A stretch of DNA of 30,443 nt, from IMG/VR virus record IMGVR_UViG_3300030117_007108, positions 1-30,443 of that record, one strand, 5' to 3'. The DNA comes from a virus. Made by a program: the position numbers and the translations under genes. Below the pieces are notes generated by a model. That model did no database searches. It saw only the letters and a program-made list of their open reading frames with translations, and was not told the DNA's origin. This document shows, piece after piece, positions 1 to 30,443 of the stretch (position 1 is its first letter; each line of letters starts with the position of its first letter).

Positions 1-675
1 CATGCATTCCAAGGTCCTGGTGGATGGTATATTGAAAACTCTCTCACTACACTTGGTCAGAAAGATCCCGTATCAGAGTATAACTCTCAGTTATGGAACA
101 ATGGAACAGATGCAGGTAAGGATGCTGCTCGTAAACAGAAACGTAAACTTACATACATCAGCAACATTTATGTTGTAAAAGATCCTGCCAATCCTGAGAA
201 CGAAGGAAAGGTATTTTTATATAAGTATGGTAAAAAAATCTTTGATAAACTCACAGCAGCAATGCAACCTGAGTTCGAAGATGAGGAAGCAATCGATCCA
301 TTTGATTTCTGGCAAGGTGCGAACTTTAAACTCAAGGCAAAGAATGTAGCAGGATACAGAAACTATGATAGTTCTGAGTTCACTACTGTCACTCCTTTGC
401 TTGATGATGATGACGCACTTGAATCTGTTTGGAAGAAAGAAAACTCTCTTAAAGAGTTTGTCGATGCCGATCAGTTCAAATCATATGATGACTTAAAAAA
501 ACGTCTAGAGTATGTGCTTGGTAGTAAGAGACCAACTAGTGTAATAGAGGAGGAAGATACTGATCGTGGTGCTGCTGAAGAGTTAGTTACTGCTGCCGTA
601 TCTACAACACCATCATCTGTAAACGAAGATGATGATGATGCCCTTTCATACTTTCAGAAACTTGCAGAGGAATAA
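1..675 (+). CDS. 32: Single-stranded DNA-binding protein gp32, C-terminal part (partial, 5' end outside window)
   Basis: The reading frame is open from base 1 (frame 1) to TAA at 673-675, giving 224 residues of a longer protein. T4 gp32 coats ssDNA during replication, recombination and repair and recruits other replisome proteins through its acidic tail. The core matches T4 gp32 closely: KRKLTYISNIYVVKDPANPE followed by NEGKVFLYKYGKKIFDK, then WQGANFKLKAK and GYRNYDSSEF (T4 has WEGANFVLKVK and GFSNYDESKF). The last ~40 residues are rich in Asp and Glu, as expected for the protein-interaction tail. The segment that in T4 holds three zinc-binding cysteines contains none here; only the preceding His (window residue 1) and the WYIE segment align. 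The stop codon abuts the stop codon of the opposing gene at 676. Identity is very secure; loss of zinc binding is inferred by eye alignment. Confidence 0.95.
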   Translation, partial: HAFQGPGGWYIENSLTTLGQKDPVSEYNSQLWNNGTDAGKDAARKQKRKLTYISNIYVVKDPANPENEGKVFLYKYGKKIFDKLTAAMQPEFEDEEAIDPFDFWQGANFKLKAKNVAGYRNYDSSEFTTVTPLLDDDDALESVWKKENSLKEFVDADQFKSYDDLKKRLEYVLGSKRPTSVIEEEDTDRGAAEELVTAAVSTTPSSVNEDDDDALSYFQKLAEE

Positions 676-1323
676 TTAATTTGTAACTCTAGTATTTTCT
701 GTTTTTGCCAATTTATCGTTTACAAATTGAGATGATCTCTTATAGATCATCTCATTTCTTATGTCATTTAAAAATTGTTGTAAATATTCTGATCGAAGAA
801 CATCAATATTTCTTTTTTCTTCATTTAAAATACTCTCATATTCATAATATGTTACCCCTCTAACAGGATTTAATTCTGCGTTTATATTTTCTGGATTTGG
901 TATTTTAAAATTATCATCTACCACTTTTCCTTTTGGTAAAATAACAATTCCACGATTGTTTTTGACTTCGGTTGTTTCATAATGCTTGACTTCATTAATT
1001 TTTGTTAAACCATACTTTGATACTGTGAAGTCATATAATTCCTTGCTTGATAGTGGCCATTCATCACGAACATTCACAATATTTGCTGTGAGTAAAACCA
1101 CCCAATCAAAATTAGATTTTCCATAAAGTTCTTTCGCAACATTGTCTGGTCTATCTCCATCATCAATTTCATACTTATTAAAAATACTAAAAACATTTTT
1201 TAGATCATCACGTATTTTCATCCTACGAAATATATTTTTTGCAGTAATATAACTCTCACTCGAAATCCGATTTGAGTATGGTGATTGATATTGTAAATTT
1301 GGTAGTTCTCTGAAGTATCCCAT
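676..1323 (-). CDS. 53: Baseplate wedge protein gp53
   Basis: 215 residues; T4 gp53 is 196. In T4, gp53 is a baseplate wedge component that joins neighbouring wedges around the hub. The N-terminal MGYFRELPNLQYQSPYSNR, the segment FRRMKIRDDLKNVFSIFNKY, and the stretch KELYGKSNFDWVVLLTANIV with NVRDEWPLS after it are characteristic of the gp53 family in T4-like marine phages. It is the last gene of the leftward gp4-unknown-gp48-gp53 operon. Its ATG (1321-1323) shares one base with the gp48 stop codon (TAATG), which suggests translational coupling. The stop codon directly abuts the gp32 stop. Confidence 0.9.
   Translation of the reverse strand: MGYFRELPNLQYQSPYSNRISSESYITAKNIFRRMKIRDDLKNVFSIFNKYEIDDGDRPDNVAKELYGKSNFDWVVLLTANIVNVRDEWPLSSKELYDFTVSKYGLTKINEVKHYETTEVKNNRGIVILPKGKVVDDNFKIPNPENINAELNPVRGVTYYEYESILNEEKRNIDVLRSEYLQQFLNDIRNEMIYKRSSQFVNDKLAKTENTRVTN
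728..754. terminator. Perfect 11-bp inverted repeat, candidate terminator for gp32 mRNA
   Basis: TGAGATGATCT at 728-738 and AGATCATCTCA at 744-754 are exact inverted copies around a 5-base loop. The hairpin lies 53 bases past the gp32 stop and is followed on the + strand by a loose T-rich stretch (ATTTCTTATG). No non-coding gap exists between the convergent genes, so a terminator for gp32 would have to lie inside the 3' end of the opposing gp53 gene, as this does. The T tract is weak, so it could instead stabilise or process the RNA end. Confidence 0.5.
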
Positions 1324-2360
1324 TAGAATCCTGTACCCTCCAGACCTTCTTCTACATCATAATCTTCAGAGTAGATTGGATTCAACTCTTGGAATGTAAG
1401 ATCGATTTTTGTATGAACGGGTGCGGTATTATCATAAGTGGCATATGTCCCTGCACCAGTATAATTGACTCCAATATTCAAGAGTGCCATTGGTTTAAAT
1501 TTATGTAAAAACTGATGATTTTTTGCACCAGTTTTGTAAGTTAGTTGAAATACATCTGGTGATTTTATAAAGAGTCCACTACTATTACTTTCACTAGTTG
1601 AACTATTTTTTGCATTTAAACTTTTTTTGAAAGCACGAATGATTTTTTTAATTACAATACTTTCGTTTTCATCTCTGGGTGCAAAATCAAAACTAAAACT
1701 AAACTGTCTTAACTGAACTCCACCAAATAATAATTCCATGTTTGGATTTAATACTGCTCCTGTTTGTCTTGCAAGAACACCTCCTACACTTGTATTACCA
1801 CCTAAAGCATTGACTGCTGCAGATGCAAATATGGCATTAATTGCGGATATGGATCCCCCATCAGTTGATAATTGTTTTACTGCTTCACCTCCACGATTTC
1901 CTCCTGCTTTTAATGCACCTTGAACACTATCTGCATTTATTATATCATTCGCAATTCCAAGACCAGTAGCAGCAAGTCCATTCAGACTATCCTCACCCCA
2001 TGTTACACCATTTGAATCAGTAATTGCTTCTGGAATTGGAAGAAAAATTGTACCTAATATAATTTCGTTATTTTTTAAGGATTCTGAACTTGTTTGTAGT
2101 CGGAGAGATTGTCCAGTGCCACTTGTTTCAAATCCTGGTGGTTGATATTCAAGAACTTTGATTTCAAGATAATCACTATCACTTTCTAATCTTGCCACGG
2201 GATATCTAAGTGATTTAAATTTTCTATTTCTTGTTTTTCTTGTATTGGTTGTATTAGATGCAGGCGCCTTCAATCCTGTTTGCATATAATCCTTCTCACC
2301 TCTGGCCAAGGCTTCGTTAGCTGCTCTCTGTTTGTTACTATCTACAAAAAAATTCGGCAT
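1323..2360 (-). CDS. 48: Baseplate tail-tube cap protein gp48
   Basis: 345 residues, close to T4 gp48 (364). In T4, gp48 sits on the hub and, with gp54, forms the platform on which the tail tube polymerises. The start MPNFFVDSNKQRAANEALAR and the following YPVARLESDSDYLEIKVLEY fit gp48 of marine T4-like phages; the C-terminal half has the tube-like strand pattern FSFSFDFAPRDENES and FKPMALLNIGVNYTGAGTYA. A central stretch (about residues 125-200) is rich in Gly, Ala, Asn and Ser and has the look of an insertion. The ATG lies 12 bases after the stop of the preceding 125-residue gene; the ribosome-binding site is poor (AAAAAAAGA). A small late-promoter-like word lies just upstream. Confidence 0.85.
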   Translation of the reverse strand: MPNFFVDSNKQRAANEALARGEKDYMQTGLKAPASNTTNTRKTRNRKFKSLRYPVARLESDSDYLEIKVLEYQPPGFETSGTGQSLRLQTSSESLKNNEIILGTIFLPIPEAITDSNGVTWGEDSLNGLAATGLGIANDIINADSVQGALKAGGNRGGEAVKQLSTDGGSISAINAIFASAAVNALGGNTSVGGVLARQTGAVLNPNMELLFGGVQLRQFSFSFDFAPRDENESIVIKKIIRAFKKSLNAKNSSTSESNSSGLFIKSPDVFQLTYKTGAKNHQFLHKFKPMALLNIGVNYTGAGTYATYDNTAPVHTKIDLTFQELNPIYSEDYDVEEGLEGTGF

Positions 2361-2372
2361 TTATATCTTTTT

Positions 2373-2750
2373 TTAACTATTTAGCTGCATTTTTCCAAAT
2401 GGCAGTTCTCTTACATCAGATAACTCATATGAGTTGACTTCATATAGTTGTCCAACCAGTTCATTGTACGTATAATTACGATATTGACCTACATGAAGAT
2501 TGATGCCACGAAAACCCCATTCAAATACATCGGTCACTGCGACTAATGGATTCGAATCGTATTGGATGTTGGGAGTTTTGGCACTGTAAACAAATACATA
2601 ATATCTTCCGACACTTGGAGATGATGTTGCTGTTGTACTTAAATTATCCATCAACTCAATCATGATATCATCAGCTTCTTCCGTGCCAATAAGACCATAG
2701 ACTACAGATCTCACACGATTTTCTTTATCATCGGTGGGATAACTATTCAT
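2373..2750 (-). CDS. Unrecognised conserved-looking phage protein, 125 aa
   Basis: I do not recognise this protein with confidence. It is soluble, mixed alpha/beta in appearance, and contains a distinctive segment around residues 63-95: SNPLVAVTDVFEWGFRGINL followed by HVGQYRNYTYNEL. A short pattern of this kind (aromatic/Pro, hydrophobic strand, GF.G.N.H) occurs in small virion-associated proteins of T4-like phages, but I cannot name the family. It overlaps the end of gp4 by 4 bases (ATGA) and precedes gp48 by 12 bases, so it is co-translated with a head-completion and a baseplate protein. A late, virion or assembly role is inferred only from that context. It is not an obvious gp51, gp28 or gp25. 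Confidence 0.8.
   Translation of the reverse strand: MNSYPTDDKENRVRSVVYGLIGTEEADDIMIELMDNLSTTATSSPSVGRYYVFVYSAKTPNIQYDSNPLVAVTDVFEWGFRGINLHVGQYRNYTYNELVGQLYEVNSYELSDVRELPFGKMQLNS
2378..2385 (-). promoter_or_regulatory. Possible late promoter word upstream of gp48 (GCTAAATA)
   Basis: Read on the minus strand, GCTAAATA lies 18 bases before the gp48 ATG, inside the last codons of the upstream gene. It has the same CTAAATA core as the two words flanking the gp4/gp54 divergent region and differs by two bases from the T4 late word TATAAATA. It could equally be coding chance (Leu-Asn codons). Confidence 0.25.
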
Positions 2751-3187
2751 TTCTTGATTCCTAATTCATCTTCAGTTAATACTTTAAACTCCCACATTCG
2801 ATCCTTACAAAACTCCTCTGCTGCTTTCCACTTTGCCTGATTTTTTGCATATTCATAGACTTCGTAGATATATCCCTTCGTTTTTTTCTTTTTCATCTTC
2901 GGTTCGACTGTCTGTTTCTTAGGTTTGATTTCAATAATGTATCTTTTTATTTTACCATTAGATTCTTTGACTTTGATATAAAAATCAGGAAAATAACGAT
3001 GAACTTTATTATCAATGGGTGATCGGTAGGGTAATACAATCTCTTCACTTCCCCATTCAAGTATTTTCGTTTGATTATCACAATAAACCATGAATTTTCT
3101 TTCCCAAAGTGATCGATATATTATGTTAGATGAATCACCTTTGTATTTTTTTGGATTCGATGGTCTATATCTACCTTTATATGACAT
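2747..3187 (-). CDS. 4: Head completion protein gp4
   Basis: 146 residues, T4 gp4 (also called gp50/4) is 150. The protein is needed to finish DNA-filled heads so that tails can attach. The start MSYKGRYRPSNPKKYKGDSS and the C-terminal KWKAAEEFCKDR...LTEDELG match T4 gp4 (MAYSGKWVPKN; KWKAAQSLAEKR; LTEDGL). The centre carries a TnsA-like PD-(D/E)xK nuclease pattern: Glu29 in YRSLWERKF, Pro67-Asp68 in RYFPDFYI and Glu86-x-Lys88 in YIIEIKPKK, so all expected catalytic-type residues are present. It is the first gene of the leftward operon; its stop overlaps the next start by ATGA. Its start codon is next to a late promoter word on the opposite strand. Confidence 0.92.
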   Translation of the reverse strand: MSYKGRYRPSNPKKYKGDSSNIIYRSLWERKFMVYCDNQTKILEWGSEEIVLPYRSPIDNKVHRYFPDFYIKVKESNGKIKRYIIEIKPKKQTVEPKMKKKKTKGYIYEVYEYAKNQAKWKAAEEFCKDRMWEFKVLTEDELGIKK

Positions 3188-3194
3188 CTAAATA
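3187..3194 (+). promoter_or_regulatory. Candidate late promoter for gp54 (TCTAAATA)
   Basis: TCTAAATA differs by one base from the T4 late -10 word TATAAATA. A start site roughly 6-7 bases downstream would leave a leader of about 23 bases before the gp54 ATG. The word begins at the first base of the gp4 start codon on the other strand and is half of a 10-bp inverted repeat (3185-3194 with 3217-3226). Confidence 0.5.
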
Positions 3195-3216
3195 GATAGT
3201 AAGACAAAATATAAAG

Positions 3217-3224
3217 TATTTAGA
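3217..3224 (-). promoter_or_regulatory. Candidate late promoter for the gp4 operon (TCTAAATA, minus strand)
   Basis: On the minus strand the same TCTAAATA word is found, beginning at the first base of the gp54 start codon and reading toward gp4. It is the exact mirror of the word at 3187-3194. Start at about 3210 would give a leader of about 23 bases for gp4. The two together explain how the 36-bp gap can serve both operons. Confidence 0.5.
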
Positions 3225-3895
3225 TGGTTCGTCCTAAGAAAATAGCTGATATCAAACCAATACTGACTAATGTAGCTCAAACATCTCATTATCAGGTGTT
3301 CTTTGATGGTCTATCAAGAGACCTATTTCAGTTTCTTGGTACAAAGGGGGTAAATAGAAGATTTATAACGGAGAACGCTGGATTATTATGTAATCAAGCA
3401 TCAATACCAGGTAGTTCTCTTGCAACAACTGATATATTTGGTAATTTTACGGGTGTACAAGAAAAATTCGCACATACAAGAATATTTACAGAGTTATCAC
3501 TTGATTTCTATGTTGATAAAGATTATAAAATGATAAAGTTTTTTGAACACTGGATAGATTACGTTGCAACTGGATCAGAAAAGTCACCAACTTCACCTTT
3601 AAAGAAAACTGACTTGGGATATTTTTATCGAATGAGATATCCAAGAGGTTCGGCAGGTTATAAATGTGACAAGACAAAAATTATAAAGTTTAATGTTGAT
3701 TATCGTTCAGAGATAGAATATACTTTCTTTGGGTTGTTCCCAATCAATTTTTCTTCTACTCCTGTTCAGTATGGTAGTTCTGATGTGCTGAGAACTAATG
3801 TAACGTTCAGTTATGAGAGATATATTGCAGGAGAGGAAACAAGTCTTTCTTTTAATAGAAAGAAGAGTGAGAACATTAAAAAGGCAAGAGTCTAA
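3224..3895 (+). CDS. 54: Baseplate tail-tube initiator gp54-like protein
   Basis: 223 residues; T4 gp54 is longer (320). gp54 sits on gp48 and nucleates the tail tube; both are related to the tube protein. The pattern fits a tube-type beta fold: YQVFFDGLSRDLFQFL near the N-terminus, NQASIPGSSLATTDIFGNF and KFAHTRIFTELSLDFYVDKD in the middle, then FFEHWIDYVATGS and a closing strand LRTNVTFSYERYI. The ASIPGSSLAT / F.ELSLDFYVD combination is the usual tube-initiator signature in T4-like marine phages. It stands alone between the divergent promoter and an intrinsic terminator at 3925-3951. A tube protein (gp19-like) is the main alternative, but the proximity to gp4/gp48/gp26 favours gp54. Confidence 0.7.
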   Translation: MVRPKKIADIKPILTNVAQTSHYQVFFDGLSRDLFQFLGTKGVNRRFITENAGLLCNQASIPGSSLATTDIFGNFTGVQEKFAHTRIFTELSLDFYVDKDYKMIKFFEHWIDYVATGSEKSPTSPLKKTDLGYFYRMRYPRGSAGYKCDKTKIIKFNVDYRSEIEYTFFGLFPINFSSTPVQYGSSDVLRTNVTFSYERYIAGEETSLSFNRKKSENIKKARV

Positions 3896-3924
3896 ACCAA
3901 AATTGACTTTTAATTTCAAAAATC

Positions 3925-3951
3925 GGGGAAAAAAAATTCCCCAAAATTTTT
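3925..3951 (+). terminator. Intrinsic terminator after gp54
   Basis: GGGGAA (3925-3930), a six-A loop and TTCCCC (3937-3942) form a G/C-rich stem in otherwise AT-rich DNA, followed by AAAATTTTT. It begins 30 bases after the gp54 stop codon and precedes the gp26 promoter, so it separates gp54 from the long tail operon. Confidence 0.8.
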
Positions 3952-3977
3952 AGTCTGTCAGGATTTTAAAAAAGTCC

Positions 3978-3985
3978 TATAAATA
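3978..3985 (+). promoter_or_regulatory. T4-type late promoter TATAAATA upstream of gp26
   Basis: An exact match to the T4 late promoter word lies 25 bases before the gp26 ATG (4011), just after the gp54 terminator. Late transcription from it would depend on a gp55-like sigma factor and the gp33/gp45 system in T4. It is the only perfect match in a non-coding position in the window and probably drives the whole 4011-15618 block. Confidence 0.8.
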
Positions 3986-4010
3986 AAACTACTGAAGTGC
4001 TATAAACATT

Positions 4011-4730
4011 ATGCCATTACCAAAAATTGCAACACCGACATATGAGTTGGTTTTACCTTCTTCTGATCGAAAAATAAAATATCGACCATTTTTAGTTAAA
4101 GAGGAGAAGATATTGATTATTGCAATGGAATCTGAAGATCAGAAACAGATAACGAATGCAATTAAAAGTGTAATTAATAATTGTATATTATCAAGAGGAA
4201 TTAAGGTTGATAAATTATCTACTTTTGATATCGAATATCTCTTTTTAAATATAAGGGGAAAATCAGTTGGTGAGAATGTCGAAGTTCTCATTACATGTCC
4301 TGATGATGAAAAAACACAAGTTCCTGTGATGATTCCACTTGATGAAATTAAAGTTCAAAAACATCCTGATCATAACAAAGATATAAAATTAGATGATAAT
4401 TTAGTATTAAGAATGAAATATCCTTCTTTATCAGAATTTATAAAAAGTAATTTTGATTTAACTGGTAATATTGGAGTTGAGGAGTCATTTGATTTAATTA
4501 TCTCATGTATTGATCAAATATACAATGAAGAAGAATCTTGGACATCTGCGGATTGTACAAAAAAGGAAATGGTTGAGTTTTTGGATCAATTAAATTCAAA
4601 ACAATTTAAAGAGATTGAAAATTTCTTTGATACCATGCCTAAATTGTCTCATACCGTTAAAGTGACGAATCCAGAGACAAAGGTAAAAAGTGATATCGTT
4701 TTAGAAGGGTTATCGTCTTTTTTCGAGTAG
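4011..4730 (+). CDS. 26: Baseplate hub assembly protein gp26
   Basis: 239 residues; T4 gp26 is 208. gp26 is required for baseplate hub assembly and is thought to act as an assembly factor rather than a lasting component. The start PLPKIATPTYELVLPSSDRK with KYRPFLVKEEKILIIAMES after it is diagnostic of the T4 baseplate-protein family that includes gp26. Later features are IEYLFLNIRGKSVGE, a zinc-less Cys-containing VLITCPDD segment and a helical C-terminal third. The gene follows a perfect late promoter. Its last codons TCT TTT TTC GAG TAG hold a canonical -1 slippery heptamer, and the -1 frame leads directly into the next ORF, so a longer 300-residue product is possible. The ribosome-binding site is weak. 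Confidence 0.88.
   Translation: MPLPKIATPTYELVLPSSDRKIKYRPFLVKEEKILIIAMESEDQKQITNAIKSVINNCILSRGIKVDKLSTFDIEYLFLNIRGKSVGENVEVLITCPDDEKTQVPVMIPLDEIKVQKHPDHNKDIKLDDNLVLRMKYPSLSEFIKSNFDLTGNIGVEESFDLIISCIDQIYNEEESWTSADCTKKEMVEFLDQLNSKQFKEIENFFDTMPKLSHTVKVTNPETKVKSDIVLEGLSSFFE
4718..4724 (+). other. Candidate -1 ribosomal frameshift site T TTT TTC at the end of gp26
   Basis: The zero-frame codons TTT TTC (4719-4724) are preceded by T4718, giving the X XXY YYZ form. The gp26 stop TAG is one codon further (4728-4730). In the -1 frame the last stop is TGA at 4691-4693, and from there the frame is open through CGA GTA GGT ATG into the 59-residue ORF. The product would be gp26 residues 1-238, then Arg-Val-Gly, then the 59 residues (300 in all). 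Only a weak short stem can be drawn downstream (GGCTC/GAGTT). Confidence 0.6.
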
Positions 4731-4732
4731 GT

Positions 4733-4912
4733 ATGGCTCATGCGAGTTTAGAGTCATACTATAAGATTAACTTTGCTTTGATGCAGCACCATAAATATTC
4801 ATTAACAGAGATTGAAAACATGATACCATGGGAAAAAGATGTATATATTGCTCTTTTAGAACAATATATTGAAGAAGAAAACTTAAAACAAAGACAACAA
4901 GGTAATGGATAA
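4733..4912 (+). CDS. Small ORF, 59 aa, -1 frame relative to gp26; possible frameshift partner (gp51-position)
   Basis: ATG at 4733, TAA at 4910-4912, 59 residues. It begins MAHASLESYYKINFALMQHH and ends with the helical stretch MIPWEKDVYIALLEQYIEEE followed by a Gln/Arg-rich tail. The 'YY.INF.LMQHHKYSL.EIE.M.PWE.D.Y..LL..Y..EE' pattern is typical of the small downstream partner of tail-assembly chaperones. It starts two bases after the gp26 stop (TAGGTATG), has only a weak GAG ribosome-binding site, and its last 8 bases overlap the next gene. It may be made separately by coupling, or as a gp26 extension through the slippery site at 4718-4724. It lies where T4 has gene 51 but is far shorter than T4 gp51 (249). 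Confidence 0.82.
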   Translation: MAHASLESYYKINFALMQHHKYSLTEIENMIPWEKDVYIALLEQYIEEENLKQRQQGNG

Positions 4913-6263
4913 CTCTCCAGCATATGAAAATTTTAGTAATAAGATGACTTCAATGCGAGGTGGTGTTGGTGGTAGCCCTATTTTAAAGAGAAGAAAGATA
5001 AATGCAAATAAAGTTTTTAATAGAGAGGGATCAGATCCTCTTGTCAAGCAAATAGAAAAAAACTCAAGAGAGATAGTATTATTAAAAAACGTCGTTATAT
5101 TAAATACTAATCGAGTTTCTCAGATATTAGTAAATGACGCTGAGAGAGAAAAGTCAATACAAAGAGAAGCACAAAGAAAACAAATATTAAAAGATGAAAA
5201 AGACAAATCTAAAAAGAAAGAGGGATTATTAGAAGGTGTTGGTAAATCGATAAGTAAAACTCTACTTAAACCTGTAGAGGCAGTTGGTAAAACCGTGAAG
5301 GGTGTATTAGGTAGATTAGCTGATGCTTTTATGTTACTTTTTGGTGGATTTATAGCAAATAAAGGAATTAAAATGATTCAGGCACAAATGTCTGGTGATA
5401 CTGAAACATTCAAAAAGATGAGAAATACTATAATTAAGTCAGTCGCAGTGGTTGGTGGTATATTTCTTGCTTTAAATGGTGGTCTATTGGCATTACCTAG
5501 CATTATATCTGGTGTGGCAAGTGCCGTCATTTCTATTGGTGGTGCGATATTAGGATTTCTGGCAAGTCCAGCAGGATTGATTGCACTTGGACTGGCAGCG
5601 GGGGTTGGTGTGTTGTTTGCTATGAAAAAGGGTGTTGACGCTGCTTCAACCAAACTCGCTGGTGGTAGCAAATTTCAGCAAAAATTTAATGATCTTAAAG
5701 GTCCTCTAACAGAAGCTGGCATTACAGTAACAGGTACAGGTAAAGATGAAAAGTTTTATGTTGCTGACAAATATCAGTCACAAGGTGGATCAAAAAGTAA
5801 TTTTACCATAGAAAAAGCAGGAACACCCGAACAAAAAGAAATAGTCGCAAATTATATTATGAAAAGAGATAAAGTAATAGGTATAAGAGATAATATGAGA
5901 GGTGATATGGAAGCAGCGGAGAATAAATTAAGAGAAACGGCTAGTAAAAAGTCTTTAAGAGATGGTACATTCAGTGACGCAGTGGATATAGAAAAAAAAG
6001 AAATAAGAGATAAGTATGAAGCACAAATTAATGGTATGACGAGATCTCCTAAAATAAATTCTAATCCTAATAAAAAAGTGAGTGTCTCCACACTTAATGA
6101 AGCACCTCCAAATATTGTGGATGCAACTACGAATGTAGGTGGTGGTTCAGTTGGAACGTCTGGTAGTGGAAATCTAGCATCTTCAGTTCCAAATATATCT
6201 GCATCAAATTCTGATAATAATTTCACATTATACTCACAAACTCAATATAATATTTTAGTATAA
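4905..6263 (+). CDS. Putative tail structural protein with coiled-coil and hydrophobic core; tape-measure candidate
   Basis: 452 residues, no confident family. Residues ~40-130 are highly charged and helical (Lys/Glu rich, coiled-coil-like). The segment K132-K153 (KGVLGRLADAFMLLFGGFIA then NK) is followed by a long hydrophobic stretch at about 179-240 made of Gly, Ala, Leu and Ile, enough for two to three membrane-type helices. The C-terminal ~200 residues are charged, then Gly/Ser/Asn rich. A protein with coiled coil plus hydrophobic helices directly after the hub/tail chaperone genes and before the hub protein fits a tape measure or tape-associated protein (T4 gp29 position). The next gene encodes a protein with the same 22-residue motif. 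Function is inferred from context; a generic 'structural protein' label is the safe reading. Confidence 0.85.
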   Translation: MDNSPAYENFSNKMTSMRGGVGGSPILKRRKINANKVFNREGSDPLVKQIEKNSREIVLLKNVVILNTNRVSQILVNDAEREKSIQREAQRKQILKDEKDKSKKKEGLLEGVGKSISKTLLKPVEAVGKTVKGVLGRLADAFMLLFGGFIANKGIKMIQAQMSGDTETFKKMRNTIIKSVAVVGGIFLALNGGLLALPSIISGVASAVISIGGAILGFLASPAGLIALGLAAGVGVLFAMKKGVDAASTKLAGGSKFQQKFNDLKGPLTEAGITVTGTGKDEKFYVADKYQSQGGSKSNFTIEKAGTPEQKEIVANYIMKRDKVIGIRDNMRGDMEAAENKLRETASKKSLRDGTFSDAVDIEKKEIRDKYEAQINGMTRSPKINSNPNKKVSVSTLNEAPPNIVDATTNVGGGSVGTSGSGNLASSVPNISASNSDNNFTLYSQTQYNILV

Positions 6264-6264
6264 T

Positions 6265-7425
6265 ATGGCAGCATCAGCAGTTTTACAAATCGGAGCAAAA
6301 ATAGCATCAAAGTCTGCAGGTGCAATGAAGGGTGTCGCTAAAAGTAGTAAGAGATTGACAAAATCTGTACAAAAAAATATTAAAATTAAGAAAAGACTGA
6401 GAGCAACCTCTGAAAGGTTTCAAAAGTATAGAGAAGAGAAGAAAAAAAGACAGGAAAAAGAATCTCTATTAGAACAAGAAAAATCTCAAAAAAAGGGAGA
6501 GGGTCAAAAAACAAAAGGAACTTCTGGAAAAGGACCATTAGAAAGATTAATGTCACTCATTCAAATACTTTTGGTTGGATTTGTACTTAATAAATTACCT
6601 CAGATTATTGATTTTATTAAAAAAGTAATTAAAGTAATTCGTGATATTGTAGATAAATTTAAAGCATTTTTTGATGGTGTGATTGGATTTTTTAAATCTA
6701 TTGGTAAGGTTATTGGAAAAGCTTTTGATGTTATATCAAATTTAAATTTTAATGATATTGGAGATGTAATTAAGGGAGCATTTGGAAAACTAAAAGATGC
6801 ATTTACTAATATAAAAGACAAACTTTTAGATGGTGTTAAGAGTTTTCTTGGATTAAAGAAGAAAAAAGTAAAAAAAGAAATAAATCGAGAGTTGACAGAT
6901 AAAGATTTAAAGGATAAAGAACTTAAATCAAGTGTCAGTGATGTTCAAAAAACTATGGCATCAAAATCTGATGAATTTAATGATACAATAAAAACAATTG
7001 AAAAGGCAGGAACAGGTGTTGATATTGTCGGACCTGAAAATTCTAATTTAACTGAGCAAGTTCAATCAACTATCACCAAAGAAAGTGACGGAAAACCTAC
7101 AAATTTAAAAATGGAAGGATCTTCTAGTGGTAAATCAGGTAGTGGTAAGTTTACCATTATAAGAGAGGATGGATCCACAACAACTGACTTTAGGGAAATT
7201 AAAGCAGCAAAAGAGGCATATCAGTTAAATATAAGTAAACCTAAAAAAACAGTGAGCACGACCACAATCACACCAGAGAGGAAATCTAAAAATACTGTAA
7301 TGATTGTTGGAAACAAAGGTGGTCAGTCTCAATCACATGGAGGAATGAGATCTAAAGGTAAAACTAAGATTATAGTTCAAAAAGATAACAGTATTAAAGA
7401 TCAATTCGCCTTATCTCTATTTTAA
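6265..7425 (+). CDS. Putative tail structural protein related to the preceding one; tape-measure partner candidate
   Basis: 386 residues, no confident family. Residues 1-90 are strongly basic and helical (repeated Lys/Arg/Glu, coiled-coil-like). K89-K110 (KGPLERLMSLIQILLVGFVL then NK) aligns without a gap with K132-K153 of the previous protein, 10 identities in 22. It is followed by successive amphipathic helices (residues ~110-200, many Phe/Ile/Lys) and a charged, Ser/Thr/Gly-rich C-terminus ending in NSIKDQFALSLF. The ATG lies one base after the previous stop (TAATATG). Pore-like amphipathic helices and tandem position suggest a role inside the tail tube or in DNA delivery, but that is inference. 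Confidence 0.85.
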   Translation: MAASAVLQIGAKIASKSAGAMKGVAKSSKRLTKSVQKNIKIKKRLRATSERFQKYREEKKKRQEKESLLEQEKSQKKGEGQKTKGTSGKGPLERLMSLIQILLVGFVLNKLPQIIDFIKKVIKVIRDIVDKFKAFFDGVIGFFKSIGKVIGKAFDVISNLNFNDIGDVIKGAFGKLKDAFTNIKDKLLDGVKSFLGLKKKKVKKEINRELTDKDLKDKELKSSVSDVQKTMASKSDEFNDTIKTIEKAGTGVDIVGPENSNLTEQVQSTITKESDGKPTNLKMEGSSSGKSGSGKFTIIREDGSTTTDFREIKAAKEAYQLNISKPKKTVSTTTITPERKSKNTVMIVGNKGGQSQSHGGMRSKGKTKIIVQKDNSIKDQFALSLF

Positions 7426-7428
7426 CAT

Positions 7429-8769
7429 ATGTCAGCATCAGAAGCATCCAGTTTTGAAGAACTCATACTTGAGTCAAATGATCAAGAAAGAACAGTTGAT
7501 TTGAGATCAGGTGTTGTCAGTATTGATTATTATGAGGATATTCTCTCACCTACTGTGACTGCAAAAATAAGAGTCATAAACACAGGTGATAGTATTTCAC
7601 CCAAAGATACCATTGATCCAAAGAAAACGGATGGTGCAAAACAATCAATTTATAATGGACTTCCTCTAAGGGGTGGTGAGAGATTGTCGATGAAAATTAT
7701 AGATCAAGGAGAAACACAGGCAGGATCAGAAAAAACTGGACTTGATTTTTCATCAGATCCTAAAAAATATCTGTTTGTATCAAGTATTACCCAAGTTCTT
7801 CAAGAAGAACAGAGAGAAAGTTTTTTACTTAATTTAGTATCAAGAGAGGCAATCACAAACGAAACTACCAGAGTGATGAAAAGATACAATGGAACAATTA
7901 GTAATTCTGTAAATAAAATATTGAAAGATGTCTTAGTGGTAGATGAATCTAGATATACTGTGGAAAATACAAGAGGATCTTATAATTTTGTTGGTAATCT
8001 TAGAAAACCTTTTTCAACATTAATATCATTAGCATCTAAATCAGTTCCTGATGTTTCAAAAAATGCGACAGCTGGATTTGTATTTTTTCAAACTCAAGAT
8101 GGATTTAAATTTGCATCTATTGATTCTCTTATTAAAGAAAAGTCAAAGGCAACATATACCTACACAGATGTAAATGAAAGTTCAATAACTCGAAATAATG
8201 ATTACAAAATTCTACAGTACAGTGTAGACAAGAATCAAAACTTAATCGAAAACTTAAGAATGGGAACTTATTCATTTGTTAGATTGGCATTTAACCCTTT
8301 AAATTTTGTTTTTTCACAGACAAAATATAATTACGGAGCAAAAGAGGGTATAAAAAATCTTGGTAGAGATTTAGAGTTACCTAAAATATCTGATGATGCA
8401 ACTCAGACATTAGATCAACTTCCGACAAGAGTTGTATCTCAAATTGTTGATGTCGGTGCAACAGTGGGTGTATCCACCGATACTAATTATTCTCCTGAAG
8501 AATATCAAGGACAAAATATTGTTAGATATAATTTACTAATGACACAAAGTTTAAGTATGACTGTTCCTTGCAATACAGATTTAAGAGCTGGAGATGTTAT
8601 AACTTGTAGATTTCCTAAAATATCAAGAGAGGATTCTATTGAATTTGACCAAGAAACGGGTGGTAAATATTTAATAAAAGAATTATGTCATCATTTTGAG
8701 GCAAAAAGATCATTTACTTCTATGACATTAGTGAGAGATACATTTGGATTGACTGGAGACGAATCATGA
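7429..8769 (+). CDS. Baseplate central hub protein, gp27-type
   Basis: 446 residues; T4 gp27 is 391. gp27-type proteins form the trimeric ring that joins the spike to the tube. The N-terminus reads as a beta strand run (RTVDLRSGVVSIDYYEDILS then PTVTAKIRVINTG), as in hub proteins. The C-terminal part has the hub hallmark: TVPCNTDLRAGDVITCRFPK at about 375-397 followed at about 411-440 by GGKYLIKELCHHF and TSMTLVRDTFG. The last is the usual 'G.Y.I..v.H......tt.l.LvRD.fG' ending of contractile-tail hub domains. Placement directly before a gp5-type gene, overlapping it by ATGA, supports the assignment. Overall identity to T4 gp27 looks low, so no symbol is given. Confidence 0.75.
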   Translation: MSASEASSFEELILESNDQERTVDLRSGVVSIDYYEDILSPTVTAKIRVINTGDSISPKDTIDPKKTDGAKQSIYNGLPLRGGERLSMKIIDQGETQAGSEKTGLDFSSDPKKYLFVSSITQVLQEEQRESFLLNLVSREAITNETTRVMKRYNGTISNSVNKILKDVLVVDESRYTVENTRGSYNFVGNLRKPFSTLISLASKSVPDVSKNATAGFVFFQTQDGFKFASIDSLIKEKSKATYTYTDVNESSITRNNDYKILQYSVDKNQNLIENLRMGTYSFVRLAFNPLNFVFSQTKYNYGAKEGIKNLGRDLELPKISDDATQTLDQLPTRVVSQIVDVGATVGVSTDTNYSPEEYQGQNIVRYNLLMTQSLSMTVPCNTDLRAGDVITCRFPKISREDSIEFDQETGGKYLIKELCHHFEAKRSFTSMTLVRDTFGLTGDES

Positions 8770-11042
8770 TAGACGAATCATTACTTAAAACTAATTTTGT
8801 AGGAAAGGATGGTTTCCGTTGGTGGGTAGGTCAAATTGCACCATCAGCAGCACAAGGGGAACAACTTGCACCAAAAAAAGGAAGTAAAACATGGGGTAAT
8901 CGATTAAAGGTTCGTATCATGGGATATCATCCTTTTTCAAAGGCAGATTTGCCTGATGAAGATTTACCATGGGCTAATGTTATGCTTCCCTCTACATCAG
9001 GAACGGGAGGAGCAAATTTTGCAACATCTATCGAACTAAGACCAGGTGATGTTGTAATTGGATTTTTCCTTGATGGTGAAACCGCACAACAACCTATGAT
9101 ATTAGGATCTTTTGCAAGAACAAAAGGTATTGGAAAGGATCTACCCTCAGAATCAATTGGATTTATACCATTTACTGGATATAATGATAATATATCAGTT
9201 GTAAGTGGTACATTGAAAGAGGATGAATCTGGTGGCACAGACCCAGATTCACAAGAATCTCCTGTCACACGAAAAGTAGGTAAAGGTGAAGATAAAATAT
9301 CAGCATCATCTACTTTTGGAAAGTCAGAAATACCTGCTGATGCTTGTGCTGATAATTTTATAGGAAAAGTATCTGCAAGTCTGGATAATTTACTATCAGT
9401 TGCGAGTGAGAGCACAGATTTTTTATCTGATGTTGCGAACGTAACTAAAAAAATACAAAATTTATCAAATAGTGCAGTGTCAACAATGATGGAATCTTTG
9501 TATTCAGGTATGATTCCTGAACTTCAGGGAGGATTAGATTCATTGTATAATAAAGTATATGGAACTGTATTTGCAGCCACCCAAAATAGTGGTCTTGCAA
9601 AAATTGCAGGTATTGAAGCACAAAAATCACAAGTATCAAAAGTAAAATCACTTCAAGATGATCTTAACTGTTTGAGTGGTAAAGTCGTTAATGGATTAGG
9701 ACAAACAATTCGAGATATGATTACATCAGCTGTTTTTGAAGTGGTGGATACTGGAACATGTATTACTGAACAATTAGCTGGTTCACTATTAAATGGAATT
9801 ACAAATGATATATCATCGGCTCTTGATGCACCACTTGAGGGATTGAGTGATATTGTTCCAAAAAGTTTTAAAGTTCAAGATTTTCTTCGAAGTAGTTCTG
9901 ACGTATTTAAATCGATTGGTGGAGTATTGGATTGTAATCAAAGTGATGGTAAATGTGTGGGTCAAGTCAAAAAATTTACTCTTGGATACGGTGCTGCTAG
10001 AACATTCGATTTACAGGATGCTTATGATAATGTTTTAAAAAATATGAATATTGCAGACACACTTGGTGCCGATAGTGGTCCTTTAACAAAACCAGACTGT
10101 GCGACTAAAACTTTTTGTGGACCTCCCACTGTCAGTTTCTTTGGTGGTGATGGTATTGGTGGATTGGGTCGAGTTATATTAGGTGGTATCGTAGATAATA
10201 CAGAAGGATTATCTGATGTTACTGCGGATGTGAGTCGAACTGCAAGTATTATTGGTGTTGAGATTACAGATCCAGGTTCAACATACTTCACGACTCCTCC
10301 CGTTGTAAGTTTTGAAGATCCATGTAGACAAGGATATGGTGCAGTTGGAAGAGCCATTATTGATTATGATCCAAATTCAAATACTTATGGTCAAATTATC
10401 GGTGTAGATATGATTTCTGATGGAGAAAATTATCCGAGTGCAAATACTGATGATGTTATAAATTCTGACGAAACTCCTGTTGGTGTTATTGGAACTAAAG
10501 TAGTGGATGGTGGACAAGGATATGTTGATGCGTCTGCAGATGGATATAATTTGACGATTAACAATGGTGTAATCATATCTGCGACTCCAATAAATAATGT
10601 TAGAATTACTGAAATACCTAAAATTGTTGTGTCTTCATCTACAGGTGTCGGTGCACTTATCAAACCAATAATAGGTAGATTACCTCTTACTCCACAAGGT
10701 GATATAATTCAAGTCATAGATTGCGTAGGACCAGAAACTAATCAAATTGTGGGATATGTAAACGGTAAACCATATTATGGTCCTTATCATTTCCATCCTA
10801 AAACTGGTGAAAAAATGGTAGGTGCAGTTCACACTTCAGTGCCACATGAAATAATTTATGACACACCAGAGCAAAGTTTCACACCATCTGTTATAGGTGT
10901 CGCATCAACCACCACACAAGTAGACACTATAACGGATCAACCAACTATAACTTCAACATCAACCATGACAAATAATACATCAACGACTACACCACCAAGC
11001 ACTCCTCCATCAGGTGGTGGTGGATATGGAGGTGGTTACTAA
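8766..11042 (+). CDS. 5: gp5-type baseplate hub protein with OB fold, apparently without the lysozyme domain
   Basis: 758 residues. Residues ~17-120 form the gp5/VgrG-type OB fold: FRWWVGQIAP, then NRLKVRIMGYHPFSK, LPWANVMLPS and GDVVIGFFLDGETAQQPMIL, matching the T4 gp5 N-terminal domain. In T4 gp5 a lysozyme domain follows; here I find no lysozyme Glu-8aa-Asp catalytic pattern, but a long Ser/Asp/Leu-rich helical region (~190-420) and a beta-rich region with repeated 'G.GY/G..Y' turns (~480-640). Near the end a histidine motif appears (YYGPYHFHPKTGEK with His675, 677, then His689 and His694). The last residues are Thr/Ser/Pro rich and end GGGGYGGGY. The needle is encoded by the next gene, so T4 gp5 is divided between two proteins here. 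Start overlaps the gp27-type stop. Confidence 0.85.
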   Translation: MIDESLLKTNFVGKDGFRWWVGQIAPSAAQGEQLAPKKGSKTWGNRLKVRIMGYHPFSKADLPDEDLPWANVMLPSTSGTGGANFATSIELRPGDVVIGFFLDGETAQQPMILGSFARTKGIGKDLPSESIGFIPFTGYNDNISVVSGTLKEDESGGTDPDSQESPVTRKVGKGEDKISASSTFGKSEIPADACADNFIGKVSASLDNLLSVASESTDFLSDVANVTKKIQNLSNSAVSTMMESLYSGMIPELQGGLDSLYNKVYGTVFAATQNSGLAKIAGIEAQKSQVSKVKSLQDDLNCLSGKVVNGLGQTIRDMITSAVFEVVDTGTCITEQLAGSLLNGITNDISSALDAPLEGLSDIVPKSFKVQDFLRSSSDVFKSIGGVLDCNQSDGKCVGQVKKFTLGYGAARTFDLQDAYDNVLKNMNIADTLGADSGPLTKPDCATKTFCGPPTVSFFGGDGIGGLGRVILGGIVDNTEGLSDVTADVSRTASIIGVEITDPGSTYFTTPPVVSFEDPCRQGYGAVGRAIIDYDPNSNTYGQIIGVDMISDGENYPSANTDDVINSDETPVGVIGTKVVDGGQGYVDASADGYNLTINNGVIISATPINNVRITEIPKIVVSSSTGVGALIKPIIGRLPLTPQGDIIQVIDCVGPETNQIVGYVNGKPYYGPYHFHPKTGEKMVGAVHTSVPHEIIYDTPEQSFTPSVIGVASTTTQVDTITDQPTITSTSTMTNNTSTTTPPSTPPSGGGGYGGGY

Positions 11043-11638
11043 TGGCAGAAAAATCAAATCAAAATTGGGAAGCAAGAAGGATTGATAGTAAAGGTCCTAA
11101 GTTTCGACTTGATGTGAATAATCCACAGATGGGATCTGATGGTCCAAATACATATTTACAGTATGCTGTTACAGATAATAAGGATAAACAGTTTTCTGCT
11201 TTAAGTGAATCTGGAGTTTATCGACTTCATAATGAAAGAACAATTGAGGTGGTCGCAGGATCTAAGAATAGTGGTAGTGATACATCAGTTAAAATTAGTT
11301 CAGTCGAGGGAGATATTACAATAACCGTGATGGGTAATGGTCAGGTAAAAATTGCTGGAGGAAGTGTAATTGTTCAGGCAGATGAAGATATTGATTTAAA
11401 AGCTGGTCGAAACATAACTTTAAATGCTGCATCAACAGTGACTTTGAAAGGAACGAAAGTTCAAGCAAAAGGTCTTATTGGCAATTTGATTGAGAAAACT
11501 GCTGGTGGTTTTTTACAAAGAGTATTTAAAGGTAGTTATGTTGGTGAGGATTACCTTAAAAATCCTCCTGCAGGTGATAAATTTATATCTGGACCAGTTG
11601 TTTCTGGAACTGGAGATGTACCAGATTTAGGTAGATAG
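11042..11638 (+). CDS. Baseplate spike (needle) protein, gp5 C-terminal beta-helix equivalent
   Basis: 198 residues. The middle (residues ~75-145) is a run of short alternating strands separated by Gly, Asn and Asp: GDITITVMGNGQVKIAGGSV, then QADEDIDLKAGRNITLNAAS and TVTLKGTKVQAKG. This is the pattern of the intertwined trimeric beta-helix that makes the cell-puncturing needle in T4 gp5 and VgrG proteins. The N-terminal third begins with a Trp-containing adaptor and LDVNNPQMGSDGPNTYLQYA; the C-terminus is Gly/Pro-rich. Its ATG shares one base with the stop of the OB-fold gene (TAATG), consistent with equal production of the two halves of a gp5-like complex. Confidence 0.85.
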   Translation: MAEKSNQNWEARRIDSKGPKFRLDVNNPQMGSDGPNTYLQYAVTDNKDKQFSALSESGVYRLHNERTIEVVAGSKNSGSDTSVKISSVEGDITITVMGNGQVKIAGGSVIVQADEDIDLKAGRNITLNAASTVTLKGTKVQAKGLIGNLIEKTAGGFLQRVFKGSYVGEDYLKNPPAGDKFISGPVVSGTGDVPDLGR

Positions 11639-11646
11639 TGTAAATT

Positions 11647-14600
11647 ATGAGTTTAACTGATCTTGATAATTATGAAAGTCGAAAAGCAGATTTTGAAGCA
11701 TTTAAAGATACATTACCTAAAGAACCATCAGGTGATGTAAAAAAAGAATATTGTGTTGGTTGTTTTCAAAAAAGTGATTGGGAGTTCATTCATGCTGAGT
11801 TGATGAAGGATGGATCATTAGAGGATAATATACCGACGGATAAATGTGAGTGTGTAAATGATTGTCTTCAAAGTGATGTAAGAGGAATTTATCTATTAAC
11901 AGATACAGAAGCAATTGAACTTAGATCAAATTCAAAAGTAGATTATGTAAATGTCAATATATGTGCATATCCAGGAACTTATCAGAGTAACCCAGACGAT
12001 TTAGTAGAAGTTAGTCTAACCGATAGATATTCATCAAATGTAAAAAATCAACAAAAAATAACTAATACTTCTGGTGGTATTCGTGAAAATTTTAATTCTG
12101 ATAAATTGAATAGATGTTCAGCTCAATTATATCGACACTCGGCAAAAAAAAATCCTTGGGTGACATTAGGAGATCCAACATCCGTAGTTAATAGTAAATT
12201 ACCTCAATATGGAACAGGATTAGATGTTGATGTAATTGTATGTGATCAGGATATGTGGTTTGGGCATATTGAATTCTGCAATCCAAGTGCAATTACAAAT
12301 ATAAAAACTTATGATGCTTCACAAGGAGATGGTGTAGGGGGAAATGCTTCTACTGAAGCACCGAGTAATTACGTTGGTGGTAATGCTTTAAGAAGTGGAT
12401 TTTCATCGTCTTCCACAACTGGTATGTGTGACTTATTGGATTTAGTTTTAGATGCTCCTTATTATCTTGATTCTGCATGGTTTGAGGCAAGTCCTAGTAC
12501 AAGATTAACTACTCGTTGGGATGGAACAAAAGTTCCAGTTGAGTCTGTTGCAAAGGAATGGTGGTCTGATGCATCAAAAAGATCTGCTGCTTATGCAAGT
12601 ATAGGAACTGTGACTCCTGACTCAGGTGCTATTATAAATCAAACCACTCCATACGTTAGACTTTATGTTGGAGATACTGTCAACTTTAATATGTCAAATG
12701 TTGGCACTGAACACGCATTTTACATTAAAACAGCATTAACATCTGGAACTGGAGATCAGGTCACTACTCCAGCTGCCACAGGTCAAGGTGCTAATGGAAA
12801 CTCGACAACATCATGGACACCCAACACTGCAGGAGTTTATTATATTCGGTGTGCTAATCACTCTATGATTGGATATATTATTGTTAAAGATAATCCCTGC
12901 ACGGGCACGGGATCGACATCAACATTTGATATAACGATCACTGCACCTAACAGCAGTAATTGGTTTGCAAACGGACCACATAGAGGATCCTATAATAGGG
13001 ATAGATGTAATGGAACTAATAAAAGTTATAAAGGTGGAACTGGAAGCCATGGAACACCATGTGCTTCTCAGGCATACGGGAGACAGTATGGTTGGGCTTA
13101 TAATGCAAATAAATGGTTTTTAAATCTTTATGGATCAGGTGGTGTATATTTTGAAGTTGGTTTTGATTTACAAAAAATATTTCATCAGACTAAACCGACA
13201 CATCCAACTCATGGGAATAAAAATCCAACAATCTCTAGTAATAGTTGGGGGAGAAGATTTAGACCAAGTACGTTAGGATCAAGTGGTTACTATTTTTATC
13301 GACCTACTTCGATTGATGGCACTACAACTGGAGTTCAATATACCAGTTGGGATGCGGATGGTAACACTGACGGTACAGGAGGGACTGCTCCAAGATTCAT
13401 GACCAATCGAACTCTTGATCAGGGTGGTAGTGCTATCCAGTGTGAACCTGTAAGTGGATCAACTATGACTGCTGCAAATGAAATGACTGCAGCAGGAGTT
13501 ATTTTTGTATGTTCTGCTGGAAACCGTAATCAAAAGATGGTTAAAAGCACTCACTCAGATTATAATAATTACGTTGGTTCTGGTTCTAACAGTTCTTTAA
13601 GTTCAACACAATTTTTTGTTTCTTTTGATGGACTTACTTACCATAAAACTCTCAATAGGGGAGGTTTTCCATCTGCATTTAATAATTCAATTGTAATAGG
13701 AGCATTAGATGATGATTTTTCATCTGGGAAAGAGAGAAAAGTAAATTATAGTGGTAGTGGTGAATCTGTTGATCTTTATTCTGTTGCAGATGATACATTT
13801 GCAGCTTCTGATAATAGAACACTGAGTTCTCATTCTCGTTATGATTCTTTTTATACTTATAATTCTGTACAATCTCCTCGTAGTTACGATAGATATTTTA
13901 ATGGAACTAGTTCTGCCTGTCCAGTTGCAGTTGGTTTAATTGCCACAAAATTACAATATAATCGAACTTGGACTTCTGCAAATATTAAAAGTTGGTTATC
14001 ATCAATTGGTCAACAAGATACAAATGATTTTTATTATGGTAATGAATCAACCAGTGCAAATGATACAAATTGGTCTGATAAAAATAGTATACAGGGTGGA
14101 TTGGCAATTGTTCCTTTTGATACTGTTATTGATACAACTAATCCAACTTTAAGTAGTTCTTCTCCATCTAACGATGCTACAGGAGTCGCAATAGACACAA
14201 ATATTGTTCTTAATTTTTCCGAATCAGTAGATGTAGAAAGTGGAAATATTGTTATCTATAAGGCATCAGATGATTCCGTTATAGAAACGATTGACGTAAC
14301 AAGTGGTCAGGTTACGGGATCGGGAACTAGTCAGATAACAATAAACCCAAGCAGTGATTTAGCAAACGGCACAGTTTTTTATGTTCAAATTGCTACTACA
14401 GCCTTTGATGACGCTGGAGGTAATTCTTATGCAGGAATATCAGATAAAACAAGTTTAAGATTTACCACTGTGGCTGCTGATACCACTAATCCAACTTTAA
14501 GTAGTTCTGTTCCATCTAATAATGCTACAGAAGTCGCACTAAATGCGAACATCGTTCTTAATTTTTCTGAAGCAGTAGATGTAGAAAGTGGAAATATTGT

Positions 14601-15618
14601 TATCTATAAGGCATCAGATGATTCTACCATAGAGACTATTTCTGTAACAAGTGGTCAAGTCACAGGAGGTGGAACTAGTCAGATAACAATAAACCCAAGT
14701 GGTAATTTAGAAACAAACACAACTTTTTATATTCAAATTGATGCTACAGCCTTTGATGATGCAGCAGGTAATTCTTATGCAGGAATATCAAATAAAACAA
14801 GTTTAAGATTTACCACTGTGGATAGTGATATTACTAATCCAACTTTGAGTAGTTCTGTTCCATCTAACAATGCTACAGGAGTCGCAATAAACACAAATAT
14901 TGTTCTTAATTTTTCTGAGGAAGTAATCGCACAAAGTGGTGGAAATATTGTTATCTATAAGGCATCAGATGATTCTGTCATAGAGACTATTTCTGTAACA
15001 AGTGATCAGGTGACGGGATCGGGAACTGATCAGATAACAGTAAACCCAAGCAGTGATTTAGCAAACGATACAGTTTTTTATGTTCAAATTTCTGCCACTG
15101 CCTTTGATGATGCTTCAGGCAATTCTTATGCAGGAATATCAAATAAAACAAGTTTAAGATTTACCACTGTGGTTGGTGATACAACTAATCCAACTTTAAG
15201 TAGTTCTTCTCCATCCAATGGTGCTACAGGAGTCGCAATAGACACAAATATTGTTCTTAATTTCTCTGAAGCAGTAGATACAGAAAGTGGAAATATTGTT
15301 ATCCATAGGGCATCAGATGATTATATTGTAGAAACGATTGACGTAACAAGTAATCAGGTGACGGGATCGGGAACCAGTCAGATAACAATAAACCCAAGTG
15401 GTAATTTAGCAACAAACACAACTTTTTATATTCAAATTGCTGTCACTGCCTTTGATGATGCAGCAGGTAATTCTTATGCAGGAATATCAGATAAAACAAG
15501 TTTAAGATTTAGAACTGTCATTCCACCTGATCCTGATCCTCCTAACGTTGAAGGAGAATATTCTGTGAGATTTACAGGTAATGGACTATCTTTTGGTGGT
15601 CAACTAGTTATTAAGTAA
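11647..15618 (+). CDS. Subtilisin-like (S8) serine protease with inserted cupredoxin-like domain and four Ig-like repeats
   Basis: 1323 residues. The subtilase core has all four expected residues: Asp200 in VDVIVCDQDMWFGHIEF (aligns with V.VIDSG...HPDL), His468 in GSHGTPCAS, oxyanion Asn626 in FVCSAGNRN and Ser755 in NGTSSACPVAVG. Between Asp and His, residues ~320-412 resemble a cupredoxin: a VGDTVNF strand, His356 in GTEHAFYI, and Cys402/His405/Met407 in YYIRCANHSMIG. Upstream, C36-x2-C39 and C67-x-C69-x3-C73 are followed by LTDTEAIELRSNSKVDYVNV, reminiscent of the end of an I9 propeptide. Residues ~830-1293 are four ~116-residue Ig-like (SbsA/Big_5-type) repeats; a short tail follows. No signal peptide is visible. 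Placed after the spike gene, it is probably virion-associated and may cleave host surface or fibre proteins; its substrate is unknown. Protease fold confidence is high, copper binding is uncertain. Confidence 0.88.
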   Translation: MSLTDLDNYESRKADFEAFKDTLPKEPSGDVKKEYCVGCFQKSDWEFIHAELMKDGSLEDNIPTDKCECVNDCLQSDVRGIYLLTDTEAIELRSNSKVDYVNVNICAYPGTYQSNPDDLVEVSLTDRYSSNVKNQQKITNTSGGIRENFNSDKLNRCSAQLYRHSAKKNPWVTLGDPTSVVNSKLPQYGTGLDVDVIVCDQDMWFGHIEFCNPSAITNIKTYDASQGDGVGGNASTEAPSNYVGGNALRSGFSSSSTTGMCDLLDLVLDAPYYLDSAWFEASPSTRLTTRWDGTKVPVESVAKEWWSDASKRSAAYASIGTVTPDSGAIINQTTPYVRLYVGDTVNFNMSNVGTEHAFYIKTALTSGTGDQVTTPAATGQGANGNSTTSWTPNTAGVYYIRCANHSMIGYIIVKDNPCTGTGSTSTFDITITAPNSSNWFANGPHRGSYNRDRCNGTNKSYKGGTGSHGTPCASQAYGRQYGWAYNANKWFLNLYGSGGVYFEVGFDLQKIFHQTKPTHPTHGNKNPTISSNSWGRRFRPSTLGSSGYYFYRPTSIDGTTTGVQYTSWDADGNTDGTGGTAPRFMTNRTLDQGGSAIQCEPVSGSTMTAANEMTAAGVIFVCSAGNRNQKMVKSTHSDYNNYVGSGSNSSLSSTQFFVSFDGLTYHKTLNRGGFPSAFNNSIVIGALDDDFSSGKERKVNYSGSGESVDLYSVADDTFAASDNRTLSSHSRYDSFYTYNSVQSPRSYDRYFNGTSSACPVAVGLIATKLQYNRTWTSANIKSWLSSIGQQDTNDFYYGNESTSANDTNWSDKNSIQGGLAIVPFDTVIDTTNPTLSSSSPSNDATGVAIDTNIVLNFSESVDVESGNIVIYKASDDSVIETIDVTSGQVTGSGTSQITINPSSDLANGTVFYVQIATTAFDDAGGNSYAGISDKTSLRFTTVAADTTNPTLSSSVPSNNATEVALNANIVLNFSEAVDVESGNIVIYKASDDSTIETISVTSGQVTGGGTSQITINPSGNLETNTTFYIQIDATAFDDAAGNSYAGISNKTSLRFTTVDSDITNPTLSSSVPSNNATGVAINTNIVLNFSEEVIAQSGGNIVIYKASDDSVIETISVTSDQVTGSGTDQITVNPSSDLANDTVFYVQISATAFDDASGNSYAGISNKTSLRFTTVVGDTTNPTLSSSSPSNGATGVAIDTNIVLNFSEAVDTESGNIVIHRASDDYIVETIDVTSNQVTGSGTSQITINPSGNLATNTTFYIQIAVTAFDDAAGNSYAGISDKTSLRFRTVIPPDPDPPNVEGEYSVRFTGNGLSFGGQLVIK
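14134..15525 (+). repeat. Four tandem ~348-bp repeats encoding SbsA/Big_5-type Ig-like domains
   Basis: Units start at about 14134, 14482, 14830 and 15181 (period 348, 348, 351 bp). Each begins with T.NPTLSSS.PSN.AT, contains NIVLNFSE.V and GNIVI(Y/H).ASDD, then VTSxQVTGxGTxQIT(I/V)NPS and ends NSYAGIS(D/N)KTSLRF. The third unit carries one extra codon (SGG for SG). DNA identity between units is high enough that unequal recombination could change the copy number. Confidence 0.9.
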
Positions 15619-15624
15619 TAACAA

Positions 15625-15632
15625 CATAAATA
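15625..15632 (+). promoter_or_regulatory. Candidate late promoter CATAAATA before the fibre genes
   Basis: CATAAATA matches the T4 late word in seven of eight positions (first base only differs) and lies in the 27-bp gap after the protease stop codon. Start at about 15639 would give a leader of under ten bases for the 33-residue ORF or about 112 bases for the 1560-residue fibre gene. Confidence 0.55.
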
Positions 15633-15645
15633 ACTAAAAATATCA

Positions 15646-15747
15646 ATGGCAGATAAAAGTTTTAATGTAAATAAACTGAATATTATTAGTAGTACAAACT
15701 TAACTGACGTTGAAGTAAGTATTGATAATTTGTGTATGGGAGATTAA
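15646..15747 (+). CDS. Very small ORF, 33 aa, unknown
   Basis: ATG at 15646 and TAA at 15745-15747 encode MADKSFNVNKLNIISSTNLT followed by 13 more residues. The start resembles the N-terminus of fibre-type proteins of marine phages (MADKSF.V..LN), so it may be a truncated remnant of a fibre gene or a short virion peptide. It follows a candidate late promoter and stops 3 bases before the next ATG. Its own ribosome-binding site is poor, while its last codons supply GGGAGAT as the ribosome-binding site for the 1560-residue gene, so it might also serve as a translated leader. Confidence 0.45.
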   Translation: MADKSFNVNKLNIISSTNLTDVEVSIDNLCMGD

Positions 15748-15750
15748 AAT

Positions 15751-18700
15751 ATGTCAAATATATCTGTAACTGGTAATGAGGCACAATTTAACGAAAATGT
15801 AACTTTTCTGAAAGATGTTGATATTAGGGGATCTTTAATAGTTCCTGAAATTAATTCATCTAGTCTTTCAATCACTGGTATTGCTACATTTACAAGTCAA
15901 GTTACTTTTAATCAAGGTTTATCATTCCCTGATTTAGAAGTTAGAGATTTTCTAAAAGTAGGTATAGGTGGAACAGTATTAAGTGCAAATTCACTTTTAA
16001 ATCCTGGTAAAGTTGGTATTGGAATTACAAATCCAACAGAATTACTTGATGTATTTGGAAAAGCAAAGATAAAAGATTTAGAGTTAGAAACTCTTTTAGT
16101 CACGGGTATATCAACATTAACTGGTATCACAACTCAAAAAAGCACTTTATTTACAAAGCAATTAAGTTCTGCTGGAGTTTCTACATTTTTTAATACCATA
16201 AATGTTAAAACCGCTGGAGGTAGTGAAATTGGAGATGCCAGCGGATCTCTTGATATAAGATCAAATGTAATTACTTTAACAAATCAATCTGACAACCAAA
16301 ATTACGCAGTATTTACAAATAATGCAGGTGTAGAATTACTATATGCAAATTATAAAAAATTTGAAACAAGTAGTAATGGTGTTATATCTTCAGGTGATTT
16401 AGTTGTAAATGATGTTGGCATTCGAACATCAGGAGTTGGACTTGGAACTGATGTTATTAAACCTGTACCATTTGATGCAGACGAATTTAATGATAATACT
16501 CAAGGATCTTTAAGACTCGTTGTTGATGGTAGTGTCTCAATTTCAAGAAATATTTACGATAGTGCGGGAACACCTGGAGAACCTAACTACTTTTTAAAAA
16601 GAACTGGAACTGGTATTCGATGGACACAAATTGCACCAGGACAGGGAGATGGAATTGAAATAGAGAATGAAGGTCAGTCAGTTCCTGTTACTGGAGCTGC
16701 TCAAACTTTTACATCGATTAATTTTGCACAGGAAAACAGTTTTGGTATTGGAGTTGATAATGTAACTGCAACTGCAGCAGCTGTTCCTGGAACTGGTTTA
16801 GCTACTGTATTTACTTCTGATTTTTGGGGAGTTGAAGAGGGACACGTAGGAGTAGATACTGGCATTTACAGAATGACAAATGTTGGTATTGGAAGTTCTG
16901 CTCCAAGTGTTAAATTAGATGTAAGTGGAGACACAAAATTAAAGGGTAATTTCAGTGTTACAGGTATTACAACTCTTGGTGGACTGTCAACAGTCACTGG
17001 ACCTACCTTATTCACAAAACAATTAAGTGTATCTGATATTTCTACATTCGATGGAAATATAGATGCAAATGGAGACTTAGATGTAGACGGTACAACAGAT
17101 TTAGATGTTTTGAATGTATCTGAAACTGCCACATTTGATGGAAATATAGATGCAAATCAAGATTTAGATGTAGATGGAAGAACCGAATTAGATATTACTA
17201 ATATTAGTGAAACTCTTAATGTCACAGGTATCTCAACATTTGGTAGTGAGGTTGGTATAAATTCTAATCTAAATGTACAAGACAATCTAGATGTAGATGG
17301 AAGAACTGAGTTAGATACCACTAACATTTCAGAAACACTTCGAGTGGGTGGAATATCAACGTTTGTAGGTGTATCTACATTTAATAATCAGATATTTACA
17401 AATAAAATATCAAATTCAGGCATAATAACCTCAAATATGATTCACCTTACAGGTGGATCATTTACTGCTCCACATCCAAGTGGAGAAACAAGATCTGATA
17501 GTGCAATTATTGTAAATGAAAACTTTGGTATTTATTCATTGGAAGTTGCTGGTGGAGGTAATGATAATAGATATTTAAGATCAGTTATACAGAAAGATTC
17601 TGATGTTATATCAATAGGTCAGACAAATACTGCACTTATTTCTGGGATAAACATAATACCAGGTAACCTTGGAACTGTAAGTATTGGATATAGTGGTGCA
17701 GTTAGTCTGGTAGGAGTATCTCAAGATGGAACTACTGCCAATATAGAGAAATTAAGAACTGTTGGATCTGGAATTACAGTCTTTGGAAATCTTGAATCAC
17801 AAACTTTAAATATCACAGGTTTATCAACATTCGGTTCTGCTGTTGATATAAATGATAATTTAGATGTAGATGGAATAACCGAATTAGATATTACCAATAT
17901 TAGTGAAACTCTCAACGTCACAGGTCTTTCAACATTTAATGATAATGTTAGATTAATAGATGCTAAACAATTAATATTTGGAACATCAGACGGACTAGAG
18001 ATATATCATGATGGTGATTCATATATCAGAGCAGAAACTGGTGATTTATTCATTCAACAGACGAATTCTGACAAGGATATTAAAATACAAGGTACAAATG
18101 GAACAGATAGTATTATAGTTGAGGGTGGTGGTTCATATAATGTTAAATTATATTCTTCAGGAAACCTTAAATTAGAAACAAATGATAGTGGTATTGATAT
18201 AACTGGTCATACAGAAACAGATACCTTGAAAGTAAGTGGTCTTTCAACATTTAAGAGTGCTGTTGATATAGATGCCGATTTAGATGTAGATGGACACACA
18301 GAATTAGATAATGTAAATGTATCTGGTTTTTCAACATTTAGTAATGCGGTTGATTTTGATAGCACGATTAAAGATCGTAATGATGACGTTGGTACTACAG
18401 TTGCTGAGAATCTCTCAAATAATATAACTAATGCTTTTTATAATGCGACAACTGGTATTACGACAATTTTCATTGCTAATCATAATTTTGCAAATGGTGA
18501 TTCGATTAAAATTCCAGATGGAACATTAACATTTCAGTGTGACTACAAGGGTGTAACTGGTAGTCAATCATATCCAAGATCAAAAGATCCAAATAGTGGT
18601 AAATGGTTAGTTATATCTAATGTTCAAACAAATCAATTTGAAGTTAATTTAGGAGATGGTGGTGTATCTGCTGGAGTTGCACATACATTTGTATCAGGTG

Positions 18701-20433
18701 GTGGTGTAATTCATTCATCTGGATTATATGTCAAAGATGATTATCGTTTAGCATCAGTCGGAACTGGTGTTTCATGGAGACCATCTGGAGTTCAAACTAA
18801 AAGAACAATATGGGTTTCTAAAAGTGGATCTGATAATAATAGTGGATTACTTGAAGGTGATGCAAAAGCAACTGTTGGTGCTGCAGCATCAATAGCAGTT
18901 GAGACTGATACAATTAAAATTAGACCTGGTGTTTATGAAGAGGATAATCCAATCGGACTAAGAACGGATGTTTCAGTTACAGGAGAGGATCTTCGTTTGG
19001 TTATAATTAAACCAAAAAATAAAAATAAAGATGTTTTTCATGTAAGAAGAGGATGTCTTGTTGAGAATTTAAACTTTGGTGGATCAAATGTTGGAGTTGG
19101 TTATGATGGGTCAGCATGTGTTGCGTTTCCTCCACCATCAGGTGCTGGACATGGTGCAGTTAGTGGTTACAAAGATCCTGGTCCTGCAACTGAAGGTCCA
19201 AGTGGAAGATGGAGATCACCCTATGTAAGAAACTGTACAAACTTCATGACAAGTAGTATTGGAATGAAAATAGATGGAGACCATGCTACTGCATCTACCA
19301 TAGGTGCTGATTTAAAATCTATGGTATGTGATTCTTTTACACAATATAATGAGAATGGTATTGGTGTATCATTAACAAATGATGCTTATGCACAATTAGT
19401 TTCAATATTTACTATTAACTGTGATATTGGTATTTTTGCAGGATCTGGTGCACAGTGTGACCTGACAAACTCAAACTCATCTTTTGGTAATTTTGGTTTA
19501 GTTGCAGTTGGATTAGGATCAACTCAGTTCACAGGAATTGTAAGTAATACAAATACGGCAAATGAACTTATAACCAGTACTGCAGCTGATAGTCAAGATA
19601 CCGTTGTTTGTGCAAATGTTAAAGATGATTCTGATGGAAATAACACGATGCCTTTTACTGGAGCAGTTCGAAGACCATTTGATGGGCAAGCATTATACTT
19701 TAAAATTGATTTGGATAATTATCCAGATACTGTGGGAAGTGGAAGAATTACATCTCCACTTCAACAGTTGAGATCTATAAATTTAATTGAAGGTGCCGAC
19801 ACTAGTGGATATAGTGCTTTTGATCCACCGAGTGTTTTAATAAGGGATGCTGATGGAGAACTTGAACCAAAAGGACCACAAGGAATTATTGCTGAGGCTA
19901 CTGCAACAATAAGTCCAACTGGTAATATAACTGCGATTAGTGTAGTGGCACAGGGTAGAAATTATCTTCCAACTCAAAATATAGTTGTGGATATTGAAGG
20001 TGAAACTGGAATTGCCACTGCTGTCATGGAACCAATATATTTTACAGTTGAATCGGCAACTCAAACAGAAAATCCAAGTGGAATAACCACAATAACCTTT
20101 AATGAATTTGTTCCTTATGAGTTATTTCCAGACGATCCATTTACACTTCAAAGAATTAGTCGAGTCTTAACAAGTTCTCATTCATTTGAATATGTTGGTA
20201 CGGGTACAGATATAAATATAGCGACACCTCTACAAGGTGCAATTCCTATAAAAGAGAATGAAATTGTAGCGAAAGATGGAGCACAAATTCCATTTACATC
20301 AACCGATCAAAAAGGTAACTTTGATATTGGTTCAGGATTACAGATAAACCAAACAACTTCAACAATTTCAGGAAGAGACTTTAGTAGATCATTGCAAGCA
20401 GAAGTTACACCATTAATACTAGCATTAAGATAA
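15751..20433 (+). CDS. Large fibre/structural repeat protein with parallel beta-helix segment
   Basis: 1560 residues, predicted virion fibre or baseplate-peripheral protein. The N-terminal ~880 residues are built from repeated short strand modules such as LNVTGISTF, DNLDVDGITELDITNISETL and an 'IFGTSDGLEIYHDGDSYIRA' unit, as in tail fibres of marine T4-like phages. A module with TTGITTIFIANHNFANGDSI and YPRSKDP lies at ~893-985 and recurs in the next protein. From ~1020 a pectate-lyase-like right-handed beta-helix begins (TIWVSKSGSDNNSG, IRPGVYEEDNPIGL, VENLNFGGSNVG) and runs to about 1290. The C-terminus (FTSTDQKGNFDIGSGLQINQ, then a helix-like end) is a common fibre ending. Start has a good GGGAG site; the stop is one base before the next ATG. 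Polysaccharide binding is possible; no catalytic residues of a lyase are evident. Confidence 0.85.
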   Translation: MSNISVTGNEAQFNENVTFLKDVDIRGSLIVPEINSSSLSITGIATFTSQVTFNQGLSFPDLEVRDFLKVGIGGTVLSANSLLNPGKVGIGITNPTELLDVFGKAKIKDLELETLLVTGISTLTGITTQKSTLFTKQLSSAGVSTFFNTINVKTAGGSEIGDASGSLDIRSNVITLTNQSDNQNYAVFTNNAGVELLYANYKKFETSSNGVISSGDLVVNDVGIRTSGVGLGTDVIKPVPFDADEFNDNTQGSLRLVVDGSVSISRNIYDSAGTPGEPNYFLKRTGTGIRWTQIAPGQGDGIEIENEGQSVPVTGAAQTFTSINFAQENSFGIGVDNVTATAAAVPGTGLATVFTSDFWGVEEGHVGVDTGIYRMTNVGIGSSAPSVKLDVSGDTKLKGNFSVTGITTLGGLSTVTGPTLFTKQLSVSDISTFDGNIDANGDLDVDGTTDLDVLNVSETATFDGNIDANQDLDVDGRTELDITNISETLNVTGISTFGSEVGINSNLNVQDNLDVDGRTELDTTNISETLRVGGISTFVGVSTFNNQIFTNKISNSGIITSNMIHLTGGSFTAPHPSGETRSDSAIIVNENFGIYSLEVAGGGNDNRYLRSVIQKDSDVISIGQTNTALISGINIIPGNLGTVSIGYSGAVSLVGVSQDGTTANIEKLRTVGSGITVFGNLESQTLNITGLSTFGSAVDINDNLDVDGITELDITNISETLNVTGLSTFNDNVRLIDAKQLIFGTSDGLEIYHDGDSYIRAETGDLFIQQTNSDKDIKIQGTNGTDSIIVEGGGSYNVKLYSSGNLKLETNDSGIDITGHTETDTLKVSGLSTFKSAVDIDADLDVDGHTELDNVNVSGFSTFSNAVDFDSTIKDRNDDVGTTVAENLSNNITNAFYNATTGITTIFIANHNFANGDSIKIPDGTLTFQCDYKGVTGSQSYPRSKDPNSGKWLVISNVQTNQFEVNLGDGGVSAGVAHTFVSGGGVIHSSGLYVKDDYRLASVGTGVSWRPSGVQTKRTIWVSKSGSDNNSGLLEGDAKATVGAAASIAVETDTIKIRPGVYEEDNPIGLRTDVSVTGEDLRLVIIKPKNKNKDVFHVRRGCLVENLNFGGSNVGVGYDGSACVAFPPPSGAGHGAVSGYKDPGPATEGPSGRWRSPYVRNCTNFMTSSIGMKIDGDHATASTIGADLKSMVCDSFTQYNENGIGVSLTNDAYAQLVSIFTINCDIGIFAGSGAQCDLTNSNSSFGNFGLVAVGLGSTQFTGIVSNTNTANELITSTAADSQDTVVCANVKDDSDGNNTMPFTGAVRRPFDGQALYFKIDLDNYPDTVGSGRITSPLQQLRSINLIEGADTSGYSAFDPPSVLIRDADGELEPKGPQGIIAEATATISPTGNITAISVVAQGRNYLPTQNIVVDIEGETGIATAVMEPIYFTVESATQTENPSGITTITFNEFVPYELFPDDPFTLQRISRVLTSSHSFEYVGTGTDINIATPLQGAIPIKENEIVAKDGAQIPFTSTDQKGNFDIGSGLQINQTTSTISGRDFSRSLQAEVTPLILALR
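17161..17937 (+). repeat. Dispersed 81-bp repeat pair within the 1560-aa fibre gene
   Basis: The segments 17161-17241 and 17857-17937 differ at about 7 of 81 positions and encode LDVDGRTELDITNISETLNV / LDVDGITELDITNISETLNV plus TG.STF. Weaker copies lie at about 17285-17360 and 18280-18340. They are the DNA trace of module duplication in this gene. Confidence 0.8.
20211..20218 (+). promoter_or_regulatory. Internal TATAAATA, possible late promoter upstream of the 331-aa gene
   Basis: An exact TATAAATA is embedded in codons Asp-Ile-Asn-Ile of the 1560-residue gene, 224 bases before the next start. It may be a real internal late promoter or chance in AT-rich coding DNA. Confidence 0.25.
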
Positions 20434-20434
20434 T

Positions 20435-21430
20435 ATGGCAATCGCACCACTAAATAAATTTTTGACAATTGCAGTTCCAGTTGCTCCAGGACAACAGGAA
20501 TTGTATAAAGCTCCAGTTGGAACATCTGCGATTGTTTTGTTTGCACAGGTATCAAATGTTGGAGTTAATACTTTTCCAACTGTAACATTTACACATCGAA
20601 GAACAAGTGTTGCTACAAGAACAGCAGGAAATGTCAGAAATAATAGAATTATAAAGAATGGTGAAATACCTCCAAATGACGCAATTATTTTGATTGATGG
20701 CAGACTCGTCCTTCAAAGAACTGCGATTTTGTCAGATTCAATTGTCATTAGTGGTGAACAAACAGGTATAACAACAATTAATGATGTTAAGTATGATCAC
20801 ACCACAGGTTTAACTACAGTTACGACTCAAGATCCACATAACTTTAGTATAAATGATGAGATTACAATGGCAGGAATTGCCTTTACTTGCGACTCTACAG
20901 CAGGTATAACAAGTTCGATATTTCCCGCACCACAAGTTGCATTTACAGTTAATAAAGTTGGTGCTGGATCCACCAATTTTGAGACAAATACAGGTATTGT
21001 AAAAACTTTACCCCATACTTTCAGACCATCTTTTCATAATTTTATTCGTGCGGAAAAAGATGCAATTACAGTCACGTCTGGTGCTCAGAATGGTAATAAA
21101 ATACAAGTTGTAAGGGGAACAGGTTATGATTCTGTGACAGGAATTCTCTCTGTAACTACAGCTGCACCACACAATCTTGTAACTGGAAATACAATTCAAT
21201 TTACAAATGAATCACTTGTTTTTAAATGTTCACAAGATAATTATTTTAAAGAAAAAAAATATCCTCGAAGCACCGATCCAGCAGCAAATGGAAATAATAT
21301 AGGTGTAACAACTTTTGTAGGAATTGCGAATACCTTTACAGTTAATGTTGGAGTAACAACAACGGGTGGATTAGTCGGACCACTTCAGATGGAATTTATC
21401 TGTAGTATCTTAGAGAACAGTACATCATAA
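20435..21430 (+). CDS. Virion structural protein, 331 aa, with two HNF/PRS modules
   Basis: 331 residues. The N-terminal ~105 residues (MAIAPLNKFLTIAVPVAPGQ, QELYKAPVGTSAIVLFAQVS, then LIDGRLVLQRTAIL and DSIVISGEQ) form a beta-rich domain seen in small structural proteins of T4-like marine phages next to fibre genes. Two related modules follow: about residues 114-195 (YDHTTGLTTVTTQDPHNFSI) and about 225-325 (YDSVTGILSVTTAAPHNLVT, with YPRSTDP and FTVNVG). The same module is found once in the preceding 1560-residue protein. Both junctions with the neighbours are TAATATG, so it is translated together with the two fibres and may be an adaptor or collar for them. Exact role unknown. Confidence 0.8.
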   Translation: MAIAPLNKFLTIAVPVAPGQQELYKAPVGTSAIVLFAQVSNVGVNTFPTVTFTHRRTSVATRTAGNVRNNRIIKNGEIPPNDAIILIDGRLVLQRTAILSDSIVISGEQTGITTINDVKYDHTTGLTTVTTQDPHNFSINDEITMAGIAFTCDSTAGITSSIFPAPQVAFTVNKVGAGSTNFETNTGIVKTLPHTFRPSFHNFIRAEKDAITVTSGAQNGNKIQVVRGTGYDSVTGILSVTTAAPHNLVTGNTIQFTNESLVFKCSQDNYFKEKKYPRSTDPAANGNNIGVTTFVGIANTFTVNVGVTTTGGLVGPLQMEFICSILENSTS

Positions 21431-21431
21431 T

Positions 21432-24400
21432 ATGCCAAAGTATTTAAGTGGAAGGGTCAAAAGAACTCCACAAGGTTCATTAACAACTGACAGGTATCAA
21501 TACCTTGGATTAGAACAGGCAGAACCTAATTTAGGTGATCCACCAGAATTAGATGCGATTCCGTCTGGTACGCAATATCAGATTGTTTCATTAATTGATC
21601 GACCTGGCGAAAGGTTTTGGGTTCCAATTGGAGGAGGAATACAACCAGGATCTGTAACTATTAGAGATGAAGGATCAGTTGTTCCGAGAACAGATGCAAA
21701 TCCAAATTTAGGTGTTAGTAGTATCACTGATATAAACTTTGTTGGAGCTGCTGTCACTGTTGTTGGATTTTTAAACCCTGACGGATCACCTGGCACTGCT
21801 GTTACTGTTACTGTTTCCCCACCAGGTGACAATTTTGAAATTTTATTTAATAGTGCTGGTGGTAATGAATTTGCATCTTCTCCAAATTTTATATTTGATA
21901 ATAGAGTGGGTATCGGTTCAGTTGGTATCGGAACTGTAAATCCTACACAGAATTTGCATGTCGTAGGAAATGTAAAATTAGATAAAACAATATATGGAGA
22001 GGATAATCAACCAGGTAACACTGGTAATCTTTTAGTAAAAACTGCAACAGGTGGAGTTAAGTGGACTAGTTCAGGATCTGTAACATCTGGTGCAGGTGGA
22101 ACGATAACACAAATTCAGTTTCATGATGATACGGGTTTAGTTGGTGGTGCAAGTAATTTTGTCTTTGATTCAACGAATAGTAGAATTGGTATAGGTTCAA
22201 CTCAACCCGATAGATTATTAGATGTTCTTGGTGACTCACGATTTACTGGTATTACAACTTTCTCTGGTGAGTTAGATGTAGTCGGACATGCAGAATTAGA
22301 TAATTTAAATGTTTCTGGTGTATCAACATTCAATGATGATGTATTTATTGGTGTTGGTGCAACTGTAGGAATTAGAACAACTGTATTTTTTGGTGATGAT
22401 GTAAAATTAAAATTTGGTGATACCGATGGTCTTGAGATTTATCATAGTCAAAATTTAGTAGGTACCAATGACAATTATATTGATTCTTCAGCAAGAAACC
22501 TTTATATAAGATTGAATACGGAAGCAGAAAATGGTGGAAATATTGCACTACAGGCAAAAAAAGATAGCACTGGTATTTTAATAGAAGATGGTGATGCTGT
22601 TAAATTATATTTTGATGCACCAGTAAATCAATCTACAGAGGGATTAAAATTACAGACAACTGGAATTGGTGTTAGTGTTTATGGTCGGTTAGATGTAGAT
22701 GATATTTTTGCATCTGGTGATGTTGGTATCGGAACTACAAATCCAACAGCATCAAATATTGAATCTGCCCTTGAAAATAATACAAAGGTTCTTGCCGTTG
22801 GTATACTCACTGCAAATCAAATATTTGGAAAGGTCACTTCCATTCAGGAGACACTAGGTCTTGATATTTTAAATGTTACTGGAGTTACATCAACAAAAAA
22901 TTTACTTGTTACTGGAATAGCTACCTTTGATCAGAGTGTATCAATTGGTGGTACATTAACATATGAAGACGTAACAAACGTTGATTCAATTGGTATTGTC
23001 ACTGCAGGAAAAGGTTTTAGAGCCACTTCAGGTGGGTTATCTGTTACTGGTGTTTCTACTTTTAATGGACAAGTAAGAATTGATAATACTGATTTAACTA
23101 CTAATTCTTCTGCTGATGAGTTAATTATTGGAGATACAAGTGGTAACAGAGGATTAACGATTTTCTCAGGAACTGCAAACACTGGAAATATTTTCTTTGC
23201 TGACACATCAACCACTGGTGTTGGAAATAGAATGGGAACCATTACTTATGATCACAGTGATAACTATATGAGATTTTCCACGAGTGGAAATCAAGAAAAA
23301 CTTCGCATCGCATCAGATGGAAAAATTGGTATCGGAACTACTAATCCATCACAAAAATTAGAAGTTTATGATGGAAGAATATTAGTTAGAAATACAACAG
23401 ATGATGCTGCTAAAATTGTATTGAGAGATGATAGTGGTTCATATAATCATTATCAGATAAGAAATCAAGGTGGTAATTTTAAAATTCGTAACTCAGGTGC
23501 TGATCCTCAGTATGATGCTTTGACTATCGAGTCAGGTGGTGATGTTGGTATCGGAACTAATGATCCAGGTACTAAATTAGATATTAGAGGAGGAAGTATA
23601 CTTGTAGACGCATTCAATACTTCTGGTGATCATGGTCTCTTTTTCAGACCAGGATTCACAGTTGCAGATGATAATTCATATAACATATCAATTCTTGCAT
23701 ATGACCATAGTGGTGCAAATAAAGATGGATTAAGTATCAATGCTTTTGATGGTATATCTTTCTGTACTGGATCAAATACAAGAAGTGAAAAAGTTCGTAT
23801 CACATCAGCAGGTAGAGTTGGTATCGGAACTAATAATCCTAATGCACAACTCGACGTTTATAAAACTGGAACTGGAACAGTCGTAGATACAATCATGTCC
23901 AGAACCAGTGGTGGTGGTGGTTTTGCAGTTCAGTGCTCTGATGTAGCAGCATCAAATCCAGTTTGGGCTTTGAGAACATATTCTGCTGAAGATCTTGTTC
24001 TTTCACCAGGTGGAAATGCGGATACCAATGAAAAAGTTCGCATCGAAGCAAGCACTGGTAATGTCGGTATCGGAACTAATGATCCAGATGGTAAATTACA
24101 TGTATTTAAAGGTTCTGCTGGTAACGTAACTGCTGACAGTGATGCAAATGATATTGTAATCGAATCGGATACAGATCCTGGTGTTTCTTTCTTATCTCCA
24201 AATGATGAACAAGCAAGAATAAAATTTGCTGATCCAGATGACACTGATGTTGGTGCGATTACTTATAATCATAATAATGATACACTCTCTATGAGAGCAG
24301 GTGGAGTCACTGTCATTGGTATTACATCAACGAAGACGACTATTGAGGGAGATTTGGACGTTAATGGAGCTGTAACATATAGCACTGTAGCAGATGTAAA

Positions 24401-27400
24401 TTCAGTTGGAGTCATCACAGCTCAAAATGGAATTAATGTGATTGGAGCTGGAGTATCAGTGGTTGGTGTATCTACATTCTTTGATGATGTTGATTTTAAT
24501 TCGGGTATAGGAATTGGTAAATCAATTTTTCACATAGGTGATGAAGGCACTCGGATGCACTTTCCTACCGAAGAAGAAATTGCAATTGAAACTGCTGGTT
24601 CTGAAAGATTTCGCATCACATCCACTGGAGTCATTCAACTTTCAAATTTATATAGTTCATATACGTCAGGAACCGCAACAAGATTTTCTTTATATAATGA
24701 TACAAATAATCATTATGGACTTCATGTTGGTGGTAGCTATGACTTAAACTATAATGCTGGTGGGTCAACTTCTGGTGGAAAAGGAGAACATAGATTTCAT
24801 ACTGCAGCAACAGAAAGACTTCGCATCGCATCAGATGGAAAAATTGGTATCGGAACTGATGATCCAACAGCACAACTTCAAGTTTATAGAAAGACTCAAT
24901 TTGGAGGTAATCCATTAATTCAGGCGAGATCCAATAATGGAAGCACCAATGAATTGAAATTTGAAATTGATGGTGATGGTGATGCTACTTTTAATGGTGA
25001 TGTTGGTATCGGAACTAGTGGAAAATTAACAATTAAACCAAATCCAAATCCTACTTTTGGTGTATCCGAAGCAATTAGAATAGATCGAAATAATGCTACA
25101 AACGATAGAGCATTGCAAATTTTTGAATTTGAAAATTCATTAGCTAGGCATCATGCACTTACTCATAATCTCAGAGTTTACAGATACTCTGCATCAGCAT
25201 ATGGATACACACAGGGTAAGTATAGTGGATCTCAAATGCATGAATATGCTGGAGGAACATATAAAATATTTACTAATCCACAAGCTTCTGTTGGAAATAC
25301 ACAAGATATTGTTCCAACAGAAAGATTTAGATTAACATCATCTGGTGACGTTGGTATCGGAACTATTAATCCTACTGGCATCAGTGCTGTTGTAAATAAT
25401 AATGCAACATTGGCAGTTGGTATTCTAACTGCTAGACAAGTTTTTGGATCATTTCAGGGAGATATTGTTCCTGATGGTGATTTAGTCGTTGATGGTAATC
25501 TTAAGGTAACTGGTATTAGCACTTTTGTTGGTGTTACAACTTTTGGTAATGTTGGAATAGGTGGATCACTTCCTGATGATTTTGTTACAAATAAATTTGT
25601 TGTTGGTGATGGTGGTGGTAGTCGTGGAATGACCATCTATAGTGATGGAACTTTAGGGCAGATATATTTTGCAGATGGAAATTCAGGAGACGATAGAAAG
25701 AGAGGAGGAATAGTTTATGATCATTCTCAAAATAAGTTAAAATTCTCTGTAAATGCAGTTGAAAAATTCATTATTGACTCAGATGGTGATGTCGGTATCG
25801 GAACTGACGATCCAACATCAAAATTTGATGTTCATATGAATGATAAATCTGGAGTAAATTTTTTAAATATTTCTAATAATTCTGCAATAGATCTCAAAGC
25901 TAATCAGGTTGAGTCTTGTGGTCGTATTCAGGTATCTGAATCAGTTGGTGGTGGAGTAATGATATTATCCACCAAAAATACTAGTGGAGATATAACAGAA
26001 AGACTTCGCATGCACACAAATGGTGATGTAACAACAACTGGTGCTGATTTCGATAGAGCAAATGCAGGATTTACAGCAAGAAAGGGTGATTCTGTTAATA
26101 TAACAAGAGCAAGTGGAACACCTCTTGAAATAAATCGAACTGGTGATGATGGAAATTTAATTAACTTCTTTCAAGATGGAACGCAAGAAGCAAATATATC
26201 AATTAATGGAGATGATTTAATATTTGGAAATACAACTGAAAAATTCCGCATCAATTCTAGTGGTGCAAAAGTCACTGGTGATCTTGAGGTTACTGGTGAA
26301 TTAACATACGAAGATGTAACAAATATTGATGCGGTTGGAATTATCACAGCTCAAAATGGAATTCAAGTTCTTGGTGCAGGTATAACTGTAACAGGAATTT
26401 CGACATTTTATGATAATGTTAATTTCCAAGATAGAGTTCTTGTTGGAAGAGAGGTTGGAACTTCAGTCGGAGGAGTGGTGGGTCATGCTGATTCTCAATT
26501 ACAAGTCGTTGGCACAGGACTCTCATGTGGAATTTCAATCATCAGATATTCAAATGATGACGGCGCAGGAAGTTTGATTTTTGCTAAATCAAGAAGTTCA
26601 ACGAAAGGTACCAACACTGCAGTTCAATTAGGTGATGAACTTGGAGCAATTCGATTCAATGGTGCCGACGAATCAGCAGGTGGTGGTGACCTGGCAAATA
26701 CAGGTGCAAGAATTAGAGCTCAAGTAACGGGTAATGTAACTCATGATGATGAGCATGACATACCTACCTCACTGTTTTTTGACACATCTCCTGATGGTTT
26801 AGCTTCTCCTAAAGAAAGAATGAATATCCGTCATGATGGACTAGTCGGAATGGGAACTACTACTGCAGTGGGTACACAGTCACAATACAGTAGATTGATA
26901 GTGAGTGGAAATAATAATTCTACATCAGGATATGGTGTTTTAACCATACAAGCACAATCTTCTGTTCTTCATGAGTCTACAATTGGAACTCTCGTTTTTG
27001 CTGATCAAAGAGGAGATTTTGCAAATATTACTGCGTTTACTGACGATACTACGGGTGGAAGTGATTTTCCTGGAAGTTTGAAGTTTGCAACAACACCTGA
27101 TGGTGCCACTGTTCCGACAAATAAACTTACCATATTATCAGGTGGTAATATTGGTATTGGAAGTGAAATTCCACAATATAAATTGGAGGTTGCTGGAACC
27201 GTCGCAGCAACTAATTTTGATTCACTTTCAGATCGAAAAGTCAAAACAAATATTCAAATTATTCAAGATCCAATTGAAAAAATTAAAAAGATTGATGGTG
27301 TATCATTTAATTGGAAGTCAGATAATAAACCATCTCTTGGTGTAATTGCTGATAATGTTCAAAGTGTATTACCAGAAATTGTAAGTAATAATGATCCAAA

Positions 27401-27497
27401 ATCTGTAAATTATAATGGATTGATTGGATTATTAATTGAGGTTGTTAAAGACCAACAGAAACAAATTGAAGAATTGAGAGGTCTTATTGATAAATAA
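21432..27497 (+). CDS. Giant tail fibre protein with C-terminal S74 self-cleaving chaperone domain
   Basis: 2021 residues. After an N-terminal attachment-like region (YLSGRVKRTPQGSLTTDRYQ, YLGLEQAEPNLGDPPE, and a FWVPIGGGIQPGSV segment) the protein is a chain of fibre modules: 'VGIGT.NP...LDV', 'E.LRI.SDGK', 'V.GVSTF' and 'LKFGDTDGLEIYHS' repeated many times. The last 89 residues are an intramolecular chaperone of the S74 type: SDRKVKTNIQII, GVSFNWK, LGVIADNVQSVLPEIV and LIGLLIEVVKDQQKQIEELR. In S74 domains a Ser-Lys dyad cuts the chaperone off after trimerisation; Ser1933 and Lys1938 have the required spacing of five. The final helix would trimerise. The protein is therefore probably a homotrimeric fibre of about 1932 residues after maturation. 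Confidence 0.9.
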   Translation: MPKYLSGRVKRTPQGSLTTDRYQYLGLEQAEPNLGDPPELDAIPSGTQYQIVSLIDRPGERFWVPIGGGIQPGSVTIRDEGSVVPRTDANPNLGVSSITDINFVGAAVTVVGFLNPDGSPGTAVTVTVSPPGDNFEILFNSAGGNEFASSPNFIFDNRVGIGSVGIGTVNPTQNLHVVGNVKLDKTIYGEDNQPGNTGNLLVKTATGGVKWTSSGSVTSGAGGTITQIQFHDDTGLVGGASNFVFDSTNSRIGIGSTQPDRLLDVLGDSRFTGITTFSGELDVVGHAELDNLNVSGVSTFNDDVFIGVGATVGIRTTVFFGDDVKLKFGDTDGLEIYHSQNLVGTNDNYIDSSARNLYIRLNTEAENGGNIALQAKKDSTGILIEDGDAVKLYFDAPVNQSTEGLKLQTTGIGVSVYGRLDVDDIFASGDVGIGTTNPTASNIESALENNTKVLAVGILTANQIFGKVTSIQETLGLDILNVTGVTSTKNLLVTGIATFDQSVSIGGTLTYEDVTNVDSIGIVTAGKGFRATSGGLSVTGVSTFNGQVRIDNTDLTTNSSADELIIGDTSGNRGLTIFSGTANTGNIFFADTSTTGVGNRMGTITYDHSDNYMRFSTSGNQEKLRIASDGKIGIGTTNPSQKLEVYDGRILVRNTTDDAAKIVLRDDSGSYNHYQIRNQGGNFKIRNSGADPQYDALTIESGGDVGIGTNDPGTKLDIRGGSILVDAFNTSGDHGLFFRPGFTVADDNSYNISILAYDHSGANKDGLSINAFDGISFCTGSNTRSEKVRITSAGRVGIGTNNPNAQLDVYKTGTGTVVDTIMSRTSGGGGFAVQCSDVAASNPVWALRTYSAEDLVLSPGGNADTNEKVRIEASTGNVGIGTNDPDGKLHVFKGSAGNVTADSDANDIVIESDTDPGVSFLSPNDEQARIKFADPDDTDVGAITYNHNNDTLSMRAGGVTVIGITSTKTTIEGDLDVNGAVTYSTVADVNSVGVITAQNGINVIGAGVSVVGVSTFFDDVDFNSGIGIGKSIFHIGDEGTRMHFPTEEEIAIETAGSERFRITSTGVIQLSNLYSSYTSGTATRFSLYNDTNNHYGLHVGGSYDLNYNAGGSTSGGKGEHRFHTAATERLRIASDGKIGIGTDDPTAQLQVYRKTQFGGNPLIQARSNNGSTNELKFEIDGDGDATFNGDVGIGTSGKLTIKPNPNPTFGVSEAIRIDRNNATNDRALQIFEFENSLARHHALTHNLRVYRYSASAYGYTQGKYSGSQMHEYAGGTYKIFTNPQASVGNTQDIVPTERFRLTSSGDVGIGTINPTGISAVVNNNATLAVGILTARQVFGSFQGDIVPDGDLVVDGNLKVTGISTFVGVTTFGNVGIGGSLPDDFVTNKFVVGDGGGSRGMTIYSDGTLGQIYFADGNSGDDRKRGGIVYDHSQNKLKFSVNAVEKFIIDSDGDVGIGTDDPTSKFDVHMNDKSGVNFLNISNNSAIDLKANQVESCGRIQVSESVGGGVMILSTKNTSGDITERLRMHTNGDVTTTGADFDRANAGFTARKGDSVNITRASGTPLEINRTGDDGNLINFFQDGTQEANISINGDDLIFGNTTEKFRINSSGAKVTGDLEVTGELTYEDVTNIDAVGIITAQNGIQVLGAGITVTGISTFYDNVNFQDRVLVGREVGTSVGGVVGHADSQLQVVGTGLSCGISIIRYSNDDGAGSLIFAKSRSSTKGTNTAVQLGDELGAIRFNGADESAGGGDLANTGARIRAQVTGNVTHDDEHDIPTSLFFDTSPDGLASPKERMNIRHDGLVGMGTTTAVGTQSQYSRLIVSGNNNSTSGYGVLTIQAQSSVLHESTIGTLVFADQRGDFANITAFTDDTTGGSDFPGSLKFATTPDGATVPTNKLTILSGGNIGIGSEIPQYKLEVAGTVAATNFDSLSDRKVKTNIQIIQDPIEKIKKIDGVSFNWKSDNKPSLGVIADNVQSVLPEIVSNNDPKSVNYNGLIGLLIEVVKDQQKQIEELRGLIDK

Positions 27498-30117
27498 AAG
27501 AAATTACCCAGTGGGAACACGAAGACGGTAGATGGCAATTAAAATATCAGGCTCAACTATCATAGATGATAGTAGAGTCATAGTAAATGCAGATAAAATA
27601 GGTATTGGTCAAACCACCCCAAGGTATGATCTAGAAATTTTTAGTACAGAAACTCCCACTGGAATCGCAGTTAGTTCAACTTCATCTCAGGAAACAGATA
27701 CAAATAAAGCAATATCAATTTTTAATAATAGTAGTACATTAGCTTTTTCAGCAAGTTATAGAGGAAGAGTTGATGCACAAGAATATTATGGAACATTTAA
27801 AGGAACGATTGATACTGGTGTTTCAATTGGTAAAGCAGATACTATTGACATAACTGATGATACAACAGGTTCAGGAACTCATTATATTCATTTTGGTAGT
27901 GCAACTGATGGTTATGATGGTGTAGAAGTTGATAGTACAGGTTTAGTTTATAAGGATGGTAAATTCGGTATTGGAACTAATAATCCCACTCAAGAACTGA
28001 CTTTATATGGGAATGATCCTATAATTTCTGTTCAAGAAGCAAGTGCTAGTTCACAAGTTGATATAGGAACAGGAACTGTTACAGGTTTTATAAACATTCA
28101 AAAAGCTGATGGAACAAGAACTGTACAAATAACTGGTAATGGTAAATCTTATTTCACTGGTGGTGGTCTAGGTATTGGAACTGTTGATCAAACAAATTAT
28201 GGTGGTGCCGTAAAACTAGCATTGTATAGCACTGGAAATACTGGATTAACTATTGCTGCAGGAACTAGTAGTGATAGTAATATATTCTTTGCTGATGGAA
28301 TAACTGGAGATGCCACTTATCGAGGAAATATTAAATATGCACATAATGGTGATTCAATGCGGTTCCATACTGCAGCAGAAGAACAACTTCGCATCACATC
28401 AGATGGTTTTGTAGGTATTAGAACTGATGATCCACAAACAGCACTTCATGTACAAAATGGAGGTGGTTCAGGATTTACTGGATCATATAATGCAAGAACA
28501 TCTGCGATAATTGAGGGTGATAATTCTAGTGGAACAGTATTATCAATAATGTCTAAGTCTTCAGGTTATGCTGGATTATTTTTTGGACAAACTGCATCAG
28601 AAGCTAGAGGTCAAATACAATATATACATTCTACTGAATCATTTAGATTTATAACTTCTGGTGGAAGTGTTAATTTGACACTTGATGGTGGCAAAGCAGG
28701 TATCGGAACCACGAATCCATCAGAAAGACTTCACGTATATCATGCCACAGAAAATTTAGTAGCAAAATTTGAAAGTGGTGATGCTGGTGCTGGTATCATA
28801 TTTAAAGATGATACTCATTCCACAACTCTACAAAGCAATAATGGTTCTTTTGAAATAAATGTTGATAATGGTGGTGATTTAGGTTCTGGTGAATCTCTCT
28901 CATTTAAGATAAGTGATTCAGAAAAACTTAACATCAACTCTGATGGTGATTTATTAAGAGGTGGAACTGGACAAGATATTGGAGCAAGTAATGCTAAGTG
29001 GGATAATATATACGCTAACAAAGTTTATGCAAATATAGAGGGATCTATAACTCCATCTGGAAGTCTAACGATAGATGATGATTTAACTGTAAATGGAAAT
29101 ACAACTTTAGGTAGTGATTCTAGTGATACTTTAACTGTTAATGCAACTTCCACATTTATAAATGAAATAAATTTACGTGATAATGTACAGATACAACTTG
29201 GAAATGCTACTAATGGAGACTTTGTTCTTGTTCACGATTCTAATGATAGCATTATAAACAATGCTACAGGTGATTTATTGTATAGAAGTGCTACTCATAG
29301 ATTACAAGCCTTAGATGCAACAGAAAGACTTAGTATTATATCAGATGGTAATGTTGGTATCGGAGAAACTGTTCCAGCATCAACCTTGGTTGTAAGAAAA
29401 GATAATCAAGGTGGTAGAGGTGGTGAAATTAGTATTGTAAATTATGCGAGCGGTGGTGCTAATGGCATAGGTAATGAAGCAGCACTTAATTTTGGTTTAG
29501 AAAATTCCACTTATGATGCTGATGATGGTAATGCACAAATAAAAGCTGTAACCACTGCTGCAAATCATGGAACAGATGTTGTAATCTCTAATTGGAGTGG
29601 ATCAAGTTTTGAAGAAAGACTTCGCATCACAAAGGATGGTAAAGTTGGTATCGGAACTACCAATCCTAATAAAATGCTCACAGTTCGGGGAACAATTCTC
29701 AAAACTCGTAGTGATTCTGGAGTTGGATTAATATATCTTGCAAATGATGGATCAAATAATGGATACATAGACATTAATCAGAATGCTGGTGTAACAAGAG
29801 TAAAATTAAATTCTGCAGGAGATTCATATTTTAATGGTGGTAATGTTGGTATCGGAACTGCTGATCCTCAACAAAAAGTTCATTTAACAGCAACAACTGG
29901 TGATGGTTATTTCAGAGCAGATACTAATGTTAATGGTGGATTGATGTTATTTGTTCAGGGAACTCAAAGAGGTGTCTTTGCAAACGATAGTGCATTTAAT
30001 GGAACTAGTACTGATATTGGTATAGGTGCTAAAGGTAATTTAATTTTTAGAACTGGTACTTCTTCATATACCGAAAGACTTCGCATCACAGGGATTGGAT
30101 CAGTTGGTATCGGAACT
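21924..30117 (+). repeat. Recurring in-frame word GGTATCGGAACT in two adjacent fibre genes
   Basis: The 12-base word encoding Gly-Ile-Gly-Thr occurs exactly or nearly so at 21924, 22725, 23328, 23547, 23820, 24066, 24846, 25005, 25353, 25794, 28699 (C-ending), 29356 (variant), 29647, 29848 and 30106. The codons hardly vary. It is usually preceded 15-40 bases earlier by CTTCGCATC (Leu-Arg-Ile). It marks the module boundary of the fibre repeats. Confidence 0.9.
27489..27496 (+). promoter_or_regulatory. Candidate late promoter GATAAATA at the end of the 2021-aa gene
   Basis: GATAAATA overlaps the stop codon (27495-27497) and differs from TATAAATA only in the first base. A start near 27503 gives a leader of about 29 bases before the ATG at 27532 and would allow separate expression of the second fibre gene. 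Confidence 0.5.
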
Positions 30118-30443
30118 GATGATCCAGATAGATTTGTACATATCTTAGATAAGGGTGGTGGTAATAGAATTATGAATATTGAAGGCACTGCCAATTCTGG
30201 TGCTTTCCTTGCATTTTTGGATGTAAATACCACAGATGATTCCAAAGTAAGAATAGGTACTAAAGGTGGTAATAAACTTTCATTAAGAGGAGATGAACAT
30301 CATTTTGAAAGTGGTGTTGGAGCATCTAAAATGGTTATCACATCAGGTGGTTCAGTCGGTATTAATAGTACTTCTCCAAGGGAAAAACTTGATGTTGCTG
30401 CTGGAAGAATTATCTTAGATCAAGGATATCAACTCACTTGGGC
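27532..30443 (+). CDS. Second giant fibre protein, N-terminal ~970 residues (partial, 3' end outside window)
   Basis: ATG at 27532; the frame stays open to the last base. The start reads MAIKISGSTIIDDSRVIVNA followed by DKIGIGQTTPRYDLEIF. The rest is made of the same modules as the preceding fibre: FGIGTNNPTQELTLYG, QLRITSDGFVGIRTDDP, AGIGTTNPSERLHVYH, RLRITKDGKVGIGTTNP, VGIGTADPQQKVHL and RLRITGIGSVGIGTDDP. One segment (ANKVYANIEGSITPSGSLTI with DDDLTVNGNTTLGSD) resembles the 'STF' modules of the 1560-residue protein. It is a paralogue of the upstream gene with a different N-terminus, so it probably occupies a different attachment site or lies distal to the first fibre. Whether it also ends in an S74 domain cannot be seen here. 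Ribosome-binding site is modest (GAAG 9 bases before ATG). Confidence 0.9.
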   Translation, partial: MAIKISGSTIIDDSRVIVNADKIGIGQTTPRYDLEIFSTETPTGIAVSSTSSQETDTNKAISIFNNSSTLAFSASYRGRVDAQEYYGTFKGTIDTGVSIGKADTIDITDDTTGSGTHYIHFGSATDGYDGVEVDSTGLVYKDGKFGIGTNNPTQELTLYGNDPIISVQEASASSQVDIGTGTVTGFINIQKADGTRTVQITGNGKSYFTGGGLGIGTVDQTNYGGAVKLALYSTGNTGLTIAAGTSSDSNIFFADGITGDATYRGNIKYAHNGDSMRFHTAAEEQLRITSDGFVGIRTDDPQTALHVQNGGGSGFTGSYNARTSAIIEGDNSSGTVLSIMSKSSGYAGLFFGQTASEARGQIQYIHSTESFRFITSGGSVNLTLDGGKAGIGTTNPSERLHVYHATENLVAKFESGDAGAGIIFKDDTHSTTLQSNNGSFEINVDNGGDLGSGESLSFKISDSEKLNINSDGDLLRGGTGQDIGASNAKWDNIYANKVYANIEGSITPSGSLTIDDDLTVNGNTTLGSDSSDTLTVNATSTFINEINLRDNVQIQLGNATNGDFVLVHDSNDSIINNATGDLLYRSATHRLQALDATERLSIISDGNVGIGETVPASTLVVRKDNQGGRGGEISIVNYASGGANGIGNEAALNFGLENSTYDADDGNAQIKAVTTAANHGTDVVISNWSGSSFEERLRITKDGKVGIGTTNPNKMLTVRGTILKTRSDSGVGLIYLANDGSNNGYIDINQNAGVTRVKLNSAGDSYFNGGNVGIGTADPQQKVHLTATTGDGYFRADTNVNGGLMLFVQGTQRGVFANDSAFNGTSTDIGIGAKGNLIFRTGTSSYTERLRITGIGSVGIGTDDPDRFVHILDKGGGNRIMNIEGTANSGAFLAFLDVNTTDDSKVRIGTKGGNKLSLRGDEHHFESGVGASKMVITSGGSVGINSTSPREKLDVAAGRIILDQGYQLTW

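Follow-up and report, generated by a model that had tools for sequence, protein, structure and literature searches.

A candidate -1 frameshift at the end of gene 26 would join gp26 to a gp51 extension in a probable tail assembly chaperone gene of T4-like marine phages

Introduction

Does the 59-codon open reading frame (ORF) that follows gene 26 in a T4-like marine phage encode a protein of its own, or is it the far end of a longer protein that is reached only by ribosomes slipping back one base? The question is raised by a 30,443-base virus record (IMGVR_UViG_3300030117_007108, positions 1–30,443), referred to here in its entirety as the window, in which gene 26 ends one codon past the heptamer T TTT TTC. 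We consider it highly probable, on comparative grounds, that positions 4011–4912 of this marine T4-like phage form a gene for a tail assembly chaperone, and that a -1 slip on this gene yields a 300-residue gp26-gp51 fusion in addition to gp26.

Gene organization and the slip site

The gp26 gene (4011–4730, + strand) encodes a short form of 239 residues belonging to the T4_baseplate family. In profile searches it matches PF12322 at E=1.1e-75, with 254.5 bits against a curated cut-off of 24.5, and phrog_150 at E=7.5e-83. Its last codons read TCT TTT TTC GAG TAG, where TTT TTC GAG are codons 237–239 and the stop occupies 4728–4730. The slippery heptamer T TTT TTC (4718–4724, + strand) lies in phase with these codons as X XXY YYZ; the initial annotation had placed it near the end of gp26, and we obtained the same coordinates and phase. 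Among window ORFs of at least about 100 residues, only gp26 has an X XXY YYZ heptamer in phase among its final 12 codons. No stop interrupts the -1 frame between 4694 and the end of the 59-residue ORF (4733–4912). A slipped ribosome would add 62 residues (4724–4912, + strand; RVGMAHASL...), including the 59-residue ORF, to the first 238 of gp26, giving a product of 300 residues with the junction Phe238-Arg-Val-Gly-Met. The open frame, the product length and the junction first proposed for this locus were thus reproduced exactly.

The 59-residue ORF matches phrog_634, annotated as 'baseplate hub assembly catalyst' (gp51), at E=7.8e-29 over profile positions 60–116 of 121, and by this homology it is the C-terminal part of gp51. 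It also matches the C-terminal end of the gp26 profile phrog_150 (positions 240–278 of 282). The gp51 protein of T4 (249 residues) matches PF12322 over residues 1–201 (3.9e-52) and phrog_150 over residues 3–248 (2.6e-84), so that gp51 consists of a gp26-like domain to which the same C-terminal extension is attached, and this is why the short ORF matches the end of a gp26 profile.

The gene order in the window is tail tube, gp26/51 and then long ORFs. Directly 5′ of gp26 is a gene for a tail-tube-like protein (3224–3895, + strand), clearly recognized by Phage_TTP_2 (E=8.7e-18) and by the tail tube profile phrog_45 (E=3.3e-35). The two ORFs on the 3′ side are weakly tape-measure-like in the profile searches, and from their position and these weak matches they are plausible tape measure genes. 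The first candidate (4905–6263, + strand), chosen by position, starts 8 nt before the end of the -1 extension and encodes hydrophobic stretches; profile searches assigned it to no confident family. The second (6265–7425, + strand) matches the tail protein profile phrog_1204 (E=1.9e-5) and, weakly, the tape measure profile phrog_4200 (E=0.21).

Elsewhere in the tail module, adjoining the hub genes, the window encodes an unusual protease (11647–15618, + strand). Residues 444–786 of this 1323-residue protein match a subtilase domain (Peptidase_S8, E=7.3e-14); the protein also has four Big_5 repeats, which are Ig-like, and a stretch resembling CopC.

Conservation of the heptamer among relatives

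Seven scans of viral contigs, one of which gave no matches, together with named phages supplied 265 related loci besides the window. Single-query searches for distant relatives found two loci with the gp26 of KVP40 and two with that of a Stenotrophomonas phage; the gp26 of Vibrio phage D532, used in the same way, found none. Counts were made on the 255 loci with a complete gp26 end and a detected downstream ORF, a few of which are near-duplicates. T TTT TTN is present, and the downstream ORF is -1 relative to gp26, in 252 of the 255, a figure that overstates the independence of the evidence because the loci share ancestry and include those near-duplicates. The heptamer is T TTT TTC in 229 loci, T TTT TTT in 16 and T TTT TTA in 7. 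Named phages include examples with T TTT TTC (S-SKS1, S-CAM1, Aeromonas 65.2, Astolliot and LG08), T TTT TTA (XG4) and T TTT TTG (phiM9 and RHph_N34). P-SSM2 is another relative that shares the window's site. An alignment of gp26 3′ ends had been suggested as the check on the slip, with loss of the heptamer or of the -1 phase in close relatives as the result that would speak against it. The alignment shows both kept in those 252 loci while the codon before Phe-Phe drifts, and the proposed slip came through the search for such losses.

Three loci depart from T TTT TTN. In L069 (3001–3894 of that locus; contig IMGVR_UViG_3300049043_000112), two bases present in L038 are missing from the slip site, and gp26 and gp51 are fused in frame as a result. 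The 236-kb contig holds one copy of the family, and the allele is either a genuine constitutive fusion or an assembly error. In L255 there are five T residues where the near-identical L254 has six (both Stenotrophomonas phages) and the gp51 frame is altered; the missing T is possibly a homopolymer sequencing error. In Vibrio phage D532 (L088, 2983–3900), and likewise in its relative K397 (L276), the -1 extension ORF is kept, the heptamer is absent, and stop and start overlap as TAATG. The next annotated genes in D532 and K397 are a short hypothetical gene and then a gp5-like hub/lysozyme gene, and not a long ORF.

Start codons in the downstream frame

For statistics on individual positions, 145 representatives with limited shared sequence were chosen once the three heptamer-less loci had been set aside. 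An ATG is present in the downstream frame of 78 of them, close to the gp26 stop. In another 64 of the 145, the frame contains no ATG, GTG or TTG between the heptamer and the conserved core. In these start-less lineages the extension could accordingly be made only as part of a fusion, or from a non-standard start. Their peptide, R-I-A-L-x-H..., includes residues encoded over the gp26 stop codon, and the residues across this stop, R-I/V-x-L/M, stay alike among the representatives.

The 78 loci with a nearby ATG suggest one addition to the slip, in which ribosomes of lineages possessing that codon would not only slip to make the fusion but also re-initiate to make a free gp51-like protein of 59 residues. 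We regard this second product as unlikely: lineages without the ATG show no visible loss, and the Met with which the window's 59-residue ORF begins aligns with Leu in other loci.

It is far less likely that the 59-residue ORF encodes nothing but a small protein of its own, for which ribosomes re-initiate at ATG 4733, and that the heptamer is incidental. The window does have this ATG two bases past the gp26 stop, GenBank records of relatives list the extension as a separate gene, and D532 and K397 have the TAATG overlap and no heptamer. Against this stand the 64 start-less representatives and the Leu that often occupies the position of the window's Met; in addition, the ATG is enclosed in a hairpin (below), no purine-rich start signal precedes it at the customary spacing, and conservation of the heptamer would be needless. 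Other GenBank records carry no annotation of the gp51 extension, namely those of S-CAM1 (KU686192, L278), ACG-2014d, ACG-2014e, S-WAM1, S-WAM2 and S-CAM4; the extension of S-CAM1 contains no ATG. If slippage occurs at the end of gp26, many database records would carry either a false separate gene or none, as in S-CAM1, where gp51 is missing.

Candidate stimulators around the heptamer

A programmed -1 frameshift at the end of gp26, very likely from the comparison of related loci, gains further support from the surroundings of the heptamer. The heptamer was already in the initial annotation; two elements that it lacked, a purine-rich GA(A/G)GG upstream and a 10-bp hairpin downstream, are likely stimulators as judged from their sequence and conservation. 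The upstream element in the window is GAAGGG (4704–4709, + strand), a purine stretch resembling a Shine-Dalgarno sequence that lies 8 nt 5′ of the heptamer. It is a weaker version of the GAGG that ends 10 nt 5′ of the heptamer in 89 of 145 representatives. The Glu of the upstream Glu-Gly pair is written GAG in 89 of 123 representatives, compared with 35% elsewhere in the gene. In E. coli dnaX, a Shine-Dalgarno-like stimulator lies at about the same distance from the slip site.

On the 3′ side, a spacer of 5 nt (4725–4729, + strand) separates the heptamer from the candidate hairpin (-12.7 kcal/mol, z -2.26), the 5′ arm of which (4730–4739, + strand) pairs with the 3′ arm at 4751–4760 (+ strand). 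Within the 5′ arm fall both the final base of the gp26 stop codon and the ATG that opens the 59-residue ORF. Because RNAalifold recovered only six of the stem pairs, the count was made against a specified structure. Across 64 distinct relatives, 94.9% of cells are paired, compared with 24–47% in slid controls. Two-sided change is limited to one stem pair, which covaries (28 UA, 25 GC and 10 AU, with one exception; 35 two-sided changes) with a score reached by none of 500 shuffles. The strong covarying stem is confined to the window's own clade and is weak in some other lineages. We discarded the idea of a 3′ hairpin common to all lineages, since in the P-HM1 group the stem is shorter and no compensatory changes are seen. 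Among all representatives, the 40 nt past the heptamer rank near the top of their own gene in fold strength, ahead of nearly every other stretch of it (median percentile 0.7%).

The same features bear on whether RNA polymerase, rather than the ribosome, slips on the T run and produces mixed mRNA. The six-T run is conserved and is longer in some relatives (L202–L206), as polymerase slippage would favor, but six bases are short for a polymerase, most loci have C as the seventh base, and the codon phase and the covarying hairpin with its 5-nt spacer fit a ribosome. We find polymerase slippage even less credible than re-initiation alone.

Codon usage at the slip site

The representatives share ancestry and leave out the exceptions, so the figures that follow describe the strength of the pattern and are not probabilities. 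The codon preceding Phe-Phe encodes Ser, Asn, Asp, Ala, Thr or His, and its third base is T in all 145 representatives, where codon usage predicts 61%. Among 57 conserved degenerate columns of gp26, Phe238 as TTC ranks first in codon bias and Phe237 as TTT third. Conservation of Phe237-Phe238 for the protein alone, with TTT TTC a mere codon preference, finds support in the constancy of the two amino acids and is barely conceivable given that TTT stands at 100% and TTC at 95% in these columns, that the commonest codon reaches only 53–92% in the other Phe columns, and that T4 gene 26, which lacks the heptamer, writes its Phe-Phe pair as TTC TTT.

The second strongest codon bias in gp26 is at codon 3 (Leu; window 4017–4019), written TTA in 84% of representatives against an expected 31%. 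Perhaps this keeps the start region unstructured.

Discussion

The slip itself, its rate and the contribution of each stimulator are what we infer from this arrangement, and the course of translation is probably as follows. Most ribosomes would stop at 4728–4730 and release gp26, the short form. The hairpin at 4730–4760, lying at the mRNA entry, would hold up the ribosome on the heptamer, and a minority of ribosomes, their two sites occupied by Phe-tRNA and the slip helped by the purine stretch at 4704–4709, would re-pair one base back on T TTT TTC. These would continue to the end of the extension and complete the 300-residue gp26-gp51 fusion, the long form. In this way a single mRNA would supply short and long forms in a fixed ratio.

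The two forms would probably cooperate in the manner of lambda G and GT, holding the tape measure or hub proteins and bringing in tail tube subunits. The site, its conservation, the covarying hairpin, the dependence of the start-less lineages on slippage and the homology of T4 gp51, a long form, to the whole fusion were computed here, and they lend strong support to the analogy with G/GT drawn when the locus was first described. The structure predicted for the in-frame fusion of L069 (pLDDT 87) matches predicted gp26-type proteins from many phages. Among the 50 PDB matches listed for it, the most probable (0.41) is 2ob9, the tail assembly chaperone of HK97, with a non-significant E=3.2, so the likeness is a hint only. 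A sequence search of the PDB found nothing.

For T4, gp26 and gp51 are listed as hub assembly chaperones in PMC3004832, which also refers to work that puts gp26 in the hub itself. Vladimirov, Gautam and Davidson (Virology 2022) identified gp26/gp51 as the tail assembly chaperones of T4-like phages, according to two papers that cite them, PMC10885494 and PMC12846349. From that work, PRFect (PMC10885494) reports T4-like phages in which a short gene is accompanied by a long, fused one in place of a frameshift, and PMC12846349 reports that in T4-like phages the short chaperone gene carries poly-T signals for a -1 slip. The initial annotation knew of no report for T4-like phages; to judge from these citing papers, that statement fails because the central idea was already in print. 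What is new here is a further member with strong comparative evidence, the gp26/gp51 chaperone idea itself being published. In the accessible literature, in which Vladimirov et al. 2022 is represented by the papers citing it, no description was found of paired stimulators, start-less lineages or an in-frame allele.

The comparison of these genomes makes a strong case that an abundant group of ocean viruses produces a tail assembly protein through ribosomal slippage. Slippage and gene duplication form a natural pair of ways to keep two forms of a protein in ratio.

Lambda G/GT likewise comprises a short form and a rarer C-terminal fusion made by a -1 slip late in the first gene, and both loci lie 5′ of tape measure genes, presumed ones in the window. 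They differ in that the window has T TTT TTC and a hairpin and belongs to a different phage group. Xu and colleagues are said to have described, in 2004, lambda G/GT together with other -1 frameshifted tail assembly chaperones. Phage P2, which likewise has a contractile tail, makes E/E+E′ by a -1 slip at T TTT TTG; this T6 site is nearly identical to that of the window, and within the window's family phiM9 and RHph_N34 even have T TTT TTG. To our knowledge, E/E+E′ is unrelated in sequence to gp26/gp51. The Vandenendeviridae/Andersonviridae, exemplified by phage Adele, also have a conserved poly-T -1 site ending a short gene (PMC12846349). The motif there is GTTTTT and the family is different; the parts of that paper available to us describe no covarying hairpin.

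The closest comparison is T4 itself, whose gp26 and gp51 belong to the same protein families as the window gene. BLAST with gp26 queries found neither T4 protein; profiles found both. In a pairwise comparison, T4 gp51 aligns with the in-frame fusion of L069 through the junction (E=5e-6). By sequence, T4 gp51 is the long form, equivalent to that of the window, and T4 gp26 is the form that lacks the extension. Two members of the family are present in T4 and one in each of the other nine records searched, including KVP40, P-SSM2 and phiM7. The simplest reading of these sequences is that T4 uses two genes where the phage of the window would use one gene and a slip. Our judgement is evenly divided on a broader proposal, in which the three-part marine signal (purine stretch, T TTT TTN and a covarying hairpin that buries a would-be start codon) sets the ratio of short to long form and represents the older state, and T4 gp26 and gp51 arose when a gene duplicate replaced the slip. 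In T4 the short and long forms are the products of two divergent genes without the heptamer, whereas in the window both would come from a single gene through the proposed -1 slippage.

Follow-up and report, generated by a model that had tools for sequence, protein, structure and literature searches.

The open reading frame at positions 11647..15618 (+ strand) of the window, the whole 30,443-nucleotide stretch analysed here (IMG/VR virus record IMGVR_UViG_3300030117_007108) and part of a T4-like marine myovirus, encodes a subtilase of 1323 amino acids with a full catalytic set, and its proteolytic activity is predicted from sequence and model. The protein comprises a propeptide, an S8 domain with a nested cupredoxin-like domain, four Big_5 repeats and a short C-terminal tail. 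The domains, the conserved catalytic set, the fold, the nested insertion and its recurrence are observations of this study. Their best explanation, to which about an even chance is given, is a tail-associated zymogen protease that would cleave a host-surface protein and carry a cupredoxin-like contact module beside its cleft.

The S8 domain (residues 125-818; 12019..14100, + strand) is split by the insert and was identified by Pfam and by an AlphaFold2 model. The S8-profile search called for in the original prediction gave Peptidase_S8 (PF00082) at 52.2 bits against a cut-off of 21.8 (E 7e-14). The catalytic core is formed by Asp200 (12244..12246), His468 (13048..13050) and Ser755 (13909..13911) with the oxyanion-hole Asn626 (13522..13524), all on the + strand and confirmed codon by codon, and the four residues are identical in 47/47 representatives of the family. 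These representatives (less than 90% identity) were taken from 84 full-length ORFs in 80 fetched loci and the window; the 80 loci were kept of 284 matched IMG/VR stretches, leaving out ORFs that do not span query residues 40 to 780. Against subtilisin BPN', the Asp, Asn and Ser motifs of the family profile fall on VIDSG, AAGN and NGTSMA respectively, and the His motif (HGTPCA) lies outside HMMER's aligned pieces. The model, which left out residues 829-1323, matches aqualysin I and proteinase K over the whole protease. Because 272/276 residues were superposed on aqualysin I at 2.4 Å (Z 29.6), the subtilase fold of the window protein is considered complete, and the S8 motifs originally read at these four residues are borne out by domain match, conservation and model alike. 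A full-length Pfam scan missed the S8 domain in the MED4-213 and P-HM2 proteins, where scanning just that region returned 1.3e-27 and 9.8e-27, so that full-length Pfam negatives for long proteins are unreliable.

Directly before the protease, residues 31-112 (11737..11982, + strand) present a beta-alpha-beta-beta-alpha-beta order in the model (strands 33-39, 69-71, 79-84 and 98-103; helices 42-52 and 86-93) and look like an I9 subtilase propeptide. The propeptide profile had only four PDB matches at E<=10, all of them subtilase prosegments and weak (E 0.24-1.9), including 8c4z_A, which was counted as a prosegment from its length and position. Pfam Inhibitor_I9 (PF05922) was identified in 15/47 family members (best E 4e-4) and gave no match on the window's own propeptide segment. 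Since this region is I9-like, the window protease is a predicted zymogen. By analogy with other subtilases, the N-terminus would help the S8 domain to fold and would block the cleft until a self-cut after the propeptide. The original prediction had missed the two less ordinary parts of the protein, namely this propeptide and the cupredoxin domain nested in the protease.

The nested insert comprises about 125 residues (about residues 323-447; 12613..12987, + strand) between the catalytic Asp and His. At this site 45/47 representatives contain 5-7 residues instead, and the insert is absent from relatives at 75% identity; its GC3 is 0.26 versus 0.15 in the remainder of the gene (Fisher p 0.005). 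A profile of 21 cupredoxin copies matched nitrite reductase, pseudoazurin, amicyanin, rusticyanin and plastocyanin in the PDB, and the names of the best 60 of 72 matches at E<=1 (lowest 2.4e-9) were without exception those of copper or cupredoxin proteins. The type-1 copper ligand set is complete and in order in the insert, the predicted ligands being His356 (12712..12714), Cys402 (12850..12852), His405 (12859..12861) and Met407 (12865..12867), all on the + strand and with the same residue in 76, 75, 75 and 76 of the 79 distinct copies, respectively. The model of this domain is of low confidence (pLDDT 65.6); its top structural matches were mostly copper proteins (best Z 5.6), and Foldseek gave no match for the insert at E<=0.001. 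Judged from sequence, the insert is a cupredoxin-like domain with a predicted type-1 copper site.

That the domain binds no metal and serves merely as an Ig-like beta-sandwich spacer is possible, though on the doubtful side. The domain belongs to a large set of interchangeable inserts, the ligand loop of the window copy (CxxHxM) is one residue shorter than in other copies, and this copy reaches only 14.7 with Pfam Copper-bind (PF00127), below the cut-off of 21.2. However, the four ligand columns are among the five most conserved of 90 alignment columns, the fifth being Gly, and the 3/79 copies with a degenerate motif have lost several ligands together; the P-SSM2 copy, at 23.3, is above the Pfam cut-off. 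The amicyanin loop (CxxHxxM) is the shortest natural ligand loop known. The insert may further be circularly permuted, which is offered as a lead only: the residues that follow the cupredoxin core (about 424-447) are similar to the first strand in the P-HM1/MED4-213 domain, a match first noticed by eye and submitted to shuffle tests afterwards. With 9 typed segments, 0/3000 shuffles came up to the best local-alignment score and 2/3000 to the mean score; a profile test with 13 segments gave no significance (1358/10000 shuffles reached the score).

The protease is followed by four Big_5 Ig-like repeats (14131..15516, + strand) with the start motif at residues 832, 948, 1064 and 1181, as foreseen from the sequence originally; Pfam gave 219.3 bits in four stretches. 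A reading of these repeats as CopC was rejected. NCBIfam copper_CopC reached 67.8 bits against a cut-off of 95, PF04234 passed its own cut-off (47.3 versus 23.3) but stayed far below Big_5, and in the window translation the repeats contain neither Met nor Cys and a single His.

The S8 protein, which matched phrog_9158, is preceded by a gp5-type baseplate hub protein (8766..11042, + strand; phrog_1922, E 2e-118) and by a phrog_3363 protein, possibly spike-related (11042..11638, + strand; PHROGs family match), and is followed by a fibre-like gene (15751..20433, + strand). In the window the gene thus lies between a possible spike gene and a fibre-like gene, but among the relatives this arrangement was identified only in the four nearest loci (L001-L004). 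A conserved gp5 synteny was rejected outside these loci, the position of the S8 gene relative to gp5 being variable. A scan gave 20 promoter-like sites (shuffle mean 21.6) and 3 terminator-like sites (shuffle mean 1.8).

The S-SCSM1 homologue, SSCSM1_228, carries the label virion protein, given by depositors who had analysed virions by mass spectrometry; this label is present on 48 CDS of the record versus 45 virion proteins found by mass spectrometry in the S-SCSM1 paper. In the S-CREM1 paper no more than 14 virion proteins were detected, and the words peptidase and protease do not occur in the main text. With the hub and fibre-like neighbours and the S-SCSM1 label, the assignment of a complete subtilase to the tail/baseplate module was upheld. 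Most S8 proteases are secreted or work in the cytoplasm, which would suit a released or intracellular enzyme that degrades host proteins late in infection and is no part of the virion. This is very unlikely given the tail-module location, the label of the S-SCSM1 homologue and an N-terminus lacking any hydrophobic signal (best 12-residue mean hydropathy -0.36).

Relatives of the S8 protein were identified in 284 stretches of IMG/VR and in isolate records numbering about 47, at odds with the supposed rarity of tail proteases; one record search covered 48 records. Since the family is common in such viruses and cyanophage genomes already bear annotations of it, a subtilase in the tail region is by itself no novelty. 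The homologous cupredoxin domain was found elsewhere in a different protease loop, N- or C-terminal to the protease, or encoded by the following gene, and its fusion or nesting with S8 takes no fewer than four layouts, of which two lie within the catalytic interval at different loops. It was also identified without the protease in other cyanophage tail proteins, and is therefore a tail module that repeatedly joins the S8 protease. That the two are associated only through co-residence in a tail gene cluster is a somewhat weaker reading, though not a negligible one: 4/7 S8-free cyanophages also carry the domain, for example as the C-terminal part of the gp9-like connector in Syn9 and P-SSM4, but the several fused and nested layouts argue against it. 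As a marker of S8 phages the cupredoxin was dropped, being present in those four and absent from S-CREM1, which contains S8 with no cupredoxin match. Two weak S8 fragments (G024, G025), both from records without a cupredoxin match, were left out of one comparison. No report of an S8/cupredoxin pairing was found in the searchable literature, which mostly excludes subscription papers. Other nested or terminal modules are present on the same protease, such as Gly_rich_2 in two loci (L022/L024), a variety expected for a fibre-like adhesin.

Some loci contain tandem S8 paralogues, and in 3/4 of the loci examined from other clades (L018, L056 and L061, with the exception of L008) the next gene encodes a baseplate wedge-fibre connector. 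Such neighbours would also fit a protease that, as the tail is assembled, matures itself along with adjoining connector or fibre proteins and whose retention in the virion is only incidental. Fibre and connector genes adjoin S8 in several clades, self-processing is typical of subtilases, and the paralogues could suit different fibre substrates. Nevertheless, 7/7 cyanophages chosen for the absence of an S8 match had none, so S8 is dispensable for building the tail of a T4-like cyanophage, and a morphogenetic protease has no need of adhesin-like inserts and repeats; this role is rather unlikely.

Counted in favour of a host-directed zymogen on the tail are the S8 fold, the invariant catalytic set, the I9 topology and profile matches, the N-terminus without signal, the tail context, the S-SCSM1 virion label, the conserved cupredoxin ligands, the blue-copper profile matches and the adhesin-like modules. 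Counted against it are the weak prosegment matches, the 48 versus 45 virion labels, the S-CREM1 paper, the variable position relative to gp5 and the low-confidence cupredoxin model. The mature enzyme would be displayed on the baseplate or fibre region through the Big_5 repeats and would cut a host-surface protein during adsorption. The cupredoxin-like domain, just before the catalytic His in the Asp-His interval, would hold a mononuclear metal, probably copper to judge by its ligands, and its most likely role would be that of a rigid module for surface contact next to the cleft, not that of an electron carrier. A bolder proposal, judged quite unlikely, is that marine T4-like phage tails bear real blue-copper sites, that in this clade one is set in the rim of a tail-borne subtilase and lets metal or redox state gate or position the protease where it meets the host surface, and that separate lineages captured the copper domain at different protease sites.

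Subtilases have been annotated in cyanophage genomes for years without a role. The domain anatomy, in which a tail zymogen and a metal site next to its active site are both predicted, makes the role testable. One protease appears as the chassis for at least four kinds of nested domain. An entry protease would contrast with the glycan-cutting enzymes usual on phage tails and, should copper be bound, blue-copper proteins would have in virions a home that has so far escaped notice.

Compared with S8 subtilases of the proteinase K/aqualysin type, the window protein shares the fold, the Asp/His/Ser set, the oxyanion Asn and an N-terminal I9-like propeptide, whereas it is a phage tail-module protein with Big_5 repeats, no signal peptide seen and about 250 residues from Asp to His, nested domain included. 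The cyanophage genes P-SSM2 PSSM2_297, S-SSM7 SSSM7_232 (both T4-GC 292), S-SCSM1 SSCSM1_228 and those of S-H9-1 and S-SCSM2R, some of them annotated as S8 or virion protein, also present S8 in a tail context, but the cupredoxin is nested at the window's site in 0/5: it is in the next gene in S-SSM7, S-SCSM2R and P-SSM2, C-terminal in S-H9-1 and in a fibre about 7 kb away in S-SCSM1. Blue copper proteins (plastocyanin, amicyanin, pseudoazurin, rusticyanin) are alike in profile and in the His...Cys-x2-His-x(1,2)-Met ligand set, the window domain differing in its nesting within a protease, its CxxHxM loop, a possible circular permutation and a metal that is only predicted. Cyanophage petE (plastocyanin) belongs to the same cupredoxin superfamily; an identification of the insert as petE was rejected, as petE is a stand-alone gene of 324-369 bases, often in an electron-transport/carbon cassette, whereas the insert is a domain within the S8 ORF, part of a structural-region protein.

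The S8 ORF (11647-15618, plus strand, 1323 amino acids) of the 30,443-base IMG/VR source record is surrounded by T4-type tail genes: phrog_1922 (hub/lysozyme family), phrog_3363, the tail-tube cap and the tail tube. Among isolates, Synechococcus phage S-SKS1 gave the best match to the hub (49%) and also to the tube cap (50%). This phage has the hub, adjoined by a gene similar in length to that of phrog_3363, and no S8 was found in its record, so the window protease looks like a gene added at the hub/phrog_3363 spot. In the gp5-type hub (8766-11042) the only domain identified with Pfam was OB, a lysozyme domain not being found.

Relatives of the protease are encoded in 284 IMG/VR stretches, with 80 loci kept, and the alignment comprises 47 representatives below 90% identity from 84 near-full-length ORFs. 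D200, H207, H468, N626 and S755 are identical in all 47, and the alignment with subtilisin BPN' gives the sequence register for the Asp, Asn and Ser motifs, which upholds Asp200, His468, Asn626 and Ser755 as the S8 catalytic set of the original prediction. The Pfam profile agrees (Peptidase_S8, 52.2 bits, cut-off 21.8), and the four Ig-like repeats expected after the protease were identified as four Big_5 stretches (219.3 bits). Structure prediction gave a subtilase fold: in the AlphaFold2 model of residues 1-828 (mean pLDDT 82.5, pTM 0.73), 272 residues were superposed on aqualysin I with VIA-align (2.4 A, Z 29.6), and the best 50 Foldseek matches listed are subtilases or relatives such as PCSK9. 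By sequence and model this is a real S8 subtilase. The number of Big_5 copies varies among close relatives, with 4 in the window (14131-15516), 2 in loci L001-L003 and 1 in L004. S8 relatives are clustered in twos or threes in loci L033, L028, L032, L036, L038, L039, L040, L047, L057 and L062, and L023 has a single 1346-aa ORF with two S8 stretches.

Directly before the protease, residues 31-112 follow a beta-alpha-beta-beta-alpha-beta order in the AlphaFold2 model. The profile of the 47 N-termini against 177,635 PDB sequences identified four chains at E<=10, all weak (E 0.24 to 1.9) and all subtilase prosegments, this identity being taken from length and position for two of the four, labelled as protease only, and for 8c4z_A. 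Pfam Inhibitor_I9 matched 15 of the 47 members (best E 4e-4), the N-terminal segment of the window protein itself giving no match to it. Fold order, prosegment matches and position make it likely that the window protein is a zymogen with an I9-like propeptide, which would remove itself from the protease.

The D200-H468 interval of the window protein includes a stretch of 126 residues (323-448), against 5 to 7 at this place in 45 of the 47 representatives. The carriers of this insert (site A) are the window and L004; L005 and L006, 75-76% identical to the window protein, have 7 residues there. GC3 is higher in the insert (32/125 codons vs 182/1198; Fisher p 0.005). A homologous domain of ~100 residues was identified in L010, L014 and L017, from a different clade, in another loop of the same Asp-His interval. 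Other inserts are a glycine-rich adhesin-type domain nested before the catalytic Asp (Gly_rich_2, over cut-off, at 6517-7338 in both L022 and L024); ~310 residues lacking a Pfam match between Asn and Ser in L017 (S8 ORF 5971-9327), besides its cupredoxin, including a His-rich, possibly metal-binding stretch, EVIEHVFHTLHMHG; and a repeat-like insert of ~280 residues between His and Asn in L035 (S8 ORF 5983-9216), with no confident Pfam match.

The nested domain reads as cupredoxin-like with a predicted metal site, which would hold metal. In the alignment of ten copies six columns are invariant, including the four with H, C, H and M. Among 79 distinct copies, collected with a profile already containing the ligands and therefore biased towards their conservation, these four columns all rank in the top five of 90 for conservation, with H in 76, C in 75, H in 75 and M in 76 copies, and H plus C-x2-H-x(n)-M is present in 74. 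A 21-copy profile matched nitrite reductase (2.4e-9), pseudoazurin, amicyanin, rusticyanin and plastocyanin in the PDB, the best 60 of 72 matches all bearing the name of a copper protein or cupredoxin. Modelling of the insert gave a low-confidence structure (pLDDT 65.6), whose best match, to rusticyanin, reached Z 5.6. In the window clade the ligand loop is C-x2-H-x-M, one residue shorter than in the other motif-bearing copies.

The co-occurrence sample comprises 48 records, selected either by S8 or by cupredoxin (43 IMG/VR, 5 isolates); 36 contain the cupredoxin domain, the nearest copy lying <=3.5 kb from S8 in 34. In nine IMG/VR records >=75 kb, picked by S8 peptide patterns alone, a copy was within 5 kb of S8 in 5 vs 0.95 expected (p 0.0006) under a random-placement null that ignores tail-gene clustering. 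The search from cupredoxin alone matched 29 isolate records, about a dozen distinct phages, with S8 in the same ORF or <=2.4 kb away in 26; the remaining 3 are RefSeq duplicates of records in the tested set. An association exclusive to S8 phages was ruled out, the domain being present in 4 of 7 S8-free cyanophages (P-TIM68, P-SSM4, Syn9 and S-SKS1). In Syn9 (79017-80237) and P-SSM4 (79112-80341) it lies at the C-terminus of a gp9-like baseplate connector and has the complete set of four ligands. Since S-CREM1 also has S8 without the domain, and in S-SCSM1 the cupredoxin is in a fibre ~7 kb from S8, the domain belongs to the general tail modules of these phages and has repeatedly joined the protease.

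The S-SCSM1 S8 gene, SSCSM1_228, bears the depositors' note 'baseplate wedge subunit (virion protein)'. Mass spectrometry of CsCl-purified virions of this phage identified 45 proteins, ORFs 91, 213 and 214 being named among them (PMC9602691). The 'virion protein' label is on all three and missing from several structural genes; as it was counted on 48 CDS vs the 45 reported proteins, it is good but not perfect evidence of virion location. Beyond the established domain anatomy, conservation, fold and insertion of the window protein, the protease would act at the host surface; the main rival is an assembly protease maturing the fibres. The nested domain, ending ~20 residues before the catalytic His, would by subtilase topology be near the active-site cleft, and surface contact is favoured over electron transfer as its role because no redox partner is evident.

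Subtilases in cyanophages are already known annotations. The consulted passages of Sullivan 2010 mention the S8 peptidase of P-HM1/P-HM2 and petE genes, with no link between them (PMC3037559); the words protease and peptidase are absent from the main text of the S-SCSM1 paper, where SSCSM1_228 is not called a protease (PMC9602691); the S-CREM2 proteome table has no S8 by name (PMC10665884); and full-text literature searches found no report of the propeptide in these phage proteases or of repeated S8-cupredoxin coupling. The coupling has several layouts: nested at site A in the window and at site B in the L010 clade; C-terminal to the protease in S-H9-1; on both sides of it in P-HM1, P-HM2 and MED4-213, with one copy between the I9-like start (judged by eye in P-HM1) and the catalytic domain; and in the next gene in S-SCSM2R, S-SSM7 and P-SSM2. 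The S-SCSM2R gene adjoining S8 (8209-8715 of locus L086) is annotated PetE and encodes a structural-type cupredoxin protein, probably different from photosynthetic plastocyanin.
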